64,000 bases of DNA from assembly GCF_003205495.1 (NCBI RefSeq), contig NZ_QJRX01000001.1, forward strand, positions 1-64,000, read 5' to 3'. The stretch's first letter is position 1; the number at the start of each line of letters is the position of its first letter. The notes below the pieces were generated by a model. The model was not told the origin of the DNA. It did not search any database and worked only from the letters and a program-made list of their open reading frames with translations. Below, one piece after another: positions 1-64,000 of the stretch. The position numbers were made by a program, and so were the translations under genes. Origin of the DNA: Aquipseudomonas alcaligenes (lineage in GTDB: Bacteria; Pseudomonadota; Gammaproteobacteria; Pseudomonadales; Pseudomonadaceae).

Positions 1-52
1 CATTCGACCGAAGCACCAACAGGACTCAACCACCACCCTGTCAGCCCGGCGC

Positions 53-80
53 ATTCTACTCGAATCCGCCATCCGGTCAA
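53..80 (-). promoter_or_regulatory. rrn-type promoter P2 (downstream of the tandem pair)
   Basis: On the minus strand a -35 TTGACC (75-80) and a -10 TAGAAT (53-58) are separated by exactly 16 bp and followed by a GCGCC discriminator. The architecture matches the promoter 100 bp upstream. The short spacer plus GC-rich discriminator is typical of stringently controlled stable-RNA promoters. Transcription leaves the window to the left, where an rRNA operon is expected behind tyrS in Pseudomonas. The operon itself is not in the window, so its identity is inferred. Confidence 0.7.
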
Positions 81-149
81 CCTCTTTTTTCATCCAACTC
101 TTTGATTTTCAAGGAGTTTTCCGAGAGGACTGCGCCGGAAGTGGTGCGC

Positions 150-177
150 ATTATAGGGGACCAAATTTAACCGTCAA
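150..177 (-). promoter_or_regulatory. rrn-type promoter P1
   Basis: The minus strand shows -35 TTGACG (172-177) and a perfect -10 TATAAT (150-155) with a 16-bp spacer and a GCGC discriminator. It lies 20 nt beyond the tyrS stop and reads in the same direction as tyrS. The sequence from here to position 1 has no coding potential that I can support, which fits an rRNA leader. Confidence 0.78.
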
Positions 178-196
178 CTCCTTTCTGCAAAGATTT

Positions 197-1396
197 TCAC
201 TCTGCCTTCAAGGAGATGCGCGCGAAGGCCTTCTTGCCGGCCTGGCACACGTGGCTCGCGCCCAGCTTGAACGTGAAACCACGATCAACCACCTGGCCAT
301 CCACCTTGACGCTACCTGCGCTCAGCAGATCGCGTGCGGCGGCGGCATTCTTCACCAAGCCAGCCTTATTAAGGACGGATGAGATCGGCATATCCTCTAT
401 AGAAAGCAGCTCGACCTCCGGCAGGTCGTCCGGCAGCTCGCCATCCTTCAGGCGATTGCCTGCGGAACGGTGCGCATTGGCAGCAGCTTCCTCGCCATGG
501 AAACGCGCAACTATCTCTTCGGCCAGCTTGATCTTGATATCGCGCGGATTGGCGCCCTTGTCGACATCCGCCTTGAACTGCTCGATCTCCTCCATGGAAC
601 GGAAGCTCAACAGCTCGAAGTAACGCCACATCAGCGCATCGGGCATGGAGACCAGCTTGCTGTACATGACGCCCGGTGCCTCCTGGATACCCACATAGTT
701 ACCCAGCGACTTCGACATCTTCTTCACGCCATCCAGCCCTTCCAGCAGCGGCATGGTGACGATGCACTGCGAGGGCTGACCATAGGCACGCTGCAGCTCA
801 CGCCCCATGAGCAGGTTGAACTTCTGGTCGGTGCCTCCGAGCTCGACGTCGGCACGCAGGGCCACCGAGTCATATCCCTGCACCAGCGGGTAAAGGAACT
901 CGTGGATGGCAATCGGTTGGTTGCCTTCATAGCGCTTCTGGAAATCATCGCGCTCGAGCATGCGCGCCACGGTGTACTGGGAAGCCAGGCGAATGAAATC
1001 CGCCGGGCTCAGCTGATCCATCCAGGTCGAGTTGAAGGCTACTTCGGTCTTGGCCGGATCGAGGATCTTGAATACCTGGGCCTTGTAGGTCTCGGCGTTG
1101 TCCAGCACCTGCTCGCGGGTCAGCGGCGGACGAGTCGCGCTCTTGCCGCTGGGGTCACCGATCATCCCGGTGAAATCACCGATCAGGAAGATGACCTGAT
1201 GGCCGAGCTCCTGAAACTGGCGCAGCTTATTAATAAGCACGGTATGGCCGAGGTGCAGGTCGGGGGCGGTCGGATCGAAACCGGCCTTGATGCGCAGCGG
1301 CTGGCCGCGCTTGAGCTTCTCTACCAACTCGGACTCGACCAGGACCTCTTCCGCACCACGCTTGATCAGCGCCAGCTGCTCTTCTACCGACTTCAT
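197..1396 (-). CDS. tyrS: tyrosyl-tRNA synthetase (TyrZ type)
   Basis: This 399-aa class I aminoacyl-tRNA synthetase charges tRNA-Tyr in the cytoplasm. The signature HLGH is at residues 48-51, the KMSKS loop (sequence KKMSKSLGN) is in the middle third, and an S4-like RNA-binding domain forms the C-terminus. The frame is open upstream to about 1504, but the ATG at 1396 ([14 protein letters not shown]) matches the usual start of the family, and the 36 extra codons look non-coding. The [13 protein letters not shown] context is that of the TyrZ branch, so a second TyrRS may exist elsewhere. It is divergent from mepM and lies directly upstream of the presumed rRNA operon. Confidence 0.97.
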
Positions 1397-1577
1397 GACA
1401 GGACTCGTTGCCACTCGCAAACCAAAAGGGAACCAACCATACAAGATCATTGACCAATTACAAGCCTTGCGACCGGCTCGAGCCATTGGGCCGATAACCT
1501 GCATTCAGGGTTGCCTATAGAGAATTTTGATTATATTTTAATCAGTTAATGCATTCTTCCAAGAAACACCCTGAGCC

Positions 1578-4095
<2,518 letters not shown>

Positions 4096-4117
4096 AGCGA
4101 GCCGCGCAGAAACGAAA

Positions 4118-4139
4118 AAGCCGCGCAGATGCGCGGCTT
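4118..4139. terminator. bidirectional terminator between anmK and erpA
   Basis: A perfect 9-bp stem AAGCCGCGC/GCGCGGCTT encloses the loop AGAT. On the minus strand the stem is followed by a T-run (complement of the A-tract 4115-4119), so it is best suited to end erpA. On the plus strand the trailing CTTCTTG is a weaker tract, but it could still end anmK. Confidence 0.8.
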
Positions 4140-4156
4140 CTTGCAGGGCAGCGGGC

Positions 4157-4507
4157 TCAGATCGAGAAGGACGAACCGCAACCGCAGGTGGTGGTGGCGT
4201 TGGGGTTGTTGATCACGAAACGCGACCCTTCCAGACCTTCCTGGTAGTCCACCTCGGCCCCGGCCAGGTACTGGAAGCTCATCGGGTCGACCACCAGGCT
4301 GACGCCCTCGCGCTCGACTATGGTGTCGTCGTCGGCCACGTCCTCGTCGAAGGTGAAGCCGTACTGGAAGCCCGAGCAGCCACCACCGGTGACGAACACC
4401 CGTAGTTTCAGGCGCGGATTGCCTTCCTCATCGACCAGGCTCTTCACCTTGTTCGCCGCACCCTGGGTGAAGATCAGGGGGGTTGGAGTGAAGGTCTCGA
4501 CGCTCAT
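4157..4507 (-). CDS. erpA: iron-sulfur cluster insertion protein ErpA
   Basis: This 116-aa A-type Fe-S carrier delivers clusters to apoproteins such as those of isoprenoid synthesis. The three invariant cluster-binding cysteines are visible: C44 in [10 protein letters not shown], and C108 and C110 in the C-terminal [10 protein letters not shown]. The length is that of the family. It is a single gene with its own promoter (4559-4588) and terminator, convergent with anmK. Confidence 0.97.
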
Positions 4508-4558
4508 CTTGCTGCTCTCCCGGCGCCAGGCGCCATGTTACGTACCACACGGGCGGCG

Positions 4559-4588
4559 ATTATCCGCTTACCCGAGCAAATCGGTCAA
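4559..4588 (-). promoter_or_regulatory. probable sigma70 promoter of erpA
   Basis: The minus strand has -35 TTGACC (4583-4588), an 18-bp spacer and -10 GATAAT (4559-4564), about 50 nt before the erpA ATG. It lies between the argC stop and the erpA start, the only place a promoter for erpA could be. I see no convincing IscR box. Confidence 0.55.
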
Positions 4589-4676
4589 TTATTGCGCGAC
4601 GACAGAGGCACCAGCCCCTACCGCTTTAGATAGGAGCACCTGCGGCGAATTCAAGCCACCGCAGGCGCCATCGCGA

Positions 4677-5711
4677 TCAGGGCAGCAGCGCGGCGTGGGC
4701 CAGGCCCAGGCGCTCGTCCAGGCCGAAGAGGATGTTCATGTTCTGCACGGCCTGGCCGGACGCGCCCTTGACCAGGTTGTCGATGACCGACAGCACCACC
4801 ACCAGCTCGCCGCCCTGCGGACGGTGCACAGCGATGCGGCAGACGTTGGCACCGCGCACGCTGCGGGTCTCCGGATGACTGCCGGCGGGCATCACGTCGA
4901 CGAAGGGCTCGCCGGCGTAGCGCTGCTCGAACAGCGCCTGCAGGTCGACGCCGCGATCGGCGACGGTGGCGTACAAGGTGGCGTGGATACCGCGGATCAT
5001 CGGCGCCAGGTGCGGCACGAAGGTCAGGCCGACCGGGCCATTGGCGGCGCGGCGCAGACCCTGGCTGATCTCCGGCAGGTGGCGGTGGCCCTTGACCGAA
5101 TAGGCCATCATGCTCTCGCTGGCCTCGCACAGCAGCGAACCGACCTTGGCGCCACGCCCGGCACCGCTGACGCCGGAGGCGCAGTTGGCGATCAGGCGGC
5201 TCGGGTCGGCCAGGCCGGCCTCCAGCAGCGGAATCAGGCCAAGCTGGGTGGCCGTCGGGTAGCAACCCGGCACGGCGATCAGGCGCGCGCCCTTGATCGC
5301 CTCGCGGTTGACTTCCGGCAAGCCGTAGACGGCCTCGGGGAGCAGCTGTGGCGCGCCATGCGGCTGGCCGTACCACTTGGCCCACTCCTCGGCGTCCTGC
5401 AGGCGGAAGTCGGCGGACAGGTCGATGACCCGGGTGCCGGCCGCCAGCAGCTCGCCGGCCAAGGCATGGGCAACACCGTGCGGGGTGGCGAAGAACACCA
5501 CGTCGCAGGCGCCCAGGGTGGCCACGTCCGGCACGCTGAAGGCCAGGTTGTCGTAGTGGCCGCGCAGGTTGGGGTACATGTCGGCGACCTTGACCCCGGC
5601 CTCGGAGCGCGAGGTGATCACCGCCACTTCGGCCTGCGGGTGCTGGGCCAGCAGGCGCAGCAGCTCCACCCCGGTGTAACCCGTGCCGCCGACGATTCCG
5701 ACCTTGACCAT
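4677..5711 (-). CDS. argC: N-acetyl-gamma-glutamyl-phosphate reductase
   Basis: ArgC (344 aa) reduces N-acetylglutamyl phosphate to the semialdehyde with NADPH, the third step of arginine synthesis. The Rossmann motif [17 protein letters not shown] is at the N-terminus. The catalytic cysteine is C150 in [12 protein letters not shown], the family signature. KGHRHLPEI and HLAPMIRG are also conserved. The gene lies alone on the minus strand upstream of erpA with a 169-nt gap, and is divergent from hemJ. Confidence 0.97.
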
Positions 5712-5847
5712 TGCACACCCCCGCTACGCGACCGTTGAGAAAGGCTGCCGATGATAAGGCCACGGGCCGCGACGGCCAACCTCATGGGTGACGCACGGGC
5801 ATGGCTTTCTCTACTATCGACGGCAAATCTGCCGCCGGATGACGTCC

Positions 5848-6273
5848 ATGCTCTATCTCTGGGTCAAGGCCCTGCACATCATCGCCATCGTCTGCTGGTT
5901 CGCCGGCCTGTTCTACCTGCCGCGCCTGTTCGTCTACCACGCCATGGCCGAGGACCAGCCCAGTCGCGAGCGCTTCTGCATCATGGAGCGCAAGCTGTAC
6001 CGCGGCATCATGAACCCCTCGATGGTTGCCACCCTGGTCCTTGGCGCCTGGCTGCTCTACCTCAACCCGGCCTGGCTGAAGATGGGCTGGCTGCATGCCA
6101 AACTGCTGCTGGTGGTTCTGCTGGTCGGCTACCACCATGTCTGCGGCGCCCAGCTCCGGCGCTTCGCCCGCGGCGAGAACGTCCGCGGCCATGTGTTCTA
6201 CCGCTGGTTCAACGAAGTGCCGGTGCTGTTCCTGCTGGGCATCGTGATCCTGGTGGTGGTCAAACCCTTCTGA
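5848..6273 (+). CDS. hemJ: protoporphyrinogen IX oxidase HemJ
   Basis: This 141-aa integral membrane protein has about four transmembrane helices and catalyses oxidation of protoporphyrinogen IX in heme synthesis. The N-terminal ALHIIAIVCWFAGLFYLPRL, the VYHA motif and MERKLYRGIM are typical of HemJ (UPF0093). The start is uncertain: the frame is open from 5788, but the ATG at 5848 (MLYLWVKALHII) gives the usual 141-142 aa and puts the first helix at the N-terminus. The ATG at 5839 is an alternative. The next gene starts 18 nt downstream. Confidence 0.9.
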   Translation: MLYLWVKALHIIAIVCWFAGLFYLPRLFVYHAMAEDQPSRERFCIMERKLYRGIMNPSMVATLVLGAWLLYLNPAWLKMGWLHAKLLLVVLLVGYHHVCGAQLRRFARGENVRGHVFYRWFNEVPVLFLLGIVILVVVKPF

Positions 6274-6291
6274 TAGCAAGAGGAAAGCCCC

Positions 6292-7254
6292 ATGTCCCTG
6301 CCCGCCCTGCTCGACCAACGCCTGCGCCTGCCGGTGGTCGCCGCGCCGATGTTCCTGGTGTCCAACCCGCAGCTGGTGCTGGCCTGCTGCCATAGCGGCG
6401 TGCTGGGCAGCTTCCCGGCGCTGAACCAGCGCGAGAGCAGCGGCTTCAAGGCCTGGCTGGAGGAGATCGAGGCCGGCCTTGCGACAGACTCGGCGCCCTA
6501 TGCGGTCAACCTCATCGTGCACGGCAGCAACCCGCGCCTGCAGGCCGACCTGGCCATCTGCGTCGAACATAAGGTGCCAGTGGTGATCACCAGCCTGGGT
6601 GCGGTCAAGGAAGTGGTGGATGCGGTACACGGCTATGGCGGCCTGGTGTTCCACGACGTGACTACCCGCCGCCATGCGGAGAAGGCCGCCGAGGCCGGGG
6701 TCGACGGCCTGATCGCGGTGGCCGCGGGGGCCGGCGGGCATGCCGGCACCTGGAGCCCCTTCGCCCTGATCGCCGAGATCCGCCAGTTCTTCAACAAGAC
6801 CCTGCTGCTCTCCGGCTGCCTCAACCATGGCCACGAGATCCTCGCTGCCCAGCTGCTCGGCGCCGACCTGGCCTACATGGGCACGCGCTTCATCGCCACC
6901 CGCGAGAGCGCGGCCGACGCCGACTACAAGCAGATGATCCTCGGCGCCCGCGCCGCCGACATCATCCACACCCCGGCGGTGTCCGGCGTGCCGGCCAGCT
7001 TCATGCGGCAGAGCCTGGAAAAGGCCGGCTACGACCTGGGGCGCCTGCAGGACAAGGGCGACGTCAACTACGGCGAGAAGCTCAAGCCGATCAGCGACGA
7101 GGCCAAGGCCTGGAAGACCGTGTGGTCGGCCGGCCAGGGCGTCGGCGGCATCGACGACCTGCCTTCGGTGGCCGAACTGGTGGCCCGCCTGGATGCCGAA
7201 TACCGCGCCGCCCAGAGCCGCGGTCTGCAGCTGGCCCAGCGCTGGCCGCGCTGA
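6292..7254 (+). CDS. nitronate monooxygenase-family flavin oxidoreductase
   Basis: This 320-aa TIM-barrel FMN enzyme belongs to the 2-nitropropane dioxygenase/nitronate monooxygenase family. The family features seen are RLPVVAAPMFLVSNPQLV near the N-terminus, the glycine-rich FMN phosphate loop region AAGAGGHAG, and LLGADLAYMGTRFIAT. A GAGGHxG motif is diagnostic for the superfamily, and the histidine in it is the usual catalytic base. Whether the true activity is nitronate oxidation or NAD(P)H:quinone reduction cannot be read from the sequence. A Shine-Dalgarno (AAGAGGAAAG) precedes the ATG, and the gene is probably co-transcribed with hemJ. Confidence 0.88.
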   Translation: MSLPALLDQRLRLPVVAAPMFLVSNPQLVLACCHSGVLGSFPALNQRESSGFKAWLEEIEAGLATDSAPYAVNLIVHGSNPRLQADLAICVEHKVPVVITSLGAVKEVVDAVHGYGGLVFHDVTTRRHAEKAAEAGVDGLIAVAAGAGGHAGTWSPFALIAEIRQFFNKTLLLSGCLNHGHEILAAQLLGADLAYMGTRFIATRESAADADYKQMILGARAADIIHTPAVSGVPASFMRQSLEKAGYDLGRLQDKGDVNYGEKLKPISDEAKAWKTVWSAGQGVGGIDDLPSVAELVARLDAEYRAAQSRGLQLAQRWPR

Positions 7255-7342
7255 GCGGCATTTTGCGCAGGCGTTCGCTTGTTCACCCACGGCAAAGCCC
7301 CTAGGCTCTAGGCACTTCAATACAGCAGACAGGGATGCACGC

Positions 7343-8320
7343 ATGACCGAAGCCCGCTACAAGATCGTCTTCGACGGCCAGTTGATGCCGGAAATGGCGC
7401 TGGATACGGTGAAGAACAACCTGGCGCGCCTGTTCAAGAGCGACCAGAGCAAGATCGATGCACTGTTCAGCGGCTCGCCGGTGGCGCTCAAGCGTGACCT
7501 GGCCGAGGCCGAAGCCGACAAGTACCTGGCCGCCCTGCAGCAGGCCGGCGCCCTGGTGCGCAAGGAACGCGACATCGGCGCTGGTCTCAGCCTGGTGGAC
7601 ACCGATGATCACCGCCCGGCAGAGGCTGCCGCCGACGCCAGAATGAGCTGCCCCAAGTGCGGCCACGAGCAGGCCAAGGCGCCCGAGTGCGCGGCCTGCG
7701 GCATCATCATCGAGAAGTATCTGGCGCGCCAGGCGCAGCTGGCCGAGAGCGCACCGGCAGTGGCCGCCGGCGAGACACCCTCGCCCTACAGCACGCCCAA
7801 GTCGGAAGTCGCCGAGACCCTGCCGGAATATGCCGAGCTAAAGGTGCTCAGCATCAATGGCCGGATCGGTCGCGTGCGCTACCTGGGCTGGTCCATGGGC
7901 ATGATGCTCATCGCCATGCTGGCCTATGCCATCGCCGTGGGCGCCATGGCCATTTCGCCGATCGTCGGCGGCATCCTGATGGTGCCGCTGGTGATAGCCG
8001 CGGTAGTGGTCAGCGTTATGATCGGCGTGCAGCGCCTGCATGACCTCGGCTGGTCCGGTTGGCTCTGGCTGCTCAACCTGGTGCCGCTAGTGGGCACCGT
8101 GTTCGCCCTGCTGATGCTGGTGGTACCAGGCACCCAGGGCGCCAACCGCTACGGCCCGCCGCCACCGCCGAACAGCCGTGGGGTGATCGTCCTGGCCTGG
8201 TCCTGCCTGCTGGTGCCGATCCTCGGCATCCTCGCCGCCATCTCGATCCCCGCCTACCAGGACTATGTCGAGCGCGCACAGGGCGCGCAGTCTTATCAGG
8301 TTCCCGACCTTGAGGAGTAA
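7343..8320 (+). CDS. DUF805 membrane protein with zinc ribbon and pilin-like C-terminal helix
   Basis: This 325-aa protein of unknown function is a mosaic. Residues about 1-80 are a soluble domain (TEARYKIVFDGQLMPEMAL) with an L7/L12-like feel. About 100-125 is a four-cysteine ribbon, CPKCGHEQAKAPECAACG. Residues about 170-265 form a DUF805 membrane unit with RLHDLGWSGWLWLLNLVPLVG and PGTQGANRYGPPP. The C-terminal segment LVPILGILAAISIPAYQDYV closely resembles the N-terminal helix of type IV pilins. The ATG at 7343 is chosen because the longer upstream frame lacks similarity. An orthologue (PA0659) sits in the same place in P. aeruginosa; its function is unknown to me. Confidence 0.82.
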   Translation: MTEARYKIVFDGQLMPEMALDTVKNNLARLFKSDQSKIDALFSGSPVALKRDLAEAEADKYLAALQQAGALVRKERDIGAGLSLVDTDDHRPAEAAADARMSCPKCGHEQAKAPECAACGIIIEKYLARQAQLAESAPAVAAGETPSPYSTPKSEVAETLPEYAELKVLSINGRIGRVRYLGWSMGMMLIAMLAYAIAVGAMAISPIVGGILMVPLVIAAVVVSVMIGVQRLHDLGWSGWLWLLNLVPLVGTVFALLMLVVPGTQGANRYGPPPPPNSRGVIVLAWSCLLVPILGILAAISIPAYQDYVERAQGAQSYQVPDLEE

Positions 8321-8323
8321 GGC

Positions 8324-9130
8324 TTGAGCGGCTACGCCCTTGTCACCGGCGCCTCCAGCGGCCTCGGCCTGGCCCTGGCCGAGGCACTGGCCCGGCGCGG
8401 GCACAACCTGATCCTGGTGGCGCGCCAGCGCGATGCGCTGGAGAGCATCGCCTGCGAGCTGAGCCAGCGCTTCGGCATCGAGGCGCTGCTGCGCGTCTGC
8501 GACCTGACCGAGCCGCTGCAGCTCACCGGCCTGATCCAGGAGCTGGAACAGGGTGAGCGACACATCGACCTGCTGGTGAACAACGCCGGCATCGGCAGCG
8601 CCGGGCTGTTCGTCGAGCAGGACTGGGGCCACGAACAGGACCTGATCGAGCTCAACATGCTGGCGCTGGCCCGCCTGTGCCACGCCCTGGGTGCGGACAT
8701 GAAGCGCCGCGGCGGCGGGCAGATCCTCAACGTCGCCTCGCTGGCCGCCTTCCAGCCGGGGCCGCTGATGAGCAACTACTTCGCCAGCAAGGCCTATGTG
8801 CTGCACCTCTCCGAGGCGCTGCGCAGCGAGCTGGCGCCCTTCGGCGTGAAGGTCTCGGTGCTCTGCCCGGGGCCGGTAGCCACCGCCTTCTTCCGCCGCG
8901 CCCGCCTGCGCAGCGAGGGCCTGCAGCGCCGCCAGCTGCTGGAGAGCCCGGAGCGGATCGCGCAGATCGCCGTGCAGGGCCTGCAGCGCAACCGCGCCAT
9001 CATCATCCCCGGCTGGCGCCACCGCCTGCTGCCGCAGCTGCTGCGCCTGACGCCGCGCGCACTGGTACGGCGCATCGCCATGCGCATGGTGCGCCCGCTG
9101 CTGCCACGCGAGGGCGCCGAGGAGACCTAG
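8324..9130 (+). CDS. short-chain dehydrogenase/reductase
   Basis: This 268-aa NAD(P)-dependent SDR has the cofactor motif TGASSGLG at 8-15, NNAG at 86-89, and the catalytic triad S139, Y152, K156 (YFASK). The substrate is unknown. The start is TTG at 8324: a GAGGAG Shine-Dalgarno (8312-8317) lies 6 nt upstream, and the codons that follow begin the Rossmann strand directly. It begins 4 nt after the DUF805 gene, so the two form an operon. Its stop codon overlaps the end of the convergent AAA+ gene by 4 nt. Confidence 0.9.
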   Translation: MSGYALVTGASSGLGLALAEALARRGHNLILVARQRDALESIACELSQRFGIEALLRVCDLTEPLQLTGLIQELEQGERHIDLLVNNAGIGSAGLFVEQDWGHEQDLIELNMLALARLCHALGADMKRRGGGQILNVASLAAFQPGPLMSNYFASKAYVLHLSEALRSELAPFGVKVSVLCPGPVATAFFRRARLRSEGLQRRQLLESPERIAQIAVQGLQRNRAIIIPGWRHRLLPQLLRLTPRALVRRIAMRMVRPLLPREGAEET

Positions 9131-10608
9131 CCGGCATCCACCGTGCGCCCGGCGGCCCAGGCGCGCAGCGCCGTGAGGCGCTCGGCCATCACCACCGACA
9201 GCGGCGCCGTGCCCTGGATGTTGCTCAGCAGCAATGCCTGGTCCACCGCCTGCTGGCGGGCCTGGGCGGCATACAGGGCGCTGACCACCACCTGTTCGAT
9301 CTCCGCGCCGGAGAAGCCCTCGCAGGCTGCCGCCAGCGCCGCCAGATCGAACTGTGCCGGGTCCAGCTCGCGACGGCGCAGGTGGATGGCGAAGATCTCC
9401 GCGCGCACCTCGGCATCCGGCAGGTCGACGAAGAACAGCTCGTCGAAGCGGCCCTTGCGCACCAGTTCCGGCGGCAGGCGGTCGATGGCGTTGGCGGTGG
9501 CGACCATGAACACCGGCGCCTTGCGCTCGGCCATCCAGGTCAGCAGGGTACCGAGCACGCGCTGGCTGACACCGTCGTCGTTACTGCCGGTGGCCAGGCC
9601 CTTCTCGATCTCGTCCATCCACAGCACGCAGGGCGCCATCTGCTCGGCCATCTTCAGCGCCTCGCGCAGGTTGCGCTCGGTCTCGCCGAAGAACTTGTTG
9701 TACAGGCTGGCGAAGTCCAGGCGCAGCAGCGGCAGGCCCCAGAGACCGGCCACCGCCTTGGCCGCCAGGCTCTTGCCACCGCCCTGCACGCCGACCAGCA
9801 GCACACCGCGCGGCATGTCGGTGCCCTTGCCGCTGGCGAAGATCTCCTGACGCTCGCCCAGCCAGCGCTTCAGGTTGACCAGGCCGCCGACCTCGGCGAA
9901 GCGCGCGGTGTCATGCTCGAAGCTCAGCACGCCCTCCAGGTCGAGCAGCTGGAACTTGGCCTTGTTCAGTTCCGGCAGATCTTCCTGGGTGATGGCGCCG
10001 TCGTCGCAGATCAGGTTGCGCGCCAGCGCCCGCGCCTCGGCGTGGCTCATGCCGCGCAGGTTCTTCACCACCTGCTGCAGGGTGCGGTTGTCGGTGCGCA
10101 CCCGCGCACCGCGGTTGCGCTCGCTCCAACGCGTGGCCTCGTCGCGGACGATGGTCAGCAGCTCCTCCTCGGTCGGCAGCGCCAGGCTGAAGCGCGCGGC
10201 GTAGCGCTGCACCTCGACCGGCAGCTTGAGGGCATGCGACACCAGCACCAGGGTCGGCTTGTGCGCCACCTCGCTCATGGCGATTTCCTTGAGCAGGCGC
10301 ACCAGCTTGGGGTTGTCGACCAGGAACGGATGCAGGTCGCACATCACGTAGAGATTGGGCGTCGGGTCGGCCTTGATCAGGCGCAGCGCCTGCTCCGGCT
10401 CGCGGCTGTCCAGCTCGCCCACCGGCTCGCCGCCGAAGCCCAGGCGCTGCAGGCCCTCGGTCACCGCCCAGGTGTAGATGCCGAGGCCGCGCTTGATCGC
10501 CAGCGAGGTCAGGGTCTCCAGCACCCGCGGCTCGTCCCAGGACTCGATCACCACCAGTTTGACACGGGACTCCAGCACCAGCCCCAGATCGTGTACGTCG
10601 TTCTTCAC
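9127..10608 (-). CDS. Ycf46-like AAA+ ATPase
   Basis: This 493-aa ATPase has an N-terminal domain (about 1-230) typical of the Ycf46 family, then an AAA+ module with Walker A GVQGGGKS (273-280), Walker B VLWMDEIE (328-335), the sensor 1 region VATANAID and the arginine-rich VRKGRFDELFFVDLP segment. Proteins of this family are cytoplasmic; their function is poorly defined, and no protease domain is present. The first MKNDVHDLGL start is supported by family length. Its 3' end overlaps the SDR gene by 4 nt on the opposite strand, so there is no room for a terminator between them. Confidence 0.87.
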   Translation of the reverse strand: MKNDVHDLGLVLESRVKLVVIESWDEPRVLETLTSLAIKRGLGIYTWAVTEGLQRLGFGGEPVGELDSREPEQALRLIKADPTPNLYVMCDLHPFLVDNPKLVRLLKEIAMSEVAHKPTLVLVSHALKLPVEVQRYAARFSLALPTEEELLTIVRDEATRWSERNRGARVRTDNRTLQQVVKNLRGMSHAEARALARNLICDDGAITQEDLPELNKAKFQLLDLEGVLSFEHDTARFAEVGGLVNLKRWLGERQEIFASGKGTDMPRGVLLVGVQGGGKSLAAKAVAGLWGLPLLRLDFASLYNKFFGETERNLREALKMAEQMAPCVLWMDEIEKGLATGSNDDGVSQRVLGTLLTWMAERKAPVFMVATANAIDRLPPELVRKGRFDELFFVDLPDAEVRAEIFAIHLRRRELDPAQFDLAALAAACEGFSGAEIEQVVVSALYAAQARQQAVDQALLLSNIQGTAPLSVVMAERLTALRAWAAGRTVDAG

Positions 10609-10628
10609 AGCCTCTCCTTGTGCAGCAT

Positions 10629-10895
10629 TAGGGTCTGTTGCCGTTTCGGCGCAAGCCGCGTTGCCGCGAAAAATCGCGCCAGGCTAGGCGCGGGACGCAG
10701 GGAATGGTGATCCCTTGCCAAGTTCCGCAACGACGCATGGCGCGATTTTCCGCGCAACCCGTAGGGCCGGGCCAGTTTTTGTGCGGATCGTCGTTACTCG
10801 ACGGCTCATTTGGATGGCCAAACTTCGCGTCTCGCGCCTAGCTCCGCACAAAAACTGGCTCCGTCGCGGTCGCGGCGAAACGGCAACAGACCCTA
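10629..10895. mobile_element. MITE-like element with 21-bp terminal inverted repeats and TA flanks
   Basis: This 324-nt gap between the AAA+ gene and the HIT gene holds a palindromic element. Arms 10628-10648 and 10876-10896 are perfect reverse complements over 21 bp (TTAGGGTCTGTTGCC...). If the bounding TA is a target duplication, the element is GGGTCT...AGACCC, 263 bp. Further nested pairs are seen: 10684-10698 with 10827-10841 (1 mismatch), 10771-10787 with 10843-10859 (17 bp, perfect), and 10661-10681 with 10738-10757 (imperfect). It contains no credible gene. The layout resembles a non-autonomous IS630/Tc1-type MITE, but no transposase is present and copy number is unknown. Confidence 0.75.
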
Positions 10896-10932
10896 AACTC
10901 GCAGCATACCCACCGCCTTCGGAGGAAAGCGC

Positions 10933-11271
10933 ATGGACTGCCTGTTCTGTCGCATAGTCGCCGGCGCGATACCGGCCCGCAAGCTCTACGAGGATGACCA
11001 GGTGCTGGCCTTCCACGACATCGGCCCGCAGGCGCCGGTGCATTTCCTGGTGATCCCCAAGCGCCACATCGCCCGCCCCGACCAGCTCACCGAAGATGAC
11101 CGGGCACTGGCCGGGCACATTCTCTACACCGCCCAGCGCCTGGCCATGCAGGAAGGCTGCACAGAAGGCTTCCGCCTGGTGATGAACTGCAACGAGCAGG
11201 GCGGGCAGACCGTGCATCACATCCATATGCACGTGCTCGGCCAGCGCCAGCTGCACTGGCCGCCGGGCTGA
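10933..11271 (+). CDS. HIT-family nucleotide hydrolase (HinT-like)
   Basis: This 112-aa protein of the histidine triad superfamily (HinT branch) is expected to hydrolyse AMP-lysine or similar phosphoramidates. The catalytic HHIHMH triad is at residues 95-100. The N-terminal CLFCRIVAGAIPARKLYED and the VHFLVIPKRHI strand are typical of the group. A good Shine-Dalgarno (GGAGGAAA) precedes the ATG. Its promoter must lie inside or next to the MITE-like element. Confidence 0.94.
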   Translation: MDCLFCRIVAGAIPARKLYEDDQVLAFHDIGPQAPVHFLVIPKRHIARPDQLTEDDRALAGHILYTAQRLAMQEGCTEGFRLVMNCNEQGGQTVHHIHMHVLGQRQLHWPPG

Positions 11272-11351
11272 CGGTGCGGCCTCTTGTCGCCGGGCGGATT
11301 TGTCCGCCGGGCTTCGGGTAAACTGCCGGCATGCTTTCCGTGGAGGTGGCC

Positions 11352-11999
11352 ATGAGCAACGAACGCCAGTTTTCCCCCGTCGACCGCCTGCTGATCCAGG
11401 CCGATGCCGCCATGCGCACCCTGCTGCCATTCAGCGGCGCCCCGACGCGGCCATCGCCGGCCATCCTGCAGAGCGAGACGGAGCTGAGTGACGACGAGGC
11501 CCGCCACGTCGCCGGGCTGATGCGCATCAACCACACCGGTGAGGTCTGCGCCCAGGCGCTGTACCAGGGCCAGGCGCTGACCGCCCGGCTGCCGGAAGTG
11601 CGCCAGGCCATGGAGCACGCCGCCGACGAGGAGATCGATCACCTGGCCTGGTGCGAGCAGCGCATCCGCGAGCTGGGAAGCCAGCCGAGCCTGCTCAACC
11701 CGCTGTTCTACGGCCTGTCCTTCGGCGTCGGCGCGGTCGCCGGGCTGATCAGCGACCGGGTCAGCCTGGGTTTCGTCGCCGCCACCGAGGATCAGGTGGT
11801 CAAGCACCTGGACGAGCATCTGGAGCAGATCCCGGCGGAAGACGCCAAGACCCGCGCCATCCTCGAGCAGATGCGCGAGGACGAGCAGCAGCATGCCACC
11901 AGTGCCCTGGAGGCCGGCGGCCTGCGCTTCCCGGCACCGGTCAAGCTGGGCATGAGCCTGCTGTCCAAGGTGATGACCAAGAGCACCTACCGGATCTGA
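11352..11999 (+). CDS. coq7: demethoxyubiquinone hydroxylase Coq7
   Basis: Coq7 (215 aa) is a carboxylate-bridged di-iron monooxygenase that adds the last ring hydroxyl in ubiquinone synthesis. The ferritin-like helices carry the expected ligands: E and H in [20 protein letters not shown], and [11 protein letters not shown] near the C-terminus. The internal ATG at 11352 is chosen over 11331 because GGAGGTGGCC stands just before it. Coq7 is used by Pseudomonas in place of the flavoprotein UbiF. Confidence 0.96.
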
Positions 12000-12008
12000 G
12001 CCGGCAAC

Positions 12009-12044
12009 CATGAAAAAGCCCGCCAATCGGCGGGCTTTTTCATG
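12009..12044. terminator. bidirectional terminator between coq7 and speD
   Basis: A perfect 16-bp stem runs from CATGAAAAAGCCCGCC (12009-12024) across loop AATC to its complement (12029-12044). It has an A-tract on one side and a T-tract on the other, so it can stop both coq7 and the convergent speD. The core is identical to the terminator at 14487-14520. Confidence 0.92.
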
Positions 12045-12053
12045 GCGGGAAAC

Positions 12054-12848
12054 TCAGCGCGGCATGTTGCGCGCGTAGAAGATCTCCAGCATCTCGTGGC
12101 GCACCCGCTCTTCCACCTGCTTGCGCTGCTCGGCGGTGAGGTTGCGGGTGGCGTCGCCGAACAGGTAGTTGTCCAGGTCGAACTGCTTGAGCAGCATCTT
12201 GGTGTGGAACAGGTTCTCCTGGTACACGTTGACGTCCATCATCTGGTAGGCGTCGAGGGTGTCGTCGGAGAGGTAGTTCTGGATCGAGTTGATCTCATGG
12301 TCGATGAAGTGCTTCTTCCCTTCCACGTCGCGGGTGAAGCCACGCACGCGGTAGTCGACGGTGACGATGTCCGAGTCGAACTGGTGGATCAGGTAGTTGA
12401 GCGCCTTCAGCGGCGAGATCACGCCACAGGTCGACACGTCGATGTCCACGCGGAAAGTCGCGATGCCCTCGACCGGATGGATCTCCGGGTAGGTGTGCAC
12501 GGTGATGTGACTCTTGTCCAGGTGCGCCAGGATGGTCTCCGGCAGCGGCCCCGGGGATTCCTCGATCTGGCTGGCGGTGGGTTCCACCGGCTGCTCGGAG
12601 ATCAGGATGGTCACGCTGGCGCCTTGCGGGTCGTAGTCCTGACGGGCGATGTTCAGGATATTGGCGCCGATGATGTCGACAACATCGGTGAGGATCTGCG
12701 TCAGGCGCTCGGCATCGTACTCTTCGTCGATGTACTGCACGTAGGCCTGCTGGTCTTCCGGGGTTTCCGCGTAGCAGATGTCATAGATGTTGAAGCTCAA
12801 GGTCTTCGTCAGGTTGTTGAACCCGTGGAGCTTGAGTTTGCTTTTCAC
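12054..12848 (-). CDS. speD: S-adenosylmethionine decarboxylase proenzyme
   Basis: SpeD (264 aa) makes decarboxylated SAM for spermidine synthesis. It is the E. coli-type enzyme: autocleavage is expected between K112 and S113 in [13 protein letters not shown], with S113 becoming the pyruvoyl group. [15 protein letters not shown] is also characteristic. The start is a GTG at 12848 (reading [17 protein letters not shown]), which matches the known P. aeruginosa N-terminus; the frame upstream to 13190 is not coding. No speE follows here, so the partner spermidine synthase is elsewhere. Confidence 0.95.
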
Positions 12849-13059
12849 CGTTTGGAACTCTCTATGTGGATGCGGCCCTGCCGCGTGATCGAGCATGCCC
12901 GTCAGCTGCGAACGACTCAGCTGCGTAGGACGGTTAACACCTCTTCGCGATGGCGATTGTGGTTTGGGGTTGCGGGCGGGAGCCCGCGAAAAGGCGCGCA
13001 TTATGCAGAGCCGGAACCGGCTCCGCCAGAGCATGCGCGCCCGAGATGACGAACGCGGG

Positions 13060-13482
13060 TCAGCCCAGCTCGACGATCTCGTAGTCGTGGGTAATCTCGA
13101 CGCCGGCGCGGCCGAGCATGATCGAGGCCGAGCAGTACTTCTCCGCCGACAGCTCGACGGCGCGCTTGACCTGCGCCTCCTTGAGGCCACGGCCCTTGAC
13201 CACGAAGTGCAGGTGGATCTTGGTGAACACCTTGGGATCTTCGTCGGCGCGCTCGGCCTCGAGGAAGGCTTCGCAGCTCTCCACCGGCTGGCGCGCCTTC
13301 TTCAGGATGCTGACCACGTCGAAGTTGCTGCAGCCGCCCAGGCCGAGCAGCACCATTTCCATCGGGCGCACGCCGAGGTTGCGACCACCGGCCTCGGGCG
13401 GGCCGTCCATCACCACCACGTGGCCGCTGCCGGATTCACCGAGGAACATGGCCTCGCCGGCCCATTGAATGCGTGCTTTCAT
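13060..13482 (-). CDS. OsmC-family peroxiredoxin-like protein
   Basis: This 140-aa member of the OsmC/Ohr superfamily belongs to the YhfA-type branch. The two redox cysteines expected of the family are C51 ([12 protein letters not shown]) and C117 ([11 protein letters not shown]). YhfA is itself regulated by CRP in E. coli, and here the gene is divergent from vfr across a 236-nt region. It is probably involved in handling organic hydroperoxides, but the substrate is not known. Confidence 0.88.
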
Positions 13483-13635
13483 CGCCAGGACTCCACTGCC
13501 CGAAAAAATGTCGCTAGCTTAACACAGCGCCCCTGCACGGCCCTGACACGCCATTTCGCGGCAATGGGCCACGGTCAGTGTTGACTGCGTCGCAAATTCG
13601 CGTTGCCGCACCCCGAGTGTCTGTTAAGCTGGCGG

Positions 13636-13665
13636 CGGATAACTGGCACACTTGTTCGGATAACT
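13636..13665 (+). repeat. CGGATAACT direct repeat upstream of vfr
   Basis: The 9-mer CGGATAACT occurs at 13636-13644 and 13657-13665, a 21-bp period (two helical turns), 54 nt before the vfr start codon. This spacing suits a dimeric DNA-binding protein or a duplicated promoter element. No known consensus is matched. Confidence 0.45.
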
Positions 13666-13718
13666 AATAAGAAATTCGCCTGCTGGACAAAGGCTTACTC
13701 ACTTTTCGGGACTCGGGC

Positions 13719-14363
13719 ATGGTCGCTATTACCCTTACACCTAAGATCAAGAACATCGACAAGCTGCTCGCGCACTGTCACCGCCGCCGCTACACCGCCA
13801 AGAGCACCATCATCTATGCAGGGGACCGTTGCGAGACCCTGTTCTTCATCATCAAGGGCTCGGTCACCATCCTCATCGAAGACGACGATGGCCGCGAAAT
13901 GATCATCGCCTACCTCAACGCCGGCGACTTCTTCGGCGAGATGGGCCTGTTCGAGAAGGAAGGCACCGAGAAGGAGCGCAGCGCCTGGGTGCGCGCCAAG
14001 ACCGAGTGCGAAGTGGCGGAGCTGAGCTACGCCAAGTTCCGCGAACTGACCCAGCAGGACCCGGAGATTCTCTACGCCCTGGGCAGCCAGATGGCCGACC
14101 GCCTGCGCAACACCACGCGCAAGGTCGGCGACCTGGCCTTCCTCGACGTCACCGGCCGCGTCGCGCGCACCCTGCTCGACCTGTGCAAGCAGCCGGACGC
14201 CATGACCCATCCGGACGGCATGCAGATCAAGATCACCCGCCAGGAAATCGGCCGCATCGTCGGCTGCTCCCGCGAGATGGTCGGCCGCGTGCTCAAGTCC
14301 CTGGAGGAACAGGGCCTGGTGCATGTGAAAGGCAAGACCATGGTGGTCTTCGGTACCCGCTGA
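13719..14363 (+). CDS. vfr: cAMP receptor protein-family global regulator Vfr
   Basis: Vfr (214 aa) is the Pseudomonas CRP homologue. It activates quorum sensing, type IV pili, exotoxin and type III secretion genes in P. aeruginosa when bound to cAMP. The cyclic-nucleotide fold has the key [11 protein letters not shown] and RSAWVRAK segments, and the C-terminal helix-turn-helix is [20 protein letters not shown], identical to the P. aeruginosa one as I recall it. The ATG at 13719 ([17 protein letters not shown]) matches that protein. It is divergent from the OsmC gene and convergent with the trp genes. Confidence 0.97.
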
Positions 14364-14394
14364 TCGGACTGCTACGCGTCGGCGAATCGTCGTC

Positions 14395-14453
14395 GCAAGC
14401 TGCTTCGGGATGCTCATTTACGGTATGTAAACTCCGCTCCCTCAGCAGCTTGC
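14395..14453. repeat. long imperfect hairpin downstream of vfr
   Basis: Outer arms GCAAGCTGCT (14395-14404) and AGCAGCTTGC (14444-14453) pair perfectly over 10 bp. Inside, GGGA/TCCC (14407-14410, 14438-14441) and TTTAC/GTAAA (14417-14421, 14427-14431) can also pair. No T-tract follows, so it is not a classical terminator; the true terminator lies at 14487-14520. It may be a repeat-family member or an RNA structure at the vfr 3' end. Confidence 0.6.
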
Positions 14454-14486
14454 TCCTAGCCTCGCTCTAGCTCGCTAGCCCGATGA

Positions 14487-14520
14487 ATGAAAAAGCCCGC
14501 CAATCGGCGGGCTTTTTCAT
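14487..14520. terminator. bidirectional terminator between vfr and trpC
   Basis: A perfect 15-bp stem ATGAAAAAGCCCGCC/GGCGGGCTTTTTCAT has the AATC loop. A-tract and T-tract arms make it work both ways, for vfr and for the convergent trpC. Stem and loop are identical to the core of the coq7/speD terminator. Confidence 0.92.
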
Positions 14521-14532
14521 GTCCGGATCGGT

Positions 14533-15369
14533 TCAGTCCGGATCGGCGCCCAACACCACGCGCTTGCCATCCGGGAAGAACAGGCGCTTGAGCTCGCTCC
14601 CCGGCTCCTCGGCACGCATGAAGGCCTCGCCAACCAGGAAAGCATGCACCTCGTTGATCTCCATCAGCTCGACATCGGCACGGCTGAGGATGCCGCTCTC
14701 GGTGATCACCACACGCTCGCGCGGAATGCGTGGCAGCAGGTCCAGGGTGGTTTCCAGGCTCACCTCGAAGGTGTGCAGGTTACGGTTGTTGATGCCCACC
14801 AGCGGCGTGTCCAGAGTATTAAGGGCACGATCCAGCTCGGCGCCGTCGTGCACCTCTACCAGCACATCGAGGCCGACATCCTTCGCGGTGGCTGCCAGTT
14901 CGGCCATGCGCACGTCGTCCAGCGCCGCAACGATCAGCAGCACGCAGTCGGCGCCCAGGGCACGGGCTTCGACGATCTGATACGGGTCGATCATGAAGTC
15001 CTTGCGGATCACCGGCAGGCTGCAGGCCGCGCGGGCCTCGCGCAGGTACTGGTCGGCGCCCTGGAAGAAGTCGATGTCGGTCAGCACCGACAGGCAGGCC
15101 GCGCCACCGGCCTCGTAGCTCCTGGCGATCTCGGCGGGCACGAAATCCTCGCGCAGCACGCCCTTGCTCGGCGAGGCCTTCTTGATCTCGGCGATCACCG
15201 CCGCCTGCTTGCGCGCCACCCGCTCCTGCAGGGCACGGGCGAAGCCGCGCGGGGCATCGGCGGCGCGGGCCAGCGCCTCGACCTCGGCCAGGCTGGCACG
15301 GGCGCGGCGCTCGGCGACTTCCTCGGCCTTGCGGGCGAGGATCTTCTCCAGCACGGTTGGAATGCTCAT
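14533..15369 (-). CDS. trpC: indole-3-glycerol phosphate synthase
   Basis: TrpC (278 aa) closes the indole ring in tryptophan synthesis. The TIM barrel shows [17 protein letters not shown] with the catalytic Lys/Ser region, [26 protein letters not shown] and VITESGI, all conserved in the family. It is monofunctional, without a fused TrpF. The ATG overlaps the trpD stop (ATGA), so it is translationally coupled and last in the trp run. Confidence 0.97.
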
Positions 15370-16412
15370 CCTTCGTTCTCCACGCGGAACACGGCGGTAA
15401 AGGACACCAGCTCGTCCAGCTTCTCCCAGGCCAGGCCGGTGTGCAGGGCGTCCTGTGCCAGCTGCACGCCTTCCTTGAGGCTGGTGGCGATGTCGGCGGC
15501 ATACAGCGCAGCGCCGGCGTTGAGCACGATCATGTCGGCAGCCTTCTGGCCATTGTCGGTCTTGCGCTTGCCCAGCGCGTCGCGGATCAGCGCCAGCGAG
15601 TCCTGCGCGCCCTCCACGGTCAGGCCGATCAGGGTCTGGCTGCGAATGCCGAAGTCTTCCGGCTGGATGCGGTACTCGCTGACCACGCCGTCCTTGAGTT
15701 CGGCGACATGGGTCGGTGCGGCCAGGCTGATCTCGTCCAGGCCGTCGCTGGCATGCACCACCAGCACATGCTGGCTACCCAGGCGCTGCAGCACCTCGGC
15801 CATCGGCCGGCACAGCGCCTGGCTGAACACGCCGATCACCTGGTGCTTGACCCCGGCCGGGTTGGTCATCGGGCCGAGCATGTTGAACAGGGTGCGCAGG
15901 CCCAGCTCGCGGCGCGGACCGATGGCATGCTTCATGGCGCCGTGATGGGCCGGGGCGAACATGAAGCCGACCCCGACGCTCTCGACGCAACGCGCGACCT
16001 GCTCGGGTTTGAGATTCAGGTAGACCCCGGCGGCCTCCAGCAGGTCGGCGCTGCCGCTCTTGCCGGAGACCGCACGGTTGCCATGCTTGGCCACGCGACC
16101 ACCGGCCGCGGCGACCACGAAGGCGGCGGCGGTGGAGACGTTGAACACGTTCATGCCATCGCCACCGGTGCCGCAGGTGTCGACCAGGCGCTCGGCGTCG
16201 ATGCTCACCGGCGAGGCCAGCTCGCGCATCACGGTGGCGGCCCCGACGATCTCGTCGATGGTCTCGCTCTTCATGCGCATGCCCATGAGGAAGGCGCCGA
16301 TCTGCGCGTCGGTGCACTGGCCGGTCATGATCAGGCGCATCACGTCCTGCATCTCGGCGGTGGTCAGGTCGAGGTTGTTGACCACCCGGTTGAGGGCTTC
16401 CTTGATGTCCAT
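15366..16412 (-). CDS. trpD: anthranilate phosphoribosyltransferase
   Basis: TrpD (348 aa) transfers phosphoribosyl to anthranilate. The PRPP loop [17 protein letters not shown] and the [20 protein letters not shown] motif are diagnostic. The start is ATG 16412 ([11 protein letters not shown]); its A is shared with the trpG stop (TGATG), and its own stop overlaps the trpC start by 4 nt. Tight overlaps on both sides show a trpGDC operon. Confidence 0.97.
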
Positions 16413-17005
16413 CAGCGCACTCCGCCTTGCTGTTTGAGGAAGTTGGCGAACAGTTCGTGGCCCTGCTCGGTGAGGATGGATTCCGGGTGGAACTGCACGC
16501 CCTCGATGTTCAGGGTCTTGTGGCGCAGGCCCATGATCTCGTCCACCGAGCCGTCGGCATGCTGGGTCCAGGCAGTCATCTCCAGGCACTCCGGCAGCGT
16601 TTCGCGCTTGACCACCAGGGAATGGTAGCGGGTCACGGTCAGCGGCTTGTTGAGGCCGGCGAACACGCCCTTGTCCTCGTGGAACACCGGGCTGGTCTTG
16701 CCGTGCATCACCTGGCGCGCGCGCACCACGTCGCCGCCGAAGGCCTGGCCGATGCTCTGGTGGCCCAGACACACGCCGAGGATCGGCAGCTTGCCGGCGA
16801 AGTGCAGGATGGCCTCGATGGACACCCCTGCCTCGGTCGGCGTGCAGGGGCCGGGCGAGACTACGATGCGCTCGGGCTGCAAAGCCTCGATCTCGGCGAC
16901 CGTCAGTTCGTCGTTGCGGATCACGTGGACATCGGCACCCAGCTCGCCCAGGTACTGCACCACGTTGTAGGTAAAGGAGTCGTAGTTGTCGATCATCAGC
17001 AGCAT
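16412..17005 (-). CDS. trpG: anthranilate synthase glutamine amidotransferase component
   Basis: TrpG (197 aa) supplies ammonia from glutamine to TrpE. It has the class I amidotransferase triad, C79 in [11 protein letters not shown] and H174/E176 in QFHPES, plus the N-terminal [11 protein letters not shown]. In pseudomonads TrpG can be shared with folate synthesis (PabA role), which is family knowledge and not shown here. It begins only 11 nt after the trpE stop. Confidence 0.97.
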
Positions 17006-17016
17006 GGCGGGGCCCC

Positions 17017-18495
17017 TTACTCTACGGACTGTTCGGCGAGGCTGACCGCGCGGAACATGGCGCGGCGCTTGTTCAGGGTTTCTTCCCACTCCAGGGCCGG
17101 CTGCGAGTCGGCGACGATGCCGGCGCCGGCCTGCACGTGCAGCTCGCCGTCCTTGATCACCGCGGTGCGGATGGCGATGGCGGTGTCCATGTTGCCGTTC
17201 CACGCCAGGTAGCCCACGGCACCGCCGTAGACACCACGCTTGACCGGCTCCAGCTCGTCGATGATTTCCATCGCGCGCACCTTGGGCGCACCGGACAGGG
17301 TGCCGGCCGGCAGGATGGCGCGCAGGGCGTCCATGGCCGACAGGCCTTCCTTCAGGTGGCCGGTGACGTTGGAGACGATATGCATGACGTTGGAGTAGCG
17401 CTCGATCACCATCTGCTCGGTGACCTTCACCGTGCCGGTGGTCGACACGCGGCCGACGTCGTTGCGCCCCAGGTCGATCAGCATCAGGTGCTCGGCGATC
17501 TCCTTGGCGTCGGACAGCAGGTCCTGTTCCAGGTCCAGGTCCGCTTCCTCGGTGGCGCCACGCGGGCGGGTTCCGGCGATCGGGCGCACGGTGACCAGGT
17601 TGTCCTCGACCCGCACCAGCACTTCCGGCGACGAGCCGACCACGTGGAAGTCGCCGAAGTTGAAGAAGTACATGTAGGGCGTCGGGTTGATGCAGCGCAG
17701 CGCGCGGTACAGGTCGATAGGTGCTGCCTGGAAGGGGATCGACATGCGCTGCGAGATCACCACCTGCATGCAGTCGCCGGCCAGGATGTACTCCTTGATC
17801 GCATCGACCGCCGCCTCGTAGTCATCACGCTTGAAGCTGGAGACGAAGTCCGGCTCCTTACCCGCCGGCTTGCTCAGGTCCACCCCCAGGCGCGGGGTGA
17901 TAGGCCTGCGCAGCTTGTTCAGCAGTTCGCGCAGCTGCGCCTGGCCCTGCTCGAAGGCTTCGGCCTGGCTGGGGTCGGCGAGGACGATGGCGTGCATCTT
18001 GCCGGCCAGGTTGTCGAACACCACCACGGCGTCCGAGACCATCAGCAGGATATCCGGGGTGCCCAGCGGATCGGGGTTTGGGCACCGGGCCAGCTTCTTC
18101 TCCACGTAGCGCACGCTGTCGTAGCCGAAGTAGCCGACCAGGCCGCCGTTGAAGCGCGGCAGTCCGGCGATGGTGGGGACGTTATAGCGCGCCTTGAACT
18201 GCTCGACGAAGGCCAGCGGGTCTTCGCTTTCCAGGCTCTCTACCTCGATGCCGTCGACACGGACGCTGACATGGTGACCATGCACGCGCAGCACGGTGCG
18301 CGCCGGCAGGCCGATGATCGAGTAGCGGCCCCACTTCTCGCCGCCCTGCACGGACTCCAGCAGGTAGGAGTTGGGGGTGTCGGCCAGCTTGAGGTAGATC
18401 GACAGCGGGGTGTCGAAGTCGGCCAGGGTCTCGAAGGCCAACGGAATGCGGTTGTAGCCGTCGGCGGCCAAACGCAGGAATTCTTCGCGGTTCAT
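17017..18495 (-). CDS. trpE: anthranilate synthase component I
   Basis: TrpE (492 aa) converts chorismate to anthranilate with TrpG. The Trp feedback motif LLES is at 45-48 ([11 protein letters not shown]), and the chorismate-binding domain is C-terminal, with [27 protein letters not shown] and [19 protein letters not shown]. The ATG at 18495 ([15 protein letters not shown]) matches family N-termini. It is preceded by a leader peptide rich in Trp codons (trpL), so attenuation is likely. TrpE and trpG are separated by only 11 nt, in contrast to P. aeruginosa. Confidence 0.97.
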
Positions 18496-18535
18496 AAACA
18501 GCAGCCTCGTCAATGAGGGTGAACGGGAGTCGGGC

Positions 18536-18557
18536 AAACGCGCCGGAACCAGCCGGC
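18536..18557 (-). promoter_or_regulatory. candidate trp attenuator hairpin
   Basis: Downstream of the trpL stop, the minus strand can form GCCGG/CCGGC (18553-18557 with 18542-18546) around a 6-nt loop, followed by CGTTTGCC. The GGCGCG on its 3' side is also complementary to CGCGCC at the end of the leader reading frame, so two mutually exclusive folds are possible. The T-run is only three bases, so it is a weak terminator. The mechanism is inferred from P. putida trpE, which is known to be attenuated. Confidence 0.5.
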
Positions 18558-18566
18558 CAGGAGAAG

Positions 18567-18611
18567 TCAGGCGCGCCAGCGCCAGCGGGCCAGGGCCTTG
18601 ATGACTTTCAT
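18567..18611 (-). CDS. trpL: trp operon leader peptide ([14 protein letters not shown])
   Basis: A 14-codon frame reads [14 protein letters not shown] and stops 71 nt before the trpE ATG. Two Trp codons (TGG at codons 10 and 12) sit next to the stop, which is the hallmark of a ribosome-mediated trp attenuator. Ribosome stalling at these codons would favour the antiterminator pairing described for the hairpin at 18536-18557. The promoter must lie further upstream, inside the 3' end of gph. Confidence 0.8.
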
Positions 18612-18628
18612 CCAGTGTTTGCGGGCAA

Positions 18629-19381
18629 CTACCACGATGCTGTCTCGTGCGGCGGGTATTCGGAAGGGTTCGGGGACATTACCCCAGCGCCCTCCTGCGC
18701 GCAACCGGGCAGCAGCTGGCGCAGATCGTCGAGCACCCGCGCCGGGTTCTCCTCGGCGATCGGCCGGCCGTGGTTGTAGCCATAGGACAAGGCCACGCAA
18801 GGCACGCCAGCCGCGTGGGCGGCCAGCACATCGTTGCGCGAGTCGCCGACGAACAGCGCCTGCTCCGTTGCCACGCCGGCCAGGCGCAGCACGTGCAGCA
18901 GCGCGGCCGGATCGGGCTTCTGCTGCGGCAGGGTGTCGCCACCGATGATCCAGCGGAAATAGCCACCCAGGCCCATCTCGTCCAGCAGCGGGGCGACGAA
19001 ACGCTCGGGCTTGTTGGTGATCAGCGCCAGTTCCACGGCGGCGCCGCGCAGCCAGTCCAGGGTACTGACCACGCCGGGGTAGACCCGGCTCAGCGCATGA
19101 CTGCCAGCATAGGCCTCGCTGAACAGCTCCAGCGCGCGCTCGGTATCGGCATCACTGACCGCGCCGTGCTCGAGGCCGCCGGCCAGGGCCCGGCGCACCA
19201 GCACCCGCGCGCCATTGCCGACCCAGTGGCGCACTCGCTCGACGCCGGCGGGTTCGCGGCCGAGCTGCGCCAGCATGCGGTCGATGGCGGCGGCCAGGTC
19301 GGGCACCGAGTCCACCAGGGTGCCGTCCAGGTCGAACATCACCAGGCGCGGCAGCTCGCCGCGGAACAGCTCGAGGATCAC
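18629..19381 (-). CDS. gph: phosphoglycolate phosphatase (HAD family)
   Basis: This 250-aa HAD-superfamily phosphatase has the nucleophile motif [10 protein letters not shown] (about 16-25), motif [10 protein letters not shown], and motif [14 protein letters not shown]...[13 protein letters not shown]. It is placed with rpe, as gph is in many proteobacteria, so removal of 2-phosphoglycolate is the likely role. The MurNAc-6-P phosphatase MupP is a close relative and cannot be excluded by motif alone. The start is GTG at 19381, overlapping the rpe stop by 4 nt (GTGA). The last 20 residues are not conserved and run into the trp control region. Confidence 0.88.
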
Positions 19382-20052
19382 GCGCGAACCTGGGCCAGTT
19401 CGGCGCGCATGGCGTCGATCACCGCCTTGTAGTCCGGCTGGTTGAAGATGGCCGAACCGGCGACGAAGGTGTCGGCGCCCGCCGCGGCGATCTCGCGGAT
19501 GTTCTTCACGTTGACCCCGCCGTCGATCTCCAGGCGGATGGCGTAGCCGGAGGCGTCGATCAGCGCGCGGGCCTCGCGCAGCTTGTCCAGGGTGCCGGGG
19601 ATGAACTTCTGCCCGCCGAAGCCGGGGTTGACGCTCATCAGCAGGATCATGTCGACCTTGTCCATCACGTACTTCAGGCAGTCCAGCGGGGTGGCCGGGT
19701 TGAACACCAGGCCGGCCTTGCAGCCGCCGTCGCGGATCAGCTGCAGGGAACGGTCGATGTGTTCGGAGGCTTCCGGGTGGAAGGTGATGTAGCTGGCGCC
19801 GGCCTCGATGAAGTCGCCGATGATGCGGTCGACCGGCTTGACCATCAGGTGCGCGTCGATCGGCGCGCTGATGCCGTACTTGCGCAGCGCCGCGCAGACC
19901 ATCGGGCCGATGGTCAGATTGGGCACATAGTGGTTGTCCATCACGTCGAAGTGGACGATGTCGGCGCCGGCGGCGAGGACCTTGTCGACTTCCTCGCCCA
20001 GGCGGGCGAAATCGGCGGAGAGGATCGACGGGGCGATGGCGAAGGATTGCAT
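19378..20052 (-). CDS. rpe: ribulose-phosphate 3-epimerase
   Basis: Rpe (224 aa) interconverts ribulose-5-P and xylulose-5-P. The barrel motifs [51 protein letters not shown] and IDGGV are all present with their metal-binding His and Asp residues. It is coupled to gph by a 4-nt overlap. The ABC transporter permease stop lies 101 nt upstream. Confidence 0.97.
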
Positions 20053-20153
20053 GGCGGCCTCAGGGCTGGATCACGGTGGCGCGATTGTAGCCTGAGTCGC
20101 CGGCTGCGGCGGTGGTCATGCGTCAGTCCACCGCAGCGGCCGGGCGGAGCGGG

Positions 20154-20981
20154 TCACTCCGGCATCGAGGTGCGCAGCTTCTCGCTGCGCCCGCGCAGCC
20201 ACTCCAGGGTCAGCAGCATGACGATGGAGAAGCCGATCAGCAGGGTGGCGGCGGCGGCGATGGTCGGCGACAGGTTCTCGCGGATGCCGCTGAACATCTG
20301 CCGCGGCAGGGTGGCCTGCTCCGGGCCGGCGAGGAACAGGGTCACCACCACCTCGTCGAACGAGGTGGCGAAGGCGAACAGCGCGCCGGAAATCACCCCG
20401 GGGGCGATCAGCGGCAGGGTCACCTTGCGGAATGCCAGCAGCGGCGAGGCACCCAGGCTGTTGGCGGCGCGCACCAGGTTGTAGTTGAAGCCCTGCAAGG
20501 TCGCGGACACCGTGATGATCACGAAGGGCACGCCGAGCACGGCGTGCACCAGGATCAGCGAGGTGTAGCTGTTGCCCAGGCCCAGCGGGGCGAAGAACAG
20601 GTAGCTGGCGACGCCGACGATGACCACCGGGGCGACCATCGGCGAGATCAGCAGGCTCATCACCAGCGCCTTGCCGCGAAACTCGCCGCGGGTCAGGCCG
20701 ATCGCCGCCAGGGTGCCGAAGACCATGGCCAGCAGGGTGGCGGCCGGCGCCACGATCATGCTGTTGGTCAGCGAGCGCATCCACTCGGCGGAGCTGAAGA
20801 AGTCGGCATACCAGCGCAGGGAGAAGCCCTGCAGCGGATAGACCAGGAAGCTGCCGGAGTTGAACGACAGCGGGATGATCACCAGCACCGGCAGGATCAG
20901 GAACAGCAGCACCAGCGCGCACAGGCTGCGATGGGTCCAGAACCAGGCGCGCTCGACGGGGGACTTGTAGGGACTCAGCAT
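20154..20981 (-). CDS. ABC transporter permease, PotC-like (agt locus)
   Basis: This 275-aa inner-membrane protein has about six helices and is of the spermidine/putrescine PotC class, with the EAA-type loop RAANSLGASPLLAFRKVTLPLIAPG. It pairs with the larger permease at 21247-22494. The ATG at 20981 (MLSPYKSPVERAW) is chosen because GGAG lies 7 nt upstream; ATG 20987 would be too close to it. In P. aeruginosa the matching locus agtABCD takes up 4-aminobutyrate and 5-aminovalerate, which is the best guess here. A 265-nt gap full of palindromic repeats separates it from the other permease. Confidence 0.9.
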   Translation of the reverse strand: MLSPYKSPVERAWFWTHRSLCALVLLFLILPVLVIIPLSFNSGSFLVYPLQGFSLRWYADFFSSAEWMRSLTNSMIVAPAATLLAMVFGTLAAIGLTRGEFRGKALVMSLLISPMVAPVVIVGVASYLFFAPLGLGNSYTSLILVHAVLGVPFVIITVSATLQGFNYNLVRAANSLGASPLLAFRKVTLPLIAPGVISGALFAFATSFDEVVVTLFLAGPEQATLPRQMFSGIRENLSPTIAAAATLLIGFSIVMLLTLEWLRGRSEKLRTSMPE

Positions 20982-21013
20982 CTGCATTCTCCAATCAATC
21001 TCTAGCGGGGCAT

Positions 21014-21222
21014 CGCCCCTCTCCCGCCCTGCGGGCACCCTCTCCCCAGAGGGGTGAGGGTCATCTTCGCCCTCCTCTCCCGTTCACGGGAGAGGGGCTG
21101 GGGGAGAGGGATGCGTTGGCAAATCCCCTCTCCCGCCCTACGGGCACCCTCGGCTTCGGCATCCTGCGTCGCCCTACCTCCTGCATCCTTGCAGTCGTCT
21201 CCCCGAAGGGGCGAGGGTCATC
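21014..21222. repeat. CCCTCTCCC palindromic repeat cluster inside the ABC operon
   Basis: Two copies of the unit CCCCTCTCCCGCCCT(G/A)CGGGCACCCTC begin at about 21016 and 21124, each ending in a GGGG(T/C)GAGGGTCATC tail. In the second copy a 46-bp stretch is inserted between the two halves. Between the copies lies CTCTCCCGTTCACGGGAGAG (21075-21094), a further palindrome. Such CCCTCTCCC elements are common between Pseudomonas genes. This cluster fills most of the gap between two permease genes of one transporter. Confidence 0.8.
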
Positions 21223-21246
21223 AGTTGGCCTGCTACGCAGGCCTTT

Positions 21247-22494
21247 TTATCCCAAGCGCAGGCGACTGGCGCCCACCAGCCAGCTGTAGACCACGTAGAG
21301 CAGCATGGTGGCCAGCAGCAGCAGGCCGCCGAGGGCGGTGGCCATGCCCCAGTTGATGGTGGTGTTGGTGTAGAAGGCGACGAAGTAGCTGATCATCTGG
21401 TCGTTCGGGCTGCCCAGCAGCGCCGGGGTGATGTAGTAGCCGATGGACAGGATGAACACCAGCAGGCAGCCGGCGCCGACACCGGCCAGGGTCTGCGGGA
21501 AGTACACCCGCCAGAAGCTGGCGAAGGGGTGGCAGCCGAGCGAGATGGCGGCGCGCATGTAGGAGGGCGAGATGCCCTTCATCACGCTGAAGATCGGCAG
21601 GATCATGAACGGCAGCATGATGTGCACCATGGCCACGTAGACGCCGGTCCGGTTGAACACCAGCTGCAGCGGCTGGTCGATGATGCCCATGGCGATCAGC
21701 GCGCTGTTGATCAGGCCACCGGACTGCAGCAGCACGATCCAGGCCGCCACGCGCACCAGGATCGAAGTCCAGAAGGGCAGCAGCACCAGGATCATCAGCA
21801 GGTTGCTGGTGCGGGTCGGCAGGTTGGCCAGCAGGTAGGCCAACGGATAGGCCAGCACCAGGCACAGGGCGGTGATCACCAGCCCCATCCAGAAGGTGCG
21901 CACGAAGATATCCAGGTAGATGGCCTGGTCCGGGGTGGCGGACGCCAGCTCGCCGAGATCGTCGATCCGGTGGTCGAGGGCGGCCAGCAGGTAATAGGCC
22001 GTGAAGGCACTGCTGTTGCGGCGGATCACCTGCCAGTAGGCCGGGTCGCCCCAGCGCTCGTCGAGGTTCTCCAGGGCGTCCTTGTAGGAGGCGGGCTCCT
22101 GCTTGAACGGCAGCGCGCGGCCGGTCTTGGCCATCAGGCTGCGGTAGCCGGCCAGTTCCATGTTCAGGCGCTTGGACAGGTCGCCGATGGTCTGGTTCTT
22201 GCGCGCCTCGGCCAGGTCCAGGGCCAGGGCCCGGTACACCGGCTCTTCCGGCAGGCCGCGACCATCCCAGCTGGCGATGGACTCGACGGTGCGCGGCAGG
22301 GCCTCGACCACCTCGGGGTTCTCCACGCTCTTGTAGAGCAGGATGCCGATCGGCAGCAGGAACACCACGAAGAGGAACACCAGCAGCGGCAGGATCAGGC
22401 CCTGGGCCTTGAGCCGGTTGATGCGCTCGGCGCGGGCCAGCTTCTGCTTCAGCGTCAGGCCGGCGAATTCGGTGAGGGAAACGGTAGTGGCCAT
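21247..22494 (-). CDS. ABC transporter permease with large periplasmic insertion, PotB-like (agt locus)
   Basis: This 415-aa permease is about 130 residues longer than ordinary PotB proteins. After the first helix (about 33-53) comes a soluble stretch of roughly 140 residues (VENPEVVEALPRTVESI to about DQAIYLDIF), and only then the usual core of about five helices with the EAA loop RAAISLGCHPFASFWRVYFPQ. The insertion would face the periplasm and may help capture substrate. The start at ATG 22494 (MATTVSLTEFAGL) is chosen; the upstream frame crosses repeat DNA. Together with the PotC-like permease it forms the channel. Confidence 0.9.
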   Translation of the reverse strand: MATTVSLTEFAGLTLKQKLARAERINRLKAQGLILPLLVFLFVVFLLPIGILLYKSVENPEVVEALPRTVESIASWDGRGLPEEPVYRALALDLAEARKNQTIGDLSKRLNMELAGYRSLMAKTGRALPFKQEPASYKDALENLDERWGDPAYWQVIRRNSSAFTAYYLLAALDHRIDDLGELASATPDQAIYLDIFVRTFWMGLVITALCLVLAYPLAYLLANLPTRTSNLLMILVLLPFWTSILVRVAAWIVLLQSGGLINSALIAMGIIDQPLQLVFNRTGVYVAMVHIMLPFMILPIFSVMKGISPSYMRAAISLGCHPFASFWRVYFPQTLAGVGAGCLLVFILSIGYYITPALLGSPNDQMISYFVAFYTNTTINWGMATALGGLLLLATMLLYVVYSWLVGASRLRLG

Positions 22495-22524
22495 CGCGGG
22501 CTCCAGAGACACCGGGACAAAGCG

Positions 22525-22548
22525 CCCTCGCCCAACCGCGGGCGAGGG
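22525..22548. repeat. 9-bp stem-loop between binding-protein and permease genes
   Basis: CCCTCGCCC (22525-22533) and GGGCGAGGG (22540-22548) form a perfect 9-bp stem with a 6-nt loop. It lies in the 123-nt gap downstream of the binding-protein gene at 22618-23658. No T-tract follows, so it may stabilise the upstream mRNA or reduce read-through. Confidence 0.6.
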
Positions 22549-22617
22549 TTCGGAGGGACGGGGGAGCGCCCCTCCAACCAACTCCCCTTCACCAGGAAGG
22601 GGCACTGCACGGGATGC

Positions 22618-23658
22618 TTACTTCGCCGCCCAGGCGTTGAAGCGCTGCTCCAGCTGCTCGCCGTAGTCGGCCCAGAAGGTCACGTTCATGGCCACCTGGC
22701 CCGCGATGTTCTCCGGGGTGGTCGGCATGTCCTTGAGCAGCGCCGGGTCGAGCAGCTCGACGGCCTTCTTGTTGGCAGGGCCGTAGGCGATGTTCGAGGA
22801 GTAGACCTTCTGCTGCTCCGGCTGCACGCTGAAGGCGGCGAAGGCCTTGGCGGCGTCGGCATCCTTGGCGCCCTTCGGGATGGCCCAGGAGTCGAAATCG
22901 TAGATGCCGCCGTTCCACACCACCTTGAGGTTGCTCTCCTTCTGCACGGCGGCGATGCGGCCGTTGTAGGCGGAGCTCATGACCACGTCGCCGGAGGCGA
23001 GGAACTGCGGCGGCTGGGCGCCGGCTTCCCACCACTGGATGTGCGGCTTGATCTCGTCGAGCTTCTTGAACGCGCGGTCCTGACCTTCCTGGGTGGCGAG
23101 CACGGTGTAGACGTCCTTCGGTGCCACGCCGTCGGCCATCAGGGCGAATTCCAGGGTGTACTTGGCGCCCTTGCGCAGGCCGCGCTTGCCCGGGAACTTG
23201 GCCACGTCCCAGAAATCGGCCCAGCTGGCCGGGGCGGCGGAGAGCTTGTCGGCGTTGTAGGCGAGCACCGTGGACCAGACGAAGAAGCCCACGCCGCACG
23301 GCTGGATGGCGCCTTCGATGAAGTCGTCGGGATTGCCGAACAGGGCCGGGTCGAGCTCCTCGAACAGGCCCTCGTCGCAGCCGCGGGACAGCTCCGGCGA
23401 CTCCACTTCGACCAGGTGCCAGGACACGCTGTTGGTGTCGACCATGGCCTTGACCTTGGCCATCTCGCCGTTGTACTCGCCGGCGATGATCTTGCCTTTG
23501 CCGGCCGCTTCCCACGGCTGGTAGAAGGCCTTGGTCTGGGCGTCCTTGTTGGCGCCACCGAAGGAGATCACCGTCAGGTCGGCGGCCATCGCCTGGGCTG
23601 CACCGAGCAGGCCGAGGGCCAGGGCGCTGTGGCGGAAGATGCTGCGGATGTTGCTCAT
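22618..23658 (-). CDS. periplasmic binding protein of the agt ABC transporter
   Basis: This 346-aa family 1 (PotD-like) solute-binding protein has a signal peptide ending about AAQAMA (residues 20-25) before ADLTVISFGGANKDAQ. Conserved segments include GVGFFVWSTVLAYN, WADFWDVAKFPGKRGLR, VVMSSAYNGR and WNGGIYDFDSWAIPKG. The ATG at 23658 has GGAG about 9 nt upstream. It is a clear paralogue of the protein at 24950-25975, on the other side of the ATPase gene. Substrate is not provable from sequence; the P. aeruginosa locus handles 4-aminobutyrate and 5-aminovalerate. Confidence 0.9.
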   Translation of the reverse strand: MSNIRSIFRHSALALGLLGAAQAMAADLTVISFGGANKDAQTKAFYQPWEAAGKGKIIAGEYNGEMAKVKAMVDTNSVSWHLVEVESPELSRGCDEGLFEELDPALFGNPDDFIEGAIQPCGVGFFVWSTVLAYNADKLSAAPASWADFWDVAKFPGKRGLRKGAKYTLEFALMADGVAPKDVYTVLATQEGQDRAFKKLDEIKPHIQWWEAGAQPPQFLASGDVVMSSAYNGRIAAVQKESNLKVVWNGGIYDFDSWAIPKGAKDADAAKAFAAFSVQPEQQKVYSSNIAYGPANKKAVELLDPALLKDMPTTPENIAGQVAMNVTFWADYGEQLEQRFNAWAAK

Positions 23659-23701
23659 TGTTGTTTTCTCCACTGTGCAGGGTTGGTAATGCCTGGCGCC
23701 G

Positions 23702-24811
23702 TCACTCGACGATCAGAGGGTCTAGCGCCCTTACGTGCTCCACATGCCAGCCGAGCGGCACCACGTCGCCCACGCCCAGGGCGGGATCGAGTTCGGCGAT
23801 CGGCTGTTTGACGAAGAAGTTGGGGTTGCCGCAGACCTCCATGCGGATGCGCACGTGGTCGCCCAGATAGATGAATTCGGCCACCCGGCCGCTGAAGCGG
23901 TTGGCGCAGCTCTCGCTGGCGCCGTTGATGCGCACCCGCTCGGGACGGATCGACAGGCTGACCGGCTCGCCCGGCGCGCCGACCTTCACCGCCAGCGCCT
24001 GCACCTGCTCGCCACGGGCGGTGCGCACGGTGCAGCGCTCGCCGTCGCGGCTGACCAGCTCGCCGGCCAGGCGGTTGTTCTCGCCGATGAACTGGGCGAC
24101 GAAGGTGTTGCTCGGCGCCTCGTAGAGGTCGCGCGGTGGGGCGATCTGCTGGATCTCGCCCTGGTGGAACACCGCCACCCGGTCGGACATGGTCAGCGCC
24201 TCGCCCTGGTCGTGGGTCACGTAGACCACGGTCACGCCCAGGCGCTGGTGGATGTGCTTGATCTCCATCTGCATGTGCTCGCGCAGCTGCTTGTCCAGCG
24301 CGCCGAGCGGCTCGTCCATCAGCACCAGCTGCGGCTCGAACACCAGGGCGCGGGCCAGCGCCACGCGCTGCTGCTGGCCACCGGAGAGCTGCGCCGGGTA
24401 GCGGTGGCGGAAGTTGTCCAGCTGCACCATGGACAGCGCGCGCTTGACCCGCTCGGTGACATCGGTCTTGTTCATGCCGCGCACGGTCAGCGGGAAGGCC
24501 AGGTTCTCGGCCACCGTCATGTGCGGGAACAGCGCGTAGTTCTGGAACACCATGCCGATGTCGCGCTTGTGCGGCGGCACGTTGTTGATGGCGCGCCCAG
24601 CCAGGAGTATCTCGCCGGCGGTGGGCGTCTCGAAGCCGGCCAGCATCATCAGGCTGGTGGTCTTGCCGGAGCCGGACGGCCCGAGCAGGGTGAGGAACTC
24701 GCCCTTGCGGATGTCCAGGTTGAGGTCTTTGACGATCAGGCTTTCGCCGTCGTAGCTCTTCTGCACGCCCTTGAAGCTGACGAGCACGTCGCTGGAAACA
24801 TTCTCGGCCAT
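23702..24811 (-). CDS. ABC transporter ATPase, PotA-like (agt locus)
   Basis: This 369-aa ATPase powers the transporter. Walker A is GPSGSGKTT, the Q-loop is VFQNYALFPHM, the signature is LSGGQQQRVALARAL, Walker B is LVLMDEPLGALD and the switch His is in VTHDQGEA. The C-terminal part (about 280-369) is a TOBE/MOP-like regulatory domain. The ATG at 24811 follows an AAGGTG ribosome-binding site. It lies between the two binding-protein genes and 43 nt before the second one. Confidence 0.95.
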   Translation of the reverse strand: MAENVSSDVLVSFKGVQKSYDGESLIVKDLNLDIRKGEFLTLLGPSGSGKTTSLMMLAGFETPTAGEILLAGRAINNVPPHKRDIGMVFQNYALFPHMTVAENLAFPLTVRGMNKTDVTERVKRALSMVQLDNFRHRYPAQLSGGQQQRVALARALVFEPQLVLMDEPLGALDKQLREHMQMEIKHIHQRLGVTVVYVTHDQGEALTMSDRVAVFHQGEIQQIAPPRDLYEAPSNTFVAQFIGENNRLAGELVSRDGERCTVRTARGEQVQALAVKVGAPGEPVSLSIRPERVRINGASESCANRFSGRVAEFIYLGDHVRIRMEVCGNPNFFVKQPIAELDPALGVGDVVPLGWHVEHVRALDPLIVE

Positions 24812-24914
24812 CACCACACCTTTGTTCTTGTTGCCGTGCACTAAGACTAGAAAGCCAGGCGGCCGGCGCAAATCGGGCGGTATGAGAGATTGCTATAAGG
24901 CTTGCGGAGGAGGC

Positions 24915-24936
24915 GTTGTAGGGATCGCCCTACAAC
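24915..24936. repeat. 9-bp perfect hairpin after the first binding-protein gene
   Basis: GTTGTAGGG (24915-24923) and CCCTACAAC (24928-24936) form a perfect stem with a 4-nt loop, 13 nt past the stop of the gene ending at 24950. There is no T-tract. It sits in the 138-nt gap before the ATPase gene and could protect or partially end the upstream message. Confidence 0.6.
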
Positions 24937-24949
24937 ACCCGAGACTGGA

Positions 24950-25975
24950 TCAGCGTTTGGCCCAGCGAGCGAAGCGCTCCTCCAGGGCGGCGCCGTTGGC
25001 CGCCCAGAAGGCGGCATCCGTGCCCACGCCGCCTGCCAGGTTGGCCGGGGCGGTGGGCAGGTTGGCGCTGACGCCGGGGTCCAGCGCGGCGATGGCCTGG
25101 CGGTTGACCGGGCCGTAGGCGATCTTCTCGGCGAAGCGGCGCTGCGGCTCCACCTGGCTGGCGAAGGCGACGAAGCGGCGCGCCTGCTCGGCCTTGGCAA
25201 TGCCCTTGGGCAGGGCCCAGTAGTCGAAGTCGTAGATGCCGCCGTTCCAGCTCAGCGCCAGCTGCGGCTGCTCGCTCTGGGCGGCGGCGACCCGGCCGTT
25301 GTAGGCCGAGCTCATCACCACGCGGCCATCACCGAGCAGACGGATCGGCTCCACGCCGGTCTTCCACCAGTGCAACTGCGGTTTGATCTGATCGAGTTTG
25401 CGGAAGGCACGATCCTGGCCCTCGGCACTGGCCAGCACCCGGTACACGTCCTTGGCCGGCACGCCGTCGGCCATCAGGGCGAACTCCAGGTTGTACTTGG
25501 CGCCCCAGCGCAGGGCGCGCTTGCCGGGGAAGCGCTGGGTATCCCAGAAATCGGCCCAGCTCTGCGGCGCGGCCTTGAGCTTGCTGCCGTTGTAGGCCAG
25601 CACCGTGGACCAGACGAAGATACCGACGCCGCAGGGCTGCACGGCACCGGGCAGGAAATCGGCGGCATCGCCGAGCAGGCTGGCGTCGAAGCGCTCGAAC
25701 AGGCCTTCCTCGCAACCGCGCGCCAGCTCGGGCGCCTCCACCTCGACCACGTCCCAGGACACGTGGCTGAGCTGCACCATCTTGCGCAGCTTGGCCAGGT
25801 CGCCATTGTAGGAACCGTGCACCACGCTGGTCCCGCTGGCCTGCTTGAAGGGTTCGTAGAAGGCGGCGCGCTGCGCCTCCTTGTTGGCCCCGCCGAAGGA
25901 AATCACCGTCACGTAGTCGGCGTGGGCCGGCAGCGCGGCCGCCAGCAGACCGCCGGCCAGGTACTTCTTGTACAT
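24950..25975 (-). CDS. second periplasmic binding protein of the agt ABC transporter
   Basis: This 341-aa PotD-like solute-binding protein has a short signal peptide (MYKKYLAGGLLAAALPAHA, then DYVTVISFGGANKEAQ). It shares most segments with its paralogue at 22618-23658, including QPCGVGIFVWSTVLAYNG, WADFWDTQRFPGKRALR, VVMSSAYNGRVA and WNGGIYDFDYWALPKG. The ATG at 25975 follows GGGGGAG; an in-frame ATG 12 nt upstream is possible. It lies 125 nt downstream of agtR, and that gap presumably holds the transporter promoter. Confidence 0.9.
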   Translation of the reverse strand: MYKKYLAGGLLAAALPAHADYVTVISFGGANKEAQRAAFYEPFKQASGTSVVHGSYNGDLAKLRKMVQLSHVSWDVVEVEAPELARGCEEGLFERFDASLLGDAADFLPGAVQPCGVGIFVWSTVLAYNGSKLKAAPQSWADFWDTQRFPGKRALRWGAKYNLEFALMADGVPAKDVYRVLASAEGQDRAFRKLDQIKPQLHWWKTGVEPIRLLGDGRVVMSSAYNGRVAAAQSEQPQLALSWNGGIYDFDYWALPKGIAKAEQARRFVAFASQVEPQRRFAEKIAYGPVNRQAIAALDPGVSANLPTAPANLAGGVGTDAAFWAANGAALEERFARWAKR

Positions 25976-26100
25976 CTTCTCCCCCATTACATCGATACCC
26001 ATGACCTGGGCAAAAGCGCACGCCAGAGCGGCCGCACGAAAGGTGACCAATCAGCCACGAAGCGACCAGGATGTAAAGGGAAGGTTGTGCGGAGCCTGTC

Positions 26101-26730
26101 TCAGATCAACTTGTGCTCGACCGCGTACTTCACCAGATCGGCCACCGAGTGCAGGTTGAGCTTCTGCATCAGGCGCGCCTTGTGGGTGCTGACGGTCTTG
26201 CTGCTGACCGACAGATGCTGGGCGATCTCGTTGACACCCTCGCCACGCACCAGACGCTCGAACACCGAGAACTCGCGCTCGGAGAGCAGCGAATGCGGCG
26301 GTCGCGAGTCGGTCAGGCCGACCTCGAAGACCATGCGGTCGGCCAGCTCCGGGTCGATGTAGCGCCCGCCGCTGGCGACCTTGCGGATGGCGGTGAGCAG
26401 CAGCGCCGGGTCGCTGTCCTTGGTGGCATAGCCGGCCGCGCCGATCTTCAGGGCGCGGGCGGCCATCTGCGCCTCGTCGTGCATGGACAGCACCAGCACC
26501 GCCGGTGGGTTGCTCAGCGCGCGAATCCGCGGGATGGCTTCCAGGCCGTTGACCCCGGGCATGGAGATATCCAGCAGCACCACCTCGCAGGGGGTATGGC
26601 GCAGGGTTTCCAGCAGCTGCTCGCCGTTGCAGGCCTCGCCGGCCACCGTCAGGTCCTTGGCCAGGCCGATCAGCTGCTTGATGCCCTCGCGAACGATGGT
26701 GTGGTCTTCGGCCACCAGTACTCGAATCAC
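26101..26730 (-). CDS. agtR: response regulator AgtR (NarL/LuxR type)
   Basis: This 209-aa regulator has a receiver domain with E8-D9, the phosphoacceptor D54 in VVLLDISMPG, and K104 in ATKDSD. A LuxR-type helix-turn-helix follows (LSEREFSVFERLVRGEGVN, then HLSVSSKTVSTHKARLMQKL). P. aeruginosa AgtR (PA0601) controls the neighbouring transporter genes and is linked to sensing of peptidoglycan-derived signals. Its start overlaps the agtS stop by 4 nt, so the pair is translationally coupled. Confidence 0.9.
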   Translation of the reverse strand: MIRVLVAEDHTIVREGIKQLIGLAKDLTVAGEACNGEQLLETLRHTPCEVVLLDISMPGVNGLEAIPRIRALSNPPAVLVLSMHDEAQMAARALKIGAAGYATKDSDPALLLTAIRKVASGGRYIDPELADRMVFEVGLTDSRPPHSLLSEREFSVFERLVRGEGVNEIAQHLSVSSKTVSTHKARLMQKLNLHSVADLVKYAVEHKLI

Positions 26731-29120
26731 GCTGCCACCTCTTCATCCAGTGCCACCCGCACCACCAGCGTGGTGCCCTCGCCCGGGACGCTGTCCAGCG
26801 CCAGGCTACCGCCGAGCATCAGCACGCGCTCGCGCATGCCGACCAGGCCGAAGGATTGTGCGCGCTGCGCCTGCGCATCGAAACCCCGACCATCGTCACT
26901 GACGCGCAGGCACAGCTCGCCGTCCTGCACCTCCAGGGCGATTTCCACCGTGTGCGCCTGGGCGTGGCGCAACACGTTGGTCAGCGCCTCCTGCAGCACG
27001 CGGAACAGGCCGATGGCCTTGGCGTCGGAGAGCACCGGCAACTGCTCCGGCACCTGCACCAGGCAGGGAATGCCGCTGCGCGCCTCGAAGCGCCGCGCCT
27101 GCCATTCGATGGCCGAGGCGATGCCGGCATCGAGGATCGGCGGGCGCAGCGCGGTGGCCACGTCGCGCACCAGCTGGAACAGGTTGGCGATCAGCTTCTT
27201 CATGCTGTCCAGGCGCGCCTGCAGGCCGGGGTCGAGGCCGGCGTAGGCCAGCTCGCACATGGAGGTCTCCAGCTTGAGCACGGTCAGCACCTGGCCCAGC
27301 TCGTCGTGCACCTCGCGGGCGATACGCGCCTTCTCCTCCTCGCGCACGCTCTCCAGGTGCGCCGACAGCTCGCGCAGCTGGGCGCGCGACTCGGCCAGTT
27401 CCAGCTCGATGGCCTTGTTGTCGCTGATGTCCCACACCACGCCGTCCCACACCACATGCTCATCGCTCAGCTGGCGGGCACTGGCCTTGATGTCGGCCCA
27501 GCGCACGCGGCCGTCGCGGGTGAGGATGCGGCCCTGCCACTGCCAGTCGCTGGCCGCCTCGATGGCCGCGTCCTGGGTGGCGTGGTAGGCGGCGCGATCC
27601 TCCGGGTGGACCAGGCTGCGGATGCCGAAGTCGGCCGCCATGATGGTCGCCGGCGGGTAGCCGACCAGCTGCTCGCTGCCCTCGCTGATGAAGGCGAAGT
27701 CCACCAGCGCCCCCGGGCGCGGGCGCTCCAGGCGGAACACCAGGCCGGGCACGTTGCCGGCGATGCCCTTGAGGCGCGCCTCGCTCTCTTCCAGGGCGGC
27801 GCGGGCACGGCGCCGCTCGGTGACATCGGTGAGGTAGACCACCAGGTACTCGGCCTCGCGAAAGCGCAGGAACCCCAGGCTCACGTCGGCCGGCATCCAG
27901 CTGCCGTCGGCACGCCGGCAGTTGCTCTCGAAGCTCAGCGCACCCTCCTCGTGCTGACGCACGCGCTTCCACAGGTTGAGCCAGCGATCCATGCCCAGGC
28001 CCGGCTCGAACTCCTGCAGCGGCCGGTCGACCATGGCCGCTGGCAGGTAGCCGAGCATTTCGGCCACCGCCTGGTTGGCGTAGCGCACCCGGCTGTCCCA
28101 GTTGACCCAGAGGATGCCTACGGTGCTGTGGTCGAGGGAGAACTGCGCCAGGCGCAGGGCCTCCTCGGCCACCTCGCGCTGGGCCAGGGTCTGCCGCGCT
28201 TCCAGCAGGCGCTTCTCCAGGCGCCCGCGCTGGCGCCGCAGCACGCTGAGGAGGAGGATGCAGAACGCCAGCAGCAGGCCGAGCAGGATGCTCAGGTTGC
28301 GCCAGAACAGAGGGGATTCGCCGAGCCCCGGCTTCTTCGCCGTCAGCCAGCGCTGCTGCAACTGCTCCAGCTGCTCGGCCGGCAGCTGGCGCAGGCCGGC
28401 GTCAAGGATGGCGCCCAGCTCGGGCCAGTCACGGCGGGTGCCGAAGCGCAGCAGCTGGGGCAGGCCGACGTCGGCAATGATCGCCAGGCGCGAGTAGTCG
28501 CTCTCCTGGCTCAGGCGGCTGAGCTGCGCCTGGTCCACCACCGCGTAGCGCGCACGCTGCTCGATAACCGCCTGCAGGGCCTGGCGCGCCGAGGGCTGCG
28601 GTTGCAGGTGCAGGTTGAAGTAGTTGCCGCGCAGGTAGTCGGCCACCGCGCTGGGCACGCGCACGGCGATCGGCTCACGCTCGCCCAGGCGCTCCAGCTC
28701 CACGCTCACCTCGCCCAGACGCTCGCCCACCAGCAGATGGGGGATGCGCAGGTAGGGGTCGCTGTAATGCCACAGACGCAGGCCGGCGGGGGTCTGCGTC
28801 TGGCCCGGGGCGAAGTCGATGCGTCCCTCGCGCAGGGCCTGCTCCAGCGCGGCCTGGGTGTCGAAGCTGCGCCAGCTCAGCGCCACGCCGAGCGACTTGG
28901 CCAGGGTCTCGGTCAGCTCCACGTTGAGCCCGCCCAGCTGCTGCTGGCGCCGCTGGTATTCGGCATAGGGTGCCTGCAGCACCACCCCGGCGCGCAGCCG
29001 CGGATGCTCGGCCAGCCAGGCGCGCTGGGCGGCGTCCAGCTCGGCCGCCTGGCCCGCCAGCGGGCACAGCAGCAACAGCCAACAAAGCACTCGAAGCAGG
29101 CGCACGGCATCCATCCACAT
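26727..29120 (-). CDS. agtS: hybrid-input sensor histidine kinase AgtS
   Basis: This 797-aa inner-membrane kinase reads a periplasmic ligand for AgtR. Order of parts: signal peptide (about 1-25), bacterial solute-binding (SBP_bac_3/venus flytrap) sensor domain (about 28-260), a membrane helix (about 270-292), two PAS domains (about 315-435 and 440-565), a HisKA_3 dimerisation helix with the phospho-His in REVHDELGQVLTVLKLE, and a HATPase with RVSDDGRGFD and GLVGMRERVLMLGG. The start at 29120 (MWMDAVRLLRV) or the ATG 6 nt downstream are both plausible. It is divergent from the DUF3530 gene. Confidence 0.9.
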   Translation of the reverse strand: MWMDAVRLLRVLCWLLLLCPLAGQAAELDAAQRAWLAEHPRLRAGVVLQAPYAEYQRRQQQLGGLNVELTETLAKSLGVALSWRSFDTQAALEQALREGRIDFAPGQTQTPAGLRLWHYSDPYLRIPHLLVGERLGEVSVELERLGEREPIAVRVPSAVADYLRGNYFNLHLQPQPSARQALQAVIEQRARYAVVDQAQLSRLSQESDYSRLAIIADVGLPQLLRFGTRRDWPELGAILDAGLRQLPAEQLEQLQQRWLTAKKPGLGESPLFWRNLSILLGLLLAFCILLLSVLRRQRGRLEKRLLEARQTLAQREVAEEALRLAQFSLDHSTVGILWVNWDSRVRYANQAVAEMLGYLPAAMVDRPLQEFEPGLGMDRWLNLWKRVRQHEEGALSFESNCRRADGSWMPADVSLGFLRFREAEYLVVYLTDVTERRRARAALEESEARLKGIAGNVPGLVFRLERPRPGALVDFAFISEGSEQLVGYPPATIMAADFGIRSLVHPEDRAAYHATQDAAIEAASDWQWQGRILTRDGRVRWADIKASARQLSDEHVVWDGVVWDISDNKAIELELAESRAQLRELSAHLESVREEEKARIAREVHDELGQVLTVLKLETSMCELAYAGLDPGLQARLDSMKKLIANLFQLVRDVATALRPPILDAGIASAIEWQARRFEARSGIPCLVQVPEQLPVLSDAKAIGLFRVLQEALTNVLRHAQAHTVEIALEVQDGELCLRVSDDGRGFDAQAQRAQSFGLVGMRERVLMLGGSLALDSVPGEGTTLVVRVALDEEVAA

Positions 29121-29204
29121 CTATCAAGCCTCTCCCTACCTTACCTGACAAAGCGCGACGAAGCGCTTAGGCTGCTGAAACCATCCCCCATGTGAAGTGC
29201 TGAG

Positions 29205-30188
29205 ATGCGCCGTCCAGTCCTGCCGACACTCCTGACCCTGTGCCTGACCCTTGCCCTGTCTGCGCACGCCGAGGAAACGCCGCCGCCCGCCACCGAACCA
29301 GCGGGCGAAGCCACCGCGGCTGAGCCCGCGCCGCGCGTACCCCTGGAGGAACGCAGCCAGGACAGCGCCGAGGCACTCGAGCGCCAGCTGCCCAGGGACG
29401 AGCAGCAGATGCTGCAGGCGGGCGAGGAACAGTTCCTTGCCCTGTGGAAACCGGCCAATGCGCCCGAGGCCAAGGGCGTGCTGATCCTGTTGCCGGGGGC
29501 CGACGAGAGCGCCGACTGGCCGCGCACGGTCAAGCCGCTGCGCCTCAAGCTGCCGGACATCGGCTGGAGCAGCCTGAGTCTGAGCCTGCCGGACAGCCAG
29601 GGCGCGCCGCTGCCGGAGGCGGTGCTGCCGCGCACCGCACAAGCGGTGACCGTCGACACCGCGACCGCCCCCGCCGCCCAGGCCCCGGTGCAGGACGGCG
29701 AGCAGCCCCCGTCCGAGGAGGCTGAGGCCGCGGCGGCACCCGCCGAACCCGTGCCGCCAGCAACAGCGGTCGACCCGGCCGAGCGGGTGTTCGCCCGCAT
29801 CCAGGCCGGCATCGCCTTCGCCGAGCAGCAGGACGCCCAGCGCATCGTGCTGCTCGGCCACGGCAGCGGCGCCTACTGGGCCGCGCTCTACCTCAAGGAG
29901 CGCCAGCCCGCGGCGATCAAACAGCTGGTGGTGGTGGCGCCGCAACTGCCGGCCGGGCAGACGCCACCGCTGGAGGAGCTGATTCCCGGCCTCAAGCTGG
30001 CCACCGGCGACTTCTTCTACAAGGATCTGGCCGCCGACCGCGGCAACGCGGTGCGTCGCCTGCAGGCCAGCAAGCGCCTGGCCCACGAGGGCTATACCCA
30101 GGTCGCCCTGAAGGCCCTGCCGGGCAACCTGGAAGCCGAGCAGGAACAACTGTTCCGCCGCGTGCGCGGCTGGCTGGAGAAGCAGTAG
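29205..30188 (+). CDS. DUF3530 periplasmic protein, alpha/beta-hydrolase-like
   Basis: This 327-aa protein has a signal peptide (about 1-22, ending SAHA). The folded part is of DUF3530 type: KGVLILLPGADESADWP, then a nucleophile-elbow-like GHGSGAYWA, then QLVVVAPQLPAGQ. A low-complexity Ala/Pro/Glu linker lies at about 145-187. The elbow carries a Ser in GHGSG, so hydrolase activity is possible, but the function is unknown. It is convergent with the djlA-like gene, with only 15 nt between the stops. Confidence 0.85.
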   Translation: MRRPVLPTLLTLCLTLALSAHAEETPPPATEPAGEATAAEPAPRVPLEERSQDSAEALERQLPRDEQQMLQAGEEQFLALWKPANAPEAKGVLILLPGADESADWPRTVKPLRLKLPDIGWSSLSLSLPDSQGAPLPEAVLPRTAQAVTVDTATAPAAQAPVQDGEQPPSEEAEAAAAPAEPVPPATAVDPAERVFARIQAGIAFAEQQDAQRIVLLGHGSGAYWAALYLKERQPAAIKQLVVVAPQLPAGQTPPLEELIPGLKLATGDFFYKDLAADRGNAVRRLQASKRLAHEGYTQVALKALPGNLEAEQEQLFRRVRGWLEKQ

Positions 30189-30203
30189 ACAGGGCTACGC
30201 CCG

Positions 30204-30977
30204 CTAGCGGAAACCGCGGCGCTGGCGCACCAGCTCGTAGGCGACCTGCAGCTCGCGGGTCTTGTCAGTGGCGGCGCGCAGCTGCGCCGGGGTCGCGCCG
30301 GAGCCGGCCAGCTTGTCCGGGTGATGACGGCTGAGCAGGCGCCGGTAGGCACGCTTGATCACCGCTGGCTCGCTGTCCGCCTGCACACCGAGCAGGCGCA
30401 GCGCCGCCTGGTAATCACTGGTTTTCACCTCTGGCACCTGACGCGCCGGCTCGTACTCGCTGGCCAAGGCCGCCAGCGCCTCGCGCCGCCAGCCCAGCCA
30501 CAGCCCCCACTGGCGGATCAGCCGGGCTTCGGCCTCACTCACCCGACCGTCGGCCCAGGCCATGCGCCAGCAGGTACGCAGCAGCGCCTCGCTGCGCTCG
30601 GGGCGATGATGCAGAGCCCGTAGCGGCGCGCGCAGTTCACTGTCCTCGATCTGCTTGCCGCGATTGAAGGCCTGCATGGCACGGCGCCGCGCGGGCTCGT
30701 CCAGGCCGAGGCGCTGCATCTCGTTGCGTGCAGCCTGGATATGGCTGTCGAGCACCCGCCCGTCACTCTTGGCCAGGCGACCGATCAGCATGAACAGCAG
30801 GTCCTCGTCATCCAGCGCCGCCGGCTTGCGCCCGAGCAGTTCGCGCAAGTGGTCGAGCGATTGCAGGCGCAGGCGCCGATCCAGCACCTGGCCGAGCAGG
30901 CCACCCAGCAGAGCGCCGGGGATGCTGGCCAATGCCAGTCCCGCGGCGGCACCGAGCAGGGTCGCCGGCCAGAGCAT
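30204..30977 (-). CDS. djlA: DjlA-like membrane J-domain protein
   Basis: This 257-aa protein has an N-terminal membrane segment (about 4-30), a TerB-like helical domain (about 55-175) and a C-terminal J domain with the HPD motif (RRLLSRHHPDK). This is the layout of DjlA, a type III DnaK co-chaperone that faces the cytoplasm. The ATG at 30977 lies 1 nt after the murU stop, so it is the third gene of an amgK-murU-djlA run. Confidence 0.9.
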   Translation of the reverse strand: MLWPATLLGAAAGLALASIPGALLGGLLGQVLDRRLRLQSLDHLRELLGRKPAALDDEDLLFMLIGRLAKSDGRVLDSHIQAARNEMQRLGLDEPARRRAMQAFNRGKQIEDSELRAPLRALHHRPERSEALLRTCWRMAWADGRVSEAEARLIRQWGLWLGWRREALAALASEYEPARQVPEVKTSDYQAALRLLGVQADSEPAVIKRAYRRLLSRHHPDKLAGSGATPAQLRAATDKTRELQVAYELVRQRRGFR

Positions 30978-30978
30978 C

Positions 30979-32672
<1,694 letters not shown>

Positions 32673-32799
32673 TACAGGGGTCTCCGACGGCGCTAGCCGT
32701 TGCGCGGGTCATGCTTTATTATCCAGCATCTTTTTCAGCCCATCGAGAGGCGTGCGGCCCCCGCGGGTCGAAGGCGCGCAGGAAGCCCGGAAAAACAAG

Positions 32800-35565
32800 A
32801 TGGCAGTAAATCTCCCCCTGTTCCGTAAAAAATTTCCGTTGCTGGTGACCGGCGGCCTGCTGGCCCTGCAACCCCTGGCCTCGCCCTTCGCCGTCGCTGC
32901 CGAGCAGTATGACTGCAGTGCCTCCGCCACCGGAGGCTGGGCCTGCTCGCCGAAAACCAATACTGCAGTGCAACTGCCACGTCCGCAGCACAGCGCTACG
33001 GCGGTCAGCGCCGCTCCGGCAGGCTCTGCCGCGCAGGGCAATGGCCAGCCTCAGGGCGAACAGCCGGTGCTGGTCACCGAGAGCGGCGGCCGCGCGCTGC
33101 AGAGCCGCAGCGCCGACTACAGCCATCTGGACTGGGTCCCGCGCGAGAAACTGACCGCCGCCCAGCTGGCGGAAGTCGGCCCCTATTGCGAGGGCGCCTA
33201 TGTCGAGCCGCTGCGCCCGGGCATGAGCGACGATACGCCGATGGACGAGGCGCCGATGTTCGTCTCGGCCAAGGCCTCGCGCTACGAACAGGAAAAGGAA
33301 GCGGCCACACTGGCCGGTGACGTGGTCCTGCGCCAGTCGAGCATGCAGGTCGAGGCCGACGAGGCCACCCTGCACCAGGCCGAGAACCGCGGCGAGCTGA
33401 AGGGCAACGTGCGCATCCGTGACAACGGCATGCTGGTGGTCGGCGACCGCGCCGAGATCCAACTGGACAACGGCGAAGCCAAGGTAGAGAACGCCGAGTA
33501 TGTGATCCACAAGGGTCATGCCCGTGGCAGCGCGCTATATGCCAAGCGCGAGGAAAGCGCGATCGTCCGCCTCAAGGACGGCACCTACACCCGTTGCGAG
33601 CCGGGCAGCAATGCCTGGCACCTGAAGGGCAACAACGTCAAGCTGAACCCGGCCACCGGCTTTGGCACCGCGACCAACGTGACCCTGCGGGTGAAGGACA
33701 TTCCGGTGTTCTACACCCCCTACATCTACTTCCCGATCGACGATCGCCGCCAGTCCGGCTTCCTCGCACCGGGCATCAGCACCTCGAGCGACACCGGTTT
33801 CTCGCTGTCGACGCCCTACTACTTCAACCTGGCGCCCAACTACGACGCCACCCTCTATCCGACCTATATGGCCAAGCGCGGCCTGCTGATGGAGGGCGAG
33901 TTCCGCTACCTGACCAAGAGTAGCGAGGGCCAGGTCGGCGGTGCCTACCTGGACGACAAGGAAGACGAGCGTGAACTGCAGTCCGACTACGAAGACCAGC
34001 GCTGGATGTACAACTGGCAGCACAGAGGCGGTCTGGACGAACGCCTGCTGGCCGAGGTGGACTACACCGACATCAGCGACCCCTACTACTTCCAGGATCT
34101 CTCCAGTGACCTGGAAAACCTGGAAACACCGGACTTCCTCAACCAGCGCGGCACCCTGACCTATCGCGGCGACAGCTTCGTCGCCCGGCTCAATGCCCAC
34201 GCCTACGCGCAGACCAGCGTGATCGATATCACGCCCTACGAGCGTCTGCCGCAGCTGACCCTGGATGGCAAGCTGCCGTTCCAGCCGGGCGGCCTGAACT
34301 TCTTCTACGGCACCGAGTATGTGCGCTTCGACCGCGACCTGCGCAGCGGCAACTTCATCGACGAGGACGGCAACGCCCAGCCTTGGTACGACAACAACGT
34401 GCGCGGCCTGGCCCGCTCCACGGGCGAGCGCATGCACCTGGAGCCGGGCATCAGCCTGCCGCTGGAAAGCACCTGGGGCTTCGTCAAACCGAGCCTGAAG
34501 TACGCCTACACCCAGTACGACCTGGAGCTGGACTCGATCGGCAAGGCCCAGGTCGGCGGCGACTTCGAGGACTCGCCGGACCGCAGCGTGCCGATCGCCA
34601 GCATCGACAGCGGCCTGTACTTCGATCGCAACACCCAGCTGTTCGGCACCAACTTCCGCCAGACCCTGGAGCCACGCGCCTACTACCTGTACGTGCCGGA
34701 CGAGGATCAGGACGAGATCCCGGTGTTCGACACCGGCGAATACCGCTTCAACTACGCGGCCCTGTTCCGCGACAACCGCTTCAGCGGGCGTGACCGCATC
34801 GGCGACGAGAACAAGCTGTCCCTCGGCGTGACCAGCCGCTGGATCGAGGACAACGGCTTCGAGCGCCAGCGCGTCAGCCTCGGCCAGGCTATCTACTTCG
34901 AGGACCGCAAGGTCCAGCTGCCGGGCATCGACTACCGTACCCGCGACGATGCCACCGCCGACTTCTCGCCCTATGCGCTGGAGTACCTGTACCGCTTCAA
35001 CCGCGACTGGCGCCTGAGCTCGGACTTCAACTGGGACGGCGAAGCACACCGCACCCGTTCCGGCAGCCTGATGTTCCACTACCAGCCGGAAGACAATCCG
35101 AACAAGGTGATCAACGCCGGCTATCGCTACCGCAACGATACCGTGCGCTACGACCAGGCCAGCGGCAACTGGACGTTCAATCCTGACTTCGGCACCCCGG
35201 GCAACCCGAACTACATCAAGGATTACTACAAGATCCAGCAGCACGACTTCTCGGTGATCTGGCCGATGGTGCCGCAGTGGAACCTGATCGCACGCTGGCA
35301 GCGCGACTATGCGCGCGACCGCACCCTGGAAGCCTTCGGCGGCTTCGAGTACGACAGCTGCTGCTGGAAGCTGCGCCTGATCAACCGCTACTGGATCGAC
35401 TACGACGAAACCAGTCTCAACCCGGACGTCAACGAGGAGCCGGATCGCGGCATCTTCCTGCAGATCGTCCTCAAGGGGCTCGGCAATGTGCTGGGCGGCA
35501 AGACCGAGGGTTTCCTCGAGCAAGGCATTCAAGGTTACCGTGAACGTGAAGAACAAGCTTTCTGA
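32800..35565 (+). CDS. lptD: LPS-assembly outer-membrane protein LptD
   Basis: LptD (921 aa) is the outer-membrane translocon that inserts lipopolysaccharide, with LptE as plug. A signal peptide (to about VAA) is followed by an N-terminal pair of cysteines (YDC and GWAC), an OstA/LptA-like beta-jellyroll (about 125-260), and a 26-strand barrel. The adjacent cysteines [13 protein letters not shown] near the C-terminus are those that form the disulfides needed for folding. The ATG at 32800 ([19 protein letters not shown]) matches known Pseudomonas N-termini. The surA start overlaps its 3' end. Confidence 0.97.
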
Positions 35566-36838
35566 TTGCCTGCGCCCGCTCCTGCTGGGCGCAGTTTTCC
35601 TCGCCTCCGCCGCCCAGGCGCAGTTCCAGTCCATCGATCGCGTGGTCGCCATCGTCGACAACGACGTGATCATGTACAGCCAGCTCGACCAGCGCCTGCG
35701 CGAGGTCGAGCAGACCATCGGCAAGCGTGGCGGCCAGCTGCCGCCGCAGGACGTGCTGCAGCAGCAGGTCCTCGAGCGCCTGATCGTCGAGAACCTGCAG
35801 CTGCAGATCGGCGACCGCTCCGGCATCCGCATCACCGACGAGGAACTGAACCAGGCCATGGCCAGCATTGCCCAGCGCAATCGCCTGACCCTGGAACAGT
35901 TCCGCGCGGCCCTGGCCCGCGACGGCCTGTCCTACGACGACGCCCGCGAACAGATCCGCCGCGAGATGGTGATCAGCCGCGTACGCCAGCGCCGCGTCGG
36001 CGAGCGTATCCAGGTCACCGACCAGGAGGTGCAGAACTTCCTCGCCTCGGATCTCGGCCAGATGCAGCTGTCGGAAGAGTTCCGCCTGGCCAACATCCTG
36101 ATCCCGGTCCCGGAAGCGGCTTCGCCGGACGAGATCCGTGCCGCGGCGCAGAAAACCTCGCAGGTCTATGACAGCCTGCGCGGTGGCGCCGACTTCGCCC
36201 AGACCGCCATGTCCAGTTCGGCCAGCGAGAACGCCCTGGAGGGCGGCGAGATCGGCTGGCGCAAGGCCGCCCAGCTGCCGCCGGCGTTTGCCGAGCTGAT
36301 CCGCACCCTGTCGGTCGGCGACATCACCGAGCCGGTGCGCACCCCGTCCGGCTTCATGATCGTCAAGCTGCTGGAGAAGCGCGGCGGCGACACCCTGGTG
36401 CGTGACGAAGTGCACGTGCGCCACATCCTGATCAAGCCCAACGAGGTGCGCAGCGAAGAGGAGACCCGTCGCCTGGTGGAGCGCCTGTACGAGCGCATCG
36501 TCGCCGGCGAGGACTTCGCCACCCTGGCCAAGAGCTTCTCCGAAGACCCGGGCTCCGCGCTCAACGGCGGCGACCTCAACTGGATCGACCCCAACAGCCT
36601 GGTACCGGAATTCCGCGAGATGATGGCCAAGACGCCGAGCGGCCAGCTGTCGCAGCCGTTCAAGAGCCCCTACGGCTGGCACGTCCTGGAAGTACTGGGC
36701 CGCCGCGCCACCGACAGCAGCGAGCAGTACCGCGAGCAGCAGGCGATGAATGTCCTGCGCAACCGCAAGTACGACGAGGAACTGCAGGCCTGGCTGCGCC
36801 AGATCCGCGACGAGGCCTACGTCGAGATCAAGCTGTAA
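35540..36838 (+). CDS. surA: periplasmic chaperone and peptidyl-prolyl isomerase SurA
   Basis: SurA (432 aa) guides outer-membrane proteins such as LptD across the periplasm. After a signal peptide (ending about SAAQA) come the N-terminal chaperone region, two parvulin domains (about 175-275 and 285-385, the second with [16 protein letters not shown] and [15 protein letters not shown]), and a C-terminal helix. The start is GTG at 35540 (reading [15 protein letters not shown]), with AAGG 5 nt upstream, so it overlaps lptD by 26 nt and is coupled to it. Confidence 0.95.
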
Positions 36839-36858
36839 CAGCCCGATCGATGCGAAGG

Positions 36859-36885
36859 AGCCCGGCAGCGCCGGGCTTTTTCTTG
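36859..36885 (+). terminator. terminator after surA
   Basis: Stem AGCCCGGC/GCCGGGCT (8 bp) with a 3-nt AGC loop is followed by TTTTTCTTG. It lies between surA and pdxA and would reduce read-through from the lptD-surA message. Confidence 0.85.
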
Positions 36886-36932
36886 GGCGTAAGATATGCC
36901 TGCCACCTCCAGCATTCCCAACGAGACCGATC

Positions 36933-37925
36933 ATGCCCACTTCCCGCCTGTTTGCCCTGACCCCCGGCGAGCCCGCCGGCATCGGCCCCGACCTGTGCCT
37001 GCTGCTGGCCCGCGAGGCCCAGCCCGAGGCGCTGGTGGCGGTGGCCAGCCGCGAGCTGCTGGCCGAGCGCGCCGCCCAGCTGGACCTGGACATCGAACTG
37101 CGTGAGGTCGGCCCCGGTAACTGGCCGGGTGTTCCGGCCCCGGCCGGCAGCCTGTATGTCTGGGACACGCCGCTGCAGGCACCCGTCGTAGCGGGCCAGC
37201 TGGATGCCCACAACGCAGCCTATGTGCTGCAGACCCTGACCCGCGCCGGCCAGGGCTGCCTCGACGGCACCTTCGCCGGGATGATCACCGCGCCGGTACA
37301 CAAGGGCGTGATCAACGAGGCCGGCATCCCCTTCTCCGGCCATACCGAATTCCTCGCCGAGCTGACCGCCACCGAGCAGGTGGTGATGATGCTGGCCACC
37401 CGCGGCCTGCGCGTGGCCCTGGTGACCACCCACCTGCCGCTCAAGGACGTCGCCGCCGCCATCACTGCCGAGTGCCTGGCGCGGGTCGCCCGCATCCTGC
37501 ACGCCGACCTGGTGGAGAAGTTCGGCATCGCCCAGCCGCGCATCCTGGTCTGCGGCCTCAACCCGCATGCCGGCGAAGGCGGCCATCTGGGCCGCGAGGA
37601 AATCGAGGTGATCGAGCCGACCCTGGAGCACCTGCGCGGCGAGGGTCTGGAGCTGATCGGCCCGCTGCCGGCCGACACCCTGTTCACCCCCAAGCACCTC
37701 GAGCAGTGCGACGCGGTGCTGGCCATGTACCACGACCAGGGCCTGCCGGTGCTGAAGTACAAGGGCTTCGGCGCAGCGGTCAACGTCACCCTGGGCCTGC
37801 CGATCATCCGCACCTCGGTCGACCACGGCACCGCCCTGGACCTGGCCGGCAGCGGACGGGTGGATACCGGCAGCCTGCGAGTGGCCCTGGAGACCGCCTA
37901 CCAGATGGCCGCCGCGCGCCGCTGA
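36933..37925 (+). CDS. pdxA: 4-hydroxythreonine-4-phosphate dehydrogenase
   Basis: PdxA (330 aa) is an NAD-dependent, metal-binding enzyme of pyridoxal phosphate synthesis. Motifs include [12 protein letters not shown] at the N-terminus, [37 protein letters not shown], and [13 protein letters not shown] with its metal-ligating His residues. The ATG at 36933 follows the surA terminator, so a promoter may lie between 36886 and 36932. Confidence 0.97.
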
Positions 37926-38018
37926 CGATCGACTGCGCCAGGTTTTTCTCCAGCTCGCTCGCCCTTAGACGCTTAGAGCCCACGCGCTGGGCTGCTAAAC
38001 TGGCGCTCTTTGCATTGC

Positions 38019-38048
38019 GCTTTGAGCTTGTGGCTTGAAGCTTGGAGC
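38019..38048 (+). repeat. tandem heptamer repeat (GCTTGNN) before rsmA
   Basis: Four consecutive 7-bp units GCTTTGA, GCTTGTG, GCTTGAA, GCTTGGA plus a final GC occupy 38019-38048, ending 7 nt before the rsmA ATG at 38056. The consensus is GCTTGNN. They overlap the ribosome-binding region of rsmA. Confidence 0.75.
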
Positions 38049-38055
38049 CGTACCC

Positions 38056-38868
38056 ATGTCCGAATACCAACACCGCGCGCGCAAGCGCTTCGGCCAGAAC
38101 TTCCTGCACGACGCCGGCGTCATCCACCGCATCCTGCGCGCCATCCACGCCAGGGAGGACGAGCGCCTGCTGGAGATCGGCCCGGGCCAGGGCGCGCTGA
38201 CCGAGGGCCTGCTGGGCAGCGGTGCGCAACTCGACGTGATCGAGCTGGACCTCGATCTGATCCCCATCCTGCAGGCCAAGTTCGGCGCCAACCCGCGCTT
38301 CCGGCTCAACCAGGGCGACGCCCTGAAGTTCGACTTCGCCCGCCTGCAGGCCGCGCCACACAGCCTGCGGGTGGTCGGCAACCTGCCGTACAACATCTCC
38401 ACCCCGCTGATCTTCCACCTGCTGGACAACGCGCCGCTGATCCGCGACATGCACTTCATGTTGCAGAAAGAGGTGGTGGAGCGCCTGGCCGCCGAGCCGG
38501 GTGGTGGCGACTGGGGCCGGCTGTCGATCATGGTGCAGTACCACTGCCGGGTGGAGCACCTGTTCAACGTCGGCCCGGGCGCCTTCAACCCGCCGCCCAA
38601 GGTCGACTCGGCCATCGTTCGCCTGGTACCGCACGAAGTGCTGCCGCACCCGGCCAAGGATCATCGCCTGCTCGAGCGGGTGGTACGCGAGGCCTTCAAC
38701 ATGCGCCGCAAGACCCTGCGCAATACGCTCAAGCAGCTGCTGCCGGCCGAGGCCATCGAAGCCGCCGGCGTGGATGGCGGCTTGCGCCCGGAGCAGCTGG
38801 ACCTGGCCGCCTTCGTGCGCCTGGCCGATCAGCTGGCCGTACGCCAGAGTGCCGAACAAGCGGACTAA
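38056..38868 (+). CDS. rsmA: 16S rRNA dimethyladenosine transferase
   Basis: RsmA/KsgA (270 aa) dimethylates two adjacent adenines near the 3' end of 16S rRNA during 30S maturation. [11 protein letters not shown] near the N-terminus, the SAM loop [11 protein letters not shown], and [13 protein letters not shown] (the NLPY catalytic motif) are all present. The ATG at 38056 ([13 protein letters not shown]) is chosen over the upstream one at 38035 because the N-terminus then matches the family. A 31-nt gap leads to apaG. Confidence 0.97.
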
Positions 38869-38899
38869 ACTGCCCTTCCAGCCTGCCGAGTTTTCCCAG

Positions 38900-39280
38900 A
38901 TGGCCGACCCGCGTTACCAGATCGACGTCAGCGTCGAGACCCGCTACCTGCCGGAGCAGTCCACGCCGGAGCAGAACCGCTACGCCTTCGCCTACACCGT
39001 GACCATCCGCAACAGCGGCGCCGTGGCGGCCAAGCTGCTCAGCCGCCACTGGATCATCACCGACGGCGACGGCCGCGTGCAGGAAGTGCGCGGCGCCGGC
39101 GTGGTCGGCCAGCAGCCGCACCTGCAGCCCGGCGAGAGTCACACCTACAGCAGCGGCACGGTGATGGCGACCAAGGTCGGCAACATGCACGGCAGCTACC
39201 AGATGGTCGCCGACGACGGCAAGCGCTTCGAGGCCCCCATCGCACCGTTCCGCCTGGCCGTACCGGGGGCCCTGCACTGA
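38900..39280 (+). CDS. apaG: ApaG (DUF525) protein
   Basis: This 126-aa protein has a fibronectin III-like fold (ApaG family). It contains [24 protein letters not shown], the [15 protein letters not shown] loop, and [17 protein letters not shown]. The biochemical role is unclear; it is nearly always next to apaH. The start is ATG 38900, 31 nt after rsmA, and the stop TGA shares its A with the apaH ATG. Confidence 0.95.
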
Positions 39281-40104
39281 TGGCGACCTATGCGGTAGGC
39301 GACCTGCAGGGCTGCCTGCAGCCGCTGCGATGCCTGCTCGAGCAGGTCGCCTTCGACCCGTCCCGGGACAAGCTGTGGCTGGTCGGCGACCTAGTCAACC
39401 GCGGCCCGCAGTCGCTGGAGACCCTGCGTTTCCTGTTCGCCATGCGCGAGTCGCTGGTCTGCGTGCTCGGCAACCATGACCTGCACCTGCTGGCCGCAGC
39501 GCACAACGTCGAGCGCCTGAAGAAGAACGATACCCTGCAGGAGATCCTCGACGCGCCGGACCGCCACGACCTGCTCGAGTGGTTGCGCCAGCAGAAGCTG
39601 ATGCACTACGACGAGCAGCGCGACATCGCCTTGGTGCATGCCGGCATCCCGCCGCAATGGACGCTGAAGAAGGCGCTCAAGCGCGCCGCCGAGGTCGAGG
39701 AAGTTCTGCGCGACGACGCCCGTCTGCCGCTGTTCCTCGACGGCATGTACGGCAACGAGCCGGCCAAGTGGGACGGCGACCTGCACGGCATCACCCGCCT
39801 GCGGGTGATCACCAACTACTTCACGCGCATGCGCTTCTGCACCGAGGATGGCACGCTCGACCTGAAGAGCAAGGAAGGCGTTGACACCGCCCCCCCCGGC
39901 TACGCCCCCTGGTTCGCCTGGCCGCACCGGCGCACCCGCGGGCAGAAGATCATCTTCGGCCACTGGGCGGCGCTGGAAGGCCAGTGCGACGAGCCCGGCC
40001 TGTTCGCCCTCGACAGCGGCTGCGTGTGGGGCGGCGCCATGACCCTGATGAACATCGACAGCCGCGAGCGCTTGCGCTGCGACTGCAAGGAGATCGCCCG
40101 ATGA
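39280..40104 (+). CDS. apaH: diadenosine tetraphosphatase ApaH
   Basis: ApaH (274 aa) splits Ap4A symmetrically to two ADP and is thought to decap NpN-capped RNA. It is a metallophosphoesterase with [27 protein letters not shown] and LVHAGIPP motifs. It overlaps apaG by 1 nt and glpE by 4 nt (ATGA), so rsmA-apaG-apaH-glpE is one operon. Confidence 0.97.
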
Positions 40105-40430
40105 GCGAATTCAAACGCATCCCCCCGGAACAGGCCCAGGCTCTGCGCGAGCAGGGCGCCGTGGTGGTCGACATCCGCGACCCGCAGAGCTTCGCCAACG
40201 GCCATATCCGCGGCTCCAAGCACCTGGACAACCACAGCCTGGCCGCCTTTATTGCCGCCGCCGACTTCGACCAGCCGCTGATCGTCACCTGCTACCACGG
40301 CAACTCCAGCCAGAGCGCCGCCGCCTACCTGGCGCACCAGGGCTTCGCCGAGGTGTACAGCCTGGATGGCGGTTTCGAGCTGTGGCGCAACCTGTTCCCC
40401 GGCGAAGTCGCTCAGGGCGAGCACGAATAA
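40101..40430 (+). CDS. glpE: thiosulfate sulfurtransferase GlpE
   Basis: GlpE (109 aa) is a single-domain rhodanese. The catalytic cysteine is C64 in [13 protein letters not shown], and the HIRGSKHL segment is typical. It is last in the apaGH operon, where it is coupled to apaH; the link to glycerol metabolism seen in E. coli is not supported here. Confidence 0.95.
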
Positions 40431-40696
40431 TTTTTTGCGCGGCGCAAAGCCGCGCCAGCCGAAGCCTGCCGACGAACGGCAATGCTTTGTCACCCTTTCG
40501 CCATCCTTGACGCCGGCGAAACCGAACTACTCTTAGGACGAGGCCATCCAGAAAGGGAGAGCCGGCACACCGGTTCCGGGCCATCGGTAGCGTCTTTGAG
40601 GTGTTCTGGGGGATTTCCCGCGGCTGACCAGCCGAAGCCCCGTGCACCCGCCCGAATGACCCGCGCCGGCTCCACGCAAGCGAGCGAGGTGCAGTC

Positions 40697-42619
40697 ATGA
40701 GTATATTCAGCCACTTCCAGCAAAGATTCGAAGCGACTCGGCAGGAAGAATATTCCCTGCAGGAATATCTGGAGCTGTGCAAGACGGACCGCAGCGCCTA
40801 TGCCACTGCGGCCGAACGCATGCTGATGGCCATCGGCGCGCCCGAGCTGCTGGACACCTCGGTCGATCCGCGGTTGTCGCGGATCTTCTCCAACAAGGTG
40901 ATCCGCCGCTACCCGGCCTTCGCCGACTTCCACGGCATGGAAGAGTGCATCGACCAGATCGTCTCCTACTTCCGCCACGCTGCCCAGGGCCTCGAGGAGA
41001 AGAAGCAGATCCTCTACCTGCTCGGCCCGGTGGGCGGCGGCAAGTCGTCGCTGGCGGAGAAGCTGAAGTCGCTGATGGAGCACATCCCCTTCTACGCCAT
41101 CAAGGGTTCGCCGGTGTTCGAGTCGCCGCTCGGCCTGTTCAACGCCGACGAGGACGGCAAGATCCTCGAGGAGGAGTACGGCATCCCGCAGCGCTACCTG
41201 CGCTCGATCATGTCGCCCTGGGCCACCAAGCGCCTCAACGAGTTCGGCGGCGACATCAGCAAGTTCCGCGTGGTCAAGCTGCACCCCTCGATCCTCAACC
41301 AGATCGCCATCGCCAAGACCGAGCCGGGCGACGAGAACAACCAGGACATCTCCGCCCTGGTCGGCAAGGTGGATATCCGCAAGCTCGAGGAATTCCCGCA
41401 GAACGACGCCGACGCCTACAGCTACTCGGGGGCGCTGTGCCGGGCCAACCAGGGCCTGATGGAGTTCGTCGAGATGTTCAAGGCACCGATCAAGGTGCTG
41501 CACCCGCTGCTGACCGCCACCCAGGAGGGCAACTACAACAGCACCGAGGGCCTCGGCGGGCTGCCCTACAGCGGCATCATCCTGGCCCACTCCAACGAGT
41601 CGGAGTGGCACAGCTTCCGCAACAACAAGAACAACGAGGCGTTCATCGACCGCATCTACATCGTCAAGGTGCCCTACTGCCTGCGCGTCACCGACGAGAT
41701 CAAGATCTATGACAAGCTGCTCACCCACAGCTCGCTGGCCAGCGCCCACTGCGCCCCGGACACCCTGAAGATGCTCGCCCAGTTCTCCGTGCTGAGCCGC
41801 CTGAAGGAGCCGGAGAACTCCAACATCTACTCGAAGATGCGCGTCTACGACGGCGAGAACCTCAAGGACACCGACCCCAAGGCCAAGTCGATCCAGGAGT
41901 ACCGCGACGCCGCCGGGGTGGACGAGGGCATGGCCGGGCTGTCGACCCGCTTCGCCTTCAAGATCCTCTCCAAGGTGTTCAACTTCGACCCGCACGAGAT
42001 CGCCGCCAACCCGGTGCACCTGCTGTATGTGCTGGAGCAGCAGATCGAGCAGGAGCAGTTCCCCGCCGAAACCCGCGAGCGCTACCTGCGCTACATCAAG
42101 GAATACCTGGCGCCGCGCTACATCGAGTTCATCGGCAAGGAGATCCAGACCGCCTACCTGGAGTCCTACAGCGAGTACGGGCAGAACATCTTCGACCGCT
42201 ACGTGCTGTATGCCGACTTCTGGATCCAGGACCAGGAGTACCGCGACCCGGAGACCGGCGAGATCCTCAACCGCGTGGCCCTCAACGAGGAGCTGGAGAA
42301 GATCGAGAAGCCGGCCGGCATCAGCAACCCGAAGGACTTCCGCAACGAGATCGTCAACTTCGTGCTGCGCGCCCGCGCCAACAACAACGGCAAGAACCCC
42401 ACCTGGCTCAGCTACGAGAAGCTGCGCGTGGTGATCGAGAAGAAGATGTTCTCCAACACCGAGGACCTGCTGCCGGTCATCAGCTTCAACGCCAAGGCCA
42501 GCAAGGAGGACCAGCAGAAGCACAACGACTTCGTCAAACGCATGGTCGAGCGCGGCTACACCGAGAAGCAGGTACGCCTGCTGTCGGAATGGTATCTGCG
42601 GGTTCGCAAGTCGCAGTAG
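40697..42619 (+). CDS. prkA: PrkA-type AAA+ serine protein kinase
   Basis: This 640-aa protein (YeaG/PrkA) has Walker A GPVGGGKS (110-117) in an AAA+ core and the PrkA C-terminal domain. In E. coli and Bacillus it is described as a Ser/Thr kinase or an ATP-dependent protease. MEECIDQIVSYFRHAA and ILAHSNESEWHSFRNN are characteristic. A 266-nt leader (40431-40696) precedes it and contains no other gene I can support; a 7-bp stem (40437-40455) lies at its start. It starts the prkA-yeaH-spoVR module. Confidence 0.95.
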   Translation: MSIFSHFQQRFEATRQEEYSLQEYLELCKTDRSAYATAAERMLMAIGAPELLDTSVDPRLSRIFSNKVIRRYPAFADFHGMEECIDQIVSYFRHAAQGLEEKKQILYLLGPVGGGKSSLAEKLKSLMEHIPFYAIKGSPVFESPLGLFNADEDGKILEEEYGIPQRYLRSIMSPWATKRLNEFGGDISKFRVVKLHPSILNQIAIAKTEPGDENNQDISALVGKVDIRKLEEFPQNDADAYSYSGALCRANQGLMEFVEMFKAPIKVLHPLLTATQEGNYNSTEGLGGLPYSGIILAHSNESEWHSFRNNKNNEAFIDRIYIVKVPYCLRVTDEIKIYDKLLTHSSLASAHCAPDTLKMLAQFSVLSRLKEPENSNIYSKMRVYDGENLKDTDPKAKSIQEYRDAAGVDEGMAGLSTRFAFKILSKVFNFDPHEIAANPVHLLYVLEQQIEQEQFPAETRERYLRYIKEYLAPRYIEFIGKEIQTAYLESYSEYGQNIFDRYVLYADFWIQDQEYRDPETGEILNRVALNEELEKIEKPAGISNPKDFRNEIVNFVLRARANNNGKNPTWLSYEKLRVVIEKKMFSNTEDLLPVISFNAKASKEDQQKHNDFVKRMVERGYTEKQVRLLSEWYLRVRKSQ

Positions 42620-42628
42620 TCTGCCATC

Positions 42629-42701
42629 GGCGCCGCGGCATGGCCGCGGTGCCGGTCGCCGTCGCGTTCGGACCTGCCCGTGCCGGCTCTGCCGTGCGGG
42701 C
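42629..42701. repeat. two hairpins between prkA and yeaH
   Basis: GGCGCCGCGGC (42629-42639) pairs with GCCGCGGTGCC (42643-42653), 11 bp with one G-T, around an ATG loop. A second hairpin uses GCCCG (42676-42680) and CGGGC (42697-42701). Both lie in the 101-nt gap between prkA and yeaH, and neither has a T-tract. They may set different expression levels within one message. Confidence 0.6.
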
Positions 42702-42720
42702 CAGGCCCTGAGGAGCATTC

Positions 42721-43992
42721 ATGAGCTACGTCATCGACCGGCGTCTGAACGGCAAGAACAAGAGCACGGTGAACCGCCAGCGTTTCCTGCGGCGTTACCG
42801 TGAACACATCAAGAAGGCCGTGGAGGAGGCCGTCAGCCGGCGCTCCATCACCGACATGGAGCACGGCGAGCAGATCAGCATTCCCGGCCGCGACATCGAC
42901 GAGCCGGTGCTGCACCACGGCCGTGGCGGCCGGCAGACCACCGTGCACCCGGGCAACAAGGAATTCAACGCCGGCGACCATGTGCAGCGCCCGCAGGGCG
43001 GCGGTGGCGGGCGCGGGCCGGGCAAGGCGAGCAACTCCGGCGAGGGCATGGACGAGTTCGTCTTCCAGATCACCCAGGAGGAATTCCTCGACTTCATGTT
43101 CGAGGACCTGGAGCTGCCCAACCTGGTCAAGCGCCACCTGACCGGCACCGACACCTTCAAGACGGTGCGCGCCGGCATCAGCAACGAGGGCAACCCCTCG
43201 CGCATCAACATCGTCCGCACCCTGCGCTCGGCGCACGCCCGGCGCATCGCCCTGTCCGGCTCCAGCCGCAGCAAGCTGCGCGAGACCAAGGCCGAGCTGG
43301 AGCGGCTCAAGCACGAGGAACCGGACAACCTGGGCGACATCCAGGCGCTGGAGGCGGAGATCGAGCGACTCAGCGCGCGGATCAATCGCATCCCCTTCCT
43401 CGACACCTTCGACCTCAAGTACAACCTGCTGGTCAAGCAGCCCAATCCCAGCTCCAAGGCCGTGATGTTCTGCCTGATGGACGTCTCCGGCTCAATGACC
43501 CAGGCCACCAAGGACATCGCCAAGCGCTTCTTCATCCTCTTGTATCTGTTCCTGAAGCGGAACTACGAGCGCATCGAGGTGGTGTTTATCCGCCACCATA
43601 CGAGTGCGAAAGAGGTGGACGAGGAGGAGTTCTTCTACTCCCGCGAGACCGGCGGCACCATCGTCTCCAGCGCGCTCAAGCTGATGCAGGAAATCATGGC
43701 CGCGCGCTACCCGACCAACGAGTGGAACATCTACGGCGCCCAGGCCTCGGACGGCGACAACTGGAACGACGACTCGCCGGTATGCCGCGACATCCTGATC
43801 AACCAGATCATGCCGTTCGTGCAGTACTTCACCTACGTCGAGATCACCCCGCGCGAGCACCAGGCGCTGTGGTACGAGTACGAGCAGGTCGGCGAATCCT
43901 TCGCCAAATCCTTCGCCCAGCAGCAGCTGGTCTCCGCCGCGGACATCTACCCGGTGTTTCGCGAGCTGTTCCAGCGCCGCCTGGTCACCTGA
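42721..43992 (+). CDS. YeaH/YhbH family protein (DUF444)
   Basis: This 423-aa DUF444 protein is predicted to be cytoplasmic and has a VWA-like core with [16 protein letters not shown], a MIDAS-type metal site. [27 protein letters not shown] is the family N-terminus, and a basic Gly-rich patch lies at about 85-105. A GAGGAG Shine-Dalgarno precedes the ATG. It acts with PrkA and SpoVR in a conserved stress/stationary-phase module; the SpoVR gene follows after 10 nt. Confidence 0.95.
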
Positions 43993-44002
43993 GGGCAGCA
44001 CC

Positions 44003-45568
44003 ATGAGCGCAGCCGAGAAAAGACGCCAACCGATCTCCACCGGCTCGGAGTGGACCTTCGAGCTGATCCGCCAGTATGACCGCGAGATCGCCCGCATCGC
44101 CGAGCGCTACGCGCTGGACACCTACCCCAACCAGATCGAGGTGATCACCGCCGAGCAGATGATGGACGCCTACGCCTCGGTCGGCATGCCGCTGGGCTAC
44201 CACCACTGGTCCTATGGCAAGCACTTCCTGGCCACCGAGAAGGGCTACTCGCGCGGACAGATGGGCCTGGCCTACGAGATCGTGATCAACTCCGACCCCT
44301 GCATCGCCTACCTGATGGAAGAGAACACCATGTGCATGCAGGCCCTGGTGATCGCCCACGCCTGCTACGGCCACAACAGTTTCTTCAAGGGCAACTACCT
44401 GTTCCGCACCTGGACCGACGCCAGTTCGATCATCGACTACCTGGTGTTCGCCAAGCAGTACATCATGCAGTGCGAGGAGCGCCACGGCATCGACGCGGTG
44501 GAGGACCTGCTCGACTCCTGCCACGCCCTGATGAACTACGGCGTGGACCGCTACAAGCGCCCCTACCCGATCTCCGCCGAGGAGGAACGGCGCCGCCAGA
44601 AGGAACGCGAGGAGCACCTGCAGAAGCAGATCAACGACCTCTGGCGCACCATCCCCAAGAGCGCCAGCAAGGGCCACGAGCAGGACAGCAAGCGCTGGCC
44701 GGCCGAACCGCAGGAGAACATCCTGTACTTCCTGGAGAAGCACGCGCCGCTGCTGGAACCCTGGCAGCGAGAGGTGATCCGCATCGTGCGCAAGATCGCC
44801 CAGTACTTCTACCCGCAACGCCAGACCCAGGTGATGAACGAGGGCTGGGCGACCTTCTGGCACTACACCCTGATGAACGACCTGTACGACGAGGGCCTGG
44901 TCACCGAAGGCTTCATGATGGAGTTCCTGCAGTCGCACACCAGCGTGATCTACCAGCCCGGCTTCGACAGCCCCTACTACAGCGGCATCAACCCCTACAC
45001 CCTGGGCTTCGCCATCTACAGCGACCTGCGGCGCATGTGCGAGCACCCCACCGAGGAGGACAAGCGCTGGTTCCCGGACATCGCCGGCAGCGACTGGCTG
45101 AGCACCCTCAAGTTCGCCATGGCCAACTTCAAGGACGAGAGTTTCATCCTGCAGTTCCTCTCGCCCAAGGTGATCCGTGACCTCAAGCTGTTCAGCGTGC
45201 TCGACGACGACCAGCAGGACGACCTGCTGATCCCGGCCATCCACGACGAGCCTGGCTACCGGCAGATCCGCGAGACCCTGGCGGCGCAGTACAACCTGGG
45301 CAACCGCGAGCCCAACGTGCAGATCTGGAGCGTCGATCGCCGCGGCGACCGCTCGCTGACCCTGCGCCACTTCCAGCACGAGCGCAAACCGCTGGGCGAG
45401 TCCACCGCCGAGGTGCTCAAGCACCTGCACCGCCTGTGGGGCTTCGACATCCACCTGGAGAGCATGCGCGGCGACCAGATCGTCGGCGTGCAGCACGTGC
45501 CGCCCCGGGGCGAGCAGGACGGCGACAACGAATACCCGCGCCTGGACCTGGTGATTCCGCCGATCTGA
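44003..45568 (+). CDS. SpoVR family protein
   Basis: This 521-aa SpoVR protein is conserved in non-sporulating Gram-negatives next to PrkA. It contains [57 protein letters not shown], and [11 protein letters not shown], a possible metal site. Its activity is unknown. It is 10 nt after yeaH and clearly in its operon. An intergenic gap of only 49 nt follows before cca. Confidence 0.95.
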
Positions 45569-45617
45569 GCCCCGCGGCGCTTTTTCGCTTATCCTCCGCC
45601 GCAACGGAGGAATCGAC

Positions 45618-46850
45618 ATGCAGATCTACAAGGTTGGCGGCGCCGTGCGCGACCGCCTGCTCGGCCGCCCGGTCGCCGACACCGACTGGGTGGTGGTGGG
45701 CGCCAGCGCCGAGGCCATGCAGGCCCGGGGCTTCCGCCCGGTGGGCAGCGACTTCCCGGTCTTCCTCCACCCGCAGACGGGCGAGGAGTACGCCCTGGCC
45801 CGCACCGAGCGCAAGTCGGGCACGGGTTACGGCGGCTTCACCTTCCACGCCAGCCCGGACGTCACCCTGGAAGAGGACCTGATCCGCCGCGACCTGACCA
45901 TCAACGCCATGGCCGAGGACGACCAGGGCCGCATCACCGACCCCTATGGCGGCCAGCGCGACCTGCAGGATCGCGTGCTGCGCCATGTCTCCCCGGCCTT
46001 CGCCGAGGACCCGCTGCGGGTGCTGCGGGTGGCGCGCTTCGCCGCCCGTTATGCGCCGCTGGGCTTCCGCGTCGCCGACGAGACCCTGGAACTGATGCGC
46101 CAGCTGGCCGAGTCCGGCGAGCTGCAGGCGCTGACCGCCGAGCGCAGCTGGAAGGAAATCTCGCGCGCCCTGATGGAGCCGCGCCCGGACGTGTTCATCC
46201 AGGTGCTGCGCGACTGCGGCGCCCTGGCCGAGCTGCTGCCGGAGCTCGATGCCCTATTCGGCGTGCCGCAGCCCGAGGCGCACCACCCGGAAGTGGATAC
46301 CGGCCTGCACTGCCTGATGGTGCTGCGCCAGTGCGCCCTCCACGAGCAGCCGCTGAGCGTGCGCTGGGCCTGCCTGCTGCACGACCTGGGCAAGGGCCGC
46401 ACGCCGGCGGAGGAATGGCCGCGGCATATCGCCCACGAAACCCGCGGGCTCAGGCTGATCGAAGCGGTGAACCAGCGCTGCAAGGCGCCGCGCGACTGCG
46501 CCGAACTGGCGCTGCTGGTCGGCGAGTACCACACCCACGGCCACCGTGCCCTGGAGCTGCGTGCCCAGACCCTGCTGGAACTGCTGCAGAGCTTCGACGT
46601 GTACCGCCGGCCACAGCGCTTCGAGGAGTTTCTCGCCGCCTGCGAGATGGATGCCCGTGGCCGCCTCGGCCTGGAAGAGCGCGACTACCCGCAGGCGGCC
46701 TACCTGCGCGGCGCCATGCAGGCCGCCCGCGCGGTGGCGGTGCAGCCGCTGGTGGAGCGCGGCCTTAAGGGCGCGGAGCTGGGCGAGGCGCTCAAGGGCG
46801 AGCGACTGAAGGCACTCAAGGCCTACAAGGCAAACGCTCAGCCCGCATAG
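45618..46850 (+). CDS. cca: CCA tRNA nucleotidyltransferase
   Basis: This 410-aa enzyme adds or repairs the CCA end of tRNAs. It is the bacterial class II type: [22 protein letters not shown] with catalytic D21 and D23, [10 protein letters not shown], the [17 protein letters not shown] neck, [12 protein letters not shown], and a C-terminal HD domain ([10 protein letters not shown]) that can give phosphohydrolase activity. It is convergent with folK, 17 nt apart. Confidence 0.95.
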
Positions 46851-46867
46851 CCCTGGGGTAATCCGGG

Positions 46868-47401
46868 CTACAGAGGCGCTGGATTGGTCTGGATCAGCGC
46901 GGCCGGCGTCAGCTCGGCGCCGCGCCAGGTGAAGGGTACCGGCCACAGCTGCTGGTCGATCCGCACCTCGCGCCACAGCTCGGCGAAGGGTTTGCCGGCC
47001 AGCGGATGCAGTGCTTCGGGCGCCAGCAGCGCCAGCGGCCAGAGCACGAAAGCGTTCCTGAGGATTTCCGCGCGCGGCAGCTCCAGGCCATCGAAACTGC
47101 CGGCCAGGTCGCCATACAGCAGCACGTCGATATCCAGCGGCAGCCCCTTGCGCTCGGGGGCGTAGCGGCCGTTGTCGGCCTCGATGAACTTGAGTCGGCG
47201 ATCCAGCTCGGCCAGCGACAGATCGGTGCGCGCGCTGACCACCAGGTTGTAGAAGTTGCCGCTCCTGATCCCCACCGGGCGGCTCTCGAACACCGGCGAG
47301 CAGCGCAGGTCGTGGAGGAAGCCGGCCAGGGCATCGAGACCGGCGACCAGGCGCAACTCGCGCTCGGTGTTGCTGCCCAGTCCGAGGAAGATGACGGTCA
47401 T
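46868..47401 (-). CDS. folK: divergent HPPK (FolK) paralogue
   Basis: This 177-aa protein of the 6-hydroxymethyl-7,8-dihydropterin pyrophosphokinase family has [11 protein letters not shown] (3-13), [10 protein letters not shown] and NFYNLVV. The diagnostic signature normally reads GPRxLDLDI; here it is [12 protein letters not shown], so the Arg of the consensus is absent while both metal-binding Asp residues remain. It may be a second, specialised HPPK. It overlaps the folB stop by 4 nt. Confidence 0.82.
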
Positions 47402-47751
47402 GCTCGACTGCGCTCGATTTCCACGCCCACCGCGCGGGCCTGGGCATTGGCGCCGGGCTTGGTTACCCGCAGGCGCAGCCAGGGCATGCCGAACTGCGCC
47501 AGCAGCTGTTCGGCCAGGCGCTCGGCGAAGGTCTCCACCAGCTCGAAACGAGCAGAGGCGGCGAAGGCCTGCACCTGCTGGTTCACCGCGGCGTAATCGA
47601 GCGCCTTGCTCAGGTCGTCAGCGGCGGCGGCCGGGCGGATATCCCAGGCGAACGTCAGGTCCAGGCGCAGGCACTGGCGAATGCCACGCTCCCAGTCGTA
47701 GGCGCCGATCAGGGTGTCGACTTCCAGACCTTCGATGAAAACCTTGTCCAA
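47398..47751 (-). CDS. folB: dihydroneopterin aldolase
   Basis: FolB (117 aa) cleaves dihydroneopterin to 6-hydroxymethyl-dihydropterin in folate synthesis. [25 protein letters not shown] is the family N-terminus, and [28 protein letters not shown] carries the catalytic Glu (in ETFAE). The start is TTG at 47751: GGAG lies 7 nt upstream and this gives the usual length; GTG 47769 is an alternative. It is coupled to the following folK. Confidence 0.92.
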
Positions 47752-47826
47752 ACCTCGTCTCCGCTGCACGACAAGACCCGCGTCCCGCCGCTAGAATCGG
47801 GGCTCACTCGCCCCGGAATGGATACC

Positions 47827-48396
47827 ATGTTCTGGCTGCTGGCACTGCTCGCCTACCTGCTCGGCTCGCTGTCCTTCGCCATCCTGCTCAGCCGCCTGAG
47901 CGGCGCACCGGATCCGCGCGCCAGCGGCTCGGGCAACCCCGGCGCCACCAACATGCTGCGGGTGGCCGGCAGGAAACTGGCCGTGCTGACCCTGCTCGGC
48001 GACCTGGCCAAGGGCCTGCTGCCGGTACTGATCGCCGGCCTGCTCGGCCTCGCAGTACAGCAGCAAGCCTGGATCGGCCTGGCCGCCGTGATCGGCCACC
48101 TCTACCCGCTGTACTTCCGCTTCAGGGGCGGCAAAGGCGTGGCCACCGCCGCCGGCATGCTGCTCGGTCTCTATCCACCGGCCGCCCTGCTGGCCCTCGC
48201 CGCCTGGGCGCTGACCTTCTTCCTCACTCGCACCAGCTCACTGGCCTCGTTGATCGCCACACCGCTGACCCTGCCCCTGCTGGCCTGGCAGCAGCCGGGC
48301 GCCCTGCTGCCGATGTGCGTGCTGACCGGGCTGATCGTCTGGCGCCATCGCGGCAATCTACGCGACCTCCTGGCCGGACGCGAACGACACTTCTGA
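47827..48396 (+). CDS. plsY: acyl-phosphate glycerol-3-phosphate acyltransferase PlsY
   Basis: PlsY (189 aa) is an inner-membrane acyltransferase that starts phospholipid synthesis with acyl-phosphate and G3[14 protein letters not shown] and the [16 protein letters not shown] loop are the conserved substrate-binding motifs; there are about five membrane helices. ATG 47827 ([13 protein letters not shown]) is preferred to 47818, because it gives the P. aeruginosa length. It is convergent with tsaD. Confidence 0.95.
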
Positions 48397-48416
48397 GTCG
48401 CGCCCATAAGCCCGGC

Positions 48417-49442
48417 TCATATGGCCGGCAGCTGCTCCATCGGCCAGCGCGCCTGCACCGCAATCGCGGGTCCTTCGTGCTGCCCGGCCAGCAGGCGCTG
48501 GCAACCGGCATAGGCGATCATCGCGCCGTTGTCGGTGCAGAAACGCGGGCGGGCGTAGAACACCTTGCCCTTGAGCCCACCCAGCATCTGCTCAAGGGAC
48601 TGGCGCAGGGCCTGGTTGGCACTCACCCCGCCGGCGATCACCAGGCTGTTCAGGCCGGTCTGCTTGAGCGCGCGCTTGCACTTGATGGTCAGGGTATCGA
48701 CCACCGCCTCCTGGAAGGCCAGGGCGATATCGGCACGGGTCTGCTCGCTGGCGTCACCGGCCTCGCGGCACTGCTGCCAGGTATTCAGGGTGAAAGTCTT
48801 GAGGCCGCTGAAGCTGAAGTCCAGGCCGGGGCGGTCGGTCATCGGCCGCGGGAAGGTGAAGCGCCCCGGCGTGCCGGAAGCGGCCAGGCGGGCGATTTCC
48901 GGGCCGCCCGGATAGCTCAGCCCCATCAGCTTGGCGGTCTTGTCGAAGGCCTCGCCGGCGGCATCATCCACCGACTCGCCGAGCATCTGGTAGCGCCCGA
49001 TGCCATCGACCCGCACCAGCTGGGTGTGCCCGCCGGAAACCAGCAGGGCGACAAACGGGAAGGCCGGCGGCGTCTCTTCCAGCATGGGTGCCAGCAGGTG
49101 GCCCTCCATATGGTGCACGCCGACCGCCGGAATGTTCCAGGCGAAGGCCAGCGCCTGGGCGCACGCCGCACCGACCAGCAGGGCACCGACCAGCCCCGGA
49201 CCCGAGGTGTAGGCAATGGCCTCGATCTGTGCGGCGTCCACGCCGGCCTCGCCCATGACCTGGCGGATCAGCGGCAGCATGCGCTTGACGTGGTCACGCG
49301 AGGCCAGCTCCGGCACCACGCCGCCGTAGACGCGATGCAGGTCGATCTGGCTGAACAGGGCGTCGGCCAGCAGGCCGCGCTGGCTGTCGTAGAGGGCAAC
49401 GCCGGTTTCGTCGCAGGAAGTTTCCAAGCCCAGCACCAGCAT
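48417..49442 (-). CDS. tsaD: tRNA threonylcarbamoyladenosine transferase TsaD
   Basis: TsaD (341 aa) transfers the threonylcarbamoyl group to A37 of ANN-decoding tRNAs, with TsaB, TsaC and Tsa[29 protein letters not shown], the metal ligands H111 and H115 in [19 protein letters not shown] and [10 protein letters not shown] are all conserved. The ATG at 49442 is the family start; the same frame happens to stay open a long way upstream through the opposite strand of dnaG. Confidence 0.97.
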
Positions 49443-49643
49443 GGGTTTGCGCCTTTGATCAGGAGAAATTCGGAGGCGCGCATGATAATCGGCGCCCCTG
49501 GGCCGGGCCAGCGCTTTTCGATCAGAGGCTTTGCATTCCGCAGCGCGAGGCGTTAATATCCGCAGCCCTTGAAAACCGACGTATTCCCGTGCCCTTGCCG
49601 GATCGCGTCGTCCATTCGGTAAAACAGTGAAGGTACGACCTGG

Positions 49644-49859
49644 ATGCCAGCCGTCAAAGTTAAAGAGAACGAACCCTTCGACGTAGCTCTGCGTCGTTTC
49701 AAGCGCTCCTGCGAGAAAGCCGGCGTCCTGGCCGAAGTCCGCAGCCGCGAGTTCTACGAGAAGCCCACCACCGAGCGCAAGCGCAAGGCCGCCGCCGCGG
49801 TCAAGCGTCACGCCAAGAAAGTGCAGCGCGAGCAGCGCCGCCGCGAGCGCCTGTACTGA
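49644..49859 (+). CDS. rpsU: 30S ribosomal protein S21
   Basis: S21 (71 aa) is a basic protein that helps start translation. The [21 protein letters not shown] start and the Arg/Lys-rich C-terminus (RRRERLY) are those of the family. It opens the macromolecular synthesis operon (rpsU-dnaG-rpoD). A possible promoter (TTTGCA at 49530, TAATAT at 49554, 18-bp spacer) lies upstream, but the match is weak. A hairpin after the gene can limit read-through into dnaG. Confidence 0.97.
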
Positions 49860-49892
49860 GTTATCAGTCGCGCCGCTAAAGGCTTCCGCAAC

Positions 49893-49915
49893 GCCCGGCT
49901 CCGGCCGGGCTTTGC
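49893..49915 (+). terminator. hairpin terminator after rpsU
   Basis: Stem GCCCGGC/GCCGGGC (49893-49899, 49904-49910) with a 4-nt loop is followed by TTTGC. The short T-run suggests partial termination, which would fit the known lower expression of dnaG compared with rpsU in this operon. Confidence 0.65.
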
Positions 49916-50000
49916 ATTTCTGGACTCCGCTTCGCCAGTCGGCGTTGAACGGAGTTTTTTCGTTTATGCTGCCGCCTTCGGCAACCCACGCTGACGAGCC

Positions 50001-51995
50001 ATGGCCGGTCTGATCCCGCAGTCCTTCATCGATGATCTGCTCAACCGCACCGACATTGTCGAGGTGGTGAGTTCGCGCATCCAGCTGAAGAAGGCCGGCA
50101 AGAACTACACGGCCTGCTGCCCCTTCCACAAGGAGAAGACCCCCTCCTTCAGCGTCAGCCCGGACAAGCAGTTCTACTACTGCTTCGGCTGCGGCGCCGG
50201 CGGCAATGCCCTCGGCTTCGTCATGGACCATGACAGCCTGGACTTCCCCCAGGCCGTCGAGGAACTGGCCAAGCGCGCCGGCATGGACATCCCGCGCGAG
50301 GACAGCGGCCGCGGCCGCACCCCGCGCCAGCCCACCGACTCGCCGCTCTATCCGCTGCTGACGGCCGCCGCCGACTACTACCGCCAGGCCCTGAAGAGCC
50401 ACCCGACGCGCAAGTCGGCCGTGGACTACCTCAAGGGCCGCGGCCTGACCGGCGAGATTGCCCGCGACTTCGGCCTGGGCTTCGCCCCGCCGGGCTGGGA
50501 CAACCTGCACAAGCACCTGGCCGGCGACAAGCTGCAGCAGAAGGCCATGATCGACGCCGGCCTGCTGATCGAGAACGCCGAGAACGGCCGCATTTACGAC
50601 CGCTTCCGTGACCGCGTGATGTTCCCCATCCGCGACAGCCGCGGCCGCGTCATCGCCTTCGGCGGCCGCGTGCTCGGCGACGACAAGCCGAAGTACCTGA
50701 ACTCCCCGGAAACCCCGGTGTTCCACAAGGGCCAGGAGCTCTACGGCCTGTACGAGGCGCGCAAGAGCAACCGCGACCTCGACGAGATCATGGTGGTCGA
50801 GGGCTACATGGACGTCATCGCCCTGGCCCAGCAGGGCCTGCGCAACGCGGTGGCGACGCTTGGCACGGCAACCAGCGAGGAGCACCTCAAGCGCCTGTTC
50901 CGCCTGGTGCCCAGCGTACTGTTCTGCTTCGACGGCGACGCCGCCGGACGCAAGGCGGCCTGGCGCGCCCTGGAGGCGACCCTGCCCAACCTGCAGGACG
51001 GTCGCCGCGCGCGCTTCCTGTTCCTGCCCGAGGGTGAGGACCCGGACACCCTGGTGCGCAGCGAGGGCACCGATGCCTTCCGCGCGCGCATCAACCAGCA
51101 CGCCCAGCCGCTGGCCGACTACTTTTTCCAGCAGCTCTCCGAAGAAGCCGATCCGCGCTCGCTGGAAGGCAAGGCGCACCTGGTCACCCTGGCCGCGCCA
51201 CTGATCGAAAAGATCCCCGGCAACCACCTGCGCGCCCTGATGCGCCAGCGCCTCTCCGAAATCACCGGCCTGTCCGGCGAGATGCTGCAGCAGGTCGCGC
51301 AGAGCGCTCCACCGGCCGCAGCCGGCGCAGCCGCCAACCATGAGCCGGCGGCGGATCACGGCCACTACTACGACGCCCAGCCCGACTACGGCGACATCGC
51401 CGACTACGCCAGCCACATCGAGCCACCGGCCGAGGCCTACGAGAGCAAGAAGCCCTGGCAGAAAGGCGACGGCAAACCCTGGAAGAAGGATGGCGAGTGG
51501 AAAAAGGGCGGCGACTGGAAGAAAGGCGGGCGCGACAACGCCCCACCGCGCAAGCCGGTGCATGTCGAGTCGCCGACCCTGACCGCCCTGCGCACCCTGC
51601 TGCACCACCCGCAACTGGCGCAGAAGGTCGAGGATGTCAGCCATTTCGCCGCCGAAGACGACACCTATGCCCAGCTGCTAGTGGCCCTGGTCGGCACCCT
51701 GCAGAAGAGCCCCAAGCTGCGCTCGCTGCAACTGATCGCGCGCTGGCATGGCACCGAACAGGGCCGCCTGCTGCGCGCCCTGGCGGAGAAGGAGTGGCTG
51801 ATTTCCGCCGACAACCTTGAACAACAGTTTTTCGACACTATAACTAGCCTTGTAGGCCGTCAGCGCGAGCGCAGTCTGGAACAACTGCTGCGCAAGGCCC
51901 GTCAAAGCGAGTTGAGCGCAGAGGAAAAAGAGCAGCTGCGCGACCTGCTCAGCCGCGGCGCATCCCCCGTCTCCCCGACCTCAGCTGGCGCGTGA
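50001..51995 (+). CDS. dnaG: DNA primase
   Basis: DnaG (664 aa) makes RNA primers at the replication fork. The zinc site is C40, H43, C61, C64 (CCPFHKEK and YCFGCG). The TOPRIM core has E267 in VVEGYMD and [11 protein letters not shown] DnaB-binding helical domain ends the protein. Between them (about 435-520) lies a Pro/Ala/Lys/Trp-rich linker, with PWQK, PWKK, EWKKGG and DWKKGG repeats at 485-510. It is the middle gene of the rpsU-dnaG-rpoD operon. Confidence 0.97.
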
Positions 51996-52063
51996 GGTCA
52001 ATGCTCGGCTATAATAGTCAGCTTATTTTTCAGCCCGCCAAGACCTTCAATGGATAGGGTGCT

Positions 52064-53908
<1,845 letters not shown>

Positions 53909-53912
53909 TGAC

Positions 53913-53939
53913 AAAACCCCGGCACAGGCCGGGGTTTTT
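53913..53939 (+). terminator. terminator after rpoD
   Basis: An 11-bp perfect stem AAAACCCCGGC/GCCGGGGTTTT (53913-53923, 53928-53938) with loop ACAG ends in a T-run. It closes the macromolecular synthesis operon; the rmcA ATG is 53 nt further on. Confidence 0.93.
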
Positions 53940-53992
53940 GCATGCGCACCGACTACACTGGAAAAACCTCTAGCGCTCTCCGGAACTGCCGC

Positions 53993-56900
53993 ATGTCGCG
54001 TCTGCTGGCCATTCTTCTGTCGTGTCTGGCGTGCTGTGCATGGCCCGTGGCTGCGCTTGAGCTCAGCCAGGAAGAGCAGGCCTGGCTGGCCACTCGCCCG
54101 GAGATCCGCCTGGGCATCGACACCTCCTGGCCTCCCTTCGAGTTCCGCAATGCCGAGGGCCGCTACGACGGCCTCAGCGCCGGCTACGTGCGCCTGATCG
54201 AGGAGCGCCTGGGCTTGCGCATGCAGCCCGTCGAACCGAAGAGCTGGAGCGAGGTGCTGCACAGCGCCAGGAACGGCCAGCTGGACCTGCTGCCCGGGGT
54301 GATGTCGACCCCCGAGCGCCAGCGCGACCTGATCTTCACCCGCCCCTACCTGGATTTCCCCATCGTCATCCTCGCCCACAGTCGCGGTCCGCAACCGCGC
54401 CGTCTGACCGACCTGTACGGCCTGAAGATCGCGGTGGTCCAGGATTACGCGCCGCACGAACTGCTGCGCAGCCGCCACCCCGACCTCAACCTGCTGCCCC
54501 TGCCCAGCGTCGGCGCAGCCCTGCAGGCACTGGCCACCGGCCAGGCCGACGCCATGGTCGGCGACCTCGCCTCCAGCGTCTGGAGCCTGCGCCAGCTCAA
54601 GCTGGAGGGCCTGGCGGTGAGCGGCGAGACTCCCTACCGCTACCAGCTGGCCATGGCCGCGCCGAAGAACCAGGCCATGCTGATCGGTATCCTCGACAAG
54701 CTGTTCGCCGACCTCAGCCCGGCGGAAGTCACCGCCCTGCAGGAGCCCTGGGTCGGCGGCGTGCTCGATCGCCGCCAGCTGTGGCGCCAGGTCCTGCTGT
54801 ATGGTGGCCCCACCCTGCTGCTGGCGCTGATCGTACTGGCCATAGTGCTGCGCGGTAATCGCCGCCTGCGCCAGGAGATGCTCAGCCGCAAGGCCCTGGA
54901 GGAACAGCTGCGGCATAGCGAGCAGCATTATCGTGGCCTGGTCGAGAGCCTCAACGCCATCGCCTGGCAGATGCGCCTATCCGACTACTGCTTCACCTAT
55001 GTCTCCCCGCATGCCGAGAGGTTGCTTGGCTACCCCCAGGCCGACTGGCTGCAACCAGGCTTCTGGCAACGCACCCTGCACCCGGAAGATGCCGAGCGGG
55101 CACAGAGCTACTGCCTGACGGAAACCCAGGCCGGTCGCGACCATAGCCTCGACTACCGGATGCTGACCGCCGATGGCCGGGTCGTCTGGATTCGCGACAT
55201 CGTCACCCTGGTGCACAGCGACGGGCCGCTGCTGCTGCGCGGCCTGATGATCGACATCAGCGCCGCCAAGCAGGCCGAACAGGCGCAGCGCCTCTCCGAG
55301 GAAAAGTTCGCCTCGGTGTTCCACAACTGCCCGGACATCCTGGTCATCGCCCGCCGCCAGGATGGCGTGCTGCTCACCGTCAACCGCACCTTCGAGCAGC
55401 AGCTCGGCATCAGTGCCGCCGAGGCCGTTGGCAAGACTGCTACCGAACTGGATATCTGGGGTGAACAGGGCATCGGCCCGCTGCTGCTCGATCGCCTGCA
55501 GCGAGAGATGCTGAACAATTTCGAGATGCCCTTCCGGCGACGCAATGGCGAGCGCTTTACCGGCCTGATCTCGGCCCAGCACATCGTCCTCGACGAGCAG
55601 CCGGCACTGGTGGTGGCGGTACGCGATATCAGCGAACTGAAGCAAATGCAGCAGCAACTGAAAGTCTCCCAGGAGAAGTTCGCCAAGGCCTTCCATGCCT
55701 CGCCAGACGGCCTGCTGATCACTCGACTGCGCGACGGCGTGATCCTCGAGACCAACCTCGGTTTCTCCCGCATCACCGGCTACGCCATCGACCAGGTAGT
55801 TGGCCGCAGCACCCTGGAGATCGGCCTGTGGGCCGATCCGCATGATCGCCAGCAGATGATCGAGCATGTGCGCGAGCACGGCGCGCTGCACGACTTCCGC
55901 GCCTGGATCAACACCCGCCACGGTCAGCGTCGCCTAGGCGACCTGACCGTGCAGCCGATTCTGGTCGACGATGAACCCTGCATGCTGACCATCGCTCGCG
56001 ACATTACCGAGCGCGAGCAGATGCAGGAGCGCCTGCACCAGGCGGCCACGGTGTTCGAGAGCACCGCCGAGGGCGTGATGATCACCGATCTGGAGCAGCG
56101 CATCACCGCAGTCAACCGCGCCTTCAGCGACATCACCGGCTACAGTGAGACCGAGGCCCTCGGCCAGAACCCGCGCCTGCTGGCGTCGGGCAAGCACGAC
56201 AGCGCCTTCTACGCCGCCATGTGGCACCAGCTGGCAGCCGAGGGCCACTGGCAGGGCGAGATCTGGAACAGGCGCAAGAACGGTGAGCTGTATCCGGAAT
56301 GGCTAACCATCAGCGCCGTCCGCGACCAAAGCGGGCAGATCACCCACTTCGTTGGCGTGTTCGCCGACATCAGCTCGCTCAAGCACGCCCAGGACCGCCT
56401 CGACTACCAGGCCCACCATGACCCGCTGACCGGCCTGCCCAACCGCATGCTGTTCGAGAGCCGCCTGGAGCAGGCACTCAACGATGTGCGCACCGACCAC
56501 CAGCGCGGCGCCGTGCTGTTCCTCGACCTCGACCGCTTCAAACACATCAACGATAGCCTCGGCCATCCGGTCGGCGACCAGCTGCTCAAGTGCATCGCCC
56601 AGCGCCTGCGCGAGCAGCTGCGCGACATCGACACCGTGGCCCGCCTGGGCGGCGACGAATTCATCGTGCTGCTGCCCGGCCTGCACCAGCCACGCGACGC
56701 CGAGCGCGTCGCGACCAAGCTGCTGGCCTGCTTCACCCCACCGTTCCAGGCCGACGGACACGAGTTCTTCATCAGCGCCAGCATCGGCATCAGCCTGTTC
56801 CCCGAGGACGGCAACGATGTCGCCACCCTGGTCAAGAACGCCGACGCGGCCATGTACAGCTCCAAGGCCAAAGGCCGCAATCGCGTCGAGTTCTACACCC

Positions 56901-57724
56901 GCAGCCTGACCTTCCAGGCCACCGAGCGCATGACCCTGGAACTTGAACTGCGCCGGGCCATCGAACGCGATGAATTGAGCCTGCACTACCAGCCCAAGCT
57001 GTGCCTGAGCACTGGCACGCTGGTCGGCGCCGAGGCGCTGATCCGCTGGAGCCACCCGGTATTCGGCGACATCCCGCCAGACCGCTTCATTCCTCTGGCC
57101 GAAGAGAACGGCATGATCCTCCAGCTCGGCGACTGGGTCCTGCAGGAAGCCTGTCGGCAGATGCGCGCCTGGCAGGACAGCCATGCCCCGTTCGGCCCGC
57201 TGTCGGTCAACCTGTCCGGCAGCCAGCTACGCCAGGCCCAGCTGACCGAACGCATCGCCGGCACCCTCAGCGACTTCGGCCTGAATGCCGACAAGCTGCA
57301 ACTGGAGATCACCGAAAGCTTCATCATGACCCAGGCCGAAGAGGCGCTGGTGATCCTCCATGAGCTCAAGGCACTGGGCCTGCAGCTGGCCATCGACGAC
57401 TTTGGCACCGGCTACTCATCGCTCAGCTACCTCAAACGCCTGCCGCTGGACATCCTGAAGATCGACAAGTCCTTCGTCCGCGGCCTGCCCGGCGACTCGG
57501 ACGATGCCGCCATCACCCGCGCCATCATCGCCCTCGGGCGCAGCCTGCAGATGACGGTGATCGCCGAGGGCGTGGAGACCAAGGCCCAGGAAATCTTCCT
57601 CACCAGCGAAGGTTGCGAGCAGATCCAGGGCTACGTGGTCAGTCGCCCCCTCGACGCAGAGGCCTTCGCCAATAATTTCCTCGGGCCGCTGGCGATTGGC
57701 AGCACGGAAAAGGCGTCGGTATAA
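53993..57724 (+). CDS. rmcA: redox-linked c-di-GMP phosphodiesterase RmcA (VFT-PAS-GGDEF-EAL)
   Basis: This 1243-aa membrane protein matches P. aeruginosa RmcA (PA0575) in place and length. A signal peptide (about 1-22) leads to a periplasmic venus-flytrap domain (about 25-250), a membrane helix (about 262-285), four PAS repeats (about 300-800), a GGDEF domain with intact GGDEF (886-890) and an I-site RxxD (877-880), and an EAL domain with E1014-A-L. Both catalytic motifs are preserved. RmcA is known to lower c-di-GMP and to respond to phenazines. The ATG at 53993 (MSRLLAILLSC) gives a signal peptide; the upstream ATG at 53942 does not. Confidence 0.93.
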   Translation: MSRLLAILLSCLACCAWPVAALELSQEEQAWLATRPEIRLGIDTSWPPFEFRNAEGRYDGLSAGYVRLIEERLGLRMQPVEPKSWSEVLHSARNGQLDLLPGVMSTPERQRDLIFTRPYLDFPIVILAHSRGPQPRRLTDLYGLKIAVVQDYAPHELLRSRHPDLNLLPLPSVGAALQALATGQADAMVGDLASSVWSLRQLKLEGLAVSGETPYRYQLAMAAPKNQAMLIGILDKLFADLSPAEVTALQEPWVGGVLDRRQLWRQVLLYGGPTLLLALIVLAIVLRGNRRLRQEMLSRKALEEQLRHSEQHYRGLVESLNAIAWQMRLSDYCFTYVSPHAERLLGYPQADWLQPGFWQRTLHPEDAERAQSYCLTETQAGRDHSLDYRMLTADGRVVWIRDIVTLVHSDGPLLLRGLMIDISAAKQAEQAQRLSEEKFASVFHNCPDILVIARRQDGVLLTVNRTFEQQLGISAAEAVGKTATELDIWGEQGIGPLLLDRLQREMLNNFEMPFRRRNGERFTGLISAQHIVLDEQPALVVAVRDISELKQMQQQLKVSQEKFAKAFHASPDGLLITRLRDGVILETNLGFSRITGYAIDQVVGRSTLEIGLWADPHDRQQMIEHVREHGALHDFRAWINTRHGQRRLGDLTVQPILVDDEPCMLTIARDITEREQMQERLHQAATVFESTAEGVMITDLEQRITAVNRAFSDITGYSETEALGQNPRLLASGKHDSAFYAAMWHQLAAEGHWQGEIWNRRKNGELYPEWLTISAVRDQSGQITHFVGVFADISSLKHAQDRLDYQAHHDPLTGLPNRMLFESRLEQALNDVRTDHQRGAVLFLDLDRFKHINDSLGHPVGDQLLKCIAQRLREQLRDIDTVARLGGDEFIVLLPGLHQPRDAERVATKLLACFTPPFQADGHEFFISASIGISLFPEDGNDVATLVKNADAAMYSSKAKGRNRVEFYTRSLTFQATERMTLELELRRAIERDELSLHYQPKLCLSTGTLVGAEALIRWSHPVFGDIPPDRFIPLAEENGMILQLGDWVLQEACRQMRAWQDSHAPFGPLSVNLSGSQLRQAQLTERIAGTLSDFGLNADKLQLEITESFIMTQAEEALVILHELKALGLQLAIDDFGTGYSSLSYLKRLPLDILKIDKSFVRGLPGDSDDAAITRAIIALGRSLQMTVIAEGVETKAQEIFLTSEGCEQIQGYVVSRPLDAEAFANNFLGPLAIGSTEKASV

Positions 57725-57741
57725 TCCGCCGCTCCTTCTGA

Positions 57742-57818
57742 GGGCCTATAGCTCAGTCGGTTAGAGCAGAGGACTCATAATCCTTTGGTCCACGGTTCGA
57801 GTCCGTGTGGGCCCACCA
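57742..57818 (+). tRNA. tRNA-Ile2 (anticodon CAU, lysidine-modified)
   Basis: A 77-nt cloverleaf with an encoded CCA end: acceptor GGGCCTA with TGGGCCC, D-arm AGCTCAGTCGGTTAGAGCA, anticodon loop CTCATAA with CAT at 57776-57778, and T-loop GGTTCGAGTCC. The GACTCATAATC context matches E. coli ileX, so it is the AUA-reading tRNA-Ile2 whose C34 is changed to lysidine, and not a Met tRNA. It lies 17 nt after rmcA. Confidence 0.9.
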
Positions 57819-57834
57819 AATCGATTCAGCATCC

Positions 57835-57861
57835 AGACCAGCCATGGCGCTGGTCTTTTTG
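57835..57861 (+). terminator. terminator of the tRNA-Ile2 gene
   Basis: Stem AGACCAGC/GCTGGTCT (57835-57842, 57849-57856) with a 6-nt loop is followed by TTTTTG. It begins 17 nt after the tRNA CCA end. Confidence 0.85.
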
Positions 57862-57911
57862 TTTGCGGCCAGGCCACACCTGTATCGCCAGCGATTCAGC
57901 GCCAGGCCCGA

Positions 57912-59216
57912 TCACTCGCCAAGCTCGAACGCCTGTCCGGCACGTTTCTCGCGATACATCGCGGCATCGGCATGCTTGAGCAGGGTTTCCAGCCGATCAC
58001 CATCTTCGGGGTAGTGCGCCAGGCCGATGCTGGGGATGATGCGCAGCGGGTGGCCGTCGATGCACAGTCCGCGCCCCAGCTCCTGGCGCAGCTTGGCGGT
58101 GACCCGCTCGACACTTGCCAGATGTTCGACATCCTCCAGCAGCAGCACGAACTCATCGCCGCCGATGCGGGCCACCGAGTCGGCCTCGCGCACGCACTGC
58201 AGCAGGCGGCGAGCAACCTCCTGCAGCAGGCGGTCGCCGACGGTATGACCGTAGTTGTCATTGACCTGCTTGAACTTGTCCAGATCGAGGAACACCAGGC
58301 TGAACCTGCCGCCACTGCGTCGGGCGCGGGCCAGCGCGCTCTCGATGCGGTCATGCAGGAATGCGCGATTGAGCAGCCCGGTCAGCTCGTCGTGGCGTGC
58401 CATGCGCTGCAGACGCTCATACAGACGTTTGCGCTCGATCGCCGTCGCCACCTGGGTCGAGACGAAACGCAACAGTTCTCGACTGCTCTCACTGTAGCGA
58501 GCCTGGCCACAGGGGCTGCGCAACACCAGGGCACCGATCACCCCGGCTTCAGCGAGCAAGGGCGCGCCCAACCAGCTCTGCCCGGCCTCGGTTGCCAGCA
58601 ATACGGGCTGGCCGGTGCTGAGCAGCTCGCGACAAAGCTCCACCGGCGGGCTCAGAGCAGCAGCTGGGCTGGCTCGACTGTCGACATGGTAAGGGAACTC
58701 CAGCCGGTCGCCATGGGGGTCGTACAGGGCCACACAAAACTCTGTCGCAGGCAGCAGCTGGTCGACGATCTGGTGAATCTGGCAGAACAGTGCCGGCAGG
58801 TCCCGGGCCGTGTGCGCCGCCTCGGAAACACGGTAGATGGCGGCCTGCAAGGCTTCCGCCTGCTTGCGTGCACTGATGTCGCGGGCCACGCCGATGCGCA
58901 GCTGATCGGCTTCCGACCAGCGCGCCGACCACATGATGTCGACCAGGCGACCATCCTTGTGCACGTAGCGATTCTCGAAATGCGCCTGCGCCTGCCCCGC
59001 CATCACCGCCTTTGCCGTGGCCAGGGTGCGCTCGATATCGGCGGGTGCGACGAAGTCGAGCATGCGCCTGCCGATCATTTCTTCCGGCCGATAGCCGAAG
59101 ATGCGCTCGCAGGCCGCGCTGACGAAAACGAAGCGGCCCCTGCCATCGACCATGCAGACCGCGTCCAGGAGCAGATCGAGTGCATCGGCGGGAAAGGTCG
59201 GGATGTGATTGTTCAT
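57912..59216 (-). CDS. PAS-GAF-GGDEF diguanylate cyclase
   Basis: This 434-aa soluble protein has a PAS domain (about 10-125), a GAF domain (about 130-265) and a GGDEF domain with intact GGDEF at 352-356. An inhibitory I-site RxxD (READ, 343-346) stands five residues before it. It is expected to make c-di-GMP with product inhibition. No membrane segment is seen, so the signal is cytoplasmic. It is convergent with the tRNA/rmcA unit, close to the c-di-GMP-degrading RmcA. Confidence 0.9.
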   Translation of the reverse strand: MNNHIPTFPADALDLLLDAVCMVDGRGRFVFVSAACERIFGYRPEEMIGRRMLDFVAPADIERTLATAKAVMAGQAQAHFENRYVHKDGRLVDIMWSARWSEADQLRIGVARDISARKQAEALQAAIYRVSEAAHTARDLPALFCQIHQIVDQLLPATEFCVALYDPHGDRLEFPYHVDSRASPAAALSPPVELCRELLSTGQPVLLATEAGQSWLGAPLLAEAGVIGALVLRSPCGQARYSESSRELLRFVSTQVATAIERKRLYERLQRMARHDELTGLLNRAFLHDRIESALARARRSGGRFSLVFLDLDKFKQVNDNYGHTVGDRLLQEVARRLLQCVREADSVARIGGDEFVLLLEDVEHLASVERVTAKLRQELGRGLCIDGHPLRIIPSIGLAHYPEDGDRLETLLKHADAAMYREKRAGQAFELGE

Positions 59217-59293
59217 GGCCTACTACGGTGGCATGGGAGCACGCTGTCACTGACGGACAACTTAGCACGCGCCCATGCCTGATCGTAGCCCGG

Positions 59294-61084
59294 TCAGCGC
59301 AGGGTCAGCCCGAAGGGTTCATCGGCAAAGTCGAAGCAGGCAAGAAAGGTCTTCAGATCCAGCAGACTACCCTCGACCTCGACATCCCCCAGCAGCACGC
59401 CCTTGAGCAGGCCGCTGTCGCCGGTCAGCAGGCGCTCCATGAACACCTTGTCCATGCTCAGCCTGAGCGTGGTTCCCGCGGGAATGCCGCGGTGCAGCTG
59501 GGCCACGCCGCGGCGCACCTCCAGCGCCCACTGCTCGCCGATGTCGGGGAAGTCGAAGCCGAGGGTCAGCTGCACCTCGCCGGCCTTGTCCGGATCGACG
59601 CGAGTGATCCAGTTGTTGAGGAAGATCTGCGGGGTGAAGTTCCTCGCCATCTCCGGCGACAGCAGCACCCCGCGCAATACCTGGGCCTGCTCGCGCACGT
59701 CGTCGCCATCGAAGCGCCCCTCCAGCTCCATGGCGCTGCTCAGGTACCAGTTGCGCCAGTTGATGTTCATGCTGGCGTAGCCCAGCTTGCGCAGGCTGCG
59801 CGCCTTGATGTCGCGCGCCAGCTCATCCTCGCGATCGATGCGGATGGCATAACCGGCCAGTTCGGCGGCCCACTGGTAGTCGCCCTTGAGGTAGGCCTCG
59901 CCGGCCGCCAGCAGCACCTTCTCGCGGCCCCCCATCAGGGTGATCAGGCGCTGCGCTTTTTCGCGCGGCGGGAGCGGGTCGAGGTCCACCGGGTCGCCCT
60001 GGAACCAGCCCAGGTAGCCGTTGTAGATCTGCCGCACGCTGTGCTTGACGGTGCCGTAGTACTCGCGCAGGTAGGGCGTATAGCCGGCCAGGTGCGGCGG
60101 CAGCTTAACCTTCTCCACCAGCTCGTCCGGGGTCAGGCCCTTGTTCATCCAGCGCACCGTCTGGTCGTGGATGTAGGCGATGCCGTCGCGGGTCATGCGC
60201 AGCACTTCCTCCACCTGCGCCGCGCCGCTCACCGGGCGGCCGTGCAGCGGCACCATGTGCTCGGCCTGCAGCGAGCGCAGCAGGTCGAGGCTGGCCACCC
60301 ACAGCACCGGGTCGCGGAACTTGGTGCCGCGCAGGGTGTGGATGTTCGGCAGGGTCGGCCCCTGGTCGACCTCGGCACTGATCAGCACGCGGTTGTCCGG
60401 CAGGTACAGGACAATCTCGTCCGGCGCCTCGCTGAGCGCGTGGAGCAATTGCACCGGCAGCCCGGCGATGCGGGTGTCCAGACGCTCCTTGAAGGTGATG
60501 GTCGGGGCGATGAAGGTGGACGGCTCGGCCTTGGCCAGCGGCCCTATGCCGGCGTTCATGTCGCGATTGTCGGCGGGCTCGAGGAAGGTGCCGAAACTGT
60601 AGGCCGAGCGCACGCCGAGAATCGGCCCGACCAGCGCGCCCTGCGCCACCACGTTGGCCAGCAGGCTCTCGTGGGCGTAGATCTGCACCTCGCCGCTGGC
60701 CACCTGCTCGGGGCTGACGAAGGCCTGCACACCGTTGATGTGATCCGGGTGGAAGTGGGTGTAGACCACCGCCTTGACCGGCTTGCTGCTGACCTTGCGC
60801 AGCTCGTCCATGATCTTGCGCGACTCGCTGACCGACTCGCCGGTGTCGACGATGATCAGCCCCTCGGGTGCGTCGATCGCCACCACGTTGCCGAGCTGCC
60901 AGCCGACCGCCGACCAGACGTTGTCGGCCACCTTGTACAGTTTCTGGGTGAAGTGCGCGGTGTGCTGCTTCAGCTCCGGGTGGATGCTCGGCTCGATGCG
61001 CTCGTCGGGCAGTTGCGCCAGGGCGGAAAACGGCAGGGCGGCGGCCAGCAGCAGGCCGCCGAGTCGGCAGGGGAACAGGGTCAT
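59294..61084 (-). CDS. periplasmic alkylsulfatase (SdsA1-type MBL hydrolase)
   Basis: This 596-aa exported enzyme has a signal peptide (ending FSALA, residues 19-23) and a metallo-beta-lactamase domain with H110, H112, D114, H115 (THFHPDH). An alpha-helical dimerisation domain contains YTPYLREYYGTVKHSVRQIYNGYLGWF as separate blocks, and a C-terminal SCP2-like domain follows. It is in the SdsA1 class that cleaves alkyl sulfates such as SDS; the precise substrate is unknown. ATG 61084 is chosen over GTG 61090. It is divergent from a LysR regulator that probably controls it. Confidence 0.88.
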   Translation of the reverse strand: MTLFPCRLGGLLLAAALPFSALAQLPDERIEPSIHPELKQHTAHFTQKLYKVADNVWSAVGWQLGNVVAIDAPEGLIIVDTGESVSESRKIMDELRKVSSKPVKAVVYTHFHPDHINGVQAFVSPEQVASGEVQIYAHESLLANVVAQGALVGPILGVRSAYSFGTFLEPADNRDMNAGIGPLAKAEPSTFIAPTITFKERLDTRIAGLPVQLLHALSEAPDEIVLYLPDNRVLISAEVDQGPTLPNIHTLRGTKFRDPVLWVASLDLLRSLQAEHMVPLHGRPVSGAAQVEEVLRMTRDGIAYIHDQTVRWMNKGLTPDELVEKVKLPPHLAGYTPYLREYYGTVKHSVRQIYNGYLGWFQGDPVDLDPLPPREKAQRLITLMGGREKVLLAAGEAYLKGDYQWAAELAGYAIRIDREDELARDIKARSLRKLGYASMNINWRNWYLSSAMELEGRFDGDDVREQAQVLRGVLLSPEMARNFTPQIFLNNWITRVDPDKAGEVQLTLGFDFPDIGEQWALEVRRGVAQLHRGIPAGTTLRLSMDKVFMERLLTGDSGLLKGVLLGDVEVEGSLLDLKTFLACFDFADEPFGLTLR

Positions 61085-61147
61085 GGGCACGGCTCATTGC
61101 AGTTATTGTCATGCTGTGCAGACTGGCCGAGCCCTGCTAATAATTCC

Positions 61148-61177
61148 AATGCATTCCAATCAACACTTAAATGCATT
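61148..61177. promoter_or_regulatory. paired AATGCATT palindromes, likely LysR operator
   Basis: The 8-bp palindrome AATGCATT occurs at 61148-61155 and 61170-61177, 22 bp apart (two turns). A direct repeat ATTCCAAT also occurs at 61143-61150 and 61153-61160. They are in the 99-bp region between the alkylsulfatase and LysR genes, next to the LysR start, where LysR-type regulators bind. Confidence 0.6.
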
Positions 61178-61183
61178 GCACGC

Positions 61184-62098
61184 ATGAACGATCTACGCCA
61201 GCTCCGCCACTTCGTCGCCCTCGCCGAGCACGGTCACTTCGCCCGCGCCGCCGAAGCCGTGCACCTCAGCCAGCCGGCGCTGAGCCGCAGCATCCAGGCA
61301 CTGGAAGCCAGCCTCGGCTGCGTGCTGGTCGACCGTCACAGCCGCGGCATCAGCCTCACCGCCCACGGCCGGCTGGTGCTGGAGCATGCCCGTCGCCTGC
61401 TGGCCGGCAGCCAGGCGCTGAGCAATGCGGTGGGCCAGCTGGGCAACCTGGCCAGCGGCGAGCTGCGCCTGGGGGCCGGCCCCTACCCCGCCGCGCGCCT
61501 GGTGCCCAGGGCTCTGGGCGTGTTCGCCGAGCGCCATCCGGGGGTGCGCCTGCAACTGCTGATCGACAACTGGCAGCAACTGCACCAGCGCCTGCTGGAT
61601 GACCAGATCGAGATCTTCGTCGCCGACAGCCGCGAGCTCGAAGGCGATGCGCGCCTGCGCATCGAGCCACTAGCCAGTCACCCCGGCGTGCTGTTCTGCA
61701 ACCCTGACCACCCGCTGCTGCGGCGCCAGCCGCTGCGGGTGGAAGACCTGCTCGACTACCCGCTGGCCGGCACCCAGCTGCCGGCCCAGGTGGCCGCGGA
61801 GCTGCGCCGGATGAGCGGCCGCGAACAGCCGCTGAGCATCGAGTGCGACAACTTCATGGTGCTCAAGGAGCTGGTCGCGCACAGCAGCGTACTGAGCATG
61901 GCGCCCTGGGACGTGGTGGCCGCCGACGTGGCCGCCGGCCGCCTGGCCGTGCTGCAGCTGCCCGGCGAGCGGCTGACCGCGCATTCGGCCTACGGCATCG
62001 TCAGCCGCGCCGGCCACAGCCTGTCGCCGGGCGCGGAGCGCTTCCGCCAGCTGCTGCTCGATCCGCGGCTCGATGCAGCCATGACGCCCTCTGGCTGA
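61184..62098 (+). CDS. LysR-family transcriptional regulator
   Basis: This 304-aa regulator has an N-terminal winged HTH (MNDLRQLRHFVALAEHGHFAR, then LSQPALSRSIQALE) and a C-terminal effector-binding domain. The ATG at 61184 is the usual LysR start; the frame upstream belongs to other DNA. It is divergent from the alkylsulfatase gene, so it is the probable regulator of that gene; the inducer is unknown. Convergent with the OsmC-like gene that follows (58 nt). Confidence 0.92.
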   Translation: MNDLRQLRHFVALAEHGHFARAAEAVHLSQPALSRSIQALEASLGCVLVDRHSRGISLTAHGRLVLEHARRLLAGSQALSNAVGQLGNLASGELRLGAGPYPAARLVPRALGVFAERHPGVRLQLLIDNWQQLHQRLLDDQIEIFVADSRELEGDARLRIEPLASHPGVLFCNPDHPLLRRQPLRVEDLLDYPLAGTQLPAQVAAELRRMSGREQPLSIECDNFMVLKELVAHSSVLSMAPWDVVAADVAAGRLAVLQLPGERLTAHSAYGIVSRAGHSLSPGAERFRQLLLDPRLDAAMTPSG

Positions 62099-62156
62099 AA
62101 ACACGACTGCATCGGCCGCCGCTGCACAGGCGGCTGCCCGTCCCGGCCGGGCGAGC

Positions 62157-62624
62157 TCAGTCCGGGTAAACCGGCTCGCAGAGCACCTCGGTCCGGACCG
62201 AGTTGGCGATGAAGCACTCCTCATGCGCCTCGTGGTGCAGGGCATCCAGCTGCTCGCGGCCCGGCGCGGCACCGGCGAAACTCACCGCCGGGCGCAGGGT
62301 GACACGGGTCATCGCCATCCGCCCCTCTGGGTTGCGCCCCATGCGCCCCTCGGCCAGGTCGTGGTAGCTGTCCACCCGCCAGCCATCACGCGCCGCCAGG
62401 GACAGGAACCACAGCATGTGGCAGCTGGACAGCGCGGCGACGAAAGCCTCTTCCGGATCCACCGCGTCCTCGCGTGACTGCGGCAGGGGCACCACGTGCG
62501 GCGAGGATGAGCCAGGTACCGTCACGCCGCCATCGAAACGCCACAGGTGACCCCGGCTGTACTGGTTGTCGAGAAAGTCCTGGCCATCGCGCGACCAGAG
62601 AATTTCGGCGGTATAGCACGCCAT
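62157..62624 (-). CDS. OsmC-like peroxiredoxin
   Basis: This 155-aa OsmC/Ohr-superfamily protein has the redox cysteines C68 (AALSSCHMLWFL) and C137 (HEECFIANSV), and the DPEEAFVAA helix. An excellent AGGAGG Shine-Dalgarno lies 6 nt before ATG 62624, which sets the start against the longer frame upstream. It is a second OsmC-family member in the window (the other is at 13060-13482). Probable role: hydroperoxide reduction. Confidence 0.9.
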   Translation of the reverse strand: MACYTAEILWSRDGQDFLDNQYSRGHLWRFDGGVTVPGSSSPHVVPLPQSREDAVDPEEAFVAALSSCHMLWFLSLAARDGWRVDSYHDLAEGRMGRNPEGRMAMTRVTLRPAVSFAGAAPGREQLDALHHEAHEECFIANSVRTEVLCEPVYPD

Positions 62625-62695
62625 CACGAACCTCCTCTCATGGGCATGGCCGACCAGCATACCCAAGGGCGCAGCCGAATGGCTGCCCCTGCCAA

Positions 62696-63406
62696 TCACT
62701 CCAGGGTCAGGCCATGCCGCTGGTACAGCCCCTGCACCCAACCGTCGCGGTACATCTGCAACAGCGCCTCGCGCAGGCGCTGCAGCTGCGCGGCGTCCAC
62801 CTCGGGATGGCAGGCGATGTCCTCCATCAGGGTGAGGAAGGGCAGCACCTCGCGCGGCGCCGGACCGCCCTCGACGGCGGCGACCACCGCCGCGCTGGTC
62901 GCCCACAGGCGCGCGCGGCTGCGCTGCAGCATGCTCAGGTTGAGCGACTCCTTGTTCGAATAGATCACCTGCAGGCCGACCCCTTCCAGGTACTCGCCGG
63001 CACCCGAGCCCTGGTGGCTGAGGATGCGCAGGCCGCGGGCCTGTTCCAGGCTGCTCAGGCGCAGGTCATCGTCGGCCTTGGCATACAGCCCCAGGCGCGA
63101 CACCAGCAGCGGGCCGACCCAGACATAGCGCGGTTCACGCTCCTGCTGGCGCTCCACCAATAGCACGCAGCTGCGTTCCTGCTGCTGGACCCGCAACAGG
63201 GCCCGCTGCAACGGCAGGAAATCGAGGCGGTAGGCGATGCCGGCGCGGCGGAACAGCTCGTCGGTCAACTCGGCCACCAACCCGCTGGCGCCGCCATCCT
63301 GGCGCTGCTGCATCAGCGGCGCGCGCTCCCAGGCGAACAACTGCAGCTCGGCGGCCGCCACCGGCATGCCGAGCAGGGCCAGCCACAGCAGGCTAATCCC
63401 ACGCAT
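62696..63406 (-). CDS. SBP_bac_3-like periplasmic protein
   Basis: This 236-aa protein has a signal peptide (about 1-19, GMPVAAA) and a solute-binding protein family 3 fold: LFAWERAPLMQ, GLVAELTDELFRRAGIAYRLDFLPLQRAL, and the C-terminal RLREALLQMYRDGWVQGLYQRHGL. It has no transporter genes next to it here, so it may be a stand-alone binding protein or a sensor part. Its start overlaps the end of the upstream gene by 14 nt, suggesting coupling. Confidence 0.82.
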   Translation of the reverse strand: MRGISLLWLALLGMPVAAAELQLFAWERAPLMQQRQDGGASGLVAELTDELFRRAGIAYRLDFLPLQRALLRVQQQERSCVLLVERQQEREPRYVWVGPLLVSRLGLYAKADDDLRLSSLEQARGLRILSHQGSGAGEYLEGVGLQVIYSNKESLNLSMLQRSRARLWATSAAVVAAVEGGPAPREVLPFLTLMEDIACHPEVDAAQLQRLREALLQMYRDGWVQGLYQRHGLTLE

Positions 63407-64000
63407 GCAGCGCCTCCCGGTACGGCAGGGTGCGCCCCGGCGGCCGCTCGTTGTCCAGCTGCGGCCAGGGCGCGCCCGGCTGTGCCAGCCAGTGCTGGGC
63501 GCCGCGCGACGGATTGAGCTGCGGCGCGCAGGGGTGGCGCTGGCGCCGGCCGACCTGCTCCAGGTGGCGGTCGAATTCCGCCGCCAGGTTGCCCAGGGCC
63601 TGGCTGGCGCTGAGGCGCCCGGCCACCGCCGGGTGCAGCTGGCGCCACCACAGGCTGGCCATGCCGCTGTAGTCCGGCACGTTGGCGCCGGTGGGGGTCC
63701 AGCGGCGCGCCGCCGGGCTGCGGTAGAACTCCACCAGCCCGCCCAGGCGCGGCGCCGCGGCCAGCAGGGCAGGCGAATCGAGGTCGGAGCGGCGGATCGG
63801 CGTCAGCCCGACCAGGGTCTTGCGCAGCGACACGCTGCGCGAGGTGACGAACTGCGCGTACAGCCAGGCGGCCTGGCGCTGGCGCAGCGGCGTGGCCTTG
63901 AGCAGGGTCCAGGCGCCGACATCCTGGTAGCCGGACTTCATGCCGTCCTGCCAGTAAGCGCCGCGTGGCGACGGGGCGACCCGCCACTTCGGCCGGCCCT
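63393..64000 (-). CDS. family 1 solute-binding protein of a carbohydrate-type ABC transporter (5' end outside the window)
   Basis: Only the C-terminal 201 residues are visible; the frame stays open to the window edge. It contains GAYWQDGMKSGYQDVGAWTLL, RQRQAAWLYAQFVTS, TLVGLTPIRRSD and FDRHLEQVG, matching C-termini of extracellular binding proteins near sugar/polyol ABC transporters. An internal ATG at 63941 is not the start. The overlapping SBP_bac_3-like gene follows; the membrane and ATPase genes, if any, lie beyond position 64000. Confidence 0.8.
   Translation of the reverse strand, partial: GRPKWRVAPSPRGAYWQDGMKSGYQDVGAWTLLKATPLRQRQAAWLYAQFVTSRSVSLRKTLVGLTPIRRSDLDSPALLAAAPRLGGLVEFYRSPAARRWTPTGANVPDYSGMASLWWRQLHPAVAGRLSASQALGNLAAEFDRHLEQVGRRQRHPCAPQLNPSRGAQHWLAQPGAPWPQLDNERPPGRTLPYREALHAWD

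What the first reader, a model, noticed from the sequence alone, without database searches (positions are those of the whole stretch)
10629..10895. MITE-like palindromic element with nested inverted repeats
Seen: 21-bp perfect terminal inverted repeats, TA at both outer edges, three further inverted-repeat pairs (one 17 bp and perfect), and no gene. Inference: a non-autonomous transposable element of IS630/Tc1 type that now separates the AAA+ gene from the HIT gene and must contain or abut the HIT promoter. I do not recognise a named family.
Basis: partly seen in the sequence, partly recalled or inferred. Interest (0 to 1): 0.6.

Follow-up and report, generated by a model that had tools for sequence, protein, structure and literature searches.

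The report
IS5-mobilised MITE with conserved hairpin core
A 263-base "hitch-hiking" DNA element without genes has inserted between two Pseudomonas genes, and while its ends belong to a known type of jumping gene (IS5/ISPa67), its folded two-hairpin interior is conserved across dozens of bacterial genera behind different ends, which is unusual for such elements and suggests that the interior does something.

Summary
In detail: 10631-10893 is a 263-bp palindromic element with 18-bp perfect terminal inverted repeats (TIRs), a TA on each side and three nested inverted repeats; its fold is far beyond chance (z -11). It is a mobile MITE. Related genomes carry dispersed copies, and orthologous AAA+/HIT intergenic regions in three relatives hold a single TA (empty site). 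The window's own genome holds only this copy, and the partner transposase was not found there, so it is probably immobile now. The surprise is the interior. A ~215-bp core made of two inverted copies of one ~100-nt hairpin keeps its pairing while its stem sequences change (52 of 72 pairs with compensatory changes). A model of one hairpin matches 56 of 369 genomes, in 49 of 272 genera, of the window's class. The same core sits behind at least eight kinds of TIR, with TA or TNA duplications. Rfam has no such family. What the core does is unknown; selection for a folded structure that helps the element persist or move is most likely, but palindrome correction could also produce the covariation.

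The parts
10631..10893 (.). whole non-autonomous element (MITE), 263 bp
   Evidence: TIR pair, TA on both sides, single-TA empty sites in relatives, dispersed homologues
10629..10630 (.). left copy of the TA target duplication
   Evidence: sequence; single TA at the orthologous site of L154, L155, L176
10894..10895 (.). right copy of the TA target duplication
   Evidence: as above
10631..10648 (+). left terminal inverted repeat GGGTCTGTTGCCGTTTCG
   Evidence: identical to the TIR of the ISPa67-like IS in L222 and L063
10876..10893 (-). right terminal inverted repeat, perfect inverse of the left
10759..10866 (-). hairpin unit B (about 100 nt, conserved loop with variable paired arms)
   Evidence: covariance model R1 (which includes this sequence), 108 bits; stem arms 10771-10787 / 10843-10859
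10659..10765 (+). hairpin unit A, an inverted, diverged copy of unit B
   Evidence: R1 match on the opposite strand, 59.2 bits, E 1.7e-10; stem arms 10665-10684 / 10735-10754
10683..10713 (.). loop part of unit A that is complementary to the loop of unit B at 10812-10842
   Evidence: inverted repeat I2; explained by units A and B being inverted copies of each other
9127..10608 (-). AAA+ ATPase gene, start codon 22 bp left of the element
   Evidence: PF00004, PF17862
10933..11271 (+). HIT-domain gene, start codon 38 bp right of the element
   Evidence: PF01230

Best explanation
The feature is a MITE: a gene-free element that an IS5-family transposase of the ISPa67 type recognises at the 18-bp ends and moves in trans into TA (preferred CTAG), duplicating the TA. 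It landed in the short AAA+/HIT intergenic region of this lineage and has no known transposase partner left in this genome. Between the ends it carries a core of two inverted copies of one ~100-nt hairpin unit. The unit has a conserved loop sequence and stem arms whose sequence is free but whose pairing is kept. This core is much older and more widespread than its ISPa67 ends and is found behind other IS5-like ends. I think it is a cis-acting folded module kept because it helps the element itself persist or move, rather than because of the genes beside it. Shown: mobility, target, ends, partner family, conserved pairing, distribution, several kinds of ends. Inferred: action in trans, and the function of the core.
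For: Copies at E<=0.001 in 28 of 95 searched genomes, all of the same genus, at different places, e.g. at least 8 full-length copies in G001. TIR found in more than 120 contigs (Pseudomonas, Stutzerimonas, Halopseudomonas, Azotobacter), paired at fixed sizes. Of 103 distinct insertions 82 have TA on both sides and 42 read C-TA..TA-G (loci were found by a pattern that includes TA at one end, so only the other end is unbiased). Empty sites with one TA: L154, L155, L176. Partner: IS with the same TIR and TA flanks, IS5 family, ISPa67. A second TIR kind (GGGCCTGTTAACACTA) also has its own IS5-family partner (L292, NF033580, 226 bits, 32% identical to the first). Core: 96.4% of cells paired against 84.5% shuffled and 35-43% slid, 52/72 pairs with changes on both sides. 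Class-wide: 56/369 genomes, 49/272 genera; 98.1% of cells paired against 72.7% shuffled and 33-47% slid. Different TIRs on the same core. No gene-context bias.
Against: Transposition itself was not observed. Zero-arm (~50 bp) derivatives occur at many TA-flanked sites, so arms are either not needed for transposition or were lost after insertion; 23 different centres among 28 favour repeated loss, but this was not proved. No IS was found for TIR kinds GGGGGCGTTCTCAATT or GGGTGTGTCATCAATGAATTC. Covariation in a DNA palindrome can arise by template-switch correction without selection. G-U against A-C counts on the arms (35 v 15 cells, 13 v 11 pairs) do not settle whether RNA or DNA is the folded form.
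Confidence: 0.87

Rival explanations
1. IS630/Tc1-type MITE: TA target and short TIR, moved by an IS630 transposase.
For: TA duplication and CTAG preference are also found with IS630 (own knowledge); a 102-bp P. syringae MITE is thought to be moved by the IS ISPsy25 (PMC6053426), listed as IS630 in PMC3189936.
Against: The only transposases found between matching TIRs are IS5 family, and the TIR is shared base for base with ISPa67-like elements.
Confidence: 0.03
2. The covariation of the core is a by-product of DNA palindromes: template switching during replication rewrites one arm from the other, so pairing is kept without any function.
For: Long near-perfect arms, loss of whole arms at the hairpin base leaving 49-58-bp scars, no clear strand bias in wobble pairs.
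Against: It does not explain why the unpaired loop sequence (AAGGCGCGAG...GTTTGG...CCAAAT...CGAGCAACGC) is conserved across 49 genera while the arms vary, nor the near-constant length behind different TIRs.
Confidence: 0.25
3. The core is a functional RNA, transcribed with neighbouring genes and cut or bound by a host factor, as is known for Neisseria Correia elements.
For: Very stable fold, conserved internal loops with covarying stems, more G-U than A-C cells on the B-unit strand.
Against: Both strands carry one unit in each sense; no Rfam family; no preference for tandem, convergent or divergent gene pairs (22:9:6 against background 102:47:34); expression not testable here.
Confidence: 0.25
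4. A fixed regulatory palindrome of the AAA+/HIT locus.
For: It lies between divergent starts.
Against: Absent at that place in relatives, which have a single TA; homologues lie elsewhere.
Confidence: 0.02

Closest known systems
ISPa67 (IS5 family insertion sequence)
   Same: identical 18-bp TIR GGGTCTGTTGCCGTTTCG at its outer ends and TA duplication
   Different: ISPa67-like copies are ~853 bp and encode a DDE transposase; beyond the ends the MITE shares no detected sequence with them
Other bacterial MITEs thought to be moved by IS in trans: MITEPsy1 (IS5/ISPsy2-like ends, P. syringae), MITEPsy3, Correia elements of Neisseria, R0/R2 repeats of P. fluorescens SBW25
   Same: short, gene-free, TIR matching an IS where a partner is known, AT-containing target (PMC3189936, PMC6053426, PMC2718517, PMC10969869)
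   Different: their TIR and size as described differ; none of the passages read describes one conserved covarying two-hairpin core behind several kinds of TIR across many genera
TIMEs (Tn3-derived miniature elements, 262 bp, Pseudomonas)
   Same: similar size, conserved stretches in the core, predicted stable folds (PMC4133298)
   Different: 38-bp Tn3-family ends with 5-6 bp duplications; mobilised by Tn3 transposases

Membership tests
MITE (non-autonomous, IS-mobilised) | short, no transposase, terminal inverted repeats | tested here: met
   263 bp, only short ORFs without family evidence, 18-bp perfect TIR
MITE (non-autonomous, IS-mobilised) | target-site duplication and empty site | tested here: met
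   TA both sides; single TA in L154, L155, L176
MITE (non-autonomous, IS-mobilised) | multiple dispersed copies | tested here: met
   many copies in relatives; only one in the window's own genome
MITE (non-autonomous, IS-mobilised) | TIR shared with an autonomous IS | tested here: met
   ISPa67-like, IS5 family
MITE (non-autonomous, IS-mobilised) | moves when the transposase is supplied | not testable with these tools
   needs a transposition assay
IS630/Tc1-mobilised element | TIR shared with an IS630-family IS | tested here: not met
   matching TIRs enclose IS5-family transposases only
IS5-mobilised element (ISPa67 type) | same TIR and same target duplication as the IS | tested here: met
   18/18 bases at the better-matching end of L222 and L063; TA flanks
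Known Rfam RNA family | match at gathering score | tested here: not met
   no match in the element or its relatives; only a tRNA elsewhere in the window

The most novel reading that the evidence does not exclude
The two-hairpin core is an ancient functional nucleic-acid module of the class (probably Gammaproteobacteria) that has been carried by successive IS5-type ends (at least eight kinds, with TA or TNA duplications), so that the conserved unit of the element is its folded interior and the transposon ends are exchangeable.
Probability: 0.4. Interest if true: 0.8.

Novelty: new variant of a known kind. Interest (0 to 1): 0.6.

Why it matters
MITE interiors are usually regarded as decaying remnants of an IS. 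Here the interior is the conserved part: the same loop sequence and covarying stems occur in 49 of 272 sampled genera of the class while the transposase-recognised ends differ. That makes it directly testable whether a MITE can carry a selected, transposase-independent folded module, and it gives an annotation handle (a covariance model) for a widespread repeat that has no Rfam family.

Tried and rejected
IS630/Tc1 origin (no such transposase with this TIR). Fixed regulatory palindrome (empty sites). Known RNA (Rfam at gathering and permissive thresholds: only chance hits to eukaryotic miRNA and leader families). Literature by TIR sequence: no paper holds it; ISPa67 appears only in lists. IS partners for TIR kinds 2 and 3: only MITE-sized pairs found; IS5_3 transposases in carrier genomes do not have those ends, though one degenerate copy has ISPa67-like ends. 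Gene-context bias: none with rough ORF calls. Strand test by G-U against A-C counts: inconclusive. Phage records: none; viral contigs: two TIR hits, not followed. I considered a kink-turn reading of the internal loop and dropped it because the bulge lies on the wrong side of the GA pairs (by eye, not computed).

Full report
OBSERVATION. The element is as described. The outer inverted repeat is 10628-10652 / 10872-10896; the perfect part (21 bp) includes T and the TA duplication, leaving an 18-bp TIR, GGGTCTGTTGCCGTTTCG, at 10631-10648 and 10876-10893. Three nested inverted repeats lie inside. Folding of the single strand is far from chance (z -11.2 as RNA, -11.5 as DNA, 0/200 shuffles). The fold is a base stem formed by the TIRs, a hairpin B (10759-10866), a very short central hairpin and a hairpin A (10659-10765).

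IT INSERTED. Orthologous AAA+/HIT intergenic regions in three related genomes (L154 from G028, L155 from G013, L176 from G014) read ATTAGACTCG, ATTAAACTCG and CTAAACTCG, with one TA, where the window has ATTA-element-TAAACTCG. So the element is an insertion with a 2-bp TA duplication. Without it the divergent start codons are about 60 bp apart in the window; with it the AAA+ start codon lies 22 bp from the element, too little room for a promoter, so AAA+ transcription very probably starts in or beyond the element (inference; no sigma-70 consensus site was found).

IT IS MOBILE ELSEWHERE. 28 of 95 searched genomes have matches, all within the window's genus, some with many dispersed copies (at least 8 full-length ones in G001). 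The TIR with TA occurs in more than 120 contigs, named ones being mainly Pseudomonas, Stutzerimonas, Halopseudomonas and Azotobacter. Among 103 distinct insertions paired by TIR, the sizes cluster at ~50 (21) and ~265 bp (49), with smaller classes at 160-205 and 275-330; 82 have TA on both sides and the commonest target is CTAG (42). The window's own genome has only this copy and no related transposase was found (the same query is positive in 5 of the 95 genomes). It is therefore probably a stranded copy.

PARTNER. In L063 the same TIRs, flanked by CTA and TAG, enclose 853 bp with a 249-aa transposase: Pfam DUF4096 and DDE_Tnp_1, NCBIfam IS5 family. The close relatives L222 and L223 have TIRs with 15-16 of the first 16 bases matching and TA on both sides. 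A plasmid copy 97% identical in protein is annotated ISPa67. This replaces the IS630/Tc1 guess.

ANATOMY. Some elements with the ISPa67-type TIR have two arms (263-266 bp), some one arm (~159-205 bp, either B or A), some none (~43-58 bp), and some have inserts in the core (280-330 bp). The zero-arm forms look like deletions at the base of the hairpins of two-arm copies: their centres are joined outer ends and differ from site to site (23 centres in 28 elements). This suggests repeated loss by slippage over an extruded hairpin (inference). TIR kind GGGGGCGTTCTCAATTAG shows the same classes (about 55, 172 and 266-270 bp); TIR kind GGGTGTGTCATCAATGAATTC shows zero-arm and two-arm forms.

CORE. 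Forty-five cores aligned give 72 consensus pairs, 52 with changes on both sides. 96.4% of cells form standard pairs, against 84.5% in shuffles and 35-43% when partners are slid. Units A and B are inverted copies of each other: a model of B (R1, built from 33 B units that include the window's) also finds A on the opposite strand (window 59.2 bits; up to 95 bits elsewhere). The complementarity of the two loops (10683-10713 / 10812-10842) follows from this.

DISTRIBUTION. R1 matches 56 of 369 genomes sampled from the window's class, 49 of 272 genera, mostly in several copies, at E down to 8e-20 (at most 10 candidates per genome were scored, so counts of 10 are lower bounds). In 30 class-wide units the loop sequence is conserved while a 16-bp stem is paired in nearly every sequence with three to five pair types at most positions (98.1% of cells against 72.7% shuffled and 33-47% slid). 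The ends differ: GGGTCTGTTGCCGTTTC, GGGGGCGTTCTCAATT, GGGTGTGTCATCAATGAATTC, GGGTGTGTCATCAGCTATTTCC, GGGCCTGTCATCGGTCATTTCC, GGGCGTGTCATTGATCATTACC, GGGCCTGTTAACACTA, GAGCCTATCCRTGAATAAATC, GGGGCTGTTCTCAATG and others. Most show TA duplications; two of three loci of the GAGCCTATCC kind show TTA on both sides (a TNA duplication; L244, L248). For GGGCCTGTTAACACTA an 801-bp IS with a different IS5-family transposase was found (L292). G681 has 63 forward and 63 reverse matches to that end. The kinds share a GRG-YCTGTT-like theme, so slow co-divergence of ends with their IS is an alternative to outright exchange of ends; these were not separated.

MECHANISM. Shown: insertion at TA, mobility of the family, the IS with the same ends, conservation of pairing and loops. 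Inferred: transposition in trans by IS5-family enzymes, and a selected role of the core. No gene-context bias was seen, no phage record holds it, and nothing suggests a link with the AAA+ or HIT genes. I favour a cis-acting module that serves the element (persistence or movement), then an RNA role, then pure palindrome correction; the data do not decide.

LIMITS. Only open-access papers were searched; no paper holds the TIR sequence, ISfinder could not be consulted, and the consensus sequences of the P. fluorescens R families (PMC2718517) were not available, so an earlier description of parts of this family cannot be excluded.

Noticed in passing
L192 (NZ_CP017294.1), 2501-2769: A two-arm copy with the ISPa67-type TIR lies on a conjugative IncP plasmid of a clinical P. 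aeruginosa strain between an acyl-CoA dehydrogenase and a CaiB/BaiF gene, a possible route of spread.
   Followed up: partly
L040:1575-1902, L060:4337-4665, L105:5627-5956: Elements of 328-330 bp carry extra sequence inside an arm loop; in L040 and L060 it contains the same stretch (CCCGCCGGGAGCGGGC or its inverse), perhaps another small repeat inserted into the MITE.
   Followed up: no
L084:1752-2312: Two elements in tandem sharing a single TA junction between them.
   Followed up: no
L090 (Conchiformibius MAG): The ISPa67-type TIR with TA occurs in a MAG labelled Conchiformibius; only one end was detected and the host label was not checked.
   Followed up: no
window 57742-57815: tRNA gene (Rfam RF00005), the only Rfam match in the window.
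   Followed up: no
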